Shown here: piece by piece, positions 1-64,000 of the stretch
Numbering within the stretch: position 1 is the stretch's first letter
How the letters are laid out: every line of letters begins with the position of its first letter
NCBI RefSeq assembly: GCF_037996825.1
Contig: NZ_JBBNAC010000001.1
Coordinates: 2,604,001 to 2,668,000 of the forward strand
Direction of reading: 5' to 3'
Length of the DNA: 64,000 nucleotides
Source of the DNA: Bdellovibrio sp. BCCA
GTDB lineage: Bacteria > Bdellovibrionota > Bdellovibrionia > Bdellovibrionales > Bdellovibrionaceae
Program-made: the position numbers and the translations under genes
The notes under the pieces: model-generated
Told to the model about the DNA's origin: nothing
What the model saw: only the letters and a program-made list of their open reading frames with translations
Databases searched by the model: none

Positions 1-864
1 TTTAAGCATGCTGCGATAGAAAATACCTGTGAATAAAACGTTCTTTAATGGATTTGCTGGCATTGTCATCACGATACAGCGATTGCTGGAAGACCACGGA
101 GTATAACAATCCGCATCTGAAGCTTCACCCGAGAAACAAAGTTTTTGTCCTTTCGGAACATCAATTTGATAAGCACTTTTTTCGGCGATGATTCTTTTGC
201 AAGATTCTTTGTTGGATTTTGCGATTTCTTTTACATACCAATCAAGAGCCGACGGGTTTGTTGGAATTCCATCGTAGCGCATGAACACTTCACGAAGAGC
301 ACTGACTGTTAGCTGTCCTACACCAGCGTCAAAACCGCCGCCCAATGTGTTTACGTGCAAGCCACTTTCGTTATAGAGTTTTGGCAAAAGTTCTTTCACT
401 GGAATGTTTAAGCAATCACCTACGTCGACTAATGAATTGTAAACGCTGTTCACGTAAGATTCAGTCGCGCACGGAGGTTGGAAGCCCGCTGCATCTGCCC
501 CTTTGGTTGGCGACAATAAAGCCTGTCCCCTTTCATCACGACATTGCGACATCGCCGTGGATTTTGAATTCAAAGGAATAAAGTTTTGCATAATAAAGGA
601 GACGCATTCCTTCGGAGGATTGCCGCGTCCCAATTGTGCTTGCGAACGGTTTCCCGCATAGACAGGCGACATCTTTTTTAGATCTTTTAAAAAGTAATTG
701 CGTTGAGGTCCGCATTGTTCCGCTGTTTCAAAGGCACCTTTAGATGCAAGCTCCGCAGTTCCGACAACTTCTTTTGAGTCTACGGAAAATCCGTACCACC
801 CGAATGCTGCAAAAGTAAAAAAGCAAAATGCGTAAACCCAGAAGGATGCCTTAGACTGCTTCAC
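1..864 (-). CDS. Lytic-transglycosylase-like exported protein, C-terminus beyond window
   Basis: The frame is open for 288 codons from a GTG at 864 to the window edge, so the 3' end is missing. The GTG follows a good ribosome-binding site (GGAGAAG, 2 nt spacing). Residues 8-27 form a signal peptide or membrane anchor. Around residues 163-190 there is an SLT-like signature: NESGLH with candidate catalytic Glu166, then a Gly-rich stretch and GVGQLT at 181-186, as in Slt/MltE-type lysozyme folds where ESG and GLMQ motifs frame the active site. Several Cys residues suggest a periplasmic location. The likely role is cutting peptidoglycan glycan strands. The assignment rests on this motif only; the rest of the protein is unfamiliar. 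Confidence 0.65.
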   Translation of the reverse strand, partial: MKQSKASFWVYAFCFFTFAAFGWYGFSVDSKEVVGTAELASKGAFETAEQCGPQRNYFLKDLKKMSPVYAGNRSQAQLGRGNPPKECVSFIMQNFIPLNSKSTAMSQCRDERGQALLSPTKGADAAGFQPPCATESYVNSVYNSLVDVGDCLNIPVKELLPKLYNESGLHVNTLGGGFDAGVGQLTVSALREVFMRYDGIPTNPSALDWYVKEIAKSNKESCKRIIAEKSAYQIDVPKGQKLCFSGEASDADCYTPWSSSNRCIVMTMPANPLKNVLFTGIFYRSMLK

Positions 865-962
865 GTCTTCTCCTTTATAAAAAATATCAACTTCTTATCT
901 GTTTATTTCCGCAAAAACTGAACGTCCTAAAGTCCAGTTCCAAGATACCGATAAGTTGATTA

Positions 963-1235
963 ATGAGATCTCACGTTTTTAAAGCTGCTTTTTTATCGCT
1001 TCTTTTGGCCGGGTGTTCGGACGTCACACCGCAAGTCAGCCTTTTGCGAAAAATTCCGGGTCCCGCACAAAACACGGTTCAAAGTCCACCTGTGGAAACT
1101 GAACTCGCCAGTGTCGGTGTCTCAACTTCGACCGACGGCTATCACTTGAAGGCCGTTGTTTCAAAAGAGAACAAAGCTGTCCCCTCTATTTCAGCGAACG
1201 GTTATAAGCTCGTTCTGGACACCCAGGCCGAGTAA
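963..1235 (+). CDS. Small putative lipoprotein
   Basis: This 90-residue protein has a short basic N-terminus, a hydrophobic stretch and a lipobox LLAGC, with Cys18 as the expected lipidation site. The mature part of about 73 residues is polar and has no recognisable domain. No strong Shine-Dalgarno precedes the ATG. The fibre-like gene starts 55 bp downstream on the same strand, so the two may be co-transcribed. Function unknown. Confidence 0.6.
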   Translation: MRSHVFKAAFLSLLLAGCSDVTPQVSLLRKIPGPAQNTVQSPPVETELASVGVSTSTDGYHLKAVVSKENKAVPSISANGYKLVLDTQAE

Positions 1236-1289
1236 AATTCAGTTAAATAACTAATGATTTATCCACGTAATTCCGAATAGTTATTTGGA

Positions 1290-3353
1290 ATGAAATCTCT
1301 TGGTGGGGCTTTTTTATTAGTTGTCGTTCATCTTATGTTCGCGCTCACTGCGCGAGCTGATGGCTATAATATTTCCGGAAAAATTTTAAAACCTGACGGC
1401 ACTCCTTACTCCGGCAGCGCCGTAAGCTTTCTTCTTGAGGTCACAAATCCTGCAGGGACTTGTGCTCTTTATCGAGAACAAATTGTTGGTGTGGATATGT
1501 CCAATACCAAGGGCGCCTTTCACGTCATCTTAGGAAGTGGTTCACGTATATTCCCAACTACTGGAGCATTAGAGAGTCTTTTTAGTAATGACTCTGTTCT
1601 TAATTGTTCTGATGGCTCCACGTACACGCCTCTTACTAACGATGAACGCAGTATTAAAATTTCTTTTTACGACGGATCCGCTTGGCAAGCGTTTGCTCAG
1701 CAGCCATTGAAATCCGTTCCTCTTTCAACTATTGCGCGCGTTTCAGGAAGTACAAAAACAATCGACACTTATTCTGCAGCCAACTTACTGCGCTCAAAAA
1801 CAACCGTTCCTGAGCTGACCGCTGCTGATGTCACAAATCTTCAGGCGTTGCTTGGAGGCACATCGACGACTTATTTAAAAACTGAAACTGATCCGACCGT
1901 GAAGGCTTTTGCAAAAACAAATCTGCCCACCTGTGCCGTCGGAACTGTTTTAAAATCCGACGGAACAAATTTCTCTTGTGTGACTGACAATGCGGGTATG
2001 TCCCTTCCAACGGGGACGGCGGGAAAATATTTACGACATGATGGTACAAACTGGGTGGCTGCGGCTCCTACCATTGCGGATATTACGAATCTTTCGACTC
2101 AGTTGTCAGATAAAGTTAGTAAGATGCAGGTCCCTTCTTGTACTGCGAATCAAACAACAAACTATAATTTCATAACCGATGCGTGGCAGTGCTTGGATAT
2201 CAATCAAGCCTTGGCCGGAGATGTCACTGGAACGATGGCTGCAAACGTTGTTTCTAAAATCAGAAATGTCGCTGTTTCCACAACCACGCCAAGCACAGGA
2301 CAGGTTTTAAAATTTGACGGAACATCTTGGGCGCCTGCCCCAGATAATACGGGTGCTGGTGGCACTGTGACCAGCGTGGGAACAGGCACTGGCTTAACAG
2401 GCGGCCCCGTTACAGGCACTGGAACAATCTCACTTGCTAACACCAGCGTGACCACAGGAACATATGGTTCTGCAAATCAAGTCGGAAGTTTTATAGTCGA
2501 TGCTCAAGGTCGCCTCACCAATGCAACAAATATAGCTATCAATTTCCCTGTAACTTCGATCGCAACGAAAACTGGAGCCGTCACTTTAGATTACGGTGAT
2601 ATCCAAAGTGCGACGTCAAGATACATGACGTACAAGCCCAACAACATAGCTTGCGCTGACGGACAAATACTCAGATGGGTCGCCTCTGGAACTCGTTGGG
2701 AGTGTAGTACAGACACCACAGGTACAGTGACGAACGTTACTAGTGGAAATTCTTATGTCACGGTTGCAAATGGCACGACCACTCCCACAATCACCTTGAA
2801 TGTCGGTAGCGGTGCTGGCACCGTGGCCGCTGGAAATGACGCTCGTCTATCTGATGCACGAACTCCTGCAGGAGCCGCAACTGGTGACTTGGGTGGTAAC
2901 TATCCTTCACCGACAGTGGCAAGAATCCAAGGAGTTCCTGTTGATACATCAGCGGGACTTCAAGATGGAGACTCACTGGTGTACAACTCTACAAGCGGCA
3001 AATGGATTCTCAAGCGCGCAGGTGGCTGTGAAGCTGGTTGGACACGGGTCAACAAAGGAGCTCCATTTTGTATCAAGCAGATGGATGCGACTCTTAGAAC
3101 TTTTGGTGCTAGCTTAATTTTGTGTAGTGATGCCGGAGCAGACTTGTGTACGACAACTCAACTTGTACATGCTTGTCGTGATGGAAATAAATTGGCTCTG
3201 AATGCTACGGCGTGGACAACTTCTCTGTTTGCGGGGAACGTGGCATTGGCCCTTAATTGCAGCTCTTCTGGAGGAGCCTACGGAGTTTCTTCAGAAGACT
3301 TATCAATGGCGCCGGCCAAATCGTCTTACTGTTGCAAACCCGCCAGCAATTAA
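1290..3353 (+). CDS. Secreted phage-fibre-like surface protein (mosaic adhesive trimer type)
   Basis: This 687-residue protein has a signal peptide (about 1-23, ending TARA), an N-terminal beta domain beginning DGYNISGKI, and a long Gly/Thr/Ser-rich shaft. The shaft contains recurring phage tail-fibre modules of the form G-x-VLK-x-DGT-x-W (near 220, 245 and 335), a GTGTGLTGG run, and a GDLGGNYPSPTV motif typical of fibre proteins. From about residue 575 a compact C-terminal domain carries many Cys (CEAGWT, FCIKQ, HACRD, YCCKP), plausibly a binding tip. Bdellovibrio is known to carry such chimeric fibre proteins (mosaic adhesive trimers) that recognise prey envelopes. The architecture matches, but trimer formation and ligand are inferred. 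Its TAA shares a TTAA with the stop of the convergent gene. Confidence 0.75.
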   Translation: MKSLGGAFLLVVVHLMFALTARADGYNISGKILKPDGTPYSGSAVSFLLEVTNPAGTCALYREQIVGVDMSNTKGAFHVILGSGSRIFPTTGALESLFSNDSVLNCSDGSTYTPLTNDERSIKISFYDGSAWQAFAQQPLKSVPLSTIARVSGSTKTIDTYSAANLLRSKTTVPELTAADVTNLQALLGGTSTTYLKTETDPTVKAFAKTNLPTCAVGTVLKSDGTNFSCVTDNAGMSLPTGTAGKYLRHDGTNWVAAAPTIADITNLSTQLSDKVSKMQVPSCTANQTTNYNFITDAWQCLDINQALAGDVTGTMAANVVSKIRNVAVSTTTPSTGQVLKFDGTSWAPAPDNTGAGGTVTSVGTGTGLTGGPVTGTGTISLANTSVTTGTYGSANQVGSFIVDAQGRLTNATNIAINFPVTSIATKTGAVTLDYGDIQSATSRYMTYKPNNIACADGQILRWVASGTRWECSTDTTGTVTNVTSGNSYVTVANGTTTPTITLNVGSGAGTVAAGNDARLSDARTPAGAATGDLGGNYPSPTVARIQGVPVDTSAGLQDGDSLVYNSTSGKWILKRAGGCEAGWTRVNKGAPFCIKQMDATLRTFGASLILCSDAGADLCTTTQLVHACRDGNKLALNATAWTTSLFAGNVALALNCSSSGGAYGVSSEDLSMAPAKSSYCCKPASN

Positions 3354-3910
3354 AAACTGTAACTCACAGCAAGCAGCGCATTCGCGCCACCTAAGAAATA
3401 AAACACGGAACGAACTTCAGAACTCTGTTCTTGAGACGCGCTATAAATGTTAGCGACGGCAATCAAGGCGTGCGTGACAACGCGAATCCAACGACGATTT
3501 TCTTTTTCCTGCCGTTCTTTAGAAAGATATCGTTGCAAGACTTCGTTTTTTTCTGCGAGTGATAAAGACGATCCATCAATCGCATAAAAGAAAGAATCCA
3601 CTTCATTCCCCGTCCAATAGTAAGTAGCGCCAAGACCAATGGCAGCGAGTCCCACATTTGAAGTGATAGCAAAGATAGTGCGACTAAAGACTTCTTCCGA
3701 CTGATGATAAGCGATAGTGCCGCCGATAGCTGCGACAGCACCCGAGATCATATATCCCAACCCTGCCCGCTCATCTTCTTTTTGTTGTTCTAAAACGAAA
3801 TGACGAAATTCATTCCACTGCGCGGCTCCATCGTAAGTCACTTCTCTTTCGAAAGCCCATGAGGCGCACGATAAGAATAAAATAAAAGCCGCGAAAAAAA
3901 TCATTCTCAT
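3350..3910 (-). CDS. Hypothetical membrane protein with signal peptide
   Basis: This 186-residue protein starts with a signal peptide (cleavage likely after CASWA) and then has three or four hydrophobic stretches, including two Gly/Ala-rich ones around residues 50-95. No known family is recognised. The ATG overlaps the TGA of the upstream outer-membrane-like gene (ATGA), so translation is probably coupled and the two products may act together in the envelope. A second in-frame ATG lies two codons in. It is the last gene of a three-gene set reading leftwards from 5648. Confidence 0.6.
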   Translation of the reverse strand: MRMIFFAAFILFLSCASWAFEREVTYDGAAQWNEFRHFVLEQQKEDERAGLGYMISGAVAAIGGTIAYHQSEEVFSRTIFAITSNVGLAAIGLGATYYWTGNEVDSFFYAIDGSSLSLAEKNEVLQRYLSKERQEKENRRWIRVVTHALIAVANIYSASQEQSSEVRSVFYFLGGANALLAVSYSF

Positions 3911-4923
3911 AGTGTCACTCCGAACTGGATAAATACTCCACGGGCTTCTTTTTCATCCCAATAAGAAAGACCCGTTGAGAAGCTCTTGTAAGAAACCAAA
4001 AATCCAGCGGCATGGTCGTATTCAGAAACACTTAGAACAGCTTGCAAAATACCCAGCTTGTAGGTCAAAGCTCCACGATAGGCATCTCTGAAGTTTTTAG
4101 TTTGAGAATTTACTTCTACTTGTAGACCTACTTCTAAAAGGCCCAACGGCACTAAAGGTTTTACGGAGGCTCCTAACAAACCTTCGGGTTGTATGGGATA
4201 TTGCTCCGTCTTGCGACTGCTAACTCCCCAATGCGCAAGGACGGCGGAAATTTGAGGCTGCCATACGAGATTTTCCCACGCATACAGAATGCCGGGCTCG
4301 AGATAAATTAAATCTTGCGTTTCAGAATCGAAAAGATCTTTGTTATCCCCAGCTAAAGTTTCGCTCACCGCAAAATATTGTCCAATAAAACGAACATGTG
4401 TGTAACGCGCTTGAAGTCCCGCATAGAAGTTATCGTGCACGTAGCTGGCGATTTGTCCCTTGATACTTTGTTCTTCAGCGACGATCAAATCCACCATGGG
4501 AAGAGATGGGTTTTCAAAACGACTGACAGCAACCAAACGATACGGTTCAATCGAGACGCCCCAAGTGGATGCTTGAAAAGAAGCTTCTAAAGAAATTTCG
4601 GCGTCGATGGATTCACGATGGGCAAAAAACTTTGTCACGGCTTGCTCATTGTCGTTTCCATTTAAAAGATTTTCGGCTTCTTTTAGATACTCTGCCTGAG
4701 TTCCTAAAAACAAATCCGTGTCGAACCGTGGTTTGCGTTCCTTGGCGATCGAAGCGGGGTTGCATGGAAGTCCCCGTTGCACGCTATCTAAGGTGTAACA
4801 AGCACTGCCCAACGAGCGCGATAAAAACCGTGTGCTTCCATCTCGCAGTGTCGCAGGAAGCGTGTCCGCGAACGATACTTGCGTTGAAATTAAAAAAATA
4901 AAGACGATTGATTTTAAAAACAC
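3907..4923 (-). CDS. Putative outer-membrane or periplasmic beta-rich protein
   Basis: I prefer the GTG at 4923, because it follows GGGAGAAG and directly yields a signal peptide (VFLKSIVFIFLISTQVSFA); an upstream in-frame ATG at 4941 lies further inside the preceding gene. The mature protein of about 320 residues has many alternating hydrophobic/polar strands and ends FIQFGVTL, as outer-membrane barrels often do. No named family is recognised. It overlaps the upstream TPR lipoprotein gene by 10 nt and the downstream gene by 4 nt, so the three form one operon, perhaps an envelope complex. Confidence 0.6.
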   Translation of the reverse strand: MFLKSIVFIFLISTQVSFADTLPATLRDGSTRFLSRSLGSACYTLDSVQRGLPCNPASIAKERKPRFDTDLFLGTQAEYLKEAENLLNGNDNEQAVTKFFAHRESIDAEISLEASFQASTWGVSIEPYRLVAVSRFENPSLPMVDLIVAEEQSIKGQIASYVHDNFYAGLQARYTHVRFIGQYFAVSETLAGDNKDLFDSETQDLIYLEPGILYAWENLVWQPQISAVLAHWGVSSRKTEQYPIQPEGLLGASVKPLVPLGLLEVGLQVEVNSQTKNFRDAYRGALTYKLGILQAVLSVSEYDHAAGFLVSYKSFSTGLSYWDEKEARGVFIQFGVTL

Positions 4924-5648
4924 ATCTTCTCCCGAGGCCACGGAAGAGCTTCTGCATCTTTTTTAATTTGCGAAAGACGATTTGAAATATCTTGATAATC
5001 TTTTTCTCGTTCAGGAAAAGCACCACGCAAGTCTTCTAAAAGAAATAGCAAACCATCAACAATGCGCAATCCCCAATCAAAGTACGGACGAAGATCATCG
5101 GTGCAAACTTGCGACTTGCTTTGAATTTTCCAACTCTTTGTTCCTTGAACAACTGAGGACTTTAACAACACCACTCGCAAAGTCGCACTGTAAAGTCGCG
5201 CACCCGGCTCTGGTACACCTTCTAAAACTTTTAAGGCACTTTGCAAATCACGTCGTCCGCCCGGGCTCACATCGGGAACTCGATTCCACCGTTCTGAATA
5301 GCGAGCCAATGTGTTCATTAATTGTGATGTTTGTTGATCAATGGACAATCCCGTTAAACGCAGAGTTTGTGGCGTGATGTTTTTCACAACAACGAATGAA
5401 TAGATCTGTTCAATCTTCACTCCCGCTCTACCAGCGTATGCAGATGCAAGAGCCATCTTCACGTGAAAGTGCGGATCCACAGCAGAAAGTTTTGTGAAAT
5501 ACGCGATCGCTTCATCGTAATTCCCACGATCCATCATCGAAAAACCTGTCGACAAAGATTTCTCGCGAGTGAGTGGCTCTTCTTTTGACTGACAAGAAGA
5601 GAGTACGAAAATGAACGCACATAGAGCGAATTTCAGTTTTGTTTGCAT
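4914..5648 (-). CDS. TPR-containing putative lipoprotein
   Basis: Starting at the internal ATG at 5648 gives a clean lipoprotein signal (hydrophobic 5-18, LSSC with Cys19); the longer frame to 5756 would add an unlikely Cys-rich leader. Residues about 35-60 read as one tetratricopeptide-like helix pair (MDRGNYDEAIAYFTKL), followed by an Ala-rich helix. The remainder is helical and unrecognised. It is the first gene of a leftward set with an outer-membrane-like protein and a small membrane protein, so a role as an envelope assembly or scaffolding lipoprotein is reasonable but inferred. Confidence 0.65.
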   Translation of the reverse strand: MQTKLKFALCAFIFVLSSCQSKEEPLTREKSLSTGFSMMDRGNYDEAIAYFTKLSAVDPHFHVKMALASAYAGRAGVKIEQIYSFVVVKNITPQTLRLTGLSIDQQTSQLMNTLARYSERWNRVPDVSPGGRRDLQSALKVLEGVPEPGARLYSATLRVVLLKSSVVQGTKSWKIQSKSQVCTDDLRPYFDWGLRIVDGLLFLLEDLRGAFPEREKDYQDISNRLSQIKKDAEALPWPREKMCF

Positions 5649-5779
5649 AGTGAGGCGGGATATTAACGCCGCGCATTGGAAAATTCGACAGGCCACGCAA
5701 CGCACTATAATTAATTCATTGATCCTTACTTCCCAGCAATATACCCCTGCGACCATGTAACACTTCTAAGGAGAGTGAC

Positions 5780-7087
5780 ATGTTTCGTAACTTGATTTTG
5801 CTAGTATCACTTTTCTTGGGCGTTTCTGCTCAAGCTGCCGTTTGGACCGATGTGAATCAATGGTCTCCAGCTTATGAAGCTCGTTTCAATGAGTGGGTGC
5901 GCACGGAATGGCGCGTGGATTTCTTCTCTCGCAAATCTCTTCCAAACGGACAGAGCAATCCTTATTACGGAATGCGCGTGGACTGTGCTGACACAGTTTA
6001 TTCTATGCGTATCATTTTCGCGTTTGAAAACCGTTTGCCATTCGTGATTCAAGATCCGACGGCTTCTGGAAAAACTTTATCTAATAAGATGAGCCGTTGG
6101 GATTCACAAAGCGAGATCAATCGTCTTCGTCAATTCTTGTGGTTCATGTATGAAACTGTAAGCACTCGTTCACTTCCGAACGATACGTATCCAGTGGCGA
6201 TCAGCCGCGACACTATTCGTTCTGGTGCTTTGATCATGACAACTAAAAAGAATCACCACTCTTGGACAGTGAAAGAAATCCTTCCGATTGGTGTTCCTCA
6301 CTTGGTTTACAACTCTGTGGTGGGTTCTGCTTCTGGTTACGGTTTGCAAGAACGTCAATCATGGCCAAATCCTGACTGGGTTTTTGAAGGTGAATTTTCT
6401 GTTTCCGGAAATGCGGGTTTCCGTTACTGGAGACCTGAATCTTCTTTGAACCGTCCTGTGTGGGAAGTTCCAGGATACAGCGATGAACAATATCGCATTC
6501 CTTTGAACAAATGGGTTCGTTACGTGCAAAACCGTTTGGCTTTGCGCCAAGAAACTGACAACCAAATGATCACTCGCTTGCTTAAAACGACTTGCGAAGG
6601 ATTCACAGGTCGCGTGACTTCTGTAAATGAAGGTTTGGCTTACTTGAAATCAAACTCTCGTTGCATGGACTATGCGACTTACGACACGTATTCGACTCCA
6701 AACAGAGACCGTCGTATTTTTGACGACTTCATGGCGTTGCGCCGCGCTTACCGTGAAATCTTGCACATCAACGGCGGCAATCAGTTGGATGCAACAGTCG
6801 TTACTCAATTGAACAAAATCTTCCCTGCGATCAATCAGTCTGCAGCGACAGAAACTGCGCAAATGGGGCCTTCTGTACAAACCGGCGCTTCCGTTTGTGT
6901 GACAGCGTATCTTCCAGGCAAAGCGATGGATTTAGCTGAGTTCAAGCGCAGAATTTTCGCGGGACTCATCTCTAACAATCCACACGATGACGGTGCTTAC
7001 CGTTGGGGTGAAGTGCGTGGACCTTCGCAGCGTGCAAGAAGCTGCCAATCATGGGATCCTTGGAGCCCGGATCTTAGCCAAGAATAG
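5780..7087 (+). CDS. Secreted protein with possible NlpC/P60-like (papain-fold) core
   Basis: This 435-residue protein has a signal peptide (to about residue 20, SAQAA) and a well-placed SD (AAGGAGAG). A Cys in VDCADTVYS (Cys69) at the start of a predicted helix, followed about 90 residues later by GALIMTTKKNHHSW (His159/160), has the order and spacing of the Cys and His of NlpC/P60 or CHAP peptidoglycan peptidases. The usual Gly-Asp before the His strand is replaced by Ser-Gly. The C-terminal half is unfamiliar. It probably forms an operon with the membrane protein 5 bp downstream. If the fold guess is right, it could cleave peptide cross-links in periplasm or prey; the evidence is weak. Confidence 0.6.
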   Translation: MFRNLILLVSLFLGVSAQAAVWTDVNQWSPAYEARFNEWVRTEWRVDFFSRKSLPNGQSNPYYGMRVDCADTVYSMRIIFAFENRLPFVIQDPTASGKTLSNKMSRWDSQSEINRLRQFLWFMYETVSTRSLPNDTYPVAISRDTIRSGALIMTTKKNHHSWTVKEILPIGVPHLVYNSVVGSASGYGLQERQSWPNPDWVFEGEFSVSGNAGFRYWRPESSLNRPVWEVPGYSDEQYRIPLNKWVRYVQNRLALRQETDNQMITRLLKTTCEGFTGRVTSVNEGLAYLKSNSRCMDYATYDTYSTPNRDRRIFDDFMALRRAYREILHINGGNQLDATVVTQLNKIFPAINQSAATETAQMGPSVQTGASVCVTAYLPGKAMDLAEFKRRIFAGLISNNPHDDGAYRWGEVRGPSQRARSCQSWDPWSPDLSQE

Positions 7088-7092
7088 GAACT

Positions 7093-7794
7093 ATGAAACC
7101 GATTAAATTAAAAACATGGATTACATGGGGCCTGATCCTTTTTGGATTAGGTCTTTTCACTGATTACTTTTTCTTCCATATACTTTTTCATGCGAAAAAC
7201 GGAGCGGTCGCAACCCAAGAAACAGGTGCTGTGATCACTTCTTCTCCTGCAGAAAATCAGAATACAAAAACTCCTGATAATTCTTTTTTGGGAGAAGCTA
7301 CTGACACAGAAGCAGATGCAACGTCTTCTAGCAAAGATAACTTTTTAGAATCTTTGCAGCTCTGTGCTCCGGAAGTTGCGGCACAAGCCATTGCGACTCC
7401 TGAAGCTTTGATTGAATACTTACAAAAAAGTGTCGGCGTTAAAGAAGAAGAAATTTCTTTAGAGAACTACCATCTTACATTGGCTGATGGTTCCAAACGC
7501 CGCGTGCACGTTATCACTTCGGACAACACCAACAGCCCTGATAAAAAAGAAATTCGTTTCTTTAAATTGGATGAAGAAGGTTACCCGGAACGTCTTCCGT
7601 TAAAAGGAAATGAGACGGTGGCTTCGTTGCTAGCACAAGGAAAGATCACGAAGCACGAAGTGAAGTCTCAGTTGGTGCTTAAAGACGGCTCTTCTGTTGC
7701 TCTTGAAAAGCACGACAGTAAGGTGTTTGAGTTTCAGTACAACAATCACGGCAAAACTCTTTCTTGCCGCTTTAAAGACTGTCAGTGCCCGTAA
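7093..7794 (+). CDS. Hypothetical single-pass membrane protein
   Basis: This 233-residue protein starts 5 bp after the stop of the NlpC/P60-like gene with a weak SD in that gap. One transmembrane helix (about residues 10-32) is followed by a Ser/Thr/Glu-rich linker and a globular domain with a C-terminal CRFKDCQCP, so a periplasmic domain with disulphides is likely. No family recognised. Co-transcription with the upstream secreted protein suggests a shared role. Confidence 0.6.
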   Translation: MKPIKLKTWITWGLILFGLGLFTDYFFFHILFHAKNGAVATQETGAVITSSPAENQNTKTPDNSFLGEATDTEADATSSSKDNFLESLQLCAPEVAAQAIATPEALIEYLQKSVGVKEEEISLENYHLTLADGSKRRVHVITSDNTNSPDKKEIRFFKLDEEGYPERLPLKGNETVASLLAQGKITKHEVKSQLVLKDGSSVALEKHDSKVFEFQYNNHGKTLSCRFKDCQCP

Positions 7795-7851
7795 GGCCAA
7801 GGCCCAAGGTCTAGGACCGCATTAAGTTCCTGACATAGTATTTCAAATCAC

Positions 7852-7890
7852 AGCCCCTCTGTTTAACATTGTCAGCAGAGGGGCTTTTTT
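7852..7890 (+). terminator. Intrinsic terminator that overlaps the next gene's SD
   Basis: A 10-bp perfect stem (AGCCCCTCTG / CAGAGGGGCT) with a 14-nt loop is followed by six T. The 3' arm contains GAGGGG, 7 nt before the ATG at 7891, so the same bases can act as a ribosome-binding site. Stem formation would both end transcription and hide that site. Confidence 0.8.
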
Positions 7891-8322
7891 ATGCAAAAAG
7901 ACGGTTCGTTTTTACATAGCCGAAGTTTGTGGATCTACTACACCCTCTTTTTTTCAGGCTCACTGGTGTTGGTCTATCAAGCTTTCGCATGGGACATTGT
8001 CGGCGACTCCGTAAACTTTCTTTGTCTGCTGTTTTTACTGAACGGATTTCTGACTCGTCGGCCTTTACATATTTTAGAAAATTCATTTCTAATGACAGTG
8101 GGATATATTCTGCCGCTGCTAATTCGCAACTCTTTAAAACTGAGTTACACGGAAGCTCCATCCATCGCGGAATTCTTAAAACTCGCGATGAAATCCACCT
8201 CTGTGACGTTGATGCTTGGTTGCGCTTTTTCGTGCTTGGGCTATTTCCTTGTGCAGATATCGCAAAAATTGATGCAGCTAAGTCGTAGCAAAATCACAAC
8301 TCGCTCTTATCACGACGAATAA
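7891..8322 (+). CDS. Hypothetical four-helix membrane protein
   Basis: This 143-residue protein has four strongly hydrophobic segments (about 12-33, 36-55, 64-84, 106-128) and a basic C-terminal tail, so it should sit in the inner membrane with its tail in the cytoplasm. No family recognised. The ATG directly follows the T-run of a terminator hairpin whose 3' arm supplies the only SD-like sequence. It converges on the ABC transporter ATPase gene 7 bp away. Confidence 0.55.
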   Translation: MQKDGSFLHSRSLWIYYTLFFSGSLVLVYQAFAWDIVGDSVNFLCLLFLLNGFLTRRPLHILENSFLMTVGYILPLLIRNSLKLSYTEAPSIAEFLKLAMKSTSVTLMLGCAFSCLGYFLVQISQKLMQLSRSKITTRSYHDE

Positions 8323-8329
8323 AATTCAT

Positions 8330-9130
8330 TTAGTCGCCGGTAGAACCTTGAAGCTGCGCTTGTTCAAAGCGGTTTTGTTCTTCCATCACAAGTTGCGAAA
8401 TTTCTCTTTTTAAATCATTAAAATCCGGAGACGCCGGATTGCGGGGGCGCGGAAGCTCGACGTGAATATCTTTTTTTACGGTGCCTGGACGGTAACTCAT
8501 CACGATGATTCGATCTGATAAATAAATCGATTCTTCAATCGAGTGCGTAACAAAGACTATCGTCTTTTTAAGTTCACTCCAAAGCTTTAGCAATTCATCT
8601 TGCAGACTTCGCCGAGTCAATGCATCCAACGCGCCAAAAGGTTCATCCATCAACATGATCGGAGAATCCAAAGCCAAAACTCTGGCGATAGCGACCCGTT
8701 GTCTCATCCCTCCCGAAAGATCTTTCGGAAAGCGGTCCCGGAAATCCGTGAGCTTGAGCATTTTCAATAATTCATTCAGTTTGTTTTCAATCTTCTGAGA
8801 ATTTTCTTTTTTAATTTTTAAACCAAACGTGATGTTCTCAGCCACAGTCATCCAAGGAAAGAGCGCGTACTCTTGAAAGACCATGCCGCGATCAGGGCCC
8901 GGCAATAAGACCACTTTTCCATCAACGCGAATTTCACCTTGTGTGGGTAAAGAAAATCCCGCGATGGCATTAAGAAGCGTGCTCTTCCCGCATCCAGAAG
9001 GTCCCAATAAACACACAAACTGTCCTGCTGAAATATTAAAGTCGATATCACGAAGAGCGACAACGTCTTTGCCTTCGCCGTAAAAAACTTTGTGGACATG
9101 ATCGATTTCAATTTGCGTGGTTTCGCTCAT
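8330..9130 (-). CDS. ABC transporter ATP-binding protein, NitT/TauT (SsuB/TauB) type
   Basis: The ATPase of an importer, about 266 residues, carries all ABC motifs: Walker A GPSGCGKST, Q-loop VFQEYALFPW, signature LSGGMRQRVAIARVLA, Walker B IMLMDEPFGALD and the switch His in VFVTHSIEES. The ALFPWMTV after the Q-loop and the overall length fit the COG1116 nitrate/sulfonate/taurine group. I start it at 9130, where ATG overlaps the permease TGA (ATGA) after GAGG; a longer frame to 9148 is less likely. It is the last gene of a binding protein-permease-ATPase operon. Substrate unknown. Confidence 0.9.
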   Translation of the reverse strand: MSETTQIEIDHVHKVFYGEGKDVVALRDIDFNISAGQFVCLLGPSGCGKSTLLNAIAGFSLPTQGEIRVDGKVVLLPGPDRGMVFQEYALFPWMTVAENITFGLKIKKENSQKIENKLNELLKMLKLTDFRDRFPKDLSGGMRQRVAIARVLALDSPIMLMDEPFGALDALTRRSLQDELLKLWSELKKTIVFVTHSIEESIYLSDRIIVMSYRPGTVKKDIHVELPRPRNPASPDFNDLKREISQLVMEEQNRFEQAQLQGSTGD

Positions 9131-9942
9131 TCCAAACCTCGATGCCAACGCAAAAGATAATTATTAAGTCTGCTGACTCCGGTATCGATTGCAAGTCCCA
9201 ATAAACCAATAGAAAACATGCCAGCGATAATTTTGTCAGACCAGAAGTATTCGCGTGCTTCCAGGATGCGATATCCAAGTCCGTTGTTGACCGCGATCAT
9301 CTCTGCCACGATCATACAAATAAATCCGGTACCAATTCCGATGCGCACGCCGCTTAAAATGTACGGCATCGCTGCTGGCAAGATCACTTTTAAAAACATC
9401 ACGCGAGGATTGGCTCCCAGATTTCTTGCCGCTCGAATGTAAATACTGTCCACGGCTCTGACTCCCACGATGGTGTTCATTAATACCGGAAAGAAAGCGC
9501 CCAGACTGATCAGAAAAACCGCGGGAGGGTCCCCAAGACCAAACCACAAAATAGCTAACGGAATAAAAGCAATCGGAGGAATCGGACGAAGCACTTGAAT
9601 CAGAGGATTAAAGTAATCATAAATATGAGTGCTTGCTCCCATCAAAAGACCTAAAGGCAGTGCGAGTCCCGCGCCGATGATAAATCCCACGGCGACACGA
9701 TAAGAACTTGCGATAAGATCACGGATAAGTTCTCCGGAAAAAAGCCATTTAATGTAAGAGCCTTGCGCGGGATCATAAGCTTCGTATGGTTTCAGATATT
9801 CATACCATTTCATCAAAACAGCAGTAGGTGCCGGCAGCACTTGAGGGTTCACTCCTCCGAAACGCACAACAAGCTCCCACACAATCAGTATGGCAGCGGG
9901 CACCCAAAATCCTTTTATGGCCGACGTCCATGCTATTTTCAA
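9127..9942 (-). CDS. ABC transporter permease, NitT/TauT (SsuC/TauC) type
   Basis: This 271-residue inner-membrane protein has about six hydrophobic segments. Its EAA-like loop (RAARNLGANPRVMFLKVILPAAMPYI) is the site that contacts the ATPase in binding-protein-dependent importers. The N-terminal part ending LIQVLRPIPPIAFIPLAILW is typical of SsuC/TauC permeases. It lies 10 bp after the binding-protein gene and overlaps the ATPase gene by 4 nt. Substrate cannot be told from sequence. Confidence 0.9.
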   Translation of the reverse strand: MKIAWTSAIKGFWVPAAILIVWELVVRFGGVNPQVLPAPTAVLMKWYEYLKPYEAYDPAQGSYIKWLFSGELIRDLIASSYRVAVGFIIGAGLALPLGLLMGASTHIYDYFNPLIQVLRPIPPIAFIPLAILWFGLGDPPAVFLISLGAFFPVLMNTIVGVRAVDSIYIRAARNLGANPRVMFLKVILPAAMPYILSGVRIGIGTGFICMIVAEMIAVNNGLGYRILEAREYFWSDKIIAGMFSIGLLGLAIDTGVSRLNNYLLRWHRGLE

Positions 9943-9952
9943 ACTTCAACTC

Positions 9953-10954
9953 CTAAGGAACTCCCATGGATTTTTTGGCGTCTGCAAGAAGATCCAACTT
10001 CACCCAGTCCACTGCTTTGGGAGGATTTTTCATTCGACCGACGCCATACTTTTGCATAAGGTCCGTTGTGATTTGCATGTGCTCCACAGTGAGGTCATAC
10101 GTGTACTCCGCATTCCCCATAGCGTCCTTGAAATCTTGAGGAGTGATTTGTCCTTTGAACATTTTTTCGATCACATATTTCTGCGCAAGATCGGGTTTTT
10201 CAATGAAGGTCTTTGTCGCATCAACAAAACATTTCATAAATCTTTCGGCGACGGCTTTTTTATTTTTGTACATGGTCTCTGTCATCACGAGTGTACGAAT
10301 CGGTTCTCCCATTGGAGTGTCGTAAGGCTTGATAAGCTCCACGCCGTAACCTTTATTGATGGCCTGTGAAGACTGGGGTTCACTCTGTGACATGGCATCG
10401 ATGTTTTTTGCTTGAAGTGCTTGATTCAAATCCGCGAAGGCCATAAAAACAATTCTCACGTCTTTTCCAGGCTGTTCAGACCAGGTGAGATTGTTTTTAG
10501 CAAGTTCGGCGTACAATAGAAGTTCTTGAGCCCCGCCGCGAGCTACGCCCACTTTTTTGCCTTTAAGTTCTTTGACCGACGTGATTTTTAAATCAGGGCG
10601 CACAACAATGCGCGCCCCGCCTTTCGCAAATCCAGCAACGGCGTAAATCGGCGCGCCACCTGCTCGCCCCGCAATGGCGGCATCTGCGGCACTGGCGGCG
10701 ACGTCAATCTCTCCAGCGATGATAGCCGGGATGATGTCGAGACCTTTTGCGAAAACTCTTTCTTGAACTTTTAATCCGTATTTTCCGCAGTGTTCAGTGA
10801 GATAACTAATGGCACCGTAGTGCGCGAATTTTAAATTTCCAACACGGACTAGATCGGGGGCTTGCGCTTTTGCATCGAAGTTAAGAATGGAGAGAATCAG
10901 AAGAAAGAAAAAACTAAGTATGAGTTTTGAGTGACGCTGATGAGCTTGCTGCAT
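9953..10954 (-). CDS. ABC transporter substrate-binding protein, NMT1/THI5-like
   Basis: This 333-residue periplasmic protein has a signal peptide (about 1-30, ending AKAQA) and a strong SD (AAGGAGG). The pattern from residue 35 (VRVGNLKFAHYGAISYL, then IPAIIAGEIDVA and a GAPIYAVAGF strand) is that of the NMT1/THI5-like binding proteins of nitrate, sulfonate, taurine or pyrimidine-precursor importers. It is the first gene of the three-gene transporter operon, whose order (binding protein, permease, ATPase) is classic. No sulfur or nitrogen assimilation gene lies beside it to reveal the substrate. Confidence 0.87.
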   Translation of the reverse strand: MQQAHQRHSKLILSFFFLLILSILNFDAKAQAPDLVRVGNLKFAHYGAISYLTEHCGKYGLKVQERVFAKGLDIIPAIIAGEIDVAASAADAAIAGRAGGAPIYAVAGFAKGGARIVVRPDLKITSVKELKGKKVGVARGGAQELLLYAELAKNNLTWSEQPGKDVRIVFMAFADLNQALQAKNIDAMSQSEPQSSQAINKGYGVELIKPYDTPMGEPIRTLVMTETMYKNKKAVAERFMKCFVDATKTFIEKPDLAQKYVIEKMFKGQITPQDFKDAMGNAEYTYDLTVEHMQITTDLMQKYGVGRMKNPPKAVDWVKLDLLADAKKSMGVP

Positions 10955-11063
10955 ACGACCTCCTTACTTTCAACAACCCTATCCCACTCCCGAATACCCC
11001 GACTCGCAATAAGTCTTATGACATCGATTTAATATGCCTAACGACAGATGACGTTTATGAAAT

Positions 11064-11092
11064 GATGTTATTTGTCTTTTCACGACTATAAT
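11064..11092 (+). promoter_or_regulatory. Candidate sigma-70-like promoter of the basic protein gene
   Basis: A perfect -10 hexamer TATAAT lies at 11087-11092, 41 bp before the start codon. The region 17 bp upstream of it (GATGTT) is a poor -35, so the promoter is either weak or activator-dependent. Confidence 0.4.
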
Positions 11093-11133
11093 AAAACAAA
11101 CATAAGATCTAAAAAATTTTAAAGGAGTCCTTC

Positions 11134-11451
11134 ATGAAACAAAAAGCACACGCAAGAAAAACCACTGGCGCAAAGAAAACAAGAACTACGACTTTAAAAG
11201 CAAAGACGAAAGCCAAAGCAAGCCCTAAGAAACAAGCCATGTCTAAACTCGCTACAAAAGCAAAGCCAGCTCCTCGCAGCAGAGCAAAAGTGGAATCCAC
11301 TTTGGAAACGCCTCGTGAGCCTTCACGCGAAATGGAAAGTTTGACGGAACAACCTAAAATGAAAATTTCTAGAAAAAACAGCGGCACATTCCGCGAGAAT
11401 CAAAGAAGCCAATCACAACCAAATTCTGTGAATCCGGCAGGCCGCAGATAA
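11134..11451 (+). CDS. Lys/Ala-rich histone-H1-like basic protein
   Basis: This 105-residue protein has no hydrophobic core. Its first 60 residues are a run of Lys, Ala, Thr and Arg (KTTGAKKTRTTTLKAKTKAK) like the tails of histone H1-like bacterial proteins; the second half is polar with more Arg, Ser and Gln. A strong SD (AAAGGAG, 6 nt) and a TATAAT box precede it, so it is probably well expressed. Non-specific DNA or RNA binding, such as nucleoid compaction, is inferred from charge alone. It could also be a disordered RNA-binding or ribosome-associated protein. Confidence 0.7.
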   Translation: MKQKAHARKTTGAKKTRTTTLKAKTKAKASPKKQAMSKLATKAKPAPRSRAKVESTLETPREPSREMESLTEQPKMKISRKNSGTFRENQRSQSQPNSVNPAGRR

Positions 11452-11460
11452 TTTAAAACG

Positions 11461-11509
11461 GCATGAAGCCTGAGCGCTTTGCGCCCAGGCTCCGTTTGGC
11501 TTTCGCCGA
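11461..11509 (-). repeat. Stop-anchored hairpin repeat, hutU copy (divergent)
   Basis: Starting directly after the hutU TAA, the minus strand reads TCGGCG, GCC, GGAGCC, a GCGC-AAA-GCGC core and GGCT, the same order and spacing as the copies after hutH and acnA. Here the stem is nearly continuous (11 bp with one G.U; 11467-11477 with 11481-11491). No clear T-run follows, but it may still help end the hut transcript. Confidence 0.65.
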
Positions 11510-13156
11510 TTAAATCCAAAGACTTTTTACACCGCGTTCAATCGCGACTTCTTTTGCAAGTTCATAACCTGCATCCAAATGTCTGAAGACGCCCATTGCT
11601 GGATCGGCCGTCAAAACGCGCTCTAAACGACGAGCCGCTTTTTCAGTTCCGTCAGCAACGATCACTTGTCCTGCGTGTTGGCTGTAACCCATGCCGACAC
11701 CACCGCCGTGATGCAAGCTCACCCACGTCGCTCCACACGCTGTATTCACAAGCGCATTAAGAAGAGCCCAGTCACTCACAGCATCTGATCCATCTTTCAT
11801 CGCTTCGGTTTCACGATTTGGTGAAGCCACAGAACCGCAATCCAAATGGTCACGACCGATCACGATCGGAGCTTTCACTTTTCCTTCCGCTACTAGTTGA
11901 TTGAACATCAGACCGGCTTTTGCGCGCTCGCCGTATTCAAGCCAGCAGATACGCGCAGGCAAACCTTGGAATGCGATACGCTCTTCCGCCATATCCAACC
12001 AACGAAGAAGATCTTTTTTATGAGGGAAAAGTTTTCTCATCGCATCGTCAGTCACTTTGATATCGTTTGGATCACCTGACAAAGCCACCCAACGGAAAGG
12101 ACCGCTGCCTTTGCAGAACAAAGGACGGATGAATGCCGGAACAAATCCCGGGTAATCAAACGCATTCTCAACACCCGCTTCATAAGCGCGCGCGCGAAGG
12201 TTGTTACCGTAGTCAAATGTCACAGCACCGCGGTCTTTCATGATAAGCATACCGCGAACATGTTTTGCCATCGCATCGTAAGCCGCTTTCAAATAAGCTT
12301 TTTGATCGCGCTCACGGAATTCTTTTGCCGTCTCTACTGTGTAACCTTCAGGGATGTAACCCACCAAAGGATCATGTGCTGACGTTTGATCCGTCAAAAG
12401 ATCTGGAGTGAATCCTTTTTCGATCAATTGATGAATCACTGTGGCCATATTGCCAAGAAGTGCGATGGATTTTGCTTCTCCCGCTGCCGTGTATTTTTTG
12501 ACACGCGCAATGGCATCATCAAGATCTGTTGCGACTTCATCAACGTATTTTGTTTCAAGACGTTTTTGAATACGAGTTGGATCAATTTCAACGGCAAGAA
12601 CGCAAGCACCCGCAAACACACCCGCAAGAGGTTGAGCTCCGCCCATTCCTCCTAGGCCCGCTGTCAAAATCACGCGGCCTTTAAGACTTCCGCCAAAATG
12701 TTGGCGACCCGCCTCAACGAATGATTCATAAGTTCCTTGGATGATGCCTTGAGTTCCGATGTAAATCCAAGAACCCGCCGTCATCTGTCCGTACATCATC
12801 AAACCCTTTTTATCGAGTTCGTTGAAAACTTCCCACGTCGCCCACTTAGGAACAAGGTTTGAGTTTGCAAGAAGGACGCGAGGAGCATCTTCGTGAGTTT
12901 TCAAAATACCAATTGGTTTTCCAGATTGAACAAGAAGAGTTTCGTCATTCTCTAGATTTTTTAGAGCTTCCAAAATTTTATCGAAAGACTCCCAGTTGCG
13001 AGCCGCTTTTCCTATACCACCATACACAACCAAATCTTCAGGACGCTCGGCCACTTGAGGATCTAAGTTATTTTGAATCATGCGGTAGGCCGCTTCTTGC
13101 AGCCAGCCTTTGCAGACCATTTTATTTCCAGTTGGGGCTTTTATAACTCGAGACAT
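11510..13156 (-). CDS. hutU: Urocanate hydratase
   Basis: This 548-residue enzyme hydrates urocanate to imidazolone propionate, the second step of histidine breakdown, using tightly bound NAD+ as an electrophile. The NAD-binding segment [10 protein letters not shown] and the N-terminal [19 protein letters not shown] are characteristic, as is the C-terminal [17 protein letters not shown] stretch. Length matches the family (about 550-560). An SD (CGGAGG) sits 5 nt before the ATG. It follows hutH with a 131-bp gap that contains a hairpin repeat, so the pair is probably co-transcribed. hutI and hutG are not in this window. Confidence 0.97.
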
Positions 13157-13168
13157 TTTTCCTCCGGG

Positions 13169-13183
13169 AGGTACGCCGTACCT
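13169..13183 (-). promoter_or_regulatory. Short hairpin beside the hutU ribosome-binding site
   Basis: A perfect inverted repeat AGGTAC-GGC-GTACCT lies immediately upstream of the CGGAGG ribosome-binding site of hutU. It could modulate ribosome access in the hutH-hutU transcript or be a protein-binding site; function is inferred from position only. Confidence 0.4.
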
Positions 13184-13236
13184 TTTTGAATTGCACTGCG
13201 TAGCTATAAATTAATTTTATCCTATATTGCTTTGTT

Positions 13237-13287
13237 CTGCTTCAGCTTACGCGCCATCAGCGCTACAGCTCTGCCGGCGTCCGCCGA
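13237..13287 (-). repeat. Stop-anchored hairpin repeat, hutH copy
   Basis: On the minus strand this starts at the first base after the hutH TAG with TCGGCGGACGCCGGCAGAG and continues to GCTGAAGCAG. Core hairpin: AGCT-GTA-GCGCT-GAT-GGCGC-GTA-AGCT. The outer AGCT/AGCT pair replaces AGCC/GGCT in the acnA and OmpA-like copies, a compensatory change. It is intercistronic between hutH and hutU and has no T-run. Confidence 0.8.
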
Positions 13288-14823
13288 CTACCACTCCAGC
13301 TCGCCGACAGTTTTTTGTACAACGGCTTGAAGTTCACCAGAAACCATCATCGCTTTGATCGCTTCAACGTCCTTTGAAAAAACACGGTCTTCGCTCGCGA
13401 AGGGCACTGTTTTACGGATATGATCGTAAACGGCTTTCACCGCAGCCGAAGGTTTTAATGGAGCAAGCAAGTCCAAAGCCTGGCATGCTGACAACATTTC
13501 CATCGCGACAACGTTTTCAGCGTTACGCAAAATCTGAGCAAATTTGCGAGCGGCAATCGTACCCATAGAAACGTGATCTTCTTTTTCAGCCGATGTCGGA
13601 ATAGAATCCACACTCGCCGGATGTGCCAAGACTTTATTCTCACTCACCAATGAAGCTGCCGCTACTTGCACAATCATATGACCTGAGTTCAATCCACCGT
13701 TCGGAGTTAAGAATGCTGGAAGCTCACTCATCTGCGTTGAAATCATTTTTGAAATACGGCATTCGCTAATACTTGCTTGAGAAGAAATCGCAATCCCCGC
13801 GAAATCCATCGCGTGCGCCACCGGCATCCCGTGGAAGTTACCGCAAGAAAGAACTTTATTCGCATCCGCAAAAACCAACGGATTGTCTGTTGAAGAGTTC
13901 GCTTCTGTTTCCAAAACTTTTGTCACGTATCTCAAAGCATCTTTCGCAGCTCCGTGAACTGCAGGCATACAACGAAGAGAATAAGCATCTTGCACGCGTG
14001 GATCGTTCACCGCATGGCTTTCAGAGATTTCACTTTTCTCTCCCATGAGCTTCATCAAGTTGCGCGCAGTTTTTGCTTCACCTGGATGAGGACGAGTTGC
14101 GGAGATCAACGGATCAAAAGCCTTGCGAGTGCCGCGAAGACCTTCAAGTGACATTGCTCCTGCGAGATCCGCCATCCACAGAAGACGTCTTGCCTCCCAC
14201 ACGGACAACAAACCGATGGATGTCATCACTTGGCAGCCGTTGATCATTGAAAGACCTTCTTTTGCTTTCAGCTCCAGAGGTTTGATATTTTTTTCTTTCA
14301 GAAGTGTTTGCACAGGGACGATTTTGCCATCAGCTCCCCAGGCATCGCCCTCACCGATAATCGTTAAAGCCAGGTGTGAAAGCGGAGCCAAGTCCCCACT
14401 CGCTCCCACCGAACCTTGAGAAGGAACGACCGGAATGATGTCGTTATTAAGGAACTCAAGAATTTTTTCGACAACCAACGGACGAATACCGCTATGGCCT
14501 TTTGCCAAAGCATTGGCACGAAGAACCATCATCGCACGCGTTTCTTTTTTCGTGAATGGAGTTCCGACACCCATGCTGTGAGAGCGGATCAAATTTTTTT
14601 GCAATTGTTCAATTTCGGAATCGGAAATACGAACGGAAGAAAAAGCACCAAAGCCGGTGTTCACGCCATACATCACTTCGCCGCTAGAAATACGGCCTTC
14701 GATGTAGTCGCGGGATTTTTGCATCTGCGCTTTCCCTGTCGCAGAAAGTTCCGCTTTGATTTGCGGATTGTGAGCAATTTCAAAAAGGTTTTCGAGCGTG
14801 ATGTTTTCACCAGTAATCTGCAT
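13288..14823 (-). CDS. hutH: Histidine ammonia-lyase
   Basis: This 511-residue cytoplasmic enzyme removes ammonia from histidine to give urocanate. The segment GSVGASGDLAPLSHL holds the Ala-Ser-Gly triad that cyclises into the MIO electrophile, and the N-terminal YGVNTGFGAF carries the conserved catalytic Tyr loop of the aromatic ammonia-lyase family. Length is typical (about 510). An AGGAG lies 11 nt before the ATG. The gene heads the hutH-hutU pair and diverges from the FKBP gene across 144 bp. Its stop codon is directly followed by a hairpin repeat. Confidence 0.97.
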   Translation of the reverse strand: MQITGENITLENLFEIAHNPQIKAELSATGKAQMQKSRDYIEGRISSGEVMYGVNTGFGAFSSVRISDSEIEQLQKNLIRSHSMGVGTPFTKKETRAMMVLRANALAKGHSGIRPLVVEKILEFLNNDIIPVVPSQGSVGASGDLAPLSHLALTIIGEGDAWGADGKIVPVQTLLKEKNIKPLELKAKEGLSMINGCQVMTSIGLLSVWEARRLLWMADLAGAMSLEGLRGTRKAFDPLISATRPHPGEAKTARNLMKLMGEKSEISESHAVNDPRVQDAYSLRCMPAVHGAAKDALRYVTKVLETEANSSTDNPLVFADANKVLSCGNFHGMPVAHAMDFAGIAISSQASISECRISKMISTQMSELPAFLTPNGGLNSGHMIVQVAAASLVSENKVLAHPASVDSIPTSAEKEDHVSMGTIAARKFAQILRNAENVVAMEMLSACQALDLLAPLKPSAAVKAVYDHIRKTVPFASEDRVFSKDVEAIKAMMVSGELQAVVQKTVGELEW

Positions 14824-14967
14824 AGTTCGGACTTCTCCTGAAAGGCCCGCATCCTAGCGCATGGACTCTATTTTAGGTACTTTCAAGCCTCTTTTTGCTC
14901 CGCATTATCGCACCTTATTAAGAGGTTTCTCTCCCCTTGCTCCTTAGAAAAATGTAAATCTGACTTT

Positions 14968-15303
14968 ATGAATGAGATTAAAATCACGGACACGTTGGAA
15001 GGCACTGGCAAGGCGGCGGAAAAAGGCGCGCTTTGTTTTTGTCATTACGAAGGATTTCTGGAAGACGGAACAAAGTTTGATTCCTCTTACGATCATGGCC
15101 GCCAATTTGAGTTCGTTGTGGGTTCAAAGAAAGTGATTCAAGGTTGGAGCCAGGGAATCTTGGGAATGAAAGAAGGCGGAAAACGCACGATCTTTGTTCC
15201 TTCTCACCTTGCCTATGGTGAGCGACAGATTGGGAAATTTATTAAACCGCATTCAAATCTAATTTTTCATGTCGAGCTTTTTGAAGTGCGACCGCGAGAG
15301 TAA
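14968..15303 (+). CDS. FKBP-type peptidyl-prolyl cis-trans isomerase
   Basis: This 111-residue protein is a single FKBP domain without signal peptide, so it should act in the cytoplasm on proline isomerisation. It carries the family pattern: HYEGFLEDGTKFDSSYDHG, then FVVGSKKVIQGW, GMKEGGKRTIFVPSHLAYG and the final IFHVELFEV strand. These include the Tyr, Asp, Phe, Val-Ile-Trp and Tyr positions that line the active site. It is longer only at the N-terminus than a minimal FKBP12. It stands alone, ends at a bidirectional terminator and shares its upstream region with hutH. Confidence 0.95.
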   Translation: MNEIKITDTLEGTGKAAEKGALCFCHYEGFLEDGTKFDSSYDHGRQFEFVVGSKKVIQGWSQGILGMKEGGKRTIFVPSHLAYGERQIGKFIKPHSNLIFHVELFEVRPRE

Positions 15304-15315
15304 ATTTCAAAAAAA

Positions 15316-15345
15316 AAGAGGAGCTGAACCGCTCCTCTTCTCGTT
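15316..15345. terminator. Bidirectional intrinsic terminator
   Basis: A 9-bp stem AAGAGGAGC / GCTCCTCTT with loop TGAACC is preceded by an A-run and followed by TCTCGTTTT. It serves the FKBP gene on the plus strand and the beta-barrel gene on the minus strand. Confidence 0.8.
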
Positions 15346-15363
15346 TTAAATTTTGAATTTTAA

Positions 15364-15891
15364 TTAGAATTCAAGAGGCAATGAAACGGAAAGAACGTAA
15401 GAGTCGTTCTTAGTATCACCAGGAATCGTAACGCCATCAAGTTCAGTGAATTTTTCATTCACATACTCAAGATTCAAAGAAATAAAGGGAAGACCTGTGA
15501 AGCCGACACCCACTTTATAGCTTGTACCTTTTGCCTTTCCTGAGTTCTCGAATTTCATTTCATCCATAAATCCGTAACCTACCCAAGCTCTTAACAAAAT
15601 AGGGAAATCCATTCCGACAACACCGTAAAGTGTACTTCTTTTGCCATCTTCATTTGGCAAACTGTCGGGCTTTGAAGTTCCGCTTACACCCAATGTGTAA
15701 TCCAAACCACCCCAGAAAAAGATCGGTGCCGCGTAAGCCAAACGAAGGCCTACTTGTGAACCGTCAAACTTACCGTCTGGATTTTTCGTTTTTCCCATTT
15801 CATAACCAAGATATGGTTCAATAAGAATTCCGGCGTGGGATACGCTCGTAAAGCCTAGTGCCAAAGCAAAAACCAACAACAGCTTTTTCAT
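15364..15891 (-). CDS. Small outer-membrane beta-barrel protein
   Basis: This 175-residue protein has a signal peptide (MKKLLLVFALALGFTSVSHA) and about eight amphipathic strands of the OmpA/OmpX-like barrel type (GLRLAYAAPIFFWGGLDYTLG, SLNLEYVNEKF). It ends with SVSLPLEF, with the terminal Phe recognised by the Bam machinery. An 8-stranded outer-membrane barrel is the most likely structure. The porin or adhesion role cannot be told. It is monocistronic and ends at the terminator shared with the FKBP gene. Confidence 0.8.
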   Translation of the reverse strand: MKKLLLVFALALGFTSVSHAGILIEPYLGYEMGKTKNPDGKFDGSQVGLRLAYAAPIFFWGGLDYTLGVSGTSKPDSLPNEDGKRSTLYGVVGMDFPILLRAWVGYGFMDEMKFENSGKAKGTSYKVGVGFTGLPFISLNLEYVNEKFTELDGVTIPGDTKNDSYVLSVSLPLEF

Positions 15892-16067
15892 AGAAGTCCT
15901 TCTCCTTTTGTAATCCTAAAATCATTGTGGATCCTTTAAAATTTTGAAGGGACTCGTGTGCACGGTCAACGGTGAGACCCTTTCTGAAACACTATTTTCT
16001 CAAAAAGGTCCAGGTTTCCCGTACCTAAGTTTACGTCTTGTCTCCACTTGCTCCACGGAGGGCTTTT

Positions 16068-16589
16068 ATGTTGCGTACATATAAAGACGACAGAGAGTTC
16101 TACTCTTCACTCCCTCGTAAACGCATCGGCGCAGGAGCCTTGCTTTTTTATAAACACGAATTGTTGATTGTCCAACCCACTTACAATCCCGGATGGATTT
16201 TACCGGGAGGCACTGTGGAAGGAGAAGAATCTCCGATGGAAGGATTGCTTCGAGAAGTTAAAGAAGAGCTTCAGTTAATCATTGAACCGACACTTCTTTT
16301 ATCCGTCGATTACATTCCGAATCTGGATGTCAAAGGAGAGTACATTCAATTTCTTTTTGCCGCCAAAGATCTGACAGAATCCCAAGTTCAAAAAATCAAA
16401 CTGCAAGAATATGAACTGCGCGACTATAAATTTCTTGCGGTGAATGAAGCCTTGGAACTTTTGACTCCGCCGGTAAGCCGACGTGTTGCGAGCACTTTGC
16501 ACGCTCACGAAAAATATCAGGGAGCGATTTATTTAGAAAATGGTCGACCGTATTTTGAAAAAGAAAAACACATCACTATTTCTATTTAA
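16068..16589 (+). CDS. Nudix hydrolase
   Basis: The ATG at 16068 follows GGAGGG by 5 nt; a longer frame from 16038 has no such site. The product of about 173 residues carries a Nudix box, GGTVEGEESPMEGLLREVKE followed by ELQL, fitting G-x5-E-x7-REV-x-EE except for Gln at the usual final Gly. The REVKEE acids bind the metal that hydrolyses nucleoside-diphosphate-linked substrates. An aromatic-rich N-terminal extension precedes the domain. The actual substrate is unknown. The stop overlaps by 8 bp the end of the convergent Rieske oxidoreductase gene. Confidence 0.9.
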   Translation: MLRTYKDDREFYSSLPRKRIGAGALLFYKHELLIVQPTYNPGWILPGGTVEGEESPMEGLLREVKEELQLIIEPTLLLSVDYIPNLDVKGEYIQFLFAAKDLTESQVQKIKLQEYELRDYKFLAVNEALELLTPPVSRRVASTLHAHEKYQGAIYLENGRPYFEKEKHITISI

Positions 16590-18168
16590 CTCCGACACTG
16601 CCTTCTTTTTTATTTTTTCTTTCCGTGGCTTCCTCTGAAGAACGATCTTCGGGAGACATATTGTTAAGCGCAGGTCCGTTGAGCACTTCGCCGTATTTAT
16701 TAAACCGCGAACCATGCACAGGACAATCCCAAGTTCCTTCCGCTTCATTCCAGTGTACGACACCACCCATATGCGGGCACTTCGCGGAAAGACGGTGAAA
16801 CATTCCATCTTCACCGCGATATACGGCAATCTTGGAAAGGCCTTCAGAAATCACACAGCCCTGTCCTGGAATCAGTTCTTCTAAATCTTTGTTGTCACCT
16901 TTTGAAATCCAGTCGCGGTACTGAATACCCGTTTGAATATTTTCTTTGATAAAACGGGAAACACCTTTCCAGTTAAAACGACTGGGGTTGTAGAGAGCCG
17001 CCCAAGGGTGACTTCCCACCGTGATCAAATCAGAAAGAATCATCGAAGCAATGGCTCCATGAGTGATGCCATGACCGGAATCTCCTGTAGAAATATAGAC
17101 GTTGTCAAAGTCGCCGGGATTTCGGCCAATATAAGCGAGCCCGTCCATGGGCTCAATGATCTGCCCCGACCAGGAAGCGACAACCTCCCCTTCAATTTGA
17201 AGACGTCGCTCAGCCCAATCTCGCAGCCTAAAAAATCTATTATCAGAAGTTCCGCCCTGACCAACGCGGTGATCCTCACCGCCGACGATCAAAACATCAT
17301 AATCTTCTTTGGAATTCGTATGAAAGCGCAGAAAGTGATAAGGCATTTCCGTATCCCAAAAAAGGCAGGGTGCCTTCATTCCTCGCGGCACTTTTAAAGC
17401 CACCACGTAGGTTCGATAAGCAGCTTCTTTGAAGTGCACTTTCATCCAGTCATTAATAGGGACATTGGTGGTCACAACGATGTGCTTGCAAGAAATACGA
17501 TGGCCCGACGAGGTCTCTACATAAGTATCTTCCCCGCCTTGAAATTTTTCCGCATGAGTCAGGGGATATATTTGCGCTCCGCGAGCAAGAATATTTTCGC
17601 AAATTCCGCGCGCAAACTTCAAAGGGTCTATTTGCGCCTGTCGAGGAAACTTTAGACAAGCGCCCGCATCGAAAAACTGTTCTTCTGCCTCCTCAACAAG
17701 ATGAGCATCGAAGAAACCAGCGTCATGGACTGCCGCCATTTCCATTTCCAAAAATCGCCGATCATCACCTTCACCTAAAAAAAGATACCCCGGCACTCTT
17801 TGAAAATCACATTGAATGTCTTCTTCTTTCACCAAGTGTTCAATCAAGTCAATCGCTGCCGTATGACTGTTGTAAGCAAGCCGTGCGCCCTCGCGTCCGT
17901 GCCATTTACGAATATTCACATAACCGTCATCAAGAGCATTTGATAAATGAGCTGTTGAGTGAGCCGTTTCATTAAAGCCTAAAAGATCTTTTTCAAGAAT
18001 GACGACGTCGAGTCCTTTGCGCATCAAACGATAGGCCGTAAGAAGTCCAGCAATACCCGCACCCACGATGCATACGTCCGTCTTTAAAGACGTATCCAAA
18101 CTTTTTAATGCGGGAAAAGCAGTGTGCTCTTGCCACAGGGATTGAGTATGTTGCTGGGCATGCGCCAT
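16582..18168 (-). CDS. FAD-dependent oxidoreductase with C-terminal Rieske domain
   Basis: This 528-residue fusion has an N-terminal FAD-binding DAO fold (VCIVGAGIAGLLTAYRL about 33-49, then VVILEKDLLG) and a C-terminal Rieske [2Fe-2S] centre: Cys464-x-His466 and Cys482-x2-His485 (CPHMGG and DCPVHGSRF). Known members couple a glycine- or amine-oxidase-like flavin domain to an electron-transferring cluster; the physiological substrate is not established. There is no signal peptide, so it is cytoplasmic. The tail past the Rieske domain is charged. It stands alone between the Nudix gene (convergent) and rpe. Confidence 0.92.
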   Translation of the reverse strand: MAHAQQHTQSLWQEHTAFPALKSLDTSLKTDVCIVGAGIAGLLTAYRLMRKGLDVVILEKDLLGFNETAHSTAHLSNALDDGYVNIRKWHGREGARLAYNSHTAAIDLIEHLVKEEDIQCDFQRVPGYLFLGEGDDRRFLEMEMAAVHDAGFFDAHLVEEAEEQFFDAGACLKFPRQAQIDPLKFARGICENILARGAQIYPLTHAEKFQGGEDTYVETSSGHRISCKHIVVTTNVPINDWMKVHFKEAAYRTYVVALKVPRGMKAPCLFWDTEMPYHFLRFHTNSKEDYDVLIVGGEDHRVGQGGTSDNRFFRLRDWAERRLQIEGEVVASWSGQIIEPMDGLAYIGRNPGDFDNVYISTGDSGHGITHGAIASMILSDLITVGSHPWAALYNPSRFNWKGVSRFIKENIQTGIQYRDWISKGDNKDLEELIPGQGCVISEGLSKIAVYRGEDGMFHRLSAKCPHMGGVVHWNEAEGTWDCPVHGSRFNKYGEVLNGPALNNMSPEDRSSEEATERKNKKEGSVGVK

Positions 18169-18248
18169 AAACTCCTCCTAGAAATAGATCCTTTAATTAG
18201 AAGGAAACTTTCTCAAGAGGATTTCACGAGTGTGAGTATTTACAAACT

Positions 18249-18887
18249 TTATAATTTGAGAGTTGTGATAGCCGTTTTATAATCGCGACCGAAAACATAA
18301 CTGCCCGCTACAAAAACATCTGCTTCATGGCACAGCTTTGCTGTTTCTTCGTTGATGCCGCCGTCGACTTCAATCAAATAAGAGAAATTATTTTTCTGAC
18401 GTTCCTCACGAAGGCGCGAGATTTTTGCGATTTGATCGTGCATGAAGGACTGCCCGCCAAAGCCAGGCTCTACAGTCATCACTAAAACAAGATCACACAA
18501 AGGCAAAAGAGGAAGGATTTCATCAATCGATGTGCGAGGGCGCAAAGTGATTCCCGCTTTTGCGCCTAATTCACGAATGCGCATCAAAGTTCCCGCAGGA
18601 TCGGGTGTCGCTTCCACGTGAATTGTTAAATAATCACTGCCCGCTTTGATAAAAGCTTCAACATAGCGTTCAGGATTTTCAATCATCAAATGCACATCCA
18701 AAGGAATCGGAGAAACTTTTTTAAGAGACTTCACAACCGGAATACCGATTGTGATATTCGGCACAAATCGTCCGTCCATCACGTCCACGTGAATCCAGTC
18801 TGCTCCCGCTGCCGAGACGGCTTTGATTTCTTTTTCAAGATTTGCAAAATCCGCAGACAAGATAGAGGGAGCGACCATTTTAGACAC
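18249..18887 (-). CDS. rpe: Ribulose-phosphate 3-epimerase
   Basis: This 212-residue TIM-barrel enzyme interconverts ribulose 5-phosphate and xylulose 5-phosphate in the pentose phosphate pathway. Family landmarks are PSILSADFANLEKEI, the metal-binding IHVDVMDGRFVPN, LDVHLMIENPE and the C-terminal IEVDGGINEETA and VAGSYVFG phosphate-binding loops. The start is GTG at 18887, overlapping the fmt stop by a few bases. It follows def and fmt in one leftward operon, an unusual partner for translation-initiation genes but seen in several bacteria. Confidence 0.96.
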   Translation of the reverse strand: MSKMVAPSILSADFANLEKEIKAVSAAGADWIHVDVMDGRFVPNITIGIPVVKSLKKVSPIPLDVHLMIENPERYVEAFIKAGSDYLTIHVEATPDPAGTLMRIRELGAKAGITLRPRTSIDEILPLLPLCDLVLVMTVEPGFGGQSFMHDQIAKISRLREERQKNNFSYLIEVDGGINEETAKLCHEADVFVAGSYVFGRDYKTAITTLKL

Positions 18888-19839
18888 CGAGTTTGTCTCC
18901 TGCTTTAAGACTGTTGCCTTTTAAGAAGTCTTCCACCTTCATGCGATTACGGGATTCAGGTTGAACTTCGTAGAGTTTTAAAACGCCTTCCCCGCAGGCA
19001 ACAGAAATATGATCGTCATAAATAGCTGTAATTGTACCGGCGGATGCCGACAGTGCCGGAGCGTCGGCTGAAGCAGCAACGGCTGATCGATGCAATTTCA
19101 ACTTCTTTCCTTGCAACAAAGTATAAGTTCCCGGTCCATATACGAAACCACGAATTTTTCCATCAATAGATTTCGCAGAAGCATTCCAATCAATCAGTGA
19201 TTCCTGCTTTTCAATTTTTTTAGCAATCGTCACTTGCGCTTCATCTTGCGGAATCGGAGCTAAGTTTCCACGAACGTAGTCCATCAACTCGACACGAAGT
19301 AAATCAGCACCAAGGACCGCCAATTCATCATGCAGTTCAAGCGCATTCATCTCAGGTTTGATTTTCACACGACGAATGCCGATGATGTCGCCGGCATCAA
19401 GCTTCTTCACCATCTTTTGAAGTGTCACACCACTTTCAACATCACCCGCTTCAATCGCGCGTTGAATCGGAGCGGCTCCACGCCAACGCGGCAAAATAGA
19501 ACCGTGCACATTCACACAGCCAAAACGGAAAGAATCTAAAAAGCTTTGTGTAAGAATTTGTCCAAATGCCACAACAACGCCGACTTCAGCGCCCCAGCTT
19601 TGGATTTCATCAAGGATTAATTGATTTGCTTTTAACGACTCTGGAGCAAGAACTTTCAGTCCGTGCGCCTGTGCCACCATTTTCACAGGGCTTGGGGTCA
19701 GTTGAAGTTTGCGTCCCGCAGGACGATCGGGTTGAGTCACAACACCTACGACCTCAAAATGCTCATCGGCAAGAAGAGCTTTTAATGAGGTCACGGCAAA
19801 ATCAGGAGTTCCTAGAAAGCAGACTCGGACCTTACTCAC
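18880..19839 (-). CDS. fmt: Methionyl-tRNA formyltransferase
   Basis: This 319-residue enzyme formylates Met-tRNA(fMet) so that translation can start with formyl-Met. It shows the Rossmann start VRVCFLGTPDFAV, GVVTQPDRPAGR, the NVHGSILPRWRGAAPIQRAI catalytic stretch with Asn-His near the folate, and the HRSAVAAS C-terminal OB domain. It starts with GTG at 19839, overlapping the def stop (GTGA), which couples the formyl-adding and formyl-removing steps in one operon, the standard def-fmt arrangement. Confidence 0.97.
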   Translation of the reverse strand: MSKVRVCFLGTPDFAVTSLKALLADEHFEVVGVVTQPDRPAGRKLQLTPSPVKMVAQAHGLKVLAPESLKANQLILDEIQSWGAEVGVVVAFGQILTQSFLDSFRFGCVNVHGSILPRWRGAAPIQRAIEAGDVESGVTLQKMVKKLDAGDIIGIRRVKIKPEMNALELHDELAVLGADLLRVELMDYVRGNLAPIPQDEAQVTIAKKIEKQESLIDWNASAKSIDGKIRGFVYGPGTYTLLQGKKLKLHRSAVAASADAPALSASAGTITAIYDDHISVACGEGVLKLYEVQPESRNRMKVEDFLKGNSLKAGDKLGV

Positions 19840-20450
19840 ACATCACATTTTTCTCCGGCCTTCGCCGGCGTGTCTTCAGAAGCAGCTTCCGCTTTGTCTT
19901 TCACAGGATAGCCGTATTTTTTAATTTGGTTTTTGATTTTGTTACTCTTCACAAAACTCAAGTGATCGACAAAAAGAGTTCCCTCTAAATGATCCAATTC
20001 ATGCTGCATGCAAATCGCAAGAAGACCGTCGGTTTTCACGATGAACTCTTTGCCGTTCACATCATAGGCTTTCATTTCGATGTAGTTAAAGCGCTCAACA
20101 GTTTCGTAGTAACCAGGAATCGACAAACAACCCTCATCAAAAGTTGTTTTGCCTTCGCCTTTAACGATTTCAGGGTTGATCAAAATCAAAGGCTGTTGAA
20201 CAGCGGCTTCAAGTTCTGTCATTTCTTCGTATTTGTAACGACGACCTTTCTCATCTTTTGGACGAGTGTCGATAACAACCATGCGTTTTAACTCACCCAC
20301 TTGCGGAGCAGCAAGGCCAATGCCGTGAGCGTCGTACATCGTTTCAATCAAATCCTCGGAGAGTTTTTTGATTTCAGGTCCAAAGGTCTCCACCGGTTGC
20401 GAAACTTCACGCAACTTTGGATCCGGGAATGTGAGGATTTTCATGATCAT
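19836..20450 (-). CDS. def: Peptide deformylase
   Basis: This 204-residue metalloenzyme removes the formyl group from new proteins. The three deformylase motifs are intact: GIGLAAPQVG, EGCLSIPG with the metal-binding Cys, and QHELDHLEG with the HExxH. The ATG at 20450 follows GGAGGT with ideal spacing; a second ATG two codons later is also possible. A Lys/Ala-rich tail extends beyond the core domain. It is the first gene of def-fmt-rpe and lies just downstream of the LptF/G permease gene. Confidence 0.97.
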   Translation of the reverse strand: MIMKILTFPDPKLREVSQPVETFGPEIKKLSEDLIETMYDAHGIGLAAPQVGELKRMVVIDTRPKDEKGRRYKYEEMTELEAAVQQPLILINPEIVKGEGKTTFDEGCLSIPGYYETVERFNYIEMKAYDVNGKEFIVKTDGLLAICMQHELDHLEGTLFVDHLSFVKSNKIKNQIKKYGYPVKDKAEAASEDTPAKAGEKCDV

Positions 20451-20477
20451 AGGAACCTCCGAGAGGCCTCCATTATA

Positions 20478-21557
20478 TCAGCGTTTCAGCCTTTTGAGAA
20501 GAACCAAGGCCAACCCTGACATGACAATGTTAGGCGCCCAAGCCGCCGCCACCGGAGGAAGTGTTCCATGCTGTCCCAAGGTGATTCCCGAGGAATAAAA
20601 CACATAATAAGCAAAGACCAAGGCCAAACAGATCCCGACATTGAGCATGGTGCCCCCGGAGCGAGCCCTCCCCACACTGAAAGGGATGCCTAAAAGACAC
20701 ATCACAAGTCCCGCAAAAGCAAAGCTGATTTTCGCGTGATAATCGACCTCGTAAGCGACGGTATCAAGGCCGGCGTCCTTATTCTTTTTGATGAAGTACT
20801 CAAGTTCTTTTTGTGACATCATGTCAGCGGTCTGCCCGGCACTTTGCAAATCTTTGGAGTCTTCAGCCATCACAATACTTTTGGTTTTAAACTGACTTGT
20901 CAGAGGGAAACTGGAGTCCTTGCTGAACACCGTGACTGCCCCATTTTCAAGCAACCACTGCGAGCCTTGAATATGCACCTCACGCGCCGTGATCATCTGA
21001 ACGAGATCCCAAACGTCGTTAAAGAAGTACATCGTCAGCCCTTGCGCTCCATCCCCTTTGGCATTCAAAGTCTGAATGTTGAAGATGGAATTTTTCGAAC
21101 GGTACCAAATCTTATTCGTCTTGATTGTCGAAAAACGGTGCGGTTCTTTTTTGAGGTCGTAATACAAAATATAATTCTTCTCTTTGATCGCCTTGGGCAT
21201 GACCTTATCGGCGGACCAAAAACCAATCAGAGAAATCACGGCAACCCAAACTAAAATCGGCAGAGTGATGCGCAGAAGACTCATTCCACTCGCAAATAAC
21301 GCGACGAGTTCATTGGCTTTATTGAGGCTTGAAAGAGTTAAAATAGTGCCCATTAAACAGGCGACCGGAAGCAATTTTGAGATGATCTCTGGAAAAGAAT
21401 ACAAATAGTAATTTATAAGCGCCGTCGGAGCGACATTCTTATAAGTCACCATGGTGGACATCGCGTCTACAGCGGTAAATAAGGTCAAAAAAACCAAGAG
21501 GCCACCGATGAAGTAGCCCCAAAATAACCAAGATGTGTATCTATCGATTCTGTTCAC
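20478..21557 (-). CDS. lptG: LptF/LptG family lipopolysaccharide export permease
   Basis: This 359-residue inner-membrane protein has about six transmembrane helices, three at each end, flanking a periplasmic domain of about 150 residues. The first-helix region (MNRIDRYTSWLFWGYFIGG) and the cytoplasmic coupling stretch SLNKANELVALFASGMS are those of YjgP/YjgQ permeases; the ELVALFASG loop contacts LptB. LptG is more likely than LptF but not certain. With LptBC it would lift LPS from the inner membrane. It is followed by def and diverges from the receiver-domain gene. Confidence 0.85.
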   Translation of the reverse strand: MNRIDRYTSWLFWGYFIGGLLVFLTLFTAVDAMSTMVTYKNVAPTALINYYLYSFPEIISKLLPVACLMGTILTLSSLNKANELVALFASGMSLLRITLPILVWVAVISLIGFWSADKVMPKAIKEKNYILYYDLKKEPHRFSTIKTNKIWYRSKNSIFNIQTLNAKGDGAQGLTMYFFNDVWDLVQMITAREVHIQGSQWLLENGAVTVFSKDSSFPLTSQFKTKSIVMAEDSKDLQSAGQTADMMSQKELEYFIKKNKDAGLDTVAYEVDYHAKISFAFAGLVMCLLGIPFSVGRARSGGTMLNVGICLALVFAYYVFYSSGITLGQHGTLPPVAAAWAPNIVMSGLALVLLKRLKR

Positions 21558-21571
21558 GTCTAAATGTTACC

Positions 21572-21600
21572 TTGACTAGAATTGAAATTCCTATTTTACT
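21572..21600 (+). promoter_or_regulatory. Candidate promoter for the receiver-domain gene
   Basis: TTGACT at 21572-21577 is a good -35; TTTACT at 21595-21600, 17 bp on, is a fair -10. Transcription would then start within a few bases of the ATG at 21607, and no SD is visible, so the mRNA may be leaderless. Confidence 0.35.
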
Positions 21601-21606
21601 TTCATT

Positions 21607-22710
21607 ATGGCTTTACGCGTCTTGCTTGCAGATGAGAGTTCCACAATCAAAAAAGTAATGCAACTGGCATTGTCTGACTTCGCTGTCGAAGTTAAGGCCG
21701 TTCCTGTGGGCCTCGATGTCCTGGCTGTGACCAAAACTTTCAAACCCGATATCATTTTTGCCGATGTGCTTTTAACCAAACGTTCTGGTTATGAAGTTTG
21801 CGCGGATATCAAAAATGATTCTGAGACTGCTCACATTCCTGTTGTTTTGATGTGGAGTGGCTTCATGGAAATCGACGAAGCCAAAGCCACCGACTGCAAA
21901 GCCGATCGCCGTTTGGAAAAACCTTTCGACGCCGACCATTTGCGTTCGATTGTGAACGACCTTGTTAAAAAGACGAAAGCAAATCCTGTCAGTGATTTCC
22001 TCACGTTCCCGCAAATGCCGGACTTCGAGGAAACTCCGGAAGAGATTTCTCCAGCTCCTATCCAAAACGAAAACATCTACGCCATTCCAGAAGCCAAAGA
22101 AGAGAGCTTCTTGAATATTCCAGAAGTCGAAGACGTTGATGCCAATCCTTTGGAAGTTGCTGATGAAGAATTCTCTGCTGTTCCTTTGACGACGACTCCA
22201 AAGATGACCGAAGAGCACGACGAAGGTGGCTGGGCTCACCAAGATTTGACGAAATTTAAGATTCAATTGCCTGAAAACGAAACAGGCGATTTTGCCTCTA
22301 AGTTTGTCATCCCGCAAGATGACGAATTGTCACACGCGCATATCGAAGTCGCGGGTGATTTTGAGGAAATCAGCTTCGAAAAACCCGAGCGCGAGGCCAC
22401 AAAGACCAAAGCTCCGGTGGGGACGGATTCTTTTGTTTCCAAAGTAGAAAAATCAGTCAAAGATCAAATGATGGAGACTCTGCAAAAAGGCCGTGCGGCA
22501 ACGCCACCTTCTGCTGCGCCTTCGTCTAATGCTCAGCCCAATACGCAATCCAAGATGGACTTAAACAGCAATATGATGGAAAAGATTATTCGTGAGGAAG
22601 CTCGTGAAATGATTGAATCCATTTGCTGGAAGGTCATTCCTGAGATCGCGGAACGTGTGATCCGCGAAGAAATCAATAAGATCCTCAAAGATACTGAGAA
22701 ATCCATTTAA
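21607..22710 (+). CDS. Receiver-domain protein with RomR-like architecture
   Basis: This 367-residue protein has an N-terminal receiver domain (about 1-122) with the acidic pair Asp9-Glu10, phosphoacceptor Asp53 (IIFADVLL), Ser84 and Lys105 (LEKPFD). A long acidic, Pro-containing, probably disordered linker follows, then a C-terminal helical domain (about 325-367) with REEAREMIESICWKVIPEIA and IREEINKIL. There is no DNA-binding domain, so the output is probably protein-protein. Receiver, linker and Glu-rich helical tail match the layout of RomR, the polarity regulator of Myxococcus and Bdellovibrio; orthology is not shown here. No SD precedes the ATG. Confidence 0.75.
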   Translation: MALRVLLADESSTIKKVMQLALSDFAVEVKAVPVGLDVLAVTKTFKPDIIFADVLLTKRSGYEVCADIKNDSETAHIPVVLMWSGFMEIDEAKATDCKADRRLEKPFDADHLRSIVNDLVKKTKANPVSDFLTFPQMPDFEETPEEISPAPIQNENIYAIPEAKEESFLNIPEVEDVDANPLEVADEEFSAVPLTTTPKMTEEHDEGGWAHQDLTKFKIQLPENETGDFASKFVIPQDDELSHAHIEVAGDFEEISFEKPEREATKTKAPVGTDSFVSKVEKSVKDQMMETLQKGRAATPPSAAPSSNAQPNTQSKMDLNSNMMEKIIREEAREMIESICWKVIPEIAERVIREEINKILKDTEKSI

Positions 22711-22730
22711 GCGCGTCGTTTTCTTTTCAT

Positions 22731-22747
22731 AAGCACGGCGTGCTTTT
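22731..22747 (+). terminator. Weak intrinsic terminator
   Basis: AAGCAC-GGC-GTGCTT (6-bp stem, 3-nt loop) is followed by only four T. It lies between the receiver-domain gene and nadC, and may attenuate rather than fully stop transcription. Confidence 0.5.
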
Positions 22748-22764
22748 GAAAGAGGTCGATTGCC

Positions 22765-23589
22765 ATGACATTGCAAGAACTCATCCGCGCCGCCATCAAA
22801 GAAGACATGCCCCATGGGGACGTCACTACAGAATCTTTAGCTTTAAAACCTCGTTTGGGTCGCGCGCGCCTCAAAGCCAAGGAAGACATCGTTCTTTCCG
22901 GAGCGATGGCCTTTGAACAATCCATGCAAATGCTAGAGCCTACCTGCCGCGTGAAATGGCATTTTGAAGAAGGCGATGAGATTTTAAAAAATCAAATCAT
23001 CTGCACGATTGAAGGCGACCTTGTGCAAATCTTGAAAGCTGAACGCGTGGCCCTGAACTTCTTGGGTCATCTTTCGGGGATTGCGACTCACACTCGCCGC
23101 TTTGTAAAACAGATCACGGGAACAAAAACAAAAATTCTCGACACTCGTAAAACAACGCCCGCTTTCCGTGATCTTGAAAAACGCGCCGTCGTTCATGGCG
23201 GTGGTGTCAATCACCGTATGAACTTGAGCACGGCAATCTTAATCAAAGACAATCATATTTCTGTGATGGGCGGAATTACGAATGCCGTGAATCGCGTTCG
23301 TGAATACAGCCAACTTCCAATTGAAGTCGAAGCGCGCACATTGGATGAAGTTAAAGAAGCCGTAGAGATGAAAGCTCAACGCATTCTTCTTGATAACATG
23401 GATAATGAAACACTTAAAAAAGCCGTGGCGATGGTTCCTGCTGAAATTGAAACAGAAGCGAGCGGCAATATGAATTTAGAACGCGTTCGTTCCGTGGCTG
23501 AAATCGGTGTGAACTATATTTCTGTCGGCGCTTTGACTCACTCTGCTCCTTGCGCTGACGTGAGCCTTGTTTTCCAGTGGGAGGACTAA
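22765..23589 (+). CDS. nadC: Nicotinate-nucleotide pyrophosphorylase (carboxylating)
   Basis: This 274-residue enzyme makes nicotinate mononucleotide from quinolinate and PRPP in de novo NAD synthesis. Its landmarks are PHGDVTTESL at the N-terminus, ILDTRKTTPAFRDLEK with the PRPP-binding Arg and Lys, HGGGVNHRMNL, ILIKDNHI and the barrel ends LLDNMDNE and EIETEASGNMN. Length is typical. The ATG follows AAGAGG. The birA gene begins one base after its stop, so the two are a unit of cofactor genes. Confidence 0.96.
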   Translation: MTLQELIRAAIKEDMPHGDVTTESLALKPRLGRARLKAKEDIVLSGAMAFEQSMQMLEPTCRVKWHFEEGDEILKNQIICTIEGDLVQILKAERVALNFLGHLSGIATHTRRFVKQITGTKTKILDTRKTTPAFRDLEKRAVVHGGGVNHRMNLSTAILIKDNHISVMGGITNAVNRVREYSQLPIEVEARTLDEVKEAVEMKAQRILLDNMDNETLKKAVAMVPAEIETEASGNMNLERVRSVAEIGVNYISVGALTHSAPCADVSLVFQWED

Positions 23590-23590
23590 G

Positions 23591-24343
23591 ATGAACGACA
23601 CTCCTTTAGCTGACATTCGCATTGGACAAGTGACCTCTCAGTGGGCAGAGAACAATCATCTTTTTGTGTCTTATAAATCTCAGCAAGCCAGCACTAATGA
23701 ACTTGCTAAGGAAGAGGCCTTTGAAGAAAATCTTCAGGAAGAATCTTTGTGCCTTTATCTGACGGATCATCAAACTGCGGGCCGCGGTCGCGGCAAAAAC
23801 AGTTGGATTGATGCGCAACCGGGAAGTTCGCTTTTAAGTTCTTGGTCTTTTCTTTTAAAAATCAAACCTCAACCAACGACTTCGTGCCTTGTGGGCCTAG
23901 CTGTTTATCGTGCGTGCTCAACGACATGGCCGTTTCTACCTTGGAACTTAAAAGCGCCAAATGACATTTACATCGGTGCGAATAAAGTTGCAGGTATTTT
24001 GCTTGAGAGTCTTATTCAAGGTGATAACGTTCGCTTGATTGTGGGTCTTGGTTTTAACGTCACGTCTTCTCCGAAAGATGTTGAGATCGCGACAAGCCTT
24101 TTAGAGTCTTTGCCTCCGGGCGCTCCTCTTTTAGGGCAAGACTACATGGCGTTCTTAGATCGTTTGTTGTTTGAATTAACGGATGCTCTTTCTCACAGTG
24201 ATGAGGCCTTAAGTCCGACGGATCAGTTGTCACTTCTCATGGCCTTAAATCAGCATCCGCTTTTGAAAGAAAAATACACAGGCATGGAGGCTGACGGCAG
24301 TCTTCATATCGGTGATAAAAAAATCAGTTGGACAGCTCTTTAG
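23591..24343 (+). CDS. birA: Biotin--[acetyl-CoA-carboxylase] ligase
   Basis: This enzyme of about 250 residues activates biotin as biotinyl-AMP and transfers it to the carboxyl-carrier protein of acetyl-CoA carboxylase. The ATP/biotin-binding signature appears as HQTAGRGRGKNSW, followed by the KAPNDIYIGANKVAGILLE stretch with the catalytic Lys. The N-terminal DNA-binding winged helix of E. coli BirA is absent, so this is a monofunctional ligase. The ATG at 23591 lies 6 nt after GGGAGG; a longer frame into nadC is unlikely. It sits in a nadC-birA-thioredoxin-like operon. Confidence 0.95.
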   Translation: MNDTPLADIRIGQVTSQWAENNHLFVSYKSQQASTNELAKEEAFEENLQEESLCLYLTDHQTAGRGRGKNSWIDAQPGSSLLSSWSFLLKIKPQPTTSCLVGLAVYRACSTTWPFLPWNLKAPNDIYIGANKVAGILLESLIQGDNVRLIVGLGFNVTSSPKDVEIATSLLESLPPGAPLLGQDYMAFLDRLLFELTDALSHSDEALSPTDQLSLLMALNQHPLLKEKYTGMEADGSLHIGDKKISWTAL

Positions 24344-24352
24344 GAGGGATTT

Positions 24353-24901
24353 GTGGCCTTAACATTCACGCCTTTTCCTGATCTTGGTAACGACTGCCCG
24401 GATTTTCAACTGCCTGCGATTGATGGCAAGACCTACAAGCTTCAAGATTTTCCGAAAGGAAGTCCGCTTGTTGTGATGTTTATCTGCAATCACTGCCCTT
24501 ATGTGCAAGCGATTGAGAGTCGTTTGATCGTGCTAGGCCATGATCTTAAAAAACAAAACGTTCCGGTGATCGCGATTTGTTCAAACGATGCCGCAAGCCA
24601 TCCCGAAGATTCTTTTGAGAATCTAAAAAAGCGTGCGGAAGAAAAGCATTATCCGTTCGTTTATCTGCATGATGAGTCTCAAGAGGTCGCGCACAAGTTT
24701 GGCGCCGTTTGCACGCCTGATTTTTTTGTGTACGACAAAGATCACAAGCTTGCTTACCGGGGACGTCTTGACGACTCTTGGAAAGACGCCAGCAAAGTGA
24801 CAAAGCGCGAGCTTTATGAAGCCGTGCAGACATTGATTAAAAACGAAAAAGTTTCTGAAGAACAAACGGCCTCTATGGGCTGCTCAATCAAATGGATATA
24901 A
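24353..24901 (+). CDS. Thioredoxin-fold AhpC/TSA-like protein
   Basis: This 182-residue cytoplasmic protein starts with GTG after GGAGGG. It has a thioredoxin/peroxiredoxin fold: CPDFQLPAIDGK, then FICNHCPYVQAIESRL with a CxxC motif in a position where AhpC/TSA and ResA-like proteins hold the reactive cysteines, and the VCTPDFFVYD cis-Pro strand. This clade of bacterial thioredoxin-family proteins, with CNHCPYV, is widespread but its partner is unknown. A redox or peroxide role is likely. It follows birA by 9 bp and precedes the GyrI-like gene by one base, so it belongs to the same operon. Confidence 0.85.
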   Translation: MALTFTPFPDLGNDCPDFQLPAIDGKTYKLQDFPKGSPLVVMFICNHCPYVQAIESRLIVLGHDLKKQNVPVIAICSNDAASHPEDSFENLKKRAEEKHYPFVYLHDESQEVAHKFGAVCTPDFFVYDKDHKLAYRGRLDDSWKDASKVTKRELYEAVQTLIKNEKVSEEQTASMGCSIKWI

Positions 24902-24902
24902 A

Positions 24903-25442
24903 ATGAAGTACATCTTAGTTTTCGTTCTCGTTGCAGTAACATCTTTTGGTCTTTTCTTGGCAAATTATCTTGGAGCCTTTAAAGGTGTCGATATCAGTGA
25001 AGCCTCTCAAGGTCCTTTTCAAACGGTGTACATTGAACACGTCGGCCCTTATCACAAAGTGAATAAAGTAATCGAGAAAGTCGAAAACTTTATGAAGTCT
25101 CAAGGCGCTCCATGCGGTCGCACATTCGGTGAATACATGGACGATCCTCAAGTTGTTGAGGAAGCTCGCTTACGTTCGAAAGTGGGTTGTATCGTTGAAA
25201 CTTTGCCAGCAGGTCAATTGCCTGAAGATTTTAAAACAGGCGATATCCCGCAAAGAAAATACGTTGTCGCGGTCTTCACCGGCTCCCCTGGCATTGGGCC
25301 TTTGAAAGTATACCCTCGCGTGAATGACTACATGGTGAAGCACAGCTTGAAACAAACAGGTGCTGTGATTGAGATCTACGAGATTCATTCGATCACCGAG
25401 AAAAACGCGATGACGACGACTTACTTGTTCCCTGTTCAGTAG
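24903..25442 (+). CDS. Membrane-anchored GyrI-like small-molecule-binding protein
   Basis: This 179-residue protein has an N-terminal transmembrane anchor (about 2-22) and a GyrI-like (AraC effector-binding) domain. The patterns QTVYIEHVGPYHKVNKVIEKV and the later RKYVVAVFTGSPGIGPLKVYPRVNDYM, ending VIEIYEIHS, are those of SOUL/GyrI ligand-binding folds. The anchor implies that the domain faces the periplasm, an unusual location for GyrI-like domains. The ligand is unknown. It is the last gene of the nadC operon. Confidence 0.8.
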   Translation: MKYILVFVLVAVTSFGLFLANYLGAFKGVDISEASQGPFQTVYIEHVGPYHKVNKVIEKVENFMKSQGAPCGRTFGEYMDDPQVVEEARLRSKVGCIVETLPAGQLPEDFKTGDIPQRKYVVAVFTGSPGIGPLKVYPRVNDYMVKHSLKQTGAVIEIYEIHSITEKNAMTTTYLFPVQ

Positions 25443-25555
25443 AACCACTATCACAGGCGTCGTGCATTTCCTCAACGCCTTTTGATGTTTCAGTGCTTTC
25501 TACATTCACCATAAATTAAAACGCTCACGCAAACTGATAACGGCTCCCGGAGTCT

Positions 25556-26536
25556 CTAATCATTCATTCCAACAACTCCAAAAGTTTTGACGGCTCTTCT
25601 TGAGTTATGGGCACGACAAAGCAACGCCAAGTTCTGGATGGAGTTATCTCCTCCAAGAGCAACGGGTTTTATGTGATCCGTTTGCAACGCGTATTTTGAT
25701 AAGCAACGCTGTTTGGAGTTAGAATCGACATGCTCACAACAGCCTTGTGCTCGTCGCCAAACCGCCCTTTTGACATGAATCGAAATCGCAGACCTTAAAG
25801 GAGCCACCTTTGGCGCCGATGGCAGTCTTGCGTTATGTTTCTGAACCGACACGAGTCCTAATTTCTGTTTCTTTTCTTTGAGAGTCTTCTTTAAAAGAAG
25901 CTGCAGAACTGACAAGGAACTCGTATCAGAAAGTTCATGGGCAAAGAGCTCTTTAAACTCTTGAAGCAGTTTTTGATTTTCTTGATCGAGCAAAGCCTCA
26001 AATTTGACAAAGGACTCAGAGGTCGCTGAGTTTTTGACAGCGCTTTCGTTCAACGACGTTTCACTTATATTAAATTTTCCCAACAAGAACTCTGGCTGAT
26101 GAGATTGCCTTACTAGTTCTTTCTCTGCTTCGCGAGTGGATTTATTTTGCAATCCTTCCAACAACTGCAATTTTTCTTCCTTCGACAATACATGCTGCGC
26201 CTGCTTTTCCGCCCGAACGAACGTCTGAACTTTGGCTAGCGTCGTGATGTTTAAATTTCCCGACTGAATCTTACTTTCAATTTCGGGAAGCTCTTTTAAA
26301 AGTCTTGCTGCCGACAATCTTCGTTGAGTTTGCCCCTCGGAATATTTGTAATGCTTGATGCACATTTCATACATGGAAGAAAAACCCAAATCCACAAACA
26401 ATCGTCGAATTTCTATTTCCCCCAAACACTGCAAGACTGCCAAGGTGGTGGTTCTTTCTTTCTGCACGAGCAATTCAGTCTGCTGCAAAAGATCCTGGTC
26501 CGTAAGCCTTCTTAAGTTTTGATTTGTTTGATTCAT
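25556..26536 (-). CDS. HNH endonuclease domain protein
   Basis: The ATG at 26536 follows GGAGG by 5 nt, giving about 326 residues. The N-terminal two thirds are helical and charged, like the front part of DUF222/HNH proteins, with a Glu/Lys-rich middle. The C-terminus is a clear HNH module: CCEHVDSNSKQRC, then LQTDHIKPVALGGDNSIQNLALLCRAHN, holding the Asp-His pair, Asn and final His that bind the metal and cut DNA. Related proteins are common, often in several copies, in Bdellovibrio and actinobacteria. The biological target is unknown; homing-like, defence or prey-DNA digestion roles are all possible. Confidence 0.85.
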   Translation of the reverse strand: MNQTNQNLRRLTDQDLLQQTELLVQKERTTTLAVLQCLGEIEIRRLFVDLGFSSMYEMCIKHYKYSEGQTQRRLSAARLLKELPEIESKIQSGNLNITTLAKVQTFVRAEKQAQHVLSKEEKLQLLEGLQNKSTREAEKELVRQSHQPEFLLGKFNISETSLNESAVKNSATSESFVKFEALLDQENQKLLQEFKELFAHELSDTSSLSVLQLLLKKTLKEKKQKLGLVSVQKHNARLPSAPKVAPLRSAISIHVKRAVWRRAQGCCEHVDSNSKQRCLSKYALQTDHIKPVALGGDNSIQNLALLCRAHNSRRAVKTFGVVGMND

Positions 26537-26864
26537 AAAATCCTCCAATAGGAAGAGTTCTACCATGGGTTTTTAAAAGTCGATTTTCCGCCTTAATTTG
26601 GCTTTAGAGGCGTCATACTTTCCAGTGAATGACCGGGTATTCATTAACTCCGCAGATCACAGTAACAACAAAATTATAAGCGTGAAGGGCGTTCATAGAA
26701 TGCTTGCCACAAGCAATGAGAGTTATTCAAAACCCACGAAAACTTGTGTCAACAACAATAAGATTACAAATATTATGCGCCATTGCCATCGGCGCTAACT
26801 GTGACTTGCGAAAAGGCTTTGCGGAAGATCGAGCTCAATAAAATAACCAACTCACCTGAATGTC
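26537..26864. other. Gene-poor 328-bp stretch with a pseudogene fragment
   Basis: No convincing gene is seen between the HNH and acetyltransferase genes. The right end (26808-26864) contains a degenerate copy of part of the SleB-like gene at 27434. The left part is AT-rich; a 66-codon plus-strand frame at 26598-26798 lacks an SD and any family signature. Confidence 0.6.
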
Positions 26865-26870
26865 TTACTT
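26808..26870 (+). pseudogene. Remnant of a SleB-like paralogue
   Basis: Translated on the plus strand, this stretch gives EKALRKIELNKITNSPECL, close to the NKALQKIELNKIIDSPECF of residues about 28-46 of the intact SleB-like protein at 27434-28168. The DNA match covers about 50-60 bases and no signal peptide or downstream domain follows. It stops at the acetyltransferase stop codon. It is best explained as a decayed partial duplication. Confidence 0.65.
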
Positions 26871-27338
26871 CAGGTCTTTCTTCATCATCCTGTTCGTCGT
26901 ATAGAATCCGGATTTTTCATACAGGGCAATGGCAGAGGTGTTGTGACCGAAGACATGCAATCCTACGGAAGAGCAGCCTAATTTGCGCACCTCGTCCTCC
27001 ATCAGATTCATCAGTATTTTTCCTAGCCCTTTGCCGCGATGATCTGGCTTTAACTCGATATCGTAAATAAAAGCATAGGGCTTTTCGCCATTAAATTTCT
27101 TGGCAATCCATAGAATCCCGACAGAATTGCCTGTTGCCTTTTCGATCACAGAAAAAAGAAATTGGTCTGGAGTTTCTAACCCTTGGGGAAGCTGCCTAGC
27201 ATAGGCTTCTTGCGAAATTTTGAGTGCGTCCTCAGGACTATGGCCCTCGCCTTTTTGTTTTTCCGCTGCATAGTTACTTATGGCGTATTTCATGTAGTCG
27301 GAAAACTCTGGGGCACTCATTTTTCTAAGTTCAATCAT
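26865..27338 (-). CDS. GNAT-family N-acetyltransferase
   Basis: This 157-residue protein has the GNAT fold: the central strand FIYDIELKPDHRGKGLGKILM contains the R/Q-x-x-G-x-G/A acetyl-CoA pyrophosphate loop (RGKGLG), followed by VGLHVFGHNTSAIALYEKSGF with the conserved Asn and Tyr of motif B. The substrate could be a small molecule or a protein N-terminus and cannot be told. It stands between a pseudogene fragment and the divergent SleB-like gene, so it is probably monocistronic. Confidence 0.9.
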   Translation of the reverse strand: MIELRKMSAPEFSDYMKYAISNYAAEKQKGEGHSPEDALKISQEAYARQLPQGLETPDQFLFSVIEKATGNSVGILWIAKKFNGEKPYAFIYDIELKPDHRGKGLGKILMNLMEDEVRKLGCSSVGLHVFGHNTSAIALYEKSGFYTTNRMMKKDLK

Positions 27339-27433
27339 ATTGAAATCTTGGCTCAGGAAAGAGTCTCCTTCAACTGTTGAATTAAGTTCGACGCCGAATT
27401 ACCATATTAATTAGGCAACAAAGGTGCAAAAAT

Positions 27434-28168
27434 ATGATCAAATTCAGCGGGTTTATTTTTCTCATCACAATAGTCACTTCTCACGCTAAAGCCAACGAGG
27501 CCTTCTGCCCTCCTGGTAGCAATAAGGCTTTGCAAAAAATTGAATTGAATAAAATCATTGATTCGCCGGAGTGCTTTAAACGTCAGGGTGATGAAAGCAA
27601 TGAAGTCATCGTTGATAAAAACAAACTGACGGATTTCGAAATCCTGGCGCGCCTTTCTTTTGCTGAAAGCATTTCGACGAACATGGAAAAATGCGAAAAA
27701 TACGGTGAAGCTGTTTTTGAAAGTATTGCGTGGGGTGTTCACAACCGCGTGGAGCTTGCGAAAAACAATCCGAAATGGGAAAAAAGTTTTGGCAAAGGTT
27801 ATCGTGGCGTGATTTTTAAAAAAGCGCAGTTCAATCCTGCGGTTTCAAAGAAATCGACTTACTCAAAACTGTTCCTTGGCCCGACAGAACATCCTCTGTG
27901 GAAGGAATACTGGAAGCACGCTACGGAAGCGGCTAACAAAGTTGTGACATCTCCCAATGAAAATCCTTTTTTAAAAGGACCGAAAACCAGTGGCGTTTCA
28001 GCGGTCACACATTTTTATTATCCGCAAAGCACTCAGGCAACAAATCCCCCAGTGGAATGGGCTGATTTGACGAAGACGAAAGCTAAGAATGCTTACGTTA
28101 AAGACGTGAGTATTAGCGGCACAAAATTCAGCAATGAATGCGTGCAGTTTTTCTCTTACGCGAAATAA
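27434..28168 (+). CDS. Secreted SleB-like cell wall hydrolase candidate
   Basis: This 244-residue protein has a signal peptide (about 1-20, AKANEA) and an AAAGGTG ribosome-binding site. From residue about 60 it has the outline of SleB/CwlJ hydrolases (Hydrolase_2): EILARLSFAES with a candidate catalytic Glu, then a helix with AWGVHNRVELA, and GVIFKKAQFNPAV with the conserved Gln-Phe. SleB enzymes cut peptidoglycan glycan strands. The gene at 33770-34972 shares this pattern. Sequence outside the motifs is unfamiliar, so a hydrolase of self or prey wall is probable rather than proven. A fragment of a close relative lies at 26808-26870. Confidence 0.65.
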   Translation: MIKFSGFIFLITIVTSHAKANEAFCPPGSNKALQKIELNKIIDSPECFKRQGDESNEVIVDKNKLTDFEILARLSFAESISTNMEKCEKYGEAVFESIAWGVHNRVELAKNNPKWEKSFGKGYRGVIFKKAQFNPAVSKKSTYSKLFLGPTEHPLWKEYWKHATEAANKVVTSPNENPFLKGPKTSGVSAVTHFYYPQSTQATNPPVEWADLTKTKAKNAYVKDVSISGTKFSNECVQFFSYAK

Positions 28169-28191
28169 ATTTCTTCCGCGTAAGAGAAAAA
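28148..28191. repeat. 15-bp inverted repeat spanning the end of the SleB-like gene
   Basis: TTTTTCTCTTACGCG (28148-28162, coding for the last residues) pairs perfectly with CGCGTAAGAGAAAAA (28177-28191), with a 14-nt loop that contains the stop codon. On both strands the 3' arm ends in A rather than T, so it is a strong hairpin but not a standard intrinsic terminator. Confidence 0.8.
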
Positions 28192-28198
28192 ATCCTGC

Positions 28199-28915
28199 TT
28201 AATTAATTTCGTATTCCGCTGTCACTTCAACACGGACTTTGATTTGTCCCGCAGAAACTTCTGTTGGAGCAGATTCTGTTGCATCCATGGATTTCATTGC
28301 ATAGTTACGAAAAACCGGTTGAGGTCCCACACGTCCTGTAGAATGACTGATACGAGCAACACCCTTGACTTTAACTCCTGCGGCTTTCGCGATCTCTTCT
28401 GCTTTGGCTTTTGCAGAACGAACGGCATCACCTAGAGCGGCTGTTTCCACTTGCGCTCTTTTATCAGAATCCCAACTGATGGAATTCACGCTTGTTCCAG
28501 AGTCCATAGATTTTTTCTCTGAAACCAAAGAGTCTAAGAAATTTCCTGCATCTTCAACTTTACGAAGAGTGACCGTCAAAGTTTGGCTGACACGGAAACC
28601 TGTCATTTTATTTTGACGTGATTTTTGGTCGTATTCGTATTCAGGATTTAAAGAATAGTTGTCCGTTTGGATGTCTTCTTTTTTGATTTTGTATTCATCA
28701 AAAGTTTTTTTGATCTGTTTAAACTGGCTTGCGGCCAATTGTTGAGCTTGTTTTGCCGTAGAGGCTTTGCTCCACACTTCAATACCAAGGTTGACCATAT
28801 TGGGATCAAGACCCTTTTCGGCCATGCCATTGACGATAATCAAGCGGTCTTCGGCATGAGCCACCCCTGCCAAAAGTGCTATTGAAAGAAGACTTGCTGC
28901 AAAGATTTTAATCAT
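28199..28915 (-). CDS. SIMPL domain (DUF541) periplasmic protein
   Basis: The ATG at 28915 follows GGGGAG and yields a signal peptide (MIKIFAASLLSIALLAGVAHA). The mature protein of about 218 residues is one SIMPL/DUF541 domain: IIVNGMAEKGLDPNMVNLGI, the ASQFKQIKKTFDEYKIKKED helix, YSLNPEYEY and FRVSQTLTVTLR. Relatives (BP26/Omp28, YggE) form channel-like oligomers in the periplasm or outer membrane and affect oxidative stress; the molecular role is open. It diverges from the OmpA-like gene over a region with a large palindrome. Confidence 0.9.
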   Translation of the reverse strand: MIKIFAASLLSIALLAGVAHAEDRLIIVNGMAEKGLDPNMVNLGIEVWSKASTAKQAQQLAASQFKQIKKTFDEYKIKKEDIQTDNYSLNPEYEYDQKSRQNKMTGFRVSQTLTVTLRKVEDAGNFLDSLVSEKKSMDSGTSVNSISWDSDKRAQVETAALGDAVRSAKAKAEEIAKAAGVKVKGVARISHSTGRVGPQPVFRNYAMKSMDATESAPTEVSAGQIKVRVEVTAEYEIN

Positions 28916-29001
28916 AATTCTCCCCTTTCCATGGGTCTGGGGAAAAGCATAAATCAAGGAGATCCCCAAGGTAAACACTAACGCAACTATCCATACATCT
29001 A

Positions 29002-29106
29002 CCAAACGGCTTTATAAGTACCAAATGCAAGGCGCAAGGAGGAAGCTGTACATTTGTACAGCGACGAGGCGGCAACGCAGCAGTTGGTATTTAGAAAGTC
29101 GTTTGG
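29002..29106. repeat. 105-bp imperfect palindrome (MITE or REP-like element)
   Basis: Left arm CCAAACGGCTTTATAAGTAC then CAAATGC pairs with right arm GCAGTTGGTATTTAGAAAG then TCGTTTGG with few mismatches (15 of 18 in one stretch). At the centre is a perfect GCTGTACA-TT-TGTACAGC (29045-29062). The intervening GC-rich part pairs poorly. It fills much of the space between the divergent SIMPL and OmpA-like genes. No transposase is nearby; it could be a non-autonomous transposable element or a regulatory cruciform. Confidence 0.7.
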
Positions 29107-29191
29107 ACTTTCGGTGGACGCGCTGACTCCTCTCTTGATCTTCTTTATGAGTTATTTCGATAATGTAACCATCAAGAAACAAGGAGACCCT

Positions 29192-29836
29192 GTGAAGAAA
29201 CTGATTCTTATCGGAACTGCTGTTGCTGTTTTGGCAACTGGATGTGCAACTACAAAAGAAAACCCTAACGCTGCCAAAGGTGCAGGTATCGGCGCTGCGA
29301 TTGGTGCTGTTGCCGGAGCTGTGATCGGCCATCAAACTGGTAAACGCAACGAAGGCGCGTTGATTGGTGCGGCGATCGGAGCTGGCTTGGGCGGTACTGT
29401 TGGACATCGTTTGGATAAACAACAAAAAGAACTTGAAAAAATCGCTGAGACAAAAAGAACCGAGCAAGGTCTTATCACAAAACTTAAAAGTGATATCTTG
29501 TTCGACACTGGGAAAGCAGATTTGAAACCAGCTGCAAAATCAAACATCAGCCAACTGGCAGCGATCATGAAAAAATACCCAGAGAATGTTTTGACTGTAA
29601 AAGGTTACACAGACGATACGGGCTCCTCTATGGTGAACAACCCACTTTCTCAACAACGTGCTGACGCTGTTCGCGTTCAACTTGTTGCTGCGGGTGTTCC
29701 AGCTGCGACTGTGACTTCCATCGGCATGGGCGCTGAAAACCCAGTAGACCCTGCGAAAACAAAAGAAGCTCGCGCTAAAAACCGTCGCGTTGAAATCGAA
29801 ATCACTGTCGACGAATCCAAAGTTCCTAAGGCTTAA
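29192..29836 (+). CDS. OmpA-family peptidoglycan-binding lipoprotein (YiaD-like)
   Basis: I use GTG at 29192 (AAGGAG, 6 nt), because it gives a lipoprotein signal with VLATGC; a longer frame would start inside the palindrome. After the lipobox comes a Gly/Ala-rich glycine-zipper segment (GAGIGAAIGAVAGAVIG) and then an OmpA C-terminal domain: SDILFDTGKADLKPAA, TVKGYTDDTGS, NPLSQQRADAVRVQLV and KNRRVEIEI, which holds the Asp and Arg that grip diaminopimelate. The order is that of YiaD-type outer-membrane lipoproteins tethered to peptidoglycan. A hairpin repeat begins right after the stop, then a strong terminator. Confidence 0.93.
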   Translation: MKKLILIGTAVAVLATGCATTKENPNAAKGAGIGAAIGAVAGAVIGHQTGKRNEGALIGAAIGAGLGGTVGHRLDKQQKELEKIAETKRTEQGLITKLKSDILFDTGKADLKPAAKSNISQLAAIMKKYPENVLTVKGYTDDTGSSMVNNPLSQQRADAVRVQLVAAGVPAATVTSIGMGAENPVDPAKTKEARAKNRRVEIEITVDESKVPKA

Positions 29837-29886
29837 TGGCCCGCGGCCGCAGAGCCGGAGCGCCCTGGCGCGTAGGCTAAAGCAGC
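29837..29886 (+). repeat. Stop-anchored hairpin repeat, OmpA-like gene copy
   Basis: It begins at the base after the TAA. After a diverged 5' part (TGGCCCGCGGCCG) it carries CAGAGCC-GGA-GCGCC-CT-GGCGC-GTA-GGCT and AAAGCAGC, matching the copies after hutH and acnA. It lies in the same orientation as its gene; a separate intrinsic terminator follows at 29895. Confidence 0.8.
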
Positions 29887-29894
29887 TTCTTAAG

Positions 29895-29929
29895 AAAAAA
29901 CCCAAGTCAGATAATGACTTGGGTTTTTT
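29895..29929. terminator. Strong bidirectional intrinsic terminator
   Basis: A 15-bp stem AAAAAACCCAAGTCA / TGACTTGGGTTTTTT with loop GATAA carries T-runs in both directions. It ends the OmpA-like transcript and the leftward transcript from 30545. Confidence 0.92.
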
Positions 29930-29945
29930 ATTTTCTAAAACTCTT

Positions 29946-30545
29946 TTAAAATCTTTTCTCTAAAGTAAAAAACACAGCCTTATCGCCAAACGCCGTGACC
30001 GTCATGCGTGTCGATCTGCGGGTCTGCACTTTGCTGTAGATTTCATACTCCGCCATCACTAAATCCGATGGTGAAGGATGAAGGTCATATCCGTATTCTT
30101 TCGGAATAAAAATCGATGCGGAAAGAACCGCTGACAGATGACGATTCACTCCTTTAGAGCGCAAATAGTTGTCTGTGAGTTTCACGAAATAAGCGTGACA
30201 CCAGCGATTCGACAGATCTCCCTGATTGTGTTTGTTAGAGCAAGCCTGGCCATGGGGATCGCCGTCTGCATTAAGAACATCTTGTTCCGTGAATCCAAAG
30301 ACGCGCACAGGTTGCACACTTTCATGTGAAGGAGTGACGACCACAATGCGCTTCGCAGGAGTCGCCTCTAAGCGAGTGGTGTTTTCATAGGCCCAAGACT
30401 CATGAAGGATAGCTCTACGTACTTCCGGTGGAAGCTGTTTCCACTGGTACGCCCCTTCTGAATCCAGATCTTTTATGTACAGCTTATCGTCTGCGTGAGA
30501 AGAAACACTGAACAACATCATGAGGGCCAGCAACACGGTTTTCAT
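29946..30545 (-). CDS. Hypothetical secreted protein
   Basis: The ATG at 30545 (AAAGG, 9-10 nt upstream) gives a signal peptide MKTVLLALMMLFSVSSHA. The mature protein of about 180 residues has a Cys pair (GQACSNKH and NRWCHAY) likely to form a disulphide, and a final beta-rich segment ending VFFTLEKRF. No family recognised. It is monocistronic and ends at the shared terminator, which argues for a real, independently transcribed gene. Confidence 0.65.
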   Translation of the reverse strand: MKTVLLALMMLFSVSSHADDKLYIKDLDSEGAYQWKQLPPEVRRAILHESWAYENTTRLEATPAKRIVVVTPSHESVQPVRVFGFTEQDVLNADGDPHGQACSNKHNQGDLSNRWCHAYFVKLTDNYLRSKGVNRHLSAVLSASIFIPKEYGYDLHPSPSDLVMAEYEIYSKVQTRRSTRMTVTAFGDKAVFFTLEKRF

Positions 30546-30748
30546 TGGGAACACCTTTCAAATCTGCAATTTTTTAAAATAAAAAAATCGCAGGAATTGA
30601 AAAGCAAGAAACTCGCCGAGTGAACTTTCGGCATGGGAGGAAGTTATATCTATTTAGAAGGAAATTTCGCTGTTTTCTCTCTAGAGACTTATTCGACAGC
30701 GACGACAAAGAGAGGCACAAAAACATTGCACCTCCGTCATTCGGGCTA

Positions 30749-31324
30749 CTACTTTAAAAGGTTTCGCGCCAGCTCCAAGAAGCGGGCTTCCGTCACTTCG
30801 GGCGGCCAAGGAATGATCGGGAACTCAAAAGGTTCATCCTGACCAATACCCCATGATCCCAAATCTTTAGTAATCAGATCACGCACTTCCGTTGCCAGCA
30901 AGCGACGGTCAATTTGTTTCACCACTTTTGGAAGTGGATATTCCATATTGAACTTTTGCGAAATCGCCCAATGAATGCGTGATTCAATAATTTCAAAATC
31001 TGGAAGAAGTGCTTTCACAGGTGATACGAGGTCGCCGATGTAGGCTTCCGTCGCATCATGAAAAAGCATGTGCAAAGCGATCTCTTTTGTTGGAGAAACT
31101 TCCGCCCCCAAGCACGAGTGCTGACCCACGCTATAGAAAAAACGAGTGTGACCATTGAAGCGTGCCTGACGAGCTAAAGCACAAGCGATGTCTTCAATTT
31201 TCACAGCTTCTGGGTTGGGATCTAAAATATTAAAGCGATTTCCCGAAAGAGTGATCACCCAAGATTTTTCGATGATTTCAGGCTTATTCAACTTGTCTGT
31301 GAGCGAAGGCATTTCTAGTTTCAT
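30749..31324 (-). CDS. HD-domain phosphohydrolase (YfbR-like)
   Basis: This 191-residue cytoplasmic protein has an HD metal-binding site: His in SVGQHSCLGA, His-Asp in LHMLFHDATEAYIGDL, and a later Asp in KQIDRRLLATE. The order SGNRFNILDPNPEAVKIEDIA before it and the FHDATEAYIGDL motif match the small HD hydrolases related to YfbR, a 5'-deoxynucleotidase. Substrate is not certain; nucleotide pool control is the best guess. It stands alone. Confidence 0.88.
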   Translation of the reverse strand: MKLEMPSLTDKLNKPEIIEKSWVITLSGNRFNILDPNPEAVKIEDIACALARQARFNGHTRFFYSVGQHSCLGAEVSPTKEIALHMLFHDATEAYIGDLVSPVKALLPDFEIIESRIHWAISQKFNMEYPLPKVVKQIDRRLLATEVRDLITKDLGSWGIGQDEPFEFPIIPWPPEVTEARFLELARNLLK

Positions 31325-31503
31325 GGAATGACTGCTTACATAAAAGACTTGCGAGTTTCACGACTTTTCTGGCCTAGCTCAAAGCGTTAGGTGGAATTTT
31401 CCTGAACACTTATCGGTTTTAAAACCTCTATTTACCGGATGGTAACTTGAGCCCTTGCACACTTACAAACAAAGTAGGCGAAACTTTTTTTTAGGAGATT
31501 CAA

Positions 31504-31989
31504 ATGAAACATCTTTTGTCTTTCGTATTTGCTTTGGTTTCTTTATCAGCTCTATCTGCGCACGCTCTGGTCACAGCGGATTCATCTTGGGATGAGATCT
31601 TAAGAGTGAAATACCTCGATGTAAAAGCACCTACGGTTTATATGGGTCGCAGTATCGACTACATGTTTGTGTGCCAAGAGGGCGACCGTCTTCGCACGAT
31701 GAAACCTGTCGACATCACAGAAACGCGCACTTACGGCGATCGCCAAGAAGTGGTGGTTGTTGGCAGAGAAATTCTTTCGACTCCCATCAACTACACTCAA
31801 ACTGTCGAAGACTGCTTTTGGAACAACAATCAGCGCATCTGCAAAGACGTTGAAATCCACGGTTCTTACCCTTTGACTGTGATGGTTCCGGTTTACCGCC
31901 ACATCTCAAATCACAATGCGGACCATTGGACTTTGCTCTTTAGAAAATCTTACACTGTTCCGCCTTGCGAGAGCGTTCAGCCCCGCTAA
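31504..31989 (+). CDS. Hypothetical secreted protein with Cys pairs
   Basis: This 161-residue protein has a signal peptide (to about 21, LSAHA) and a strong AGGAG. The mature part is beta-rich, with Cys in MFVCQEGD, EDCFWNNN, RICKDVE and VPPCESV that could make two disulphides. No family recognised. It is monocistronic and followed by an intrinsic terminator. Confidence 0.65.
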   Translation: MKHLLSFVFALVSLSALSAHALVTADSSWDEILRVKYLDVKAPTVYMGRSIDYMFVCQEGDRLRTMKPVDITETRTYGDRQEVVVVGREILSTPINYTQTVEDCFWNNNQRICKDVEIHGSYPLTVMVPVYRHISNHNADHWTLLFRKSYTVPPCESVQPR

Positions 31990-32026
31990 AATCGTTTTAG
32001 TGTTCGATAATTTCAATAAGTTCTCA

Positions 32027-32060
32027 ACAAGAGGAGGCTCGGTGTCTCCTCTTGTGCTTT
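32027..32060 (+). terminator. Intrinsic terminator
   Basis: A 10-bp perfect stem ACAAGAGGAG / CTCCTCTTGT with a 9-nt loop is followed by GCTTTT. It ends the transcript of the secreted protein gene and lies just upstream of the flavoprotein gene. Confidence 0.8.
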
Positions 32061-32087
32061 TACGAAGGACATTCTAATTACAACGCC

Positions 32088-33701
32088 ATGCAAAGACGTG
32101 ATTTTTTAAAGACGACAGTATCCTTGGCGGCACTCTCTTCGATTCCCACAAAAGGCCTGACAAAAGGCTCTGAATGGGTGGCTAAAAAACTTAACGATGA
32201 CTGGCCGATTGCACGTTTATCTCCAAATGAATCTTCAAGTCTTGATTTTAACGGCGACAATATCGATCGCCCGCACGACATTCTTTGGAACATTGATGGC
32301 TACTTAGAAAAAAAAGGCGGCGAACCCACTGTCACTGAAGACTTGGATGTCATCGTTGTTGGTGGCGGTATCGCAGGTCTTAGTTCCGCTTACTATCTTC
32401 GTCATAAAAAAATCGCGCTTCTTGAACAAGACACTCGCTTAGGTGGAAATAGCAAAGGCGAACTTTATAAAGACGCTTGTTACTCTATTGGAGCTGCTTA
32501 CCTTTGCGAACCTGCGGAAGACACTCCTCTTGCAGGTCTTTTAAAAGAACTTGGCATTCACGATAAGGCTCGTAAAGAACATAGCGATGACACGTCTGTG
32601 TTTTTCAAAGACCGTGTTGCAAAACCTTTCTGGCAAGGTGCGACTGCTTTTGGTGCACAAGATGATTTTAAAAAATTTCATAAGCGTCTTGTAGAAATAT
32701 ACAACGAAGCTGATTTTAGTTTCGAAGGCGACTTCGCAAAAACTCACGACAAGCTCAACGTGGATGAGTGGGTTGCCAAAGAGTTCGGCGACCTTCATCC
32801 ACATCTTTTAGAATACTTGCAACTTTATGGATGGAGTTCTTTCTGTGGTTCTACAGAGGAGCTTTCTGCATTCCAATATCTCGGTTTCCTCAGTGCTGAA
32901 ACCGGGGCGTTGTTGGCATATCCAGGCGGGAACTCTTATGTTGCACACAAAATGGCGCAACAAATCCGCAAAGACGCCGGTGAAAATTCACTGCGCTCTG
33001 GTTGCATGGTTTTGCGAGTACAAACAGAGCAAGATTCAGTAACAGTGGTTTACGAAGACGGAATGGGCGTTATTAAAAAAGCGCGCGCTCGTCATGTTGT
33101 GATGGCTTGTCCTAAGTTTGTAGCTCGCCGTCTGCTTCCTGAAATGAATCGCGAACAAGCAGAAATTATTCACATGCTTCCTTATCGCGCTTATCTTGTG
33201 GGAAATCTCTTCACAAAGAAATCTTTCCAAACTCCGAGCTACGAACTTTATTGCCTTAAAGGCAACGTGCCTCCTGCGCCAACACCAATGAGACGCGGAG
33301 ATCGCAACTTCTCTGACATTTGCTTTGGTACTTGGGCACAGCAAGATCAAACTGATCACAGCGTTTTGACGTTGTATCACGGTATTCCTTACGACGGTGC
33401 CCGTCAGTTCTTGTTCTATCCAGGCTCGCATGACAAATACCGCGACAAATATTTGGCAGAGGTTGAGCCAATCTTAAAATCACAAGGCCTTTCGATGAAC
33501 GACGTTCACGGACTTCGTTTGACTCGCTGGGGTCACGCTGTACCTCTTGCTCGTAAAGGTATGATTGTCGAAGGAACAGCGAAGGCTGCTGCAACTCCGG
33601 TAAGTAAGCTCATTCATTTTGCTAATCAGGACAACTGGATGACTCCTTGCTTTGAGGCTTCTCATCAAGCCGCTTTGGAAGCAGCAGAATTAATTAAATA
33701 A
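32088..33701 (+). CDS. Tat-exported FAD-dependent amine-oxidase-like protein
   Basis: I use the ATG at 32088, as it begins a twin-arginine signal (MQRRDFLKTTVSLAALSS). An upstream frame from 32052 starts with TTG and has no signal. The 537-residue protein has a FAD Rossmann fold, VIVVGGGIAGLSSAYYLR followed by LLEQDTRLGGNSKG, as in monoamine and protoporphyrinogen oxidases and phytoene desaturases. The C-terminus with a final FAD contact is present. Tat export means the flavin is bound before transport, so it works folded in the periplasm. Substrate unknown. Nothing in the neighbourhood explains its job. Confidence 0.85.
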   Translation: MQRRDFLKTTVSLAALSSIPTKGLTKGSEWVAKKLNDDWPIARLSPNESSSLDFNGDNIDRPHDILWNIDGYLEKKGGEPTVTEDLDVIVVGGGIAGLSSAYYLRHKKIALLEQDTRLGGNSKGELYKDACYSIGAAYLCEPAEDTPLAGLLKELGIHDKARKEHSDDTSVFFKDRVAKPFWQGATAFGAQDDFKKFHKRLVEIYNEADFSFEGDFAKTHDKLNVDEWVAKEFGDLHPHLLEYLQLYGWSSFCGSTEELSAFQYLGFLSAETGALLAYPGGNSYVAHKMAQQIRKDAGENSLRSGCMVLRVQTEQDSVTVVYEDGMGVIKKARARHVVMACPKFVARRLLPEMNREQAEIIHMLPYRAYLVGNLFTKKSFQTPSYELYCLKGNVPPAPTPMRRGDRNFSDICFGTWAQQDQTDHSVLTLYHGIPYDGARQFLFYPGSHDKYRDKYLAEVEPILKSQGLSMNDVHGLRLTRWGHAVPLARKGMIVEGTAKAAATPVSKLIHFANQDNWMTPCFEASHQAALEAAELIK

Positions 33702-33769
33702 GCTGTCTCAAAAATAGAAACTCACATCTTTTTACTCAAGATCACAGGCAATAAATCGATAAAGAACTT

Positions 33770-34972
33770 ATGCGATTTATTGCCTTTCTTTTTGTATTCA
33801 CAGCAAGCTTAAACACCTGGGCCAACGGCAAGGCCTTTCTGGATCTTGAAGATGACGAAATTGTTTCTGTCTTTAACAAACCAGGGATGAACTGGAAAAA
33901 CTGCTCAGCAGATCCTGCGTGTCGTCCTATTGCGTGGCCTGATCGTGGTGCTGAGATCGAAGTTGTTTCTCCACCAAGAAAAATGAAAGTCGAAGATCCT
34001 TACACAGGCCAAATGCAAGATGAAGAGTACGTGCAAATCAAGTATCGCTACAAACGCACGGTGAAAGGCAAAGTCTACACTCAAGAAGGTCAAGGTTGGG
34101 TGGATGCGGCTTACGTGACTCAGAAAAAGAAAAATTCTTTTTACGGAAAAGTCGAAGCTCCAAAAGAATACTGCCTGCCTGGAACAAAAAATTCCGGTGG
34201 TCCCAAAGAAATTCAAAAGTCGTTAGAGCCTTTAGAAAAAACTTTATCCCATCGATCTGTGACTGCGGCCGCTGATGCCTTGAAGTCTCGCATCGGGGCT
34301 TGTGTTATTAATCCTAAAAATCCACCGAAAAACTTTGCTGCTGGAAATCCTTATGATGCTTACGTGCTTCCACAGTTAAGAAAATCCGGCGTTCCGCCTT
34401 TGACAAAGGAAGACGGCACAACCATGACAGAAAAAGATATGGTCGATATCGATGCTCTAGCACGCACTTTGTATGCAGAGATGGCTCGTTGTTATAAACA
34501 TGGTCTGCACTATCCAATGACCGTTGCAAAAATTGCTGTGAATCGTTCGTTGGCTACGGATCGTAAATCGGAATTTATCAAAGACGATCACAGTTCTCAC
34601 AAAGGACCTCTGGCCCGCGTTGTGACTTCTCCTTCACAGTTTTCGTTGTGGCTCAAGAAGATGGATGGCAAAACCAACAACAGTCTTTTGCAGGCTCTCT
34701 GCCCACCTTCAGATAAGACGAAATCTTTTTGGACAGGTTCAACACCTCCGCCTTATGAAACGAGTATTTGGGAAAACACTTTGCGTATTGCAACGGAAGC
34801 CGTGCTTTTTCCAAAACAATTCAACGCCCGCACAAGACAGGTAAAACAGTTTCATTACACTTCAGGCCTTAAAAGTTTTTACGGCATGAAACAAGTGTTT
34901 CCTTGGATCGAAGATCGCAAAGTTTCTAAAGATGCCTGTGTGCAAGTCTGGGACGAGGGGCGCAAGTCTTAA
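33770..34972 (+). CDS. Secreted SH3-SleB-like hydrolase candidate
   Basis: This 400-residue protein has a signal peptide (to about residue 19), then an SH3-like domain (about 28-122: VSVFNKPG, GAEIEVVSPP, EGQGWVDAAYV) of the type that binds cell wall. After a linker the C-terminal domain has IDALARTLYAEMARC (candidate catalytic Glu), AKIAVNRSLA and RVVTSPSQFSLW, the outline of SleB-type peptidoglycan hydrolases. The same outline occurs at 27434-28168. The combination fits a wall-binding hydrolase that could work on prey peptidoglycan. Motif evidence only. Confidence 0.7.
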   Translation: MRFIAFLFVFTASLNTWANGKAFLDLEDDEIVSVFNKPGMNWKNCSADPACRPIAWPDRGAEIEVVSPPRKMKVEDPYTGQMQDEEYVQIKYRYKRTVKGKVYTQEGQGWVDAAYVTQKKKNSFYGKVEAPKEYCLPGTKNSGGPKEIQKSLEPLEKTLSHRSVTAAADALKSRIGACVINPKNPPKNFAAGNPYDAYVLPQLRKSGVPPLTKEDGTTMTEKDMVDIDALARTLYAEMARCYKHGLHYPMTVAKIAVNRSLATDRKSEFIKDDHSSHKGPLARVVTSPSQFSLWLKKMDGKTNNSLLQALCPPSDKTKSFWTGSTPPPYETSIWENTLRIATEAVLFPKQFNARTRQVKQFHYTSGLKSFYGMKQVFPWIEDRKVSKDACVQVWDEGRKS

Positions 34973-35013
34973 AATATCTTGTCTGCCCTTGGAACATCGA
35001 TGAAAATCAATCC

Positions 35014-35520
35014 ATGACTCAAGAGCAATCTGGTTATGTATTTTTGATGGTTTGTGCAGACATTGGTGAAGCCCAGGTCGTTAAATCATTTCTTGAGTCG
35101 CAAGGTTTGCATCCACGAGTTCGGGATGAGCAAACCAGATCCGTGGCTCCGCACTTGGGACAGCTTCTTGGAAGACTAACGCTTGAAATCCCCGAGCACG
35201 AATTCATGGAAGCTTCTCACGCACTTGAAAGTCGTGAGCAAGATCGTCCATTAAAAATTGTCGAAGAATACGATGAGAACACTCAAGATTTGGCAAAGAA
35301 AGCTCTTTGGAACGCAATCTTAGGTTGTCTTCTAATTCCTGTTATTTGCAATTTTTATTCAATGTCATTGGGCTACCGAGTTTTACGCACCGAAGTTCCG
35401 TTGAGTGATAAAAGCCGCAAGCGTCTTATGTGGGCGGTGGTGTTTAACTCTTTAGCGTTTTATTTTTGGCTGACCATGGGGCCGAAGCTGCTTAAGACAT
35501 TTTTGCACAGAGGCTTTTAA
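35014..35520 (+). CDS. DUF2007-like protein with C-terminal membrane segments
   Basis: This 168-residue protein has an N-terminal domain (about 8-75) with the pattern ADIGEAQVVKSFLESQGLHPRVRDEQ and TLEIPEHEFMEASHAL, resembling the DUF2007 putative signal-transducing family that binds small ligands. It is followed by a charged helix and two hydrophobic segments (about 105-128 and 140-160). No strong SD is seen before the ATG. Its TAA shares a TTAA with the stop of the convergent STAS-like gene. Confidence 0.65.
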   Translation: MTQEQSGYVFLMVCADIGEAQVVKSFLESQGLHPRVRDEQTRSVAPHLGQLLGRLTLEIPEHEFMEASHALESREQDRPLKIVEEYDENTQDLAKKALWNAILGCLLIPVICNFYSMSLGYRVLRTEVPLSDKSRKRLMWAVVFNSLAFYFWLTMGPKLLKTFLHRGF

Positions 35521-36005
35521 TAATACTTGTCGAGGAAGCGGAAGTATTGGTCTTTGAAGATATCAAGTTCCATCTTATTGCCCTCCGAATCCTGCATCTC
35601 GGGAAAACTTAAAACGATTTTACCGTCATCGCTTTTTTTATATTCCAAATATTTTGTGTAGAGGACCATCGCATCCTCGCCCGTTCTTTCAGAGTAATAC
35701 GGCACAAAGAAACTTTCGATCTCCGCCTTGTCCGGCAGAAAACCTTCGACAAGATTCATTTGATTGATGAACGGACGCGGGCAATAGAACAGGCGCAAAC
35801 GCTGACATTGAATTCTGTGAATCCACGCGTGAAAATTGCGAATGCCCAAAGAGTTGATGCTCTTTAAATCCTTCAAATCGATATTGAGATCAAAATTAGG
35901 ATTTACTTCCACCCCATCAAGCGCCGACGCGTACTCGTTCAAACTGCCTCGAAGCAGAATGGTCGTGCATTTATCGCTAATGCTGAATGAGAGTTGAAGA
36001 GCCAT
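35517..36005 (-). CDS. STAS-like (anti-sigma antagonist fold) protein
   Basis: This 162-residue cytoplasmic protein has the core of a STAS domain: a first strand with TTILLRGSLNEY, then FDLNIDLKDLKSINSLGIRN, where the second Ser-x-x-Gly replaces the phosphorylated Ser region of SpoIIAA, and a following helix HAWIHRIQC. The C-terminal 60 residues are an extra charged part. No partner anti-sigma factor is adjacent. MlaB-like lipid transport or partner switching are both possible. Confidence 0.65.
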   Translation of the reverse strand: MALQLSFSISDKCTTILLRGSLNEYASALDGVEVNPNFDLNIDLKDLKSINSLGIRNFHAWIHRIQCQRLRLFYCPRPFINQMNLVEGFLPDKAEIESFFVPYYSERTGEDAMVLYTKYLEYKKSDDGKIVLSFPEMQDSEGNKMELDIFKDQYFRFLDKYY

Positions 36006-36162
36006 GATTCACCTTTGAAATTCGAAAACTTATCGGACATCGTCGCAGACATATTTAGAATCACAAAGCACAAAGTGCTGCTCGGTCGTAAGCCATTTAA
36101 AAAATATTTGAGAGTTGCTCAACTCTTCAAACCCAACTCGACCATCGTCATAGTTGAAAATG

Positions 36163-36194
36163 AAAAAGCCCCGGGGATTTCGCCCGAGGCTTTT
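36163..36194 (-). terminator. Intrinsic terminator of acnA
   Basis: On the minus strand AAAAGCCTCGGG pairs with CCCCGGGGCTTTT (12 bp with one G.U) and runs into T's. It lies 60 bp after the acnA stop, downstream of the hairpin repeat. Confidence 0.85.
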
Positions 36195-36201
36195 AGTTGA
36201 T

Positions 36202-36254
36202 GCTGCTTCAGCCTACGCGCCACAGGCGCTTCGGCTCTGCCGGCGTCCGCCGAC
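36202..36254 (-). repeat. Stop-anchored hairpin repeat, acnA copy
   Basis: One base after the acnA TAA the minus strand reads TCGGCGGACGCCGGCAGAGC, then the hairpin AGCC-GAA-GCGCC-TGT-GGCGC-GTA-GGCT and GAAGCAGC. About 45 of 51 bases match the hutH copy. A separate terminator follows, so this element is not itself needed for termination. Confidence 0.85.
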
Positions 36255-38516
36255 TTACAGACCGCGGATCAAGTTCAAGGCACTTCCTGCGCGGAACCAT
36301 TTCAATTGTTCTGCGTTGTAAGTGTGTTTCAACTCGATGGATTCAGTCGAACCGTCTTGGTGCTTGATGTTCATCTTCACTGGTTTACCAGGAGCAAGAT
36401 CTTTCAAGTCCACAAGGCTCACAGTGTCAGCTTCTTGGATTTTGTCGTAATCTTTTGGATTTGCGAACGTCAAAGCAAGAACACCTTGTTTTTTCAAGTT
36501 TGTTTCGTGGATACGAGCGAATGATTTTGTGATCACAGCTGTGCAACCCAAGAATCTTGGAGACATCGCTGCGTGCTCACGAGAAGAACCTTCACCGTAG
36601 TTTTCGTCACCGATGATCACCCAGCCTTTATGAGCTTTTTGATATTGGCGAGCGATTTGTGCGAACTCAAGACCTGTTTGACCCGTCAAAAGGTTTTTAC
36701 CTTTGCCGATCTCACCTGTGAATGCGTTATCCGCACCCAACAACATGTTGTTAGAGATGTTGTCCAAGTGACCACGGTAGTTCAACCATTTACCACCCGG
36801 AGAGATATGATCTGTCGTGCACTTCCCTTTTGCTTTTGCAAGTACGAGGTTATCAACGAAGTCTTTACCATCCCATTTTGTGAATGGAGAAAGAAGTTGA
36901 AGACGCTCAGAAGTTGGGCTCACTGCCACTTGCGCCTGAGCACCTGCTGGTTTTTGGTAACCTTCAGTATCAGGGATGAAACCTTTTGCAGGAAGTTCTG
37001 GAGCTACTGGAGCTTGCAACTTCACTTTGCCTTTAGGTCCTTCAAGCTCATCAGTCGCAGGGTTGAAATCCAAACGGCCTGCAAGACCCAACGCCATCAC
37101 GATTTCAGGAGAACCGATGAACGCCAAAGTTTCTGGGTTCGCATCGTTACGTGCGCGGAAGTTACGGTTGAAAGAAGTCACGATCGTGTTTTTCTCGCCT
37201 GTCTTCACATCATCACGTTTCCATTGACCGATGCAAGGTCCACAAGCGTTTGCAAGAACTGTTGCGCCCACTTCGTTGAATGTCGCCATTTGACCGTCGC
37301 GCTCGATCGTTTTTTGGATTTGTGTAGAACCCGGAGAAACCAAGAACGGTTGATTCATTTTCACGCCGATATCCATAGCTTGTTTTGCTACGAATGCAGC
37401 TCTGCCAATATCTTCGTAAGAAGAGTTTGTGCAAGAACCGATCAATGCAGAAGAAATCTTAACTGTATAACCTTTCTCTGCCACTTCTTTTTTAAGAGCC
37501 GAGATAGGGCGAGCCAAGTCTGGAGTGTGAGGACCCACAAGGTGTGGCTCCAACGCAGACAAATCGATTTCGTAAACTTCGTCGAAGTATTTGCCTGGAT
37601 TTGCAATCACGTCAGCATCCGCAGACAAGATGTCTTTGTGAGCATCCGCAATTTTAGAAAGCTCATCACGGCCTGTTGATTTCAAGTAAGCGCCCATGCG
37701 CTCATCGTATGGGAATACAGAGCAAGTTGCACCCAACTCAGCACCCATGTTTGTGATTGTAGCTTTACCTGTGCAAGAGATCGAAGAAGTGCCTTCACCG
37801 AAGTACTCAACGATTTTATCTGTTCCACCTTTAACAGTTAGCATTCCGCAAAGTTTCAAGATCACGTCTTTTGCAGAAGCCCAGCCGCCCAATTTTCCTT
37901 TAAGGTGCACACCGATCAATTTTGGATTTTTAACTTCCCAAGGAAGTCCTACCATTACGTCAGAAGCGTCAGATCCACCAACACCCACTGCACACATACC
38001 CAAACCACCCGCATTCGGAGTGTGAGAGTCTGTACCGATCATCAAACCACCTGGGAACGCGTAGTTCTCAAGAATAACTTGGTGAATGATACCCGCGCCT
38101 GGTCTCCAGAAGCCGATGTTGTAACGAGAAGACGTTGTCGCCAAGAATTCAAAAACTTCTTTGTTCGACATGTTCGATGCATTCATGTCTGCATCTTTAC
38201 CTTTGTAAGCTTGGATCAAGTGATCGCAGTGAACTGTTGAAGGAACGGCTGCTTCATCTTTTCCAGCAAGCATGAATTGCAACAAAGCCATTTGTGCTGT
38301 CGCATCTTGCATTGCTACACGGTCTGGTCTTAACAACAAGAAACTTTCGCCACGAACCAACTCTTGGTTTTGTGGATCATCCAAGTGACCGAACAAGATT
38401 TTTTCCGCCAAAGTCAAAGGGCGGTTCAAACGATTGCGAACGACAGCCAATCTTTCTGCTGTCTTTTTGTAAACGTTCTGTACCATTTCTGGTGACGTTT
38501 CGATTTTAGAAGCCAT
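36255..38516 (-). CDS. acnA: Aconitate hydratase (mitochondrial type)
   Basis: This 753-residue TCA-cycle enzyme isomerises citrate to isocitrate through a [4Fe-4S] cluster. Its three cluster cysteines lie in GSCTNSS and [11 protein letters not shown]; the substrate-binding segments [13 protein letters not shown] and [14 protein letters not shown] are intact. Length of about 750 and the HCDHLIQAY start match the eukaryotic-mitochondrial type rather than the longer AcnA/IRP type, so the symbol is used loosely. It is monocistronic, followed by the hairpin repeat and a terminator. Confidence 0.95.
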
Positions 38517-38623
38517 TGTTATTGCCTTTCTTTGAAGAACGCCCCATCCTAATGAAAATCAGTTGAAAGCTCAATAAAAATGCCATGATGGCGTCTTTCG
38601 ATGGACCCACGGCGCGAGGCATA

Positions 38624-39340
38624 ATGGACTTAAGGCTTTTTAAGAACATCGTCATTCTCACCGGGGCTGGAATCTCAGCTGAGAGCGGCATTCGCACGTT
38701 TCGCGACCAAGACGGACTTTGGGAGGAGCATCAAATTGAAGATGTCGCCACTCCTGAAGCTTTTGCTCGAGATCCCGTTCTTGTTCAGCGCTTCTACAAC
38801 ATGAGACGTGCTCAACTGAAGGACACGAAAATCCAGCCGAACGCCGCTCATTTGGCTCTCGCAGAATTGGAACGCCAGTGGGAGGGGAACTTTCTGCTGG
38901 TCACTCAAAATGTCGACAACCTCCATCGACGCGCAGGCTCTAAAAATCTTTTGCACATGCACGGGCGCTTGGACCGTGTTTTCTGTTTGCACTGTGATGA
39001 GCATTTCGAATGGACCGAAGATCTTGCGGTGGATGAACCCTGCCTACATTGTGGGCGAAAAGGCGGAGTGAGGCCCGATATCGTTTGGTTTGGCGAGATG
39101 CCCCATCACATGGAGGAAATCTACAACGCCCTCGACAAGGCCGATTATTTTGTTTCTATCGGCACGAGTGGAAACGTCTATCCCGCCGCCGGTTTCGTAA
39201 GACTTGCGTGGAAAGCCAAAAAAATCGAAATCAATCTCAAAGACACAGAAATTTCGTCAGCCTTCGAACAACATTTCATAGGACCCGCTTCAGAAGAGGT
39301 CCCACGTTTTATCAAAGAATTTTTGGGGTCCGAATCCTGA
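38624..39340 (+). CDS. Sirtuin NAD-dependent protein deacylase (CobB-like)
   Basis: The ATG at 38624 follows GAGG closely; an earlier ATG at 38585 has no SD. The 238-residue protein removes acyl groups from lysine using NAD+. It has ILTGAGISAESGIRTFRDQDGLW, TQNVDNLHRRAG with the NAD-binding Asn-Asp, the catalytic His in MHGRLDRVFC, and two zinc CxxC pairs (CLHC near residue 113 and CLHC near 137). It lacks the Tyr-x-x-Arg desuccinylase pair that I would expect in CobB/SIRT5 types near PEAFARDP, so deacetylation is likelier. It is monocistronic. Confidence 0.92.
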   Translation: MDLRLFKNIVILTGAGISAESGIRTFRDQDGLWEEHQIEDVATPEAFARDPVLVQRFYNMRRAQLKDTKIQPNAAHLALAELERQWEGNFLLVTQNVDNLHRRAGSKNLLHMHGRLDRVFCLHCDEHFEWTEDLAVDEPCLHCGRKGGVRPDIVWFGEMPHHMEEIYNALDKADYFVSIGTSGNVYPAAGFVRLAWKAKKIEINLKDTEISSAFEQHFIGPASEEVPRFIKEFLGSES

Positions 39341-39427
39341 TCCTCTGCAGGGTATAAAATACAGCCTATTTGAGTTCAGCAGCGGTCTTATTGTTGAATA
39401 ACCGCCTCCTTATCAATTTTATTGAAA

Positions 39428-39448
39428 AATACGTCAAATTGACGTATT
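39428..39448. promoter_or_regulatory. Palindromic operator of the toxin-antitoxin pair
   Basis: AATACGTCA-AAT-TGACGTATT is a perfect 9-bp inverted repeat with a 3-nt centre, 16 bp upstream of the toxin start and overlapping the probable transcription start region. Autoregulation by the HTH antitoxin is the normal use of such a site. Confidence 0.75.
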
Positions 39449-39464
39449 AGTTAAGGAGAGCTTG

Positions 39465-39737
39465 GTGACTCGAGTTTTGTATTCGCGGCTGTTCGAAAAG
39501 CAGATAGAAAAAGTACCGGCATATATTCAATCAAAAGTAGAGGCATGGACTTTCTCAGTTACTAATTTTGGAATTCACGAAACGGCTAAAAATCCGGATC
39601 TTCACGATGAGCCCTTAAAAGGAAATCGAATAGGACAACGCTCAGTTCGCCTAACTAAGGCATATCGGCTTAGTTACCGCATCATTGAAGACAGAGTCCT
39701 TATAGAACTATTGGAGGTTCACAAACATGACTACTAA
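39465..39737 (+). CDS. higB: RelE/HigB-type toxin
   Basis: Start GTG at 39465 with AAGGAG 6 nt before it. The 90-residue protein reads RVLYSRLFEKQIEKVPAYIQ, then a helix-rich middle, then GQRSVRLTKAYRLSYRII and VLIELLEVHKHDY, the beta-sheet and basic surface of RelE-fold mRNA interferases; the closing Glu-Val-His-Lys-His-x-Tyr is as in HigB. It likely cuts mRNA at the ribosome. Toxin-first order with the HTH antitoxin overlapping by 11 bp is the HigBA arrangement. Confidence 0.85.
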   Translation: MTRVLYSRLFEKQIEKVPAYIQSKVEAWTFSVTNFGIHETAKNPDLHDEPLKGNRIGQRSVRLTKAYRLSYRIIEDRVLIELLEVHKHDY

Positions 39738-40047
39738 AAGAAAAACCAAAAGAGAAGATGCGTTGACGATGTTAGAACGAAAATTCGGCCGACTCAGTGT
39801 TGCGGAATTCTTGTGGGCTTGGCGTGTAGGTGACGAAATGAGCCAAAAACAGTTTGCAAAAAAACTCGGCATATCTGTGCAAAGTCTGTGTGATTTGGAA
39901 AAGGGAAGACGCATTCCCTCCCCAGCCCGTGCAGCGAAAATCGCTAAAAAACTGGGCTACTCAGAGCCAGCATTAATTATGATAGCCCTGAGAGACTCAC
40001 TTCATGCCGCCGGTTTTAATTACAAAGTCACAATCGAAAGCGCCTAA
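39727..40047 (+). CDS. higA: HigA-type antitoxin with XRE helix-turn-helix
   Basis: This 106-residue protein overlaps the toxin gene by 11 bp. Residues about 38-90 are an XRE helix-turn-helix: MSQKQFAKKLGISVQSLCDLEKGRR with the recognition helix QSLCDLEKG. It should neutralise the toxin and, with it, repress from the palindrome upstream. The N-terminal ~35 residues are basic and could be the toxin-binding part. No SD beyond the overlap is needed. Confidence 0.85.
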   Translation: MTTKRKTKREDALTMLERKFGRLSVAEFLWAWRVGDEMSQKQFAKKLGISVQSLCDLEKGRRIPSPARAAKIAKKLGYSEPALIMIALRDSLHAAGFNYKVTIESA

Positions 40048-40050
40048 CGA

Positions 40051-40197
40051 TTACCAACCAGAATAACAACGGCTGGATGTGATGACTTGGTCGGCTTGCA
40101 TGTAACGATCATAAGCAAAATATTTTTGGCAATTGTCTTTCGCCGCAAAAGCTGAAGACGCTAACAACAAAGTTAAACTCGCAAGAATTAAACGCAT
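40051..40197 (-). CDS. Small secreted peptide of 48 residues
   Basis: The ATG at 40197 follows GGGAG at a good distance; the longer frame to 40296 has no SD. The product is a signal peptide (MRLILASLTLLLASSAFAA) plus a 29-residue mature part with two Cys (NCQKYFAYD and SRCYSGW) likely to form one disulphide. No family recognised. The short mature peptide may act outside or in the periplasm. Confidence 0.55.
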   Translation of the reverse strand: MRLILASLTLLLASSAFAAKDNCQKYFAYDRYMQADQVITSSRCYSGW

Positions 40198-40305
40198 AGG
40201 TTTCTCCCTTTTTTTAGAAGAGAGAAACCTAAACCTAAAGATAAAACTTTTGAAAGCCAAACACTTCGTCACTTCCGACGGAAAACGAAAACTCACTGAG
40301 AAAAT

Positions 40306-40857
40306 TTAATATCCCGGAGCTCCCGCTTCGGGCTCTCCTTTTTTATGTTCCTGGAAAAGAGACAAATATTCACCGTAGCCTTCTTTTTCTAAATCCTTCA
40401 CAGGAATAAAACGCAGTGCTGCTGAATTCATACAATAGCGTTTGTGATCAGGGCCGGGACCGTCGTTAAAAAGATGTCCTAAGTGAGAATCCCCTAACTT
40501 GCTGCGAACTTCCGTTCGTGGCAAAGAAAGTTGAGTGTCCACTTTGGTTGTGATGTGTTCGGCTTCCAAAGGCCTTGTGAAGCTCGGCCATCCTGTCCCT
40601 GAATCGTATTTGTCTTTGGAACTAAAAAGAGGTTCGCCCGAAACAATGTCCACGTAAATGCCCTCTTCTTTGTTGTCCCAATATTTATTGTTAAAAGGTC
40701 TTTCCGTTCCCTCCATCTGAGTCACTTCGTATTGCAATGAATTGAGTTGTCGCTTTAAGACGGATGGATCCGGTTTGTGATAGTGAGAGAAATCTTTGCT
40801 CATAACCACTCCTCCGAGGCCCCACAACAGGCCTGCCGTTAGAAAAAAGGTTTTCAT
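40306..40857 (-). CDS. msrB: Periplasmic peptide-methionine (R)-S-oxide reductase
   Basis: The ATG at 40857 with GAGGTG gives a 183-residue precursor with a signal peptide of about 20 residues (to VVMS). MsrB motifs are intact: [46 protein letters not shown], and catalytic Cys142 in [11 protein letters not shown]. The two zinc-binding CxxC pairs found in many MsrB are missing. The reductase would repair methionine-R-sulfoxides outside the cytoplasm, for example during predation. The usual resolving Cys is not obvious, so another thiol partner is needed. Confidence 0.92.
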
Positions 40858-40921
40858 AAACACCTCGCATATTTCATTATATCTGTTTGATTTTGAGCAG
40901 GGTTTATATAAGCTCTGATTT

Positions 40922-41467
40922 ATGAAAGCTTTTTTGATTTTATTTTTATTATTTCCATTCGTAAGCCTTGCTGAGACTGTCATTCCACAAGGAAAATTTC
41001 TGCGCTCTTGTTACGTTGATGACTCCGATGCACTTCAAACTTTGCTCAACGCAGAGAATGAACTTTGGACAATCACGCACACAGCTTTTGAAGAAGAGAA
41101 CTGCCAAACTCCGTACATCATTTACGAAGTAAAATATAAATCGGCTGTTCAAGATAAAAACCTGGATATGGCGACTCTTGAAGCTTCCTACACGCCTCTT
41201 TCGGAAATCGTGAGCGAAGCCCTTAATCAGATCGGCTTCTGCGGTTTTGTAGATTGGAAAACGAATGAAAAGAAAGTCGTCACAGGACGCACTTGTGATG
41301 ATTTTTTCCAACCGCGTGAAGGAGAAATTCTTTACAACATCTTTGATCTGAAAGCCGATGGCGACAAAATAAATTTATTCTTAGGAATACCGACATCTTC
41401 TAAAAACGGCAAAACGGCGGAGCGCCGTTTTGATAAGTTGGATCCAAGATTTTACGTTAAGCAATAG
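40922..41467 (+). CDS. Hypothetical secreted protein
   Basis: This 181-residue protein has a signal peptide ([18 protein letters not shown]). The mature part has paired Cys (RSCYVDD, ENCQTPY, GFCGFVD, RTCDDFF) and a beta-rich second half with [15 protein letters not shown]. No family recognised and no clear SD. It diverges from msrB and converges with batD 6 bp away. Confidence 0.6.
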
Positions 41468-41473
41468 TGGAAG

Positions 41474-43456
41474 TTATTTTACTTCCACTGCCGAGATCAC
41501 AGAGCTGATTACTTTTTTTGCACGCTCGACATTGGACTTCATTGTTGCCGTGTCCTTGAGGCTTCCCAACATTTCTTCGGGCGCAAAACTCAACGTTTGG
41601 AAAATTTCAAAATTCTTCGCAATTTCAGTTCCATGATCTCGACGCACACTTGGCGGCATGAGGGCTAACAATCTTTCGATCTCTTGAGAGGCTCCGCCTT
41701 CACCGGCAACCTCACCTAAAATGACGTAGAAGATGTTCGTCATTTCAACGCCCACTTTGCGGTAGTCGTTTTTAGAAAGAGCGCTATCCACTTGTTTGTA
41801 GCGTTTTTGCACAAGCTCTTTCAATGTACGGCGACGGCGTCCCCATCCGAATTCTCTTTGAGTTTTTGCAAGAAGGCCCAACAAAATTCCGCCGTAAACT
41901 ACGGCCCACAACCAGGGGCGATAAAGAACACTGGCTTGTGTGGCAGGCTCCCACACCATCACAGGATCTGGAAGTCTGTTTTCTGGGACGGTTGGTTTTG
42001 CAGCAGGTTTGCCCGCTTCCGCCATTCTGGAGGATGACCCCACGGGCGCATTCGGGTTATTCACAATCTTTAAACTGATCGGCTGAGTGGACTTCGTGTA
42101 GTATTTTTTTGATTGAGGATCAAACATGCTGACACTCAAAGCAGGGATCGTCACATCCCCTTCTTGTCTTGGAATCACGAGCACTTCAAATTCTTTATAA
42201 CTGCGACCATTTTTAAAGAATTTCGATTCTGATTTTGTGTCGTACTGTTCAAGACCCGTTGGCAAATTCAAAGCTGGCAAATCAATAAGCTTCGCATTTC
42301 CGGCACCCTCAAAACGAACTTTAAGGCTCACAGGTTGATTTACAGGAACCGTGTTGTTTTCAACACTCGCATGGACATCAAACTGACCAACGGCTCCGGT
42401 AAAATCAGAAGGACGGCCTTCGACGGGCAAAGGTTTTACTTTGATATCAACGCGCGCTGAGCTTTTTGTGTACTCGTAAGGTCGGCCATAAAAGCCACCC
42501 AACCCTTGCGATGGCAAACGCACACGAGATTTGATTTTGTATTCGTCAATCACAGCAGTACCGGCTTTGATTGGGAAAAGAGCGTGAGAGGCGAGCAAAG
42601 CCTTTTTCCAGGGAATACCGTTTACAATTTCTTCTGTGAATTGGATTGAAGGAACCTCTTCGATAATTTCTTTCCAGAAACCGCGAAGGCTCGGGAATTT
42701 CAGACGATCCAAAGTTTCCATTTGGCCACGTGTGTAGATGTACCAATTCACGGTGACTTGTTCACCTTCATAAACTTCCGTTTTATCAACTTCTACAGAG
42801 ATAAAAAACGCTTCATTGGGATTTGTCGGAAGACTTCTAAATGCGGCTTCAGGAAGTCCTGTCGCTGCTGATGGGAAGTTTTCATCCGGTGCTTGTCCCA
42901 TTTGTTGTTGAAGAAGTCTTTGGCGCTGTCTTAAAAGCTGATTAAAGATTTCTTCCTCGGCTTGATCCATGGCTTCAAACGGATCTTCAGAGCCTGGCAT
43001 TCCCGGCATTTGTGAAGGACGCTTTTGAATTTGTCCGCCAGTTCCTTGGCTTCCGACTTTAATCACGATAGGTTGTGTGCGAAAAACTTTTCCGTTCACG
43101 ACGACTTCAAACGAAGAAACGCTTAACGTGCCCTGGCGTTTTGCGCTTAACATATAGTGAAACTCTTTACGTCTTTGAGTTTCAAACTGCATACCTTTAG
43201 AGGTGTTCACTAATTTCTGCGCAACGGCCGTTGATTGCCAGTTGTTGAGTAAATCAAAACCATCAAGATCCGGAATGCGCGGATCTTGCACATCTACATC
43301 GTCTGTTGAAACAACGGAAACCGTGAGAGTAAACGTATCGCCCACACCCATTTCATTGCGGTCGACGGAAGATTGAACCGTCGTGCCTGCGGCGTGTGCG
43401 AAAAATCCACAGAATAAAAAACTAAGGAAGAATAAAAAATTACCAATCTTTGTCAC
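41474..43456 (-). CDS. batD: BatD-like oxygen-tolerance protein
   Basis: GTG at 43456 (GGAG, 7 nt) gives a signal peptide, then 660 residues. The N-terminal ~380 residues are tandem Ig-like beta domains (GDTFTLTVSVVSTDDV and TVQSSVDRNEMG), typical of BatD. A Gly/Met/Gln-rich linker with PGMPGSEDPFEAMDQAEEE lies in between. A late transmembrane helix (about 525-545, WLWAVVYGGILLG) anchors a cytoplasmic C-terminus. It is the last gene of the Bat operon and overlaps batC by 17 bp. It probably forms a complex with the von Willebrand proteins BatA/BatB; the molecular function is not known. Confidence 0.85.
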   Translation of the reverse strand: MTKIGNFLFFLSFLFCGFFAHAAGTTVQSSVDRNEMGVGDTFTLTVSVVSTDDVDVQDPRIPDLDGFDLLNNWQSTAVAQKLVNTSKGMQFETQRRKEFHYMLSAKRQGTLSVSSFEVVVNGKVFRTQPIVIKVGSQGTGGQIQKRPSQMPGMPGSEDPFEAMDQAEEEIFNQLLRQRQRLLQQQMGQAPDENFPSAATGLPEAAFRSLPTNPNEAFFISVEVDKTEVYEGEQVTVNWYIYTRGQMETLDRLKFPSLRGFWKEIIEEVPSIQFTEEIVNGIPWKKALLASHALFPIKAGTAVIDEYKIKSRVRLPSQGLGGFYGRPYEYTKSSARVDIKVKPLPVEGRPSDFTGAVGQFDVHASVENNTVPVNQPVSLKVRFEGAGNAKLIDLPALNLPTGLEQYDTKSESKFFKNGRSYKEFEVLVIPRQEGDVTIPALSVSMFDPQSKKYYTKSTQPISLKIVNNPNAPVGSSSRMAEAGKPAAKPTVPENRLPDPVMVWEPATQASVLYRPWLWAVVYGGILLGLLAKTQREFGWGRRRRTLKELVQKRYKQVDSALSKNDYRKVGVEMTNIFYVILGEVAGEGGASQEIERLLALMPPSVRRDHGTEIAKNFEIFQTLSFAPEEMLGSLKDTATMKSNVERAKKVISSVISAVEVK

Positions 43457-44195
43457 GAGGCTGCTCCTTGACTTCCTTGCGGTTGTACTCCGCACGGATT
43501 TTTTCCTCTTGCTGCTTTAGCTCCCCTAAGATTTTTTTCACATCGCCCTCGGAAAGTTCTTTTCCTTGGAATGGACGAGGTTTGTATTTGGGAGACTGCT
43601 GCTTAGGCCCCTCTTTGGGCTCATCTTTTTTGTCTTTATCTTTTTGATCTTTACCATCTTGCGGTTTTTGCTGCTGGTTCTGCTGACCTTGCTGCTGATC
43701 TTTTTTGTCCTGATTTTGACCGTCACCGCCACCTTGTTGAGCTTGAGTTAAAAGCTCAATATTGGTTTTTGTTTCCTTGGAAGAAGGAATGATTTCCAAC
43801 GCTTTTTGATACATCGCCAAAGCTTCATCCACTTTTTTAGCTTTGCCTAAAAGCTGCGCCTGATTAAAACGCGCCATAAACATCAATGGGAAGTTCTTTT
43901 CTTTCTCCGCAAGCTTTTCAGCTTCTTTATAAGACTGAACGGCTTTCTCAGCCTGTTGAAGACCTTCTAACGACAGACCCAAGTTGAGATGCAACTGCCC
44001 CACAAACGGATCATAACGAAGAGCTTCAATGTACTTATCCATCGCCGCAGGATAAGTTTGTCCTTTGATCGCATTGTTACCTTCACGATTCAGTTCCAAT
44101 GTTTTAAGGTGAGGTCTTCCAGGACCACATCCCGAAACCGCGAATACAAAAACGCACAAAGCCGGAAGCTTTTTAAAAGTAATTAAGTGCTTCAT
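43440..44195 (-). CDS. batC: BatC-like TPR lipoprotein
   Basis: The ATG at 44195 overlaps the batB TGA (ATGA). A lipobox-like FAVSGC gives Cys21 as the lipidation site. Three TPR-like repeats follow: NNAIKGQTYPAAMDKYIEAL, LNLGLSLEGLQQAEKAVQSY and AMYQKALEIIPSS. The C-terminal third is low-complexity, rich in Gln, Lys, Asp and Gly, with a final PFQGKELSEGDVKKILGEL helix. BatC proteins are periplasmic TPR scaffolds of the Bat complex. Overlap at both ends keeps the operon in one translation chain. Confidence 0.88.
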   Translation of the reverse strand: MKHLITFKKLPALCVFVFAVSGCGPGRPHLKTLELNREGNNAIKGQTYPAAMDKYIEALRYDPFVGQLHLNLGLSLEGLQQAEKAVQSYKEAEKLAEKEKNFPLMFMARFNQAQLLGKAKKVDEALAMYQKALEIIPSSKETKTNIELLTQAQQGGGDGQNQDKKDQQQGQQNQQQKPQDGKDQKDKDKKDEPKEGPKQQSPKYKPRPFQGKELSEGDVKKILGELKQQEEKIRAEYNRKEVKEQPRDKDW

Positions 44196-45256
44196 GCCGG
44201 TGGTACCTCGTAACGGCCTTTCCAAAAGCGGAAGCCCATGCGTCTTTCGCCGAGGAAAAGTTCAAGTAAGGCAATGACGATTCCAATTAACAAAACTGTT
44301 TGGAATCGTTCTTCGTATTGAGTGGCCACCGTGGAATCAAACTGTGTTTTTTCAAGCTTCGTGATGTCTTCAACCAAATGTTTCGTTTGATCGCCACCGA
44401 AGGTTGCAAAATAAAAACTACCTTTACCCGCTTCAGCGAGGGCTCTTAAAGCATCACCCTTCACAGTCGTTAAAATAGTCTGACCTTGACGATCTTTTTT
44501 ATAACCCTTAAGGAAACCCATTCCATCGCGCACAGGAATAGCGCCACCTTTTTCAGTGCCGTAGGCTAAAGAGAAAATACGAATGCCTTCGCCAGCCAAC
44601 TTCTTAGCTTCTTCATAGGCACCCGGTTCGTGATCTTCACCGTCGGAAGCAAACAAAATCACACGTGTGACTTTCACTGTTTCATCCGTTGTCACACCAC
44701 CGCGCTCAAATGCTTCTTTTGAAATTTTTAAAGCTTCTGTGAAGTTTGTACCTTGAGAAGAAACAGAGCTTGGCTCTAAAGATTCCAAGTACATTTTAAT
44801 TGCGCCAGGATCATTCGTCAGAGGAGACAACAAGGCCGCTGATCCCGCGAATGCAACAACACCGACTTTGTTTCCAGGCATAAGATCAATCAAACGACTG
44901 AGTTCCGCTTTGGCCTGCGCCAAACGAGAAGGCTTTACGTCTTCGGCCATCATACTTTCGGAAACGTCGACGGCGAAAATGATTTCAACACCTTCGCTTT
45001 TAACTTCTTGTTGGCTTTCACCCATTTGCGGTCTCGCCAATGCCAAAACAAAAAAGAAGACGGCCAAAACTTGCAAGGTCGTTTTTATCGTTCGTTTTTT
45101 ATTTGAAACGGAACTAGAAAGAAACGGATAAAGACGCGAACCAATCGCCGTCTCCATGCGTTTTTTGGATCTGCGATCAAAGAAGAATCCGATAATGATA
45201 ATAACCGGAATCAGCCACAAATAATTGAATGCCGCTAAGTTTTCAAAGCGAAACAT
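44192..45256 (-). CDS. batB: BatB von Willebrand factor A protein
   Basis: The ATG at 45256 shares a TAATG with the batA stop and follows GGAGGG. The roughly 354-residue protein has two N-terminal transmembrane segments (about 7-25 and 50-75), a vWA domain with the MIDAS motif VDVSESMMAEDVKPSRL (D-x-S-x-S), and TNFTEALKIS and FASDGEDHEPG as further MIDAS positions. A C-terminal helix anchors it. The vWA domain lies in the periplasm and presumably binds BatA or BatD. Bat proteins support oxygen tolerance and envelope stress in spirochetes, Bacteroides and others. Confidence 0.92.
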   Translation of the reverse strand: MFRFENLAAFNYLWLIPVIIIIGFFFDRRSKKRMETAIGSRLYPFLSSSVSNKKRTIKTTLQVLAVFFFVLALARPQMGESQQEVKSEGVEIIFAVDVSESMMAEDVKPSRLAQAKAELSRLIDLMPGNKVGVVAFAGSAALLSPLTNDPGAIKMYLESLEPSSVSSQGTNFTEALKISKEAFERGGVTTDETVKVTRVILFASDGEDHEPGAYEEAKKLAGEGIRIFSLAYGTEKGGAIPVRDGMGFLKGYKKDRQGQTILTTVKGDALRALAEAGKGSFYFATFGGDQTKHLVEDITKLEKTQFDSTVATQYEERFQTVLLIGIVIALLELFLGERRMGFRFWKGRYEVPPA

Positions 45257-46266
45257 TATGGCACCCTCCTTAACCAAGATCTTCCCAGCAACAAGCCCGC
45301 AAGATACAAAATAATTCCCATCACAAGATACGGCGGGAATTGCTCTGTGTAGTTAGTGAATTTATTCACGTCGATTTTTGTTTTTTCAAGATTATCGATG
45401 TCGTTAAAGATTCTCTGCAAAGCACCTTCGTTGGTCGCGCGATAGTATTTACCGCCCGTGTCTTTTGCCATGCGCTCTAGCAGTTCTTCGTTCACGGTGC
45501 TTTCAAACGGCTGATACGTTTTTACTTTTTGACCGAAAATATCGCGGGAATAAACCGGAATTCTTGTTGGACCGTCTTTACCAATACCAATCGAATAAAC
45601 TTTAATACCGTAACCTTTGGCGATCTCAAGGCCCGTCTCTGGATCAATCGTTCCAGAGTTATTTTCACCGTCCGTCATGAAAATCATCACACGGCTTTTT
45701 GCTTGAGAATCTTTTAAGCGGCCAGCGGCATTTGCCATCGACACACCCAAGGCTGTTCCGTCTTTGATTTTCGCACTGGAAGCGCTGGTGATTTCACCCA
45801 CACGTTGAATGATAAGTTGATAATCCAATGTGGGTGGCACCAAAGTGAAAGATTCTCCGGCAAAAACCACAAGACCGATACGGTCTGAAGAACGACCTTC
45901 GATGAATTTTTTAATTGTGTCTTTTGCCGATTCAAGACGATTTAGAGGCTTCATGTCTTCAATCAACATACTGTCTGAAACGTCGAGACAAATAACGATG
46001 TCAATCCCCTCAACATTTTTCTTAATTTTGGTATTCATCGTTTGCGGACGCGCCAGCGCCATGATTGCAAGAACAATTCCTAAAGCTTTTAGGAACGTTG
46101 GAAGATTCATCAAACGCGTGCGCACGCTTGGTGTCACCGTTTTTAAAAGAGCGACGGAACCAAACTGCAAAGTCGGCGTCTTCTTTTTACGATTCCACAA
46201 AGTCCAAGCTAAAATCAGAACCAAAGGAAGGATAAGCCAGAAGGCCCAGAGAGAATGATAGGTCAT
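45256..46266 (-). CDS. batA: BatA von Willebrand factor A protein
   Basis: This 336-residue protein has transmembrane helices at both ends and in front of the vWA domain, whose MIDAS motif is ICLDVSDSMLIEDMKPLNRL (DxSxS), with TALGVSMANA and FMTDGENNSGT completing the metal site. The KAKSRVMIFMTDGE strand is typical. It starts with ATG overlapping the previous TGA (ATGA) and is followed by batB with TAATG. BatA and BatB usually work as a pair. Confidence 0.93.
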   Translation of the reverse strand: MTYHSLWAFWLILPLVLILAWTLWNRKKKTPTLQFGSVALLKTVTPSVRTRLMNLPTFLKALGIVLAIMALARPQTMNTKIKKNVEGIDIVICLDVSDSMLIEDMKPLNRLESAKDTIKKFIEGRSSDRIGLVVFAGESFTLVPPTLDYQLIIQRVGEITSASSAKIKDGTALGVSMANAAGRLKDSQAKSRVMIFMTDGENNSGTIDPETGLEIAKGYGIKVYSIGIGKDGPTRIPVYSRDIFGQKVKTYQPFESTVNEELLERMAKDTGGKYYRATNEGALQRIFNDIDNLEKTKIDVNKFTNYTEQFPPYLVMGIILYLAGLLLGRSWLRRVP

Positions 46267-47156
46267 GACACTCTCTCCATTTTTTCAACAAGCTGACGGC
46301 AGTGAGTCGCGATGTTGAGGGCATCTTGCTCCGTGACGTTTTCTTTATCTTGAATACCGCGACTGTACTCTTTAAGAAGTTTTTTAAGTTCGTCGCCGTA
46401 TTCAACATAAACCTTGTGATTGTATTTTTTGAGATCTTTCAAAATCAAACGATCACTCCACTCCATCGCAGGAACTTGATAGCGACGAGTGACGTAAAGT
46501 TTTAGCATTTGCTGAGTTTCAGTCACGCACTGAATGATGTCCGCTTTATTCGCCACGGTTCCACCAAAAAACACCGTATTTGTTCTTTGCAAGCGGCGCA
46601 TGCTTTGATGAAACTGTGCTAATGGTGTTAAAGCTGAATCATGTTCTTTTAAACGTTCGAGCATATTGCGTCTTTGCACGACACGATAGATTTTGCTCAC
46701 ACAAAGAAGAATGAACAAACCAATTACACCCGCTAAGATCGCCCAATAAAGCATCGGCACTGACAACGAAGCAGGCCCAATCGGACCAAACGGTTCTTGT
46801 TGCACTGGAGGTTGTCCGGGCTGCTGCGGAGGCAACACACTTTGCACAACATACTGAATAGGTCCCAAGCTTAAAGTTTGCGTTCCGTCGGTCAGTTGCA
46901 AATCTTGGTACTGGAAATTTCCAGCTTTGTAAGCTGTCGCTTTGATATCTACTTGTGTTGGAGATCTAAACTCGAAACCTAAAAGATGAATTTGATATTT
47001 TTCTTCGGCCTTAAGAACGAAATGCAACTTTTCTTGCACGAGATCTTTAGGAACCTCGCCATCGCAGACCATAAGAAACTCTCGCCCAACGGTGAGTTCG
47101 TTGTCTTTAAGCCCTTCGACAGAAGGCATTTCCATTTTACACTGCAAAGTTGCCAT
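46263..47156 (-). CDS. Membrane protein of the Bat operon (BatX position)
   Basis: This 297-residue protein sits between the DUF58 gene and batA, where other Bat operons carry a DUF4381 or BatX membrane protein. The N-terminal ~130 residues are beta-rich (LTVGREFLMVCDGEVPKD and YKAGNFQYQDLQLTDG), with no signal peptide, then a Pro-rich segment, a transmembrane helix (about 160-180) and a helical C-terminus that includes YCVTETQQMLKLYVTRRY-like helices. Both ends overlap neighbours (TAATG and ATGA). Its absence of signal peptide with a periplasm-like beta domain is puzzling; the topology should be checked. Confidence 0.75.
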   Translation of the reverse strand: MATLQCKMEMPSVEGLKDNELTVGREFLMVCDGEVPKDLVQEKLHFVLKAEEKYQIHLLGFEFRSPTQVDIKATAYKAGNFQYQDLQLTDGTQTLSLGPIQYVVQSVLPPQQPGQPPVQQEPFGPIGPASLSVPMLYWAILAGVIGLFILLCVSKIYRVVQRRNMLERLKEHDSALTPLAQFHQSMRRLQRTNTVFFGGTVANKADIIQCVTETQQMLKLYVTRRYQVPAMEWSDRLILKDLKKYNHKVYVEYGDELKKLLKEYSRGIQDKENVTEQDALNIATHCRQLVEKMERVS

Positions 47157-48025
47157 TACTTTCTCTTCTTAAAAAAGGCCACGAGAGGATTCACGTAGTC
47201 CTCGCTGGACCTAACATCTACACGTTCTACTTGCGACAAGCGCAACAAACGATCACGCTGCTCTTTACGTTTTTGAACAGCTTCTTCATACTGTGCGCGG
47301 AACGTCGGTGAAGACGTGTCGACCGTTAAAATTTCTCCGGTCTCTGCATCTTGCACTTCAATCACTCCCATTTTTGGAAGTGAATATTCCGCAGCATCAT
47401 TCACAACACAGGCCACAACGTCATGCTTTCGTCCCAAAAGGCGCAAGCTTTGATCGAAGCCTTCATCCATAAAATCGCTAAATACAAAAACAGTCGCGCG
47501 TTTTTTCAAAATACCTTGAAGGTACGTGAAGCTTGATGACAACTTCGTGCGATGACTTTTTGGTTTATAGTAGAACAAATCGCGCAAAAGACGATGCACG
47601 TGTCCTCGGCCTTTTTTTGGCGGAACAAAATGCTCGACTTGGTCACTGAATAACAACAAACCAATTTGGTCATTATTCTTCACCGCAGAAAATGCAAGAA
47701 GGGCCGCCATATGAGTCATCACTTCGCCTTTAAAATAAGGACCCGTTCCGAAGTCACTTGATCCGCTCACGTCAATAGCAAGAATCAACGTCAGCTCACG
47801 CTCTTCTTCAAAAGTTTTGATATAAGGTTTTCCCGTGCGCGCTGTGAGAGGCCATGAAATACTGCGCACGTCATCGCCCGGCACGTACTCCCTGAAATCC
47901 GCGAAAGTCATCCCTTGGCCTTTAAAGGCCGTGTGATATTCACCCGCAAAGAGATTGTTCACAAGTTTTCTTGTGTTGATCTCTAAGAGTTTAACTTTCT
48001 TTAAGACCTCAGGAGGTAAACTCAC
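47156..48025 (-). CDS. DUF58 domain protein (Bat operon)
   Basis: This 289-residue cytoplasmic protein starts with GTG at 48025, one base from the moxR stop (TAGTG), preceded by GAGGTG. It has the DUF58 hallmark DFREYVPGDDVRSISWPLTARTGKPY and a degenerate vWA domain with LILAIDVSGSSDFG (D-x-S-x-S). DUF58 proteins are regular partners of MoxR ATPases and are thought to help insert or remodel metal or membrane complexes. The C-terminal VRSSEDYVNPLVAFFKKRK is a basic tail. Confidence 0.93.
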   Translation of the reverse strand: MSLPPEVLKKVKLLEINTRKLVNNLFAGEYHTAFKGQGMTFADFREYVPGDDVRSISWPLTARTGKPYIKTFEEERELTLILAIDVSGSSDFGTGPYFKGEVMTHMAALLAFSAVKNNDQIGLLLFSDQVEHFVPPKKGRGHVHRLLRDLFYYKPKSHRTKLSSSFTYLQGILKKRATVFVFSDFMDEGFDQSLRLLGRKHDVVACVVNDAAEYSLPKMGVIEVQDAETGEILTVDTSSPTFRAQYEEAVQKRKEQRDRLLRLSQVERVDVRSSEDYVNPLVAFFKKRK

Positions 48026-49017
48026 TACGGCACCTCAATTTGGCTCAAGATTTCTTTGATGATGTCATCCGTTTTGATGTTTTCTGCTTCTGCTTCGTAA
48101 GTGAGAATCAAACGATGTCTCATCACGTGATAAGCAATCGCCTTCACGTCTTCGGCTGTCACATAACCACGACCGCGCAAGAACGCATGAGCTTTCGCTG
48201 CACGATACAAGCTGATCGTCGCACGTGGTGAACCACCGACATTGATGAGATTAGCGATACGGCTTAGACCATACTCACCCGGTTTACGAGACGCCATGAT
48301 AAGTTCAACAATGTAGTTTTTAATTTTATTATCAACGTAGATTTGATCCGCACGCTGTGATGCGCGCAAAAGATCTTCTTTTGAAATCACCGCATTCACT
48401 TCTGGTTTGTCATTCGTGCCCATGCGGTTGAGGATCTCTAGCTCCTCGCCTTTTCCTGGGTAAACGACGTTGATCTTAAACATGAAGCGGTCCATCTGTG
48501 CTTCTGGAAGTGGATACGTTCCTTCTTGTTCGAGCGGATTTTGTGTCGCCAAAACTAAGAACGGATTTGAAAGTCGATAAGATTCTTCACCGATAGTGAC
48601 TTGTTTTTCGGCCATCGCCTCAAGAAGTGCCGACTGAACTTTCGCTGGCGCACGGTTGATCTCATCGGCCAAAACGATGTTGGTGAAAATCGGACCTTTG
48701 CGTGGTGCAAACTCCCCTGATTTAGGATTAAAGATCATTGTGCCGATTAAGTCCGTTGGCAAAAGATCGGGAGTGAATTGGATTCTTTGGAAATCAAGAG
48801 AGATGGATTTAGAAACTGTGGCAATCGTCAGAGTCTTCGCCAAGCCCGGAACACCTTCAAGAAGGATGTGTCCGCCGGTGAGAAGCCCCATCATGATGCC
48901 CTCCACCATTTCTTTTTGACCTACGACAACTTTGTTGATTTCGGCCATCATTTTTTCGATGAATTGGCTTTCTTGCTTGATGGCGGCATTAAGGGCCATG
49001 ATATCGACTTCGCTCAC
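48025..49017 (-). CDS. MoxR-family AAA+ ATPase
   Basis: This 330-residue cytoplasmic ATPase starts with GTG at 49017 after AGGAGG. Walker A is LLEGVPGLAKT, Walker B NIVLADEINRAPAKVQSALLE, with the sensor AMAEKQVTIGEE and the Arg-finger region FKINVVYPG and RMGTND-type loop. It heads the operon moxR-DUF58-membrane protein-batA-batB-batC-batD, where the ATPase probably drives assembly or chaperoning of the vWA proteins. It diverges from the M48-like gene. Confidence 0.95.
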   Translation of the reverse strand: MSEVDIMALNAAIKQESQFIEKMMAEINKVVVGQKEMVEGIMMGLLTGGHILLEGVPGLAKTLTIATVSKSISLDFQRIQFTPDLLPTDLIGTMIFNPKSGEFAPRKGPIFTNIVLADEINRAPAKVQSALLEAMAEKQVTIGEESYRLSNPFLVLATQNPLEQEGTYPLPEAQMDRFMFKINVVYPGKGEELEILNRMGTNDKPEVNAVISKEDLLRASQRADQIYVDNKIKNYIVELIMASRKPGEYGLSRIANLINVGGSPRATISLYRAAKAHAFLRGRGYVTAEDVKAIAYHVMRHRLILTYEAEAENIKTDDIIKEILSQIEVP

Positions 49018-49145
49018 TGCTGATCCTCCTAGAGAAGTAACCTATCTATTTCACATTTTTCCTTTAAAGTTCGCAAGTTTAGAGTTTCTAGAACAGCGCT
49101 TCCTCTACCCTTGCCAAGGGCCGAAGAAAGTGGGACAAAATTATT

Positions 49146-49958
49146 ATGATCAACAACAATACAAAAGTCTGGATATTTATTCTCACAAGCTCCCTCGCAC
49201 TCTTGATAGCGGGCTATCAATTAGGCGAACGACTGGGGTTGTTGATTGGGTTCTTCTTAGCCCTATTCTTAAACTTCTTCGTTTTCTTTTATGGAGAAAG
49301 CCGCGTTCTTGCAAAACTCGACGCGAAACGAGTGAAGGGCCAAGACGCTTGGGGATTGATCGATAAAGTTCAAAAAATGTCGGCAAAACTTCGTATGCCG
49401 GTGCCAGCGATCTACATCACTCCTCATTCTTCAGCGAATGCCTTTTGCGTTGGTCAATCTTGGAAAAGAAGTTCGTTGGGGTTCACGGTTGGATTGCTAC
49501 AAAAACTAGATGATAAAGAGTTAGAGGCCGTTGTCGCCCATCAACTTTGTCACATTCGTCGTCTTGATACTTTCGCCTTTGGAGTGACAAGCACTATTGC
49601 AAATTCCATTGTGGGATTAGGTCAATTTCTTGATAATTTCCTGCCGTATAATTTGCAATTTTTCATGCCGCTTTTTTCTCCGATTGGTTGGTTTGTCATT
49701 AAGAGTGTCGTCGGTGAAAAATCATTTTTTGAAAATGACTTAATGGCCTCTGAACTTCTCGAAAACCGCCATCAATTGGGCGAAGTTTTATGGCGCATGG
49801 AGGGCTTAGCACAAACTCAGCCTCTGGAAATTCCTCCGTGCACAAGTCACCTTTTCATGGTGAATCCAGAGGGCTTTAATCAGAAAAATTTATTTTTAAA
49901 ATCCCATCCTGCCATCGAAGTGAGACTACAAAAATTAATGGGTTACTATCCCATCTAA
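49146..49958 (+). CDS. HtpX/M48-like membrane protein lacking the catalytic Glu
   Basis: This 270-residue protein has two N-terminal transmembrane helices (about 9-27 and 31-50), then the M48 region: PAIYITPHSSANAFCVGQ, as in HtpX, and the metal site VVAHQLCHIRRLDTF. Normal HtpX has HExxH; here it is His132-Gln133-Leu-Cys-His136, so the catalytic Glu is Gln (codon CAA). The third ligand region FFENDLMASELL is kept, so zinc may still bind. Hydrolysis should be impaired; it may be a pseudoprotease that binds membrane substrates. No SD before the ATG. It is followed by DUF1844 and a Do-like protease. Confidence 0.85.
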   Translation: MINNNTKVWIFILTSSLALLIAGYQLGERLGLLIGFFLALFLNFFVFFYGESRVLAKLDAKRVKGQDAWGLIDKVQKMSAKLRMPVPAIYITPHSSANAFCVGQSWKRSSLGFTVGLLQKLDDKELEAVVAHQLCHIRRLDTFAFGVTSTIANSIVGLGQFLDNFLPYNLQFFMPLFSPIGWFVIKSVVGEKSFFENDLMASELLENRHQLGEVLWRMEGLAQTQPLEIPPCTSHLFMVNPEGFNQKNLFLKSHPAIEVRLQKLMGYYPI

Positions 49959-50014
49959 TTCACAGCCTTGACAGAACGGGTTTAAAACTCAAGTTGATAT
50001 ATGGGAGTTATAAT

Positions 50015-50263
50015 ATGGGTGAAAAACTTGAAGCTTCGTTTTCTGTTTTAATCATGTCGATCGCGTCTTCTGCGGTGATGGCAATGGGCTTAGCCCCGCA
50101 TCCTCAATCCGGCGAAGTGACAAAAGATAAGAATATGGCTCGTTTTAATATCGACCTTTTGCTAGTTCTCCAGGAAAAAACGAAAGGCAATCTTTCGGGT
50201 GACGAAGCCAAATTCTTGGAAAATTTAATCAGTGATCTACAAATGAAGTTCGTATCTGTCTAA
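50015..50263 (+). CDS. DUF1844 protein
   Basis: The ATG at 50015 follows GGGAG. The 82-residue protein is a single DUF1844 domain: FSVLIMSIASSAVMAMGLAPH, then ARFNIDLLLVLQEKTKGNLSGDEAKFLENLISDLQMKFV. The KTKGNLS-x-x-E helix is the family signature. The family is common in delta-type bacteria and Acidobacteria and its function is not known. It lies in the same direction 36 bp before the HtrA-type protease gene. Confidence 0.85.
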   Translation: MGEKLEASFSVLIMSIASSAVMAMGLAPHPQSGEVTKDKNMARFNIDLLLVLQEKTKGNLSGDEAKFLENLISDLQMKFVSV

Positions 50264-50299
50264 CAGTGCTATTATTTAGGAATGTTTGAGAGGATTCAT

Positions 50300-51736
50300 A
50301 TGAAAAAGCTCTTATTTCTTGCTCTAGCCGTTTCATTGTCAGTTCAACCTACTTACGCGCAACAAACGCAGACTCTGCCGAAAGAAGCTCCGAAGCTCAA
50401 ATTAAGTGAACCGCTTCCAGCAAATCTTTTCGTTGAGCTTGCGAAAGCAATCAACCCTGCTGTTGTGAACATCTCAACGACAGCGCTGCCGAAAAATATG
50501 CCGCGCGGTCGTGATCCCATGCTCGATATGCTAGAGCAGCTTTACGGCTTTCGCATGCCACCGCAACAGCAACAACAACGCCCTCAACAAATCGGTTTGG
50601 GAACGGGCTTTGTTATCCGTGAAGACGGCTTGATTGTGACGAACAATCACGTGATCGCGGGTGCGGATATTATCAACGTTCAGTTGAGTGAAAAATCAAA
50701 AGATGTCTATGAAGCGACTTTGATCGGAAGCGACGAAAGAACAGATATCGCTTTGATTAAAATCACTCCGAAAGAAAAACTTCCTGTCGCAGTTCTTGGT
50801 TCTTCCAAAGATCTCGAAGTTGGTGAATGGGTCGCAGCTTTCGGTAATCCATTTGGTCACGGTCACTCGATGACAAAAGGGATTGTCTCTTCAAAAGGTC
50901 GCGACATCACAGAGATCAATAAAATTCCTTTGATTCAAACAGACGCGAGTATCAACCCCGGTAACTCCGGTGGTCCGCTTGTAAATACCAAAGGACAAGT
51001 TGTCGGTGTGAACTCTGCGATTGATGCTCGTGCACAAGGGATTGGTTTTGCGATTCCTATTGATGAAGTGAAATCCGTGATTTCTATTCTCGAAACAAAA
51101 GGTCGTATTGTTCGCGGTTACATCGGTGCAGCTCTTGGTGATTTAGATCCAGATGCGGCGGAGTACTTGGGACTTGGTGATGTTCGTGGTGCGGTTGTGA
51201 CGAACATGGATCCAAAAGGACCTGCGGCGAAAGCCGGATTTAAAATCTATGACATCGTGACAGAGTTTAACGGCAAAACTATTAATGGCTCTTTGGATCT
51301 GATCGATGCTGTCAGCGATGCTCCGATTGGAAAACCTGCGAAGGCTAAAATTCTTCGTAACGGTAAAGCGATCAACGTGAGTGTGAATGTCGCTGAACGT
51401 GCAGAAGACAAACCTCGTGTGGTGCGTGCGGCTCAAAAAACTTATCAAGGTCAAAAGGCTCCGTTTAATTTAGGTTTCACAGTGATTGATCCGACTCCAG
51501 AGCTTCGTGCGGAGTGGGGTCTTCCTGATGATATGAAACAACCTGTGGTGATTGAAACGGAGCGCGCGTCTCAAGCCAGCAAAAGCGGTCTGCGTGTGGG
51601 AGACGTGGTTTTGGATGTGAACAAAAAGCCTGTGGACAATTCAAAAGACGTGTTGAAAAACCTTAAAAAAGGCCAAAACACACTGCGCATTGCCCGCAAC
51701 ACCCGCATTCAAATCATCAATATTGAAGCTAACTAA
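50300..51736 (+). CDS. Do/DegP-family periplasmic serine protease
   Basis: The ATG at 50300 (GAGAGG, 6 nt) gives a 478-residue precursor with a signal peptide (ending PTYA). Catalytic triad His117 (TNNHVIAG), Asp149 (RTDIAL) and Ser223 (NPGNSGGPLV) are intact. A Gln/Pro-rich loop near 88-98 matches the LA-loop region. Two PDZ domains follow (about 290-360 and 390-470), so it is a DegP/DegQ-type chaperone-protease that degrades misfolded envelope proteins. It ends at a clear intrinsic terminator. Confidence 0.95.
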   Translation: MKKLLFLALAVSLSVQPTYAQQTQTLPKEAPKLKLSEPLPANLFVELAKAINPAVVNISTTALPKNMPRGRDPMLDMLEQLYGFRMPPQQQQQRPQQIGLGTGFVIREDGLIVTNNHVIAGADIINVQLSEKSKDVYEATLIGSDERTDIALIKITPKEKLPVAVLGSSKDLEVGEWVAAFGNPFGHGHSMTKGIVSSKGRDITEINKIPLIQTDASINPGNSGGPLVNTKGQVVGVNSAIDARAQGIGFAIPIDEVKSVISILETKGRIVRGYIGAALGDLDPDAAEYLGLGDVRGAVVTNMDPKGPAAKAGFKIYDIVTEFNGKTINGSLDLIDAVSDAPIGKPAKAKILRNGKAINVSVNVAERAEDKPRVVRAAQKTYQGQKAPFNLGFTVIDPTPELRAEWGLPDDMKQPVVIETERASQASKSGLRVGDVVLDVNKKPVDNSKDVLKNLKKGQNTLRIARNTRIQIINIEAN

Positions 51737-51769
51737 AAGCTAAACAAAAATTAAGACAAACACAGCGTC

Positions 51770-51796
51770 AAAGCCCATCTTCCCGATGGGCTTTTT
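51770..51796 (+). terminator. Intrinsic terminator of the HtrA-type gene
   Basis: A 10-bp stem AAAGCCCATC / GATGGGCTTT with loop TTCCC is followed by TTC and a T-run (TTTTTCTTTT overall). It lies 33 bp after the stop. Confidence 0.88.
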
Positions 51797-51982
51797 CTTT
51801 TGTGTTTGCTATTTAATTAAGCAGCTGTTTCAGAGTGAAACAGAGCACGTGGCCTTTAGATGAAATTAAAAAATTCCTCGACCTAGGTCTTTAGTTTTTC
51901 TCAGCATCGCCGAGAAGAATATCGGACCATAGTTTGGCTCCAAGGTTTGCAACAAGAATGACACCACGAAAGGGACTCGCAC

Positions 51983-52306
51983 ATGAAAGTCACCGAGGTC
52001 AAAGTATTCCCAGTCAACGAGGACCGGCTTAAAGCCTACGTCTCAATCACTCTCGACAATTGCTTCGTCGTGCGCGACTTGAAGGTCATTCAAGGAACGA
52101 GCGGCTTGTTTGTGGCAATGCCCAGCAAGAAACGCAAAGACGGCCAGTTCCGCGATATTGCTCACCCTCTGAACCAAGAGACGCGAACAATGATCGAGGA
52201 CTTAATTTTTGAAGCTTATGAAAAAGAATTAAAATCCATGGGCGAAACTTTAGTAAATCTCAAACGCCAGAAAGCGCCTAACAGCGACTACGGCGAAGAC
52301 TACTAG
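51983..52306 (+). CDS. spoVG: SpoVG-family regulator
   Basis: This 107-residue protein starts with MKVTEVKVFPVNEDRLKAYV and continues DNCFVVRDLKVIQGTSGLFV and AMPSKKRKDGQFRDIAHPL, nearly the consensus SpoVG fold. SpoVG binds DNA or RNA and regulates septation and stress genes in several phyla. The roughly 20-residue C-terminal extension beyond the usual domain is charged. It is monocistronic: a terminator precedes it and a structured region with another terminator follows. Confidence 0.95.
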   Translation: MKVTEVKVFPVNEDRLKAYVSITLDNCFVVRDLKVIQGTSGLFVAMPSKKRKDGQFRDIAHPLNQETRTMIEDLIFEAYEKELKSMGETLVNLKRQKAPNSDYGEDY

Positions 52307-52455
52307 GTTTGATTGGTCTGCACTCCGACTCTGTCGGAGTAGAGCTCCCTGCTCACACAACCCAGTTCATTTTCTAGTGTGGAGAATCTGAACTGCGGCG
52401 GCTTCAATCCCCATGGTACCTTTAAAGCCCGTCGGCAACCCCGGCGGGCTGTTTT
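52307..52455 (+). ncRNA. Candidate structured RNA between spoVG and tRNA-Gln
   Basis: The gap after spoVG contains a hairpin ACTCCGAC-TCT-GTCGGAGT (52322-52340), a second possible stem CAGTTCA ... TGAACTG (about 52363-52396) and a terminator hairpin (52426-52450) followed by GTTTT. There is no frame with an SD. It may be a spoVG 3' UTR-derived RNA, an independent sRNA or just stacked terminators. I see no match to RNase P, SRP or tmRNA. Confidence 0.35.
52426..52455 (+). terminator. Intrinsic terminator upstream of tRNA-Gln
   Basis: AGCCCGTCGG / CCGGCGGGCT (10 bp with one G.U) with loop CAACC is followed by GTTTTAT. Confidence 0.75.
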
Positions 52456-52531
52456 ATATCTAACGCGTTGTATCTTTTCTTGCTTTTCGTCCCCAAAATC
52501 CGTACTTTAGCGGTTCGAACAGTCTACTCAT

Positions 52532-52607
52532 TGGGGTATCGTCAAGTTGGTAAGACAACAGATTTTGATTCTGTCATTCGCAGGTTCGAGTCCTGCTACC
52601 CCATCCA
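52532..52607 (+). tRNA. tRNA-Gln (anticodon TTG)
   Basis: The 76-base cloverleaf is complete: acceptor stem TGGGGTA / TACCCCA, D-arm, anticodon arm ACAGA-TTTTGAT-TCTGT with anticodon TTG, variable CATTC and T-arm GCAGG-TTCGAGT-CCTGC. The discriminator is T and the CCA is encoded at the 3' end. UUG reads CAA and, by wobble, CAG. Confidence 0.97.
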
Positions 52608-52610
52608 TTT

Positions 52611-52633
52611 AAACCCGCCGCAAGCGGGTTTTT
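52611..52633 (+). terminator. Intrinsic terminator of tRNA-Gln
   Basis: AAACCCGC / GCGGGTTT with loop CGCAA and a T-run lies 3 bp after the encoded CCA. Confidence 0.85.
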
Positions 52634-52637
52634 ATTT

Positions 52638-52670
52638 GGATCTACCCAATTAACTGGGGCAGTCAAAAAC
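52638..52670. repeat. Extra copy of the IS terminal repeat
   Basis: GGATCTACCCAATTAACTGG then GGCAGTCAAAAAC is an exact 33-bp tandem duplicate of the neighbouring element at 52671-52703, the left end of the ISL3-type IS. It may be a relic of an earlier insertion or an end duplication at the junction. Confidence 0.85.
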
Positions 52671-52708
52671 GGATCTACCCAATTAACTGGGGCAGTCAAA
52701 AACTCTCG

Positions 52709-53593
52709 CTAAGAACAATACTCTAAAACTCTTAATCTAAAATTCTCAAAATTTCTAAATCCATAAGCTCGTCTTATAATTTCTTCCATCCTGTTGTGTA
52801 GTCCTTCCGTTATTGAATTGGTCTTACTAAAACGCCACATCCTGACGATTTCCTCCTGCCAAGATTCCAGGGTTTCACCAAGTATTTTCATGTATTTAAA
52901 GCCGCATTCTTTGAGCATTTTGATTCCTTCTAATAGATCTGGGATTAGATGGCTTGCTTGATCCTTCGAAGTTACTCTTGCAAGAATCACATTCATAAGA
53001 GTTTGCTTAAAGTCGTAAATCACCTCTAGTGCAGGATTTTGTTTAAGATATTTACGAAGCTTCGCTTCTTGTTCCGGTGAAAGATTTTTTCGATGTCTTC
53101 GCATGAGCGATAGTAGGCCTCGATTCTTTCTTCCTGCTTCATCAAGTTCAGACCACGTCTTTAGGAAGTGATGATTGATGAGTTTTACGACGTGAAATCG
53201 ATCCGCCACGATCATCGCATGACTGAAATGTTTCTTCGCGATACTTCGGTAGGTTTCAGATAAATCCATCACGATCACACGACAATTCTTCTTATCGGGA
53301 AGCCTTCGCAAGTAAGCATTTAAAGACAGTTCCGATCGGCCCAATGTTACATCATAAACCTTATGTCTTTTAAGATCTGCAAGGGTCGTCATGTAGCCTT
53401 TACTTCTGGTAAAATGTTTTTCATCGATCCCTAAAACCTTGGGGCAAGAACCATTTTTCCGGTGGCTATCTTTCATCTTTAAATGGTGTTTATAGCAACG
53501 CTCGACTGTTGCTGGACTAATTCCTAAAAGCTTAGCGGTCATCGCACGAGAAAAGCCCCAGTGATGTTTTAATGCGGCTTCTTCGCGGAACAC
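52709..53593 (-). pseudogene. ISL3 transposase, C-terminal catalytic part
   Basis: The frame of 294 codons has a helix-turn-helix (RAMTAKLLGISPATVERCY) and the DDE catalytic core: Asp in VLGIDEKHFTRSKG, Asp in MIVADRFHVVKL and Glu in TNSITEGLHNRMEEII. The final FRNFENFRLRVLEYC is family-typical. The coding information in the overlap with the N-terminal frame lies in the -1 frame relative to it. Without a frameshift it would lack the zinc finger. It could be a frameshift mutation or a programmed frameshift. Confidence 0.85.
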
Positions 53594-53889
53594 TTCAGTG
53601 CACTGAAAGCGTGGTTTAGTTTAACACCCGGAATGCGTTGATTAAAATACTTTTGGCAAGCTCGACACTGAAATTTAAATGTTTTGATGATCAGGATGCT
53701 TTGATTGGTCCCGATGCTGAGATGTTTCAGGCGTCGTATAAAGGTATCTTTTTTGCGAAGATTATTGCTCGAACAAAATGGGCAGCGATGTTCTCCAACG
53801 AAATCAACGTTGAGCTCAACAGCGCCATGTTCTAAAGATTTATTGATCTTTATATCATTCAGTCCAATGATAGGGTCGTAATGGGGCAT
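53569..53889 (-). pseudogene. ISL3 transposase, N-terminal zinc-finger part
   Basis: The ATG at 53889 follows AAGGA. The protein has the N-terminal ISL3 zinc-finger pattern, HRCPFCSSNNLRKKDTF and FKFQCRACQKYFNQRIPG, which binds the IS ends. It reads through LNHAFSALKCSAKKPH to a stop in the wrong frame. The correct continuation (REEAALKHHWGFS) is in the -1 frame; slippage would have to occur after the in-frame TAA of the -1 frame about 28 bases upstream of the GTG. Confidence 0.85.
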
Positions 53890-53944
53890 TAGGGGTCCTT
53901 TTGTAAAACTTGTTGTGGTAAACAAATCTTAGCAAAAACCCTTA

Positions 53945-53970
53945 ACTGCCCCTATTTATGATGTAGACCC
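53945..53970. repeat. Right terminal inverted repeat of the IS
   Basis: ACTGCCCCTATTTATGATGT followed by AGACCC, read in reverse complement, matches 18 of 26 bases of the left repeat, including the outer GG-TCTAC and the inner GGGGCAGT blocks. Confidence 0.8.
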
Positions 53971-53986
53971 TACGGTTCTCTTGGTA

Positions 53987-55246
53987 TCACCGAGACATTT
54001 CAATCCACTGCCGCTCCAGATATTCTCGATCTTCCGGATGAGCGACTCCGATTAAAGCTTGAGCCCGTTCTTTAAGAGTTTTTCCAAACAGGTCCACTCG
54101 GCCATATTCAGTTACAACATGGTGGACGTGTGCGCGAGTCGTGACGACGCCAGCTCCGGGCCTCAAACGCGGGACTATACGTGAGATGCCTTTGCGGGTT
54201 CGCGAAGAAACTGCAATAATGCTCCTTCCTCCCTCTGACATGGCAGCTCCACGCATAAAATCCATTTGCCCACCAACACCGGAAATGATTCTCGAACCAA
54301 TCGAGTCCGCACAGACTTGTCCTGTCAGATCAATTTCCACTGCAGAATTGATCGCGGTCACTTTGGGATTTCTTGATATTATGGAGGGGTTATTGACATA
54401 TTCAATGTCCAGTTGAATCACCGCAGGATTGTCATCAACATAAGAATAGAGTTCCCGTGATCCGATAACAAATCCCGAAACAGATCTTCCTGCATAAACT
54501 TTTTTTCTAGAGTTATCAACCACACCTGATTTTATCAATTCCAGAGCCCCATCAGACCACATTTCTGTGTGTAATCCCAAATGCCTTCTGTCTTTTAGAA
54601 AGTTCAAAACCGCATCTGGAATGTTGCCGATTCCAACTTGTAAAGTTGCCCCGTCCTCTATGATTTCACTCGCATATTGACCAATAGCAAGCTCTGATTT
54701 TGATAAAGAAGGTCTCGGGCTTTCAGGCAGTTCCTGATCAACTTCAACAGTATGATGAATGCGGTCTATATGAATAAAGCCATCGCCGTGAACCCGCGGC
54801 ATTCTTGCATTTACCTGCGCAATAATCACCTTCGCATTGTCCACTGCAGAACGAGTGACATCAACACTCGTCCCCAACGAGCAAAAGCCATGTCTATCGG
54901 GTTTAGAAACATGAATGAGAGCTACATCTAAGGGTCTGACACCGGAACGAAATAGTGATGGGATTTCAGACAAGAAGCAGGGAAGATAACCAACGTTCTC
55001 ATTCTGAATTTTGTCGCGCATATTAGACCCTAAAAATAAATTCGCCACACGAAAAGATTCTTTGTATTTTTCTTCAGCATACCGGGCGCTATCGATTGTA
55101 TGAATATGAATGATCTCGACGTTGCGCAATCGTGCGGCATGCTCAAGTAAAGCGGATATCAAAATCGTGGGTGTCGCAGCACCTCCCTGAATAAAGACTC
55201 GCTGACCTGATTTGACATTCTCAAGAAGGTCAAAGGCTGTCGACAT
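53987..55246 (-). CDS. Acetyl-CoA hydrolase/CoA-transferase family protein
   Basis: This 419-residue enzyme belongs to the Ach1/4-hydroxybutyrate CoA-transferase family. The N-terminal part has SGQRVFIQGGAATPTIL and the CoA-binding KPDRHGFCSLGTSVD. The catalytic Glu is in GLHTEMWSDGAL, followed by IVNNPSIISRNPKVTAINSA-type strands with AVEIDLTGQVCADS. It moves CoA between acyl groups, or hydrolyses acetyl-CoA, linking acetate and butyrate-type metabolism. It begins 16 bp from the IS end, so its transcript may be read by or into the IS. First gene of the stress-type cluster. Confidence 0.9.
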   Translation of the reverse strand: MSTAFDLLENVKSGQRVFIQGGAATPTILISALLEHAARLRNVEIIHIHTIDSARYAEEKYKESFRVANLFLGSNMRDKIQNENVGYLPCFLSEIPSLFRSGVRPLDVALIHVSKPDRHGFCSLGTSVDVTRSAVDNAKVIIAQVNARMPRVHGDGFIHIDRIHHTVEVDQELPESPRPSLSKSELAIGQYASEIIEDGATLQVGIGNIPDAVLNFLKDRRHLGLHTEMWSDGALELIKSGVVDNSRKKVYAGRSVSGFVIGSRELYSYVDDNPAVIQLDIEYVNNPSIISRNPKVTAINSAVEIDLTGQVCADSIGSRIISGVGGQMDFMRGAAMSEGGRSIIAVSSRTRKGISRIVPRLRPGAGVVTTRAHVHHVVTEYGRVDLFGKTLKERAQALIGVAHPEDREYLERQWIEMSR

Positions 55247-55410
55247 ACATGTTCCTTGTGAAGTTTTAAAAGTCTATCAGCTTATCATAGTCAACATGGT
55301 TTAACTTAATTAAGGAAAACAGAACAAATGGCTCAATACATAGATATCAATGACGTAACTATTAGAACTATATTCCTTTCGTTACAATTAACTCCATTAA
55401 GGAGGAAGTC

Positions 55411-55884
55411 ATGAATCCGAAACACTTTTTTGCTGTCATTCTTCTGCTTTGCTCCGGATGTGCATCAACAGAAACCAAACAATCAAGCCTTGATCAACGC
55501 ATCCACGCGGAACCACAAGCCAACACCCCTGAAGAAATAGCAAGTCGAGCGGCCGAAGTATTCTCTTCAGCTCCCGGTTTGACCGCCGAACAACGAAAAA
55601 AACTCAACAGTCTTTATCTAAAAACCTATGCCGATTCCCGACAAATCAGAAATGAAATTGGTCAAATGAAGTCTTTGCTATTTAAGGAAGCCGCAATGAA
55701 GAAATTCAACTCCAAAGATATGACGGAGCTTACGCAAAAAATTGTCGCCGCCGATCAACGCCGCCTGAACGTTATGTTTTCCGCATTCCAAGAGATGCAG
55801 AACATTGTTGGATATGGTAGTGATAAAAAGGAAATCTACGAACGTCTGCGAGAATATGACTATCCGGGAAATACTCTTCGCTAA
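55411..55884 (+). CDS. Putative lipoprotein, Spy/CpxP-like helical fold
   Basis: This 157-residue protein has a lipobox LLCSGC (Cys17) and a strong SD (AAGGAGG). The mature part is helical and charged: LTAEQRKKLNSLYLKT, then IRNEIGQMKSLLFKEA and LTQKIVAADQRRLNVM, with the LTxxQ start seen in Spy/CpxP/CnrX-type periplasmic chaperones and metal sensors. The assignment is by helix pattern only. It lies upstream of the rhodanese gene. Confidence 0.6.
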   Translation: MNPKHFFAVILLLCSGCASTETKQSSLDQRIHAEPQANTPEEIASRAAEVFSSAPGLTAEQRKKLNSLYLKTYADSRQIRNEIGQMKSLLFKEAAMKKFNSKDMTELTQKIVAADQRRLNVMFSAFQEMQNIVGYGSDKKEIYERLREYDYPGNTLR

Positions 55885-55986
55885 CCTTGCTTCGAAAACT
55901 TCTTGTTTTTCTGCAACCTCCGGCAAGTTTATTGAAAACCTCCAAATAAATGGAAAGGATAATCATATCTTCTTCGCAGGGAACTT

Positions 55987-56319
55987 ATGAAAAATAATCT
56001 TTTCGGTCTTATATTAATTTGTCTTGGTTTGAGCACTTTTGCCTACGGAAAAACGGTCTATCTCGACGTCAGAACTCAAAAAGAATATGAACAAGAGCAT
56101 ATTCCTCAGGCAATAAATATAGACGTTCTCAAATCCAGTTTTAAAAGCGAAGTCGCAAAGCTGAATCATGACGATGACTATAAAGTGTATTGTCGCAGCG
56201 GCAAACGGTCCGCACAAGCGATCTCCATAATGAAAGACTCGGGCTTTAAACATCTGGAAAATCTTGGCGGACTTGAGGATGCGAAAAAGTACTTGAATAA
56301 AGCTTCTTTAGGAAAATGA
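55987..56319 (+). CDS. Periplasmic single-domain rhodanese
   Basis: This 110-residue protein has a signal peptide (to about 20, FAYGK). The rhodanese domain reads TVYLDVRTQKEYEQEHIPQA with DVR/E at the entry, then the active-site loop YKVYCRSGKRSAQAI with catalytic Cys and the basic cradle. It matches PspE-type secreted sulfurtransferases. Sulfur transfer or cyanide detoxification outside the cytoplasm is likely. Its stop overlaps a possible upstream ATG of the UspA gene. Confidence 0.92.
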   Translation: MKNNLFGLILICLGLSTFAYGKTVYLDVRTQKEYEQEHIPQAINIDVLKSSFKSEVAKLNHDDDYKVYCRSGKRSAQAISIMKDSGFKHLENLGGLEDAKKYLNKASLGK

Positions 56320-56327
56320 GAGGAAAA

Positions 56328-57260
56328 ATGGCCGAAGAGTTTCTTCTTATCGCTGATGATATTGCAGATAAATCATCCAAAGGACGCCGTCGTTCTAAGT
56401 TGATTCGTGAGAACGCCATCGAACTCGCGAAAAAAATGAATCTCAATGCTGAATTTCTCTTTGTTGCAAATTTAAACTCCAAGCTTTTTAAAAAAAATGA
56501 AATGGCCCTATTTACTGAAACATTTGGCAGCGCTAAGTCTTCCATTGAAAAACAGTTTAAAAAAGGACAGGTTCCTCTCAAGTTAAAAATAAAATATGGC
56601 GTACCTGCCGAAGAAATTCTTAGTGAAATGGATCGGATAAATAATGCAAAACTGTTAGTACTGGGCACCCAAGGAAAGAAAGGCCTTAAGAAAGTCCTTC
56701 TTGGAAGTGTCGCAGAAGAGGTCCTACGTAATTCCCCACTGCCAACTCTGGTCATAGGCCCCATCGCTCAGGAACAACAGGCCGTTGTTAAACTGGATGA
56801 AAATCTGCAGATCCATTTTCTAACGGACTTAAGTAGCTCCAGCGCAGAAGCGGAAAAATTTGTGATCGCTTTTTGTAAACAGTTCAAGTGCTCCGTACTC
56901 ATCGTTCATAGCGTCGGCGAACAAATCATGAAGATTCGCGAAAATCTTTATAGCACCGGCTATATGCCCTTCAATATTGAAAAGGTATTTAGTCAGATGG
57001 TTGACGACGCCCAAAGAGAACTGCAACGAAAAACCAGAGATTGGGTCAAACAGGGTTTAAAGGCCAGTCCTCTTTTGATTGATAAAGAACAAAGTTTAGA
57101 AAAGTCATTAAAAACCCTCCGTCCCTCGCCCCCCGGCCTCATCGTCATGGGAACGCATGGACGCAATAAAATTGTGACGTCATTTTTGGGCAGCACGGCT
57201 AGAAAGTTTCTTCTTACCTCTTCCGTTCCTGTGATGGTCGTGCGCTCTATAAGAGATTAA
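56328..57260 (+). CDS. Tandem universal stress protein A
   Basis: This 310-residue protein has two UspA domains. The first has EFLLIADDIADKS and the ATP-binding-type loop LVLGTQGKKGLKKVLLGSVAEEVLRNSPLPTLVI; the second ends in GLIVMGTHGRNKIVTSFLGSTARKFLL with GxHGRN-x9-GS. The G-2x-G-9x-G(S/T) motif suggests nucleotide binding in both. I start at 56328 (GAGAGG, 4 nt). It converges with another tandem UspA gene, sharing TTAA. UspA pairs respond to starvation and oxygen stress. Confidence 0.93.
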   Translation: MAEEFLLIADDIADKSSKGRRRSKLIRENAIELAKKMNLNAEFLFVANLNSKLFKKNEMALFTETFGSAKSSIEKQFKKGQVPLKLKIKYGVPAEEILSEMDRINNAKLLVLGTQGKKGLKKVLLGSVAEEVLRNSPLPTLVIGPIAQEQQAVVKLDENLQIHFLTDLSSSSAEAEKFVIAFCKQFKCSVLIVHSVGEQIMKIRENLYSTGYMPFNIEKVFSQMVDDAQRELQRKTRDWVKQGLKASPLLIDKEQSLEKSLKTLRPSPPGLIVMGTHGRNKIVTSFLGSTARKFLLTSSVPVMVVRSIRD

Positions 57261-58189
57261 TCCGGCTGGCTTCTGCATATAATAACAGGCACTGGTGATT
57301 TCAAAATAAGATTTCGGGCTGAGCTGCCAATGAAGGCTGTTAGGAATTTATTCCGGCTGTGCGTGCCCATCACAATGAGATCAAAGGCATCCCCCATTTT
57401 TTTCGAAACAACGTCTTCAAGATTTTTTTCGTCTTTTAAAAGAAGGCTCTCCACGCTGTTATTGAGTTTCTCAAGTTGCTGAGTTTTCTTCAGCAAGAGT
57501 TTTTCTCCATCCCTTTGCATGTCTTTAAACATAGCATCTATCGACTGACTGCTAACTCTTCGCGAGGAAATCATTTCCTTGAGCTGGTGAATTCGATGGC
57601 CTACGGAATAACAAACCGTGAGCCGCGCCTGAAGTCTTGACGCCAGGGAAGCTGCATATTGCTCTGCTGGGGCACTTGCGGAAGATAAATCCGTTAATAG
57701 CAAAATTCGAAGCGGCTCGTCCATAGGCAATTCAAACTGAATCAATCTTGCATAAGGCCCCAAAATAAGAATCGGAGTCGTCGAACGTCTGAGCACCTCT
57801 TCTGAGACACTGCCAATGATAGCCTTTTTTAATCCATGTTTTCCCAGTGACCCGAGGACTATCATCTCCAAAGGAGCATTTTTTTCTTCCTGTTTTAAGA
57901 TGCCGGAAACCGGCTCGCCTTCCGTCGAAATAATTTTTGTCTTCACGGGATAGTGAGACATTTCCTTTCCGAGAAGCATCAAAGAATCTTTGTCCTTTTT
58001 TTTAATTTTTTCCTGCAGAGCCTTAGATAAAAAAGCCTTCTGAGTGTTTGCCACATACAAAATTCGTAAAGGAAGATTTAATCTTCGACTGAACTCGGCA
58101 GCTAAATCCCGAAGTAGATGAGACCTCGAACGGCCGCTATTGGAGACGCTTGCCAAATCATCCGCCAATAATATTGATTTTGCACTCAT
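57257..58189 (-). CDS. Tandem universal stress protein A
   Basis: This 310-residue protein is a second two-domain UspA, similar in layout to its neighbour: SILLADDLASVS at the start, MIVLGSLGKHGLKKAIIGSVSEEVLRRSTTPILIL, a second LLLTDLSSASAPAEQYA and final FDLIVMGTHSRNKFLTAFIGSSARNLIL. GT-x-S-R-N replaces GTHGRN, so nucleotide binding may differ. The tail-to-tail arrangement with the neighbour (shared TTAA) suggests a duplicated, inverted pair. Confidence 0.93.
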   Translation of the reverse strand: MSAKSILLADDLASVSNSGRSRSHLLRDLAAEFSRRLNLPLRILYVANTQKAFLSKALQEKIKKKDKDSLMLLGKEMSHYPVKTKIISTEGEPVSGILKQEEKNAPLEMIVLGSLGKHGLKKAIIGSVSEEVLRRSTTPILILGPYARLIQFELPMDEPLRILLLTDLSSASAPAEQYAASLASRLQARLTVCYSVGHRIHQLKEMISSRRVSSQSIDAMFKDMQRDGEKLLLKKTQQLEKLNNSVESLLLKDEKNLEDVVSKKMGDAFDLIVMGTHSRNKFLTAFIGSSARNLILKSPVPVIICRSQPD

Positions 58190-58306
58190 AAGGCCCCCGC
58201 CCTATCCTCTGCAGAAACATGGCGGCTCGCAACTTACACTCCTGAAATATGCCAAGGTTGTCTGTAAAAAAACACGTCCGCGGGATGTCCAAATCAGGAT
58301 ATTCTA

Positions 58307-58792
58307 ATGGCATTGAGGATTATTATGAAACCCCATCACGGAAATATCGACACGATGAAATCGGAAGACGCCGTGTCTTTATTCGAGGAATGCCGCTTCG
58401 CTCATCTTGCTTGCCATATTAAAGACGATCTTTATCTGGTACCTATTTCTTATATCTTCGAGGATGGCGTGATCTACAGTCATTCTGAACCCGGTCGAAA
58501 AATCGATATAATGCGTAAGAATCCCCACGTCTGTGTTCAGGTGGAAAAAGTAGAAGACTTTTTCCATTGGCGTAGTGCAATTGCGTGGGGTGATTTTGAG
58601 GAACTCAACGGGGACGAGGCCAGCGAAGCCATGCGATTGCTTCTTAAAAAGGTCAGTGAAGAAGTTGGTTCCGAACAGATGTCCTCGCTAGGTTTAGATA
58701 TGGCGGCACAACTGGAATCGGCGATAATCTATAAAATCAAAATAAAAAAAATCACCGGCCGCTATGAAGGACACTCGACTATACCGCAGTGA
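58307..58792 (+). CDS. Pyridoxamine 5'-phosphate oxidase-like flavoprotein
   Basis: This 161-residue protein is a single FMN-binding split-barrel (PNPOx-like): LACHIKDDLYLVPISYIFEDGVIYSHSEPGRK, then VCVQVEKVEDFFHWRSAIAWGDFEEL. This is the pattern of the NimA-like and general PNPOx-like reductases that bind flavin or F420. ATGs at 58307 and 58325 each have an SD-like sequence. It lies next to UspA and SDR genes; its substrate is unknown. Confidence 0.85.
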   Translation: MALRIIMKPHHGNIDTMKSEDAVSLFEECRFAHLACHIKDDLYLVPISYIFEDGVIYSHSEPGRKIDIMRKNPHVCVQVEKVEDFFHWRSAIAWGDFEELNGDEASEAMRLLLKKVSEEVGSEQMSSLGLDMAAQLESAIIYKIKIKKITGRYEGHSTIPQ

Positions 58793-58898
58793 CGACAGTT
58801 TTTTTGTAAAGCATTTTAATCCGCGCTGCTTGCCCCAATCTTGTTCCTATCTCGCTTAATGTCGCAGCGGCAGCGGCAAGTGGGAGTCACCGTTAGAA

Positions 58899-59669
58899 TC
58901 ATTGAGAGATCCAACCACCGTCAGCGACTAAGGCGTGTCCGGTCACGAAAGACGCGTATTCAGAGCAAAGCCACACGACGGCAGCTGCAATTTCTTCGGG
59001 CTTGCCGATTCGGCCTATCGGAGTCGACTTCACTAATTGTTCAAAAGCAGCATTGTCGCCACGGGTAAAACGATCAATCATCGGTGTTTGAATCACGCCC
59101 GGGCAAACTGCATTAACTCTGATATTATTCTGAGCGTATTCCAGAGCCGCATTCTTTGTCAGTCCAATCACGCCGTGCTTGCTCGCCACGTATGCGGGAA
59201 TACCAGGAAATCCAACCAGTCCCGCGATAGACGCACAATTTACGATAGAACCGCCGCCATTTTTATTCATCAGCGAAATCTCATACTTCATGCAAAGCCA
59301 AATACTGCGAAGATTCACATTAATCACCTTCTCCCAGTTTTCTTCAGAACATTCCGTGATCAGAGCTTGTTCTCCCTCGATTCCAGCATTATTGAAGGCG
59401 CTGTCAATTTTTCCCATTCGTTTCTCGACATGCTCGACAAGATTTTGAATTGAACGCGGGTTCGATACATCACAGGGAAAGAAAGTGGCCTCTCCCCCAT
59501 TTTTCAGAATCATCTCCATCGTTTGAAGCCCGCCTTCTTCGTTAAGATCCGAAACCGCGACCCAGGCCCCTTCTTGCGCGAAAGCCAAAGCTGTGGCCCT
59601 GCCTATGCCTGACCCACTCCCAGTTACCAACACCACTTTTCCAGAGTAATTATATGCTAAACCCGGCAT
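58899..59669 (-). CDS. Short-chain dehydrogenase/reductase (SDR)
   Basis: The ATG at 59669 follows GGAGGAG; another ATG at 59684 overlaps the previous stop. The roughly 256-residue enzyme has the SDR cofactor loop LVTGSGSGIGRATALAF, Asp in AVSDLNEEG (prefers NAD(H)), NNAGIEG, catalytic Ser in SIVNCASIAGLVG, Tyr-x-x-x-Lys in AYVASKHGV and the NIRVNAVCPG. Substrate unknown. It follows the TM gene at 59681 and may be co-transcribed with it. Confidence 0.93.
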   Translation of the reverse strand: MPGLAYNYSGKVVLVTGSGSGIGRATALAFAQEGAWVAVSDLNEEGGLQTMEMILKNGGEATFFPCDVSNPRSIQNLVEHVEKRMGKIDSAFNNAGIEGEQALITECSEENWEKVINVNLRSIWLCMKYEISLMNKNGGGSIVNCASIAGLVGFPGIPAYVASKHGVIGLTKNAALEYAQNNIRVNAVCPGVIQTPMIDRFTRGDNAAFEQLVKSTPIGRIGKPEEIAAAVVWLCSEYASFVTGHALVADGGWISQ

Positions 59670-59680
59670 GTGCTCCTCCT

Positions 59681-60247
59681 TCATTCGATTTCTTTGTCTT
59701 CAAAAATCACATCGATTTCAGCTTCCGATAATCTGCGATAAACACGAATTCTGTCGTAAATTGGATACCAATCAAAAAGAAGCAATTCGAGCGGCTTCCA
59801 CATTGATACCCAGCCAAATATGACAACCCCTTCCCGCAAAGTCGTTCCAATTGTCGCCAAATTTTCTTTAAGAATCCATTGCGCAAAACCAAGACAGATA
59901 AAAAGAATAGAAATACCAATTACTAAAAACAGCTGGGCGGTTTTCATATTCTTTGAAAGCTGACCGCGTTTAATTAGGATTTGATATTTGAAATAGTCAT
60001 GAATCGCTTCCTTAATGACACTTCCTTTAATGTGCTGGCTTGATTTGGTAATATAGATTTGGATTTTTAAGGGATGTCTCGTAGAGACCTCGTCAAGATA
60101 TGCTTCTAAGTAGCCGGTGAAATTTTCGTCTAAATCTTTTTCTCTAAATGGAGCGGGATCACGCAGGTCGAAAAGTTGTTTCGCCTCGTTAACTCTTATT
60201 TCTATAATTTGAAGACCTTCGACGATTCTGTATCGTTCAGTGGTCAT
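59681..60247 (-). CDS. Hypothetical protein with two transmembrane helices
   Basis: This 188-residue protein has a charged N-terminal part (about 1-95, with YRIVEGLQIIEIRVNEAKQ) and two hydrophobic segments at about 103-122 (QLFLVIGISILFICLGF) and 132-157. It ends with an acidic tail. No family recognised. Its stop overlaps the start region of the SDR gene, so the two are probably one operon within the stress-type cluster. Confidence 0.65.
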   Translation of the reverse strand: MTTERYRIVEGLQIIEIRVNEAKQLFDLRDPAPFREKDLDENFTGYLEAYLDEVSTRHPLKIQIYITKSSQHIKGSVIKEAIHDYFKYQILIKRGQLSKNMKTAQLFLVIGISILFICLGFAQWILKENLATIGTTLREGVVIFGWVSMWKPLELLLFDWYPIYDRIRVYRRLSEAEIDVIFEDKEIE

Positions 60248-60427
60248 GCTCTCTCCGGTCTTGCCTATCCATAAAGTGAACCTATCTCACCAAGTACGCA
60301 ATGAGTTCATTGTATGTTTTTTCTCATACGATACAGCGATATGACCGATCACAAAGAAACCTCAATTGTCTTGCATAAAAACCGGAATCCCGAAAACTGT
60401 CTGTAACTCTGAAATAGAGAGGCGGTT

Positions 60428-61789
60428 ATGAATATCTCTTTTTTAGGCGGAGCTGGCACCGTAACAGGATCAAAGTTCCTTGTTAGGAATGAAGACGAAC
60501 AAGTGCTTGTGGACTGCGGGCTTTTTCAGGGACTAAAGCAATTGCGCCTTTTGAACTGGGAAAAAATAAATCTCGAGATACCGAAGCTTAAAGCCGTACT
60601 TTTGACACACGCTCATCTTGATCACTGCGGTTTTCTACCTCTTCTTGTTCGGCAAGGATTCAAGGGCCCTATCTACTGCACGCCTCCCACTCGGGAAATT
60701 GCCCAAATCATTCTGGAAGATGCGGCCAAAATCCAAATCGAAGAAGCCGATTTCGCCAATAAAAAGCATTTCTCCAAACACCGCCCGGCAAAACCTCTGT
60801 ACGATACAGGCGACGTACAAAGAACCCTCCCGCTGTTTCGCCCGGTCAATTTCAATGAAAAAATAATTGTTTCAAAGTTTGAGATTGAGTTTAAAACGAG
60901 CGGACATATTTTAGGGGCTGCGTCGGTATATATATCAAATGGAAAGCAGCGCCTTTTGTTTTCAGGAGACCTCGGACGGTATCATGACCCGTTAATGCAT
61001 CCTCCGGAAGCCCCTCACGAGGTCGATTACGTAATTATGGAATCCACCTATGGAGATCGTATCCACGAAAGTATTCCATCTTTAGAACAACTCAAAACTC
61101 TTATTAACGATTGCTGGAAAAGAAAAAGCATTCTTCTTATTCCAGCATTCGCTCTCGGAAGAGCGCAGAATCTTCTTTATGAAATACTTCAATTAAAAAG
61201 ACACTCTATGGTCCCCGACGAAATTCCAATCTACTTTAATACGCCGATGGGCAGCGATATATGCGAAGTCTATTGTAAATATCCTACTTATCTTAAAATA
61301 AATTCTTCAGAATTTGCCGAAGATATGTCGAAAATACGATTTATAAAAACGGCGGATGAATCCCGTCAGCTCAATCAACAAAAGGGTCCTGCTGTCATAA
61401 TAGCAGCAAGTGGAATGTTAACAGGAGGCAGAGTCCTGCATCACCTCAAAGCCTTCGGAGAAAACTCCAACAATACAATCCTTCTAGCGGGCTTCCAGGC
61501 TGCTGGAACTCGTGGCTGGTCGCTGGCAACAGGAAAGAAACAAGTAAAAGTGCACGGAAATTACATCAGTATCAATGCCCAAATAATTCAATCCGATTCT
61601 TTTTCAGCACACGCCGATCAAGAGGAGCTCTTAAGCTGGCTTTCTGAAATTCCAAAATCTCCCAAGGGCGTATTCTTGGTGCACGGTGAGCCTTCTGCCT
61701 CGGACGAACTAAGAAAATTAATTGCAGAACGACTAAAAATGGATGTGACGGTTCCAATTCTTAACTCGTCTTACAATCTCGAACCATAA
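60428..61789 (+). CDS. Metallo-beta-lactamase/beta-CASP RNA-processing nuclease
   Basis: This 453-residue enzyme has the metallo-beta-lactamase site THAHLDHCG (HxHxDH), SGHILGA and FSGDLGR, followed by a beta-CASP domain and the Zn/phosphate region SAHADQEEL, then VHGEPSASDELR. These place it in the CPSF73/RNase-J-like and archaeal beta-CASP group, usually ribonucleases of mRNA or 3' ends. It ends 57 bp inside the convergent P-type ATPase gene. The N-terminus has no signal peptide, so it acts in the cytoplasm. Confidence 0.93.
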   Translation: MNISFLGGAGTVTGSKFLVRNEDEQVLVDCGLFQGLKQLRLLNWEKINLEIPKLKAVLLTHAHLDHCGFLPLLVRQGFKGPIYCTPPTREIAQIILEDAAKIQIEEADFANKKHFSKHRPAKPLYDTGDVQRTLPLFRPVNFNEKIIVSKFEIEFKTSGHILGAASVYISNGKQRLLFSGDLGRYHDPLMHPPEAPHEVDYVIMESTYGDRIHESIPSLEQLKTLINDCWKRKSILLIPAFALGRAQNLLYEILQLKRHSMVPDEIPIYFNTPMGSDICEVYCKYPTYLKINSSEFAEDMSKIRFIKTADESRQLNQQKGPAVIIAASGMLTGGRVLHHLKAFGENSNNTILLAGFQAAGTRGWSLATGKKQVKVHGNYISINAQIIQSDSFSAHADQEELLSWLSEIPKSPKGVFLVHGEPSASDELRKLIAERLKMDVTVPILNSSYNLEP

Positions 61790-64000
61790 GACACTCACAA
61801 CGGCCGCCAACAAAGAAACAAGGAGATCGTTGGGATGCAAAACTGAGAAATGAAATAAACTACGCATGGCGGGAATATAGAGCACCACCAACAAAATAGT
61901 AATCGTAGACATGAGAATCGGCCATAAATATTTATTCTGGATGGAAATCCTCCAACCGGCCCCTCGCGCCCAAGACCGATTTATAAAAATGAGCGCTAAG
62001 TTTGCAAAGATTAAAATTGTAAATGCCAAAGCCCTGGCATCGAGTTCGCCCTCACCGTATCGTAGAGCCATCCAGAAGACGACAAATATCACGACATAGA
62101 TGACGAGTCCTTGATATACACTAGGCAGGATGACACTTTTCGAAAAAATAGGCTGATCCTTATTTCTGGGATTTCGCCGCATTAAATTTTCTGCGGCAGG
62201 CTCTGCTTCAAAGACCAATGAGCATGTGGGCTCAATAAGCAGATGAAGAAATGCGACATGGACAGGCATTAGAATGATTGGAAGATTTAATAACACCGGT
62301 AAGATAGAAATACCCGCAATTGGAATATGGACCGCGATAAGATAGCTCATGGCAGACTGAAGATTGTCATAAATACCTCGGCCAATTCGAATTCCTTGGA
62401 CGATCGTCGTAAAGTCATCATCTAAAAGCACAATAGAAGACGCCTCCCTGGCAACGTCGGTTCCTTTTTTCCCCATTGCAATGCCAATCTGTGCAGCCGC
62501 CAACGCTGGAGCATCGTTCACACCGTCGCCAGTCATCGCAACCACTTCCCCTTGTCCTTGTAGGATCTTTACAATTCGCAGTTTTTGCTCAGGGAGCATT
62601 CGTGAAAAACAAGTTGCACTTTTCAGATGTGCGGAGAGTTCGCTGTCCGACATCTTTTCCATTTCTACTCCCGTCAAAATTTTTTGCGAACTTTTCAAAC
62701 CAATTTGAGCAGCTATTGATGCCGCTGTTTTTGCGTGATCCCCCGTTATCATGATCACTCGAATACCGGCATCATAACATTCTTTAATAGACTCTTTCAC
62801 TCCGGGCCTTACCGGATCTGCGAATCCTAGAAGACCAAGAAAATCCACGGGTAAATTCACCTGATCTTTTGGTACATCTTTCTCATCGCAAAGTCCTCTT
62901 GCGACAGCCAACAATCGCAGTCCCTCTGAAGCCAAACCATCCACAATCTTAAGAACCGCCTCCGAGTGCTGTGGACTCAACTGACACATTTTCAAAATGG
63001 CTTCAGGTGCTCCTTTGCTGGCAATAATTAATTCGCTTGAGTTCTTTTCCCTTCGCCAGAGGTTACTCATCGCAAATAACTCAGGTGAAAGAGGAAATTG
63101 TATAAATGGCGAATGCTCTTTTGTATCTTCTCCGTAAGCTTCTATTATCGCCTCTTCCATGGGGTCATAAGTTTTCACATTGGAAGCTAACGAGGCGACC
63201 TGAAGAAGCTCTTTTTCAGAAACCTGAACGTCACGAGAAAGGAGCACTCGTTGAACTGTCATTTTATTCATCGTAAGCGTGCCCGTTTTATCAACACACA
63301 ATGTAGTCGTGGCGCCAATACTTTCCACGGCAGTGATCTTTCGAGTCAAAACGTTACGCTTGGATAAGCGACGAGTTCCTAACGCAAGAAAGATCGTAAG
63401 AACCGCGGGAATTTCATTGGGTAAAATCGCCATCGCAAGAGTTAAGCCTACTAAAATTCCATTTAGAAGATCACGGTTAAGAATAAAATAGACAATGGTA
63501 ATAAGAAAACTCAGAAAAATAGCAACGACAGTCAGTCTTTTTACAACGGTTTGAGTTTCTTTTTTAAGGGGTGTCTTTTCTCGCCGGCCAGATTTTAAGA
63601 GCGTTCCAATTTGTCCCAATCTTGTGCTTATCCCTGTGGAAGTCACAGTCGCTAGAGCTTGTCCCTGAACTGCAATCGTACCAGACCAAGCAGTATCACC
63701 TGCACTTTTCACAACGGGAAAAGCTTCCCCCGTTAACAGTGACTCATCAATTTGCATTTGAAATACTTCATCAAGTAAGACGTCAGCGGGAACAATATCG
63801 CCCGCCGTCAGTTGTAGCAGATCTCCCACGACTAATTCTCTCGCGGGCACTCGAATCGCCGATCCGCCACGTATCACCAGCGCGCGAGGACTAGAAAGAT
63901 CTCGCAAAGCCTCCAAAGCTTTTTCTGTCTTTCTCTCCTGATAAAAAGTAATGAGTACGATCAGCCCCCAAAATCCGAGAAGCATGAATGCATCTTGTTG
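61733..64000 (-). CDS. P-type cation-transporting ATPase (N-terminus missing)
   Basis: The frame runs off the right edge, so the first residues are missing. It is a P2-type pump: actuator GESLLTGEAFPV-type loop, the phosphorylation site CVDKTGTLTMNKM, MVTGDGVNDAPALAAAQIGIAM and the last cytoplasmic and membrane parts. M4 carries ILPNEIPAVLT in place of the PEGLP/PEEFP usually seen, so ion specificity is unclear (Ca2+, Mn2+ or monovalent). It pumps cations out using ATP. It lies convergent with, and overlaps by 57 bp, the beta-CASP gene. Confidence 0.92.
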   Translation of the reverse strand, partial: QQDAFMLLGFWGLIVLITFYQERKTEKALEALRDLSSPRALVIRGGSAIRVPARELVVGDLLQLTAGDIVPADVLLDEVFQMQIDESLLTGEAFPVVKSAGDTAWSGTIAVQGQALATVTSTGISTRLGQIGTLLKSGRREKTPLKKETQTVVKRLTVVAIFLSFLITIVYFILNRDLLNGILVGLTLAMAILPNEIPAVLTIFLALGTRRLSKRNVLTRKITAVESIGATTTLCVDKTGTLTMNKMTVQRVLLSRDVQVSEKELLQVASLASNVKTYDPMEEAIIEAYGEDTKEHSPFIQFPLSPELFAMSNLWRREKNSSELIIASKGAPEAILKMCQLSPQHSEAVLKIVDGLASEGLRLLAVARGLCDEKDVPKDQVNLPVDFLGLLGFADPVRPGVKESIKECYDAGIRVIMITGDHAKTAASIAAQIGLKSSQKILTGVEMEKMSDSELSAHLKSATCFSRMLPEQKLRIVKILQGQGEVVAMTGDGVNDAPALAAAQIGIAMGKKGTDVAREASSIVLLDDDFTTIVQGIRIGRGIYDNLQSAMSYLIAVHIPIAGISILPVLLNLPIILMPVHVAFLHLLIEPTCSLVFEAEPAAENLMRRNPRNKDQPIFSKSVILPSVYQGLVIYVVIFVVFWMALRYGEGELDARALAFTILIFANLALIFINRSWARGAGWRISIQNKYLWPILMSTITILLVVLYIPAMRSLFHFSVLHPNDLLVSLLAAVVSVLWFEIVRRVKNWNRHIHF

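Follow-up and report, generated by a model that had tools for sequence, protein, structure and literature searches.

The proteins on which HtpX acts lie in the inner membrane, and it reaches them from the cytosolic side. The rhomboid and FtsH families have well-known pseudoproteases, in which iRhoms, Derlins and FtsHi keep the fold of a membrane protease, have lost catalysis and are encoded by genes kept by selection. The HtpX-like gene of Bdellovibrio sp. BCCA described here appears to resemble them in these respects, although iRhoms, Derlins and FtsHi belong to other protease families and their roles were shown by experiment, whereas ours is read from sequence.

A laboratory mutant of Escherichia coli BepA, another M48 protein, carries exactly the E-to-Q change in HExxH that is found here. 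This mutant, BepA E137Q, has lost proteolysis and is dominant negative (PMC7950410), and it crosslinks to the client LptD and retains a weakened chaperone-like activity (PMC8423444); dead BepA, in other words, still holds its client. BepA differs in being periplasmic, in having a TPR domain and in keeping the third Glu, whereas the Bdellovibrio change is natural, fixed in the genus and accompanied by loss of the third Glu.

The best NCBIfam HtpX model for the Bdellovibrio protein was PRK03001 (134.7 bits, E = 3.4e-39), a score below the HtpX equivalog cut-off of 369. The protein shares with HtpX of this type (MEROPS M48B) its length, hydrophobic segments, M48 domain and the NAFxxG, SHLF-VNP and HPx4R motifs, and its gene is syntenic with intact copies, but it has Gln for the catalytic Glu and Phe for the third Glu. 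With the HtpX fold and without the features that define active HtpX, it is, judged by its residues, best filed as an M48B non-peptidase homologue. A full-text search of open-licence papers returned no published report of a pseudoprotease of the HtpX group, a review of inactive metallopeptidases mentions neither M48 nor HtpX, and our literature search found no relevant paper on HtpX in Bdellovibrio. A naturally cutting-dead HtpX homologue under selection could separate the binding role of HtpX from its cutting role, which matters because HtpX function itself is poorly understood.

Fold and active-site residues

The window, that is, the whole stretch of DNA analysed, comprises 64,000 nucleotides, and positions given below refer to it. 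The gene (49146-49958, forward strand) encodes 270 amino acids with an M48 fold and without the catalytic and third-ligand glutamates. The open reading frame matched the Pfam profile Peptidase_M48 with 53.9 bits (cut-off, 20.3), and this profile also matched 27 of the 28 aligned orthologues. Residues 4 to 48 (49155-49289, forward strand), delimited from the sequence and the secondary structure of the model, form an N-terminal hydrophobic region that is expected to make up two membrane segments, drawn in the predicted structure as one long helix. The AlphaFold2 model, built with 28 orthologues, had a mean pLDDT of 87.1 and a pTM of 0.83 and placed the HQLCH motif in a helix (residues 123 to 140) and residue 194 in another (residues 191 to 205), as in M48 proteins. 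The top Foldseek ranks went to ZMPSTE24, Ste24p, the HtpX domain 3CQB and BepA, none of them with an E value under 0.001; VIA-align superposed the model on Ste24p with a Z score of 12.4 (204 residues, rmsd 6.0), on 3CQB with 10.6 (97 residues, rmsd 3.0) and on BepA with 10.8 (154 residues, rmsd 4.2). The predicted model is of the M48 tertiary fold. The hydrophobic segments, this fold and the Pfam and PRK03001 matches bear out the original prediction of an HtpX/M48-like membrane protein; coding unrelated to HtpX, or a chance HxxxH, is ruled out by the profile matches together with the structural ones.

In the alignment of orthologues, HExxH is replaced by the degenerate HQLCH (residues 132 to 136; 49539-49553, forward strand), with H132 encoded at 49539-49541, Q133 by CAA at 49542-49544 and H136 at 49551-49553, and with C135 inside the motif, exactly as had been predicted. 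The same prediction held that the third-ligand region was kept, and here it failed. The third zinc ligand of HtpX is a Glu four residues before an invariant Asp (REFxAD). Aligned on that Asp, D198 (49737-49739, forward strand), which does not vary in any orthologue with data, intact or degenerate, the ligand position within the local sequence KSFFEND is taken by F194 (49725-49727, forward strand), whereas 14 of 14 intact orthologues have Glu there. The nearby E196 comes two residues later in that helix and corresponds to a position that varies in active HtpX. Since Q133 and F194 stand in their places, both glutamates required for catalysis are gone.

Other elements of the HtpX active site are kept, namely, N98 of NAFxxG (49437-49439, forward strand), which is invariant in active HtpX, and, by alignment, the HPx4R active-site plug (H254, P255 and R260; 49905-49925, forward strand), which reads HPAIEVR at residues 254 to 260 and follows the motif defined in PMC7950410. 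On these residues, the protein is very probably catalytically dead, and we infer that it cannot cut proteins. C135 is not favored as a substitute metal ligand, as Cys also occurs where His has been lost (LGLCQ, YQLCS and QQLCH).

Conservation in the genus and across the order

Among 24 species-level Bdellovibrio genomes including the source genome, the gene was found in all 23 others searched, at 68 to 88% identity, in full length and without stops. Q133 and F194 were present in 24 of 24 genomes, as were N98, H254 and R260; C135 is conserved in the genus, and H132 and H136 were found in 23 of 24, the exception (L032) reading YQLCQ. Not one of the 24 genomes carries HExxH at this locus. Because Gln is common to all of them, chance, a sequencing error and a single inactivating mutation of this strain, the last of which had been considered originally, are excluded. 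Median dN/dS of the gene was 0.035 by the Nei-Gojobori method, for which only 10 pairs were usable (0.15 < dS < 1.5), compared to 0.027 for moxR, 0.083 for DUF1844 and 0.086 for degP, and purifying selection on it is therefore as strong as on its housekeeping neighbors. With its residues lost in the clade, its frame open and its dN/dS low, the gene fits the description of a pseudoprotease maintained by selection in Bdellovibrio.

The fixed left border of the locus is a divergent gene for a MoxR AAA ATPase (48025-49017, reverse strand), beyond which lie DUF58 and two vWA/Bat-like genes. On the other side and in the same orientation as the HtpX-like gene follow a gene for a DUF1844 protein (open reading frame 49994-50263, forward strand; start at 50015 inferred from an ATG after GGGAG) and one for a Do-type serine protease with a signal peptide and two PDZ domains (50300-51736, forward strand; start at 50300 inferred). 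When the locus was scanned for promoters and terminators, the promoter matches were no better than chance. This order, with the divergent moxR-DUF58-bat cluster on one side and DUF1844 and degP on the other, was seen in nearly every genome of the order. The DUF1844 protein is always encoded between the HtpX-like gene and degP; the literature on it is almost nil, with one passing mention found.

A contig search with the single protein as query gave matches in the genus only. The orthologues at the locus were fixed by gene order and by the tree, which rules out confusion with paralogues, and 93 pseudo-type sequences, representing 50 genera in 9 families of the order, were scored at H132, E133, H136 and E194. 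The third Glu was lost in 91 and the catalytic Glu in 76 of the 93. At least two of the four residues were missing in every one of them (two in 34, three in 22 and all four in 37), gaps in a few very divergent sequences being counted as losses. Together with the Gln shared by the whole genus, this pattern of loss supports the pseudoprotease that had been predicted. The Bdellovibrio family has HQxCH and family f4 mostly YQxAS, and other families often retain the Glu while the second His is replaced by Lys or Arg. D198 and R260 were invariant among sequences of the order with data, and R29, G65, D67, D163 and W216 showed higher conservation within the pseudo clade than among intact relatives, which suggests a constraint of a different kind.

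Where the profile search drew a blank at the locus, most genomes have an open frame of 240 to 320 amino acids that contains hydrophobic stretches and matches the family weakly (G127, G041, G057, G039, G125 and genus g3). The frames at L147, L151, L152, L153 and L146 keep the place with only weak family similarity, having drifted to an extreme degree. The gene is cleanly absent from G048, G074, G077 and G128 to G130, in which moxR directly adjoins DUF1844, and it is thus dispensable in some lineages; L159, L160, L163 and L165 to L167, from several separate genera, show this clean absence, with moxR beside DUF1844.

Origin of the degenerate copy and the second HtpX

Intact HExxH and REF/YxAD motifs with N98 and H254 occur at the same locus in three genomes of family f11 of the class and in most genomes of families f15 to f19 and f27 of the phylum. 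In the f15 to f19 and f27 outgroups, moxR was not seen adjoining the gene, and the DUF1844-degP side is conserved. The intact HtpX at this place in sister lineages of class and phylum therefore points to an active protease that turned into a pseudoprotease. In the gene tree, the pseudo-type sequences formed one clade (SH-aLRT, 100) that adjoined the syntenic intact HtpX and stood apart from the PRK05457 type.

One genome, G040, is the only member of the order with a complete catalytic set, HEMAH...SEYEAD (L042:4001-4828, reverse strand); its orthologue has Thr at the place of N98 and Gln at that of the plug His, and it grouped with families f3, f8 and f9 (support, 99), its exact sister not being well supported. 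Horizontal replacement is not favored as the source of this copy, which occupies the usual locus, reaches 361 bits against the family model, falls inside the pseudo clade and shares the T98 and Q254 of that clade. Since its plug His is Gln and BepA H246N is reportedly deregulated, the G040 orthologue may, by analogy, combine protease activity with a modified plug. On the assumption that no lost residue ever returns, several losses of catalysis would have followed the split of the G040 lineage; when regain is permitted, a minimum of 4 changes is needed for E194 and of 6 for E133. One locus thus offers a natural series, from intact copies in the outgroups through G040, with its catalytic set and altered plug, and copies that have lost two, three or four residues to clean loss. 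The order and cause of the decay of a protease into a pseudoprotease, including whether a second HtpX is permissive, are therefore testable at a single place.

A second, intact HtpX, for which a search had been proposed along with the original prediction, is indeed present among the four M48 genes of the source genome. It is of the PRK05457 type (L001; HEIAH...REFRAD; 374 bits against a cut-off of 245), a type found in 131 of 144 genomes of the class and in 102 of the 106 good ones. In f15 to f19, whose syntenic HtpX is intact, comparison with L001 gave at best either that syntenic gene or weak matches. Among the f27 and f14 genomes with the PRK05457 type, the other copy is somewhat decayed in part (its third Glu is Asp in L097, and L098 has RGLCR), while the syntenic copy is intact in L086 and L089; f11 has both types, both intact. 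From this contrast, and with f11 keeping both copies, the second HtpX appears to permit decay of the syntenic copy without forcing it, as far as a correlation can tell.

The near universality of the active PRK05457 type in the class, set against f15 to f19, where that type has no strong match and the syntenic HtpX is intact, also fits a slowly dying relic on which selection was relaxed after the second HtpX took over and which has no function of its own. The clean losses, the strong drift in other genomes and the stepwise, recurrent disappearance of active-site residues along the tree agree with such a course. A relic would nevertheless hardly be expected to keep its frame open in all 24 Bdellovibrio genomes with a dN/dS of about 0.035, nor to hold D198 and R260 without variation along with the family-specific R29, G65, D67 and W216, and we regard this explanation as unlikely.

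Proposed role and remaining alternatives

Overall, we consider it likely that the protease chemistry of a PRK03001-subfamily HtpX was lost in the order and that the protein was kept in Bdellovibrio as a pseudoprotease. This explanation is built on the fold, the position, the losses at Q133 and F194, the conservation throughout the genus and the purifying selection, all established at the sequence level. An ancestral PRK03001-type HtpX would have stood at the old locus, between the divergent moxR and DUF1844-degP, and its chemistry would have been lost within the order of Bdellovibrio. The present product could be, though this step is weaker, a membrane-anchored, non-cutting HtpX-like module at the cytosolic face, the side on which the HtpX domain of the family is expected. 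The retention of the locus and the strong preservation of the gene in Bdellovibrio indicate that it probably has a non-cutting job. The retained cleft and plug might bind membrane-protein clients, in line with the membrane substrates suggested originally, or a partner, the natural partner candidates being the active PRK05457-type HtpX or FtsH. As protease-dead M48 proteins hold substrates, BepA E137Q being crosslinked to its client, we tentatively propose that its specific role is to bind a client or partner at the inner membrane.

H132, H136 and the plug H254 all remain in Bdellovibrio, which makes metal binding possible. That these three residues hold a metal with the plug shut, and that the protein is a natural dominant negative that joins or competes with the PRK05457-type HtpX or FtsH in inner-membrane quality control, is a doubtful elaboration. 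The same residues could also belong to an altered but active metalloprotease, with zinc on H132, H136 and H254 (or E196) and with Gln133 or some other residue to assist the water. The presence of both histidines in all but one of the Bdellovibrio genomes and of H254 in every one, as well as the conserved C135, would suit such an enzyme, and in BepA the plug His of M48 proteins binds zinc (PMC7950410). The E-to-Q change at the equivalent place kills BepA (PMC7950410), however, the third Glu is also gone, and related families lose His ligands too (YQxAS, LxLCQ and others) while the gene stays in place, as it does in the Bdellovibrio genome with YQLCQ; an active enzyme is thus very unlikely.

Regulation of the neighboring Do-type protease by the pseudoprotease, as originally suggested from genes that are close, co-directional and together across the order, is highly improbable, since a signal peptide directs the Do protein to the periplasm, as opposed to the cytosolic location expected for the HtpX domain, and since the htpX-DUF1844-degP order arose before catalysis was lost, existing with intact HtpX in outgroups, so that an adjacency inherited from an active protease says nothing of a regulatory role; DUF1844 and degP, moreover, stay in place where the HtpX-like gene is lost.

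Downstream of degP, the window encodes a SpoVG-family protein (51983-52306), found at the same place in many relatives. Further on lies an ISL3-family transposase (52709-53925, reverse strand), which is split in two overlapping frames, one with the DDE domain (52709-53593) and one with the zinc ribbon (53569-53925), and is therefore probably frameshifted or programmed.
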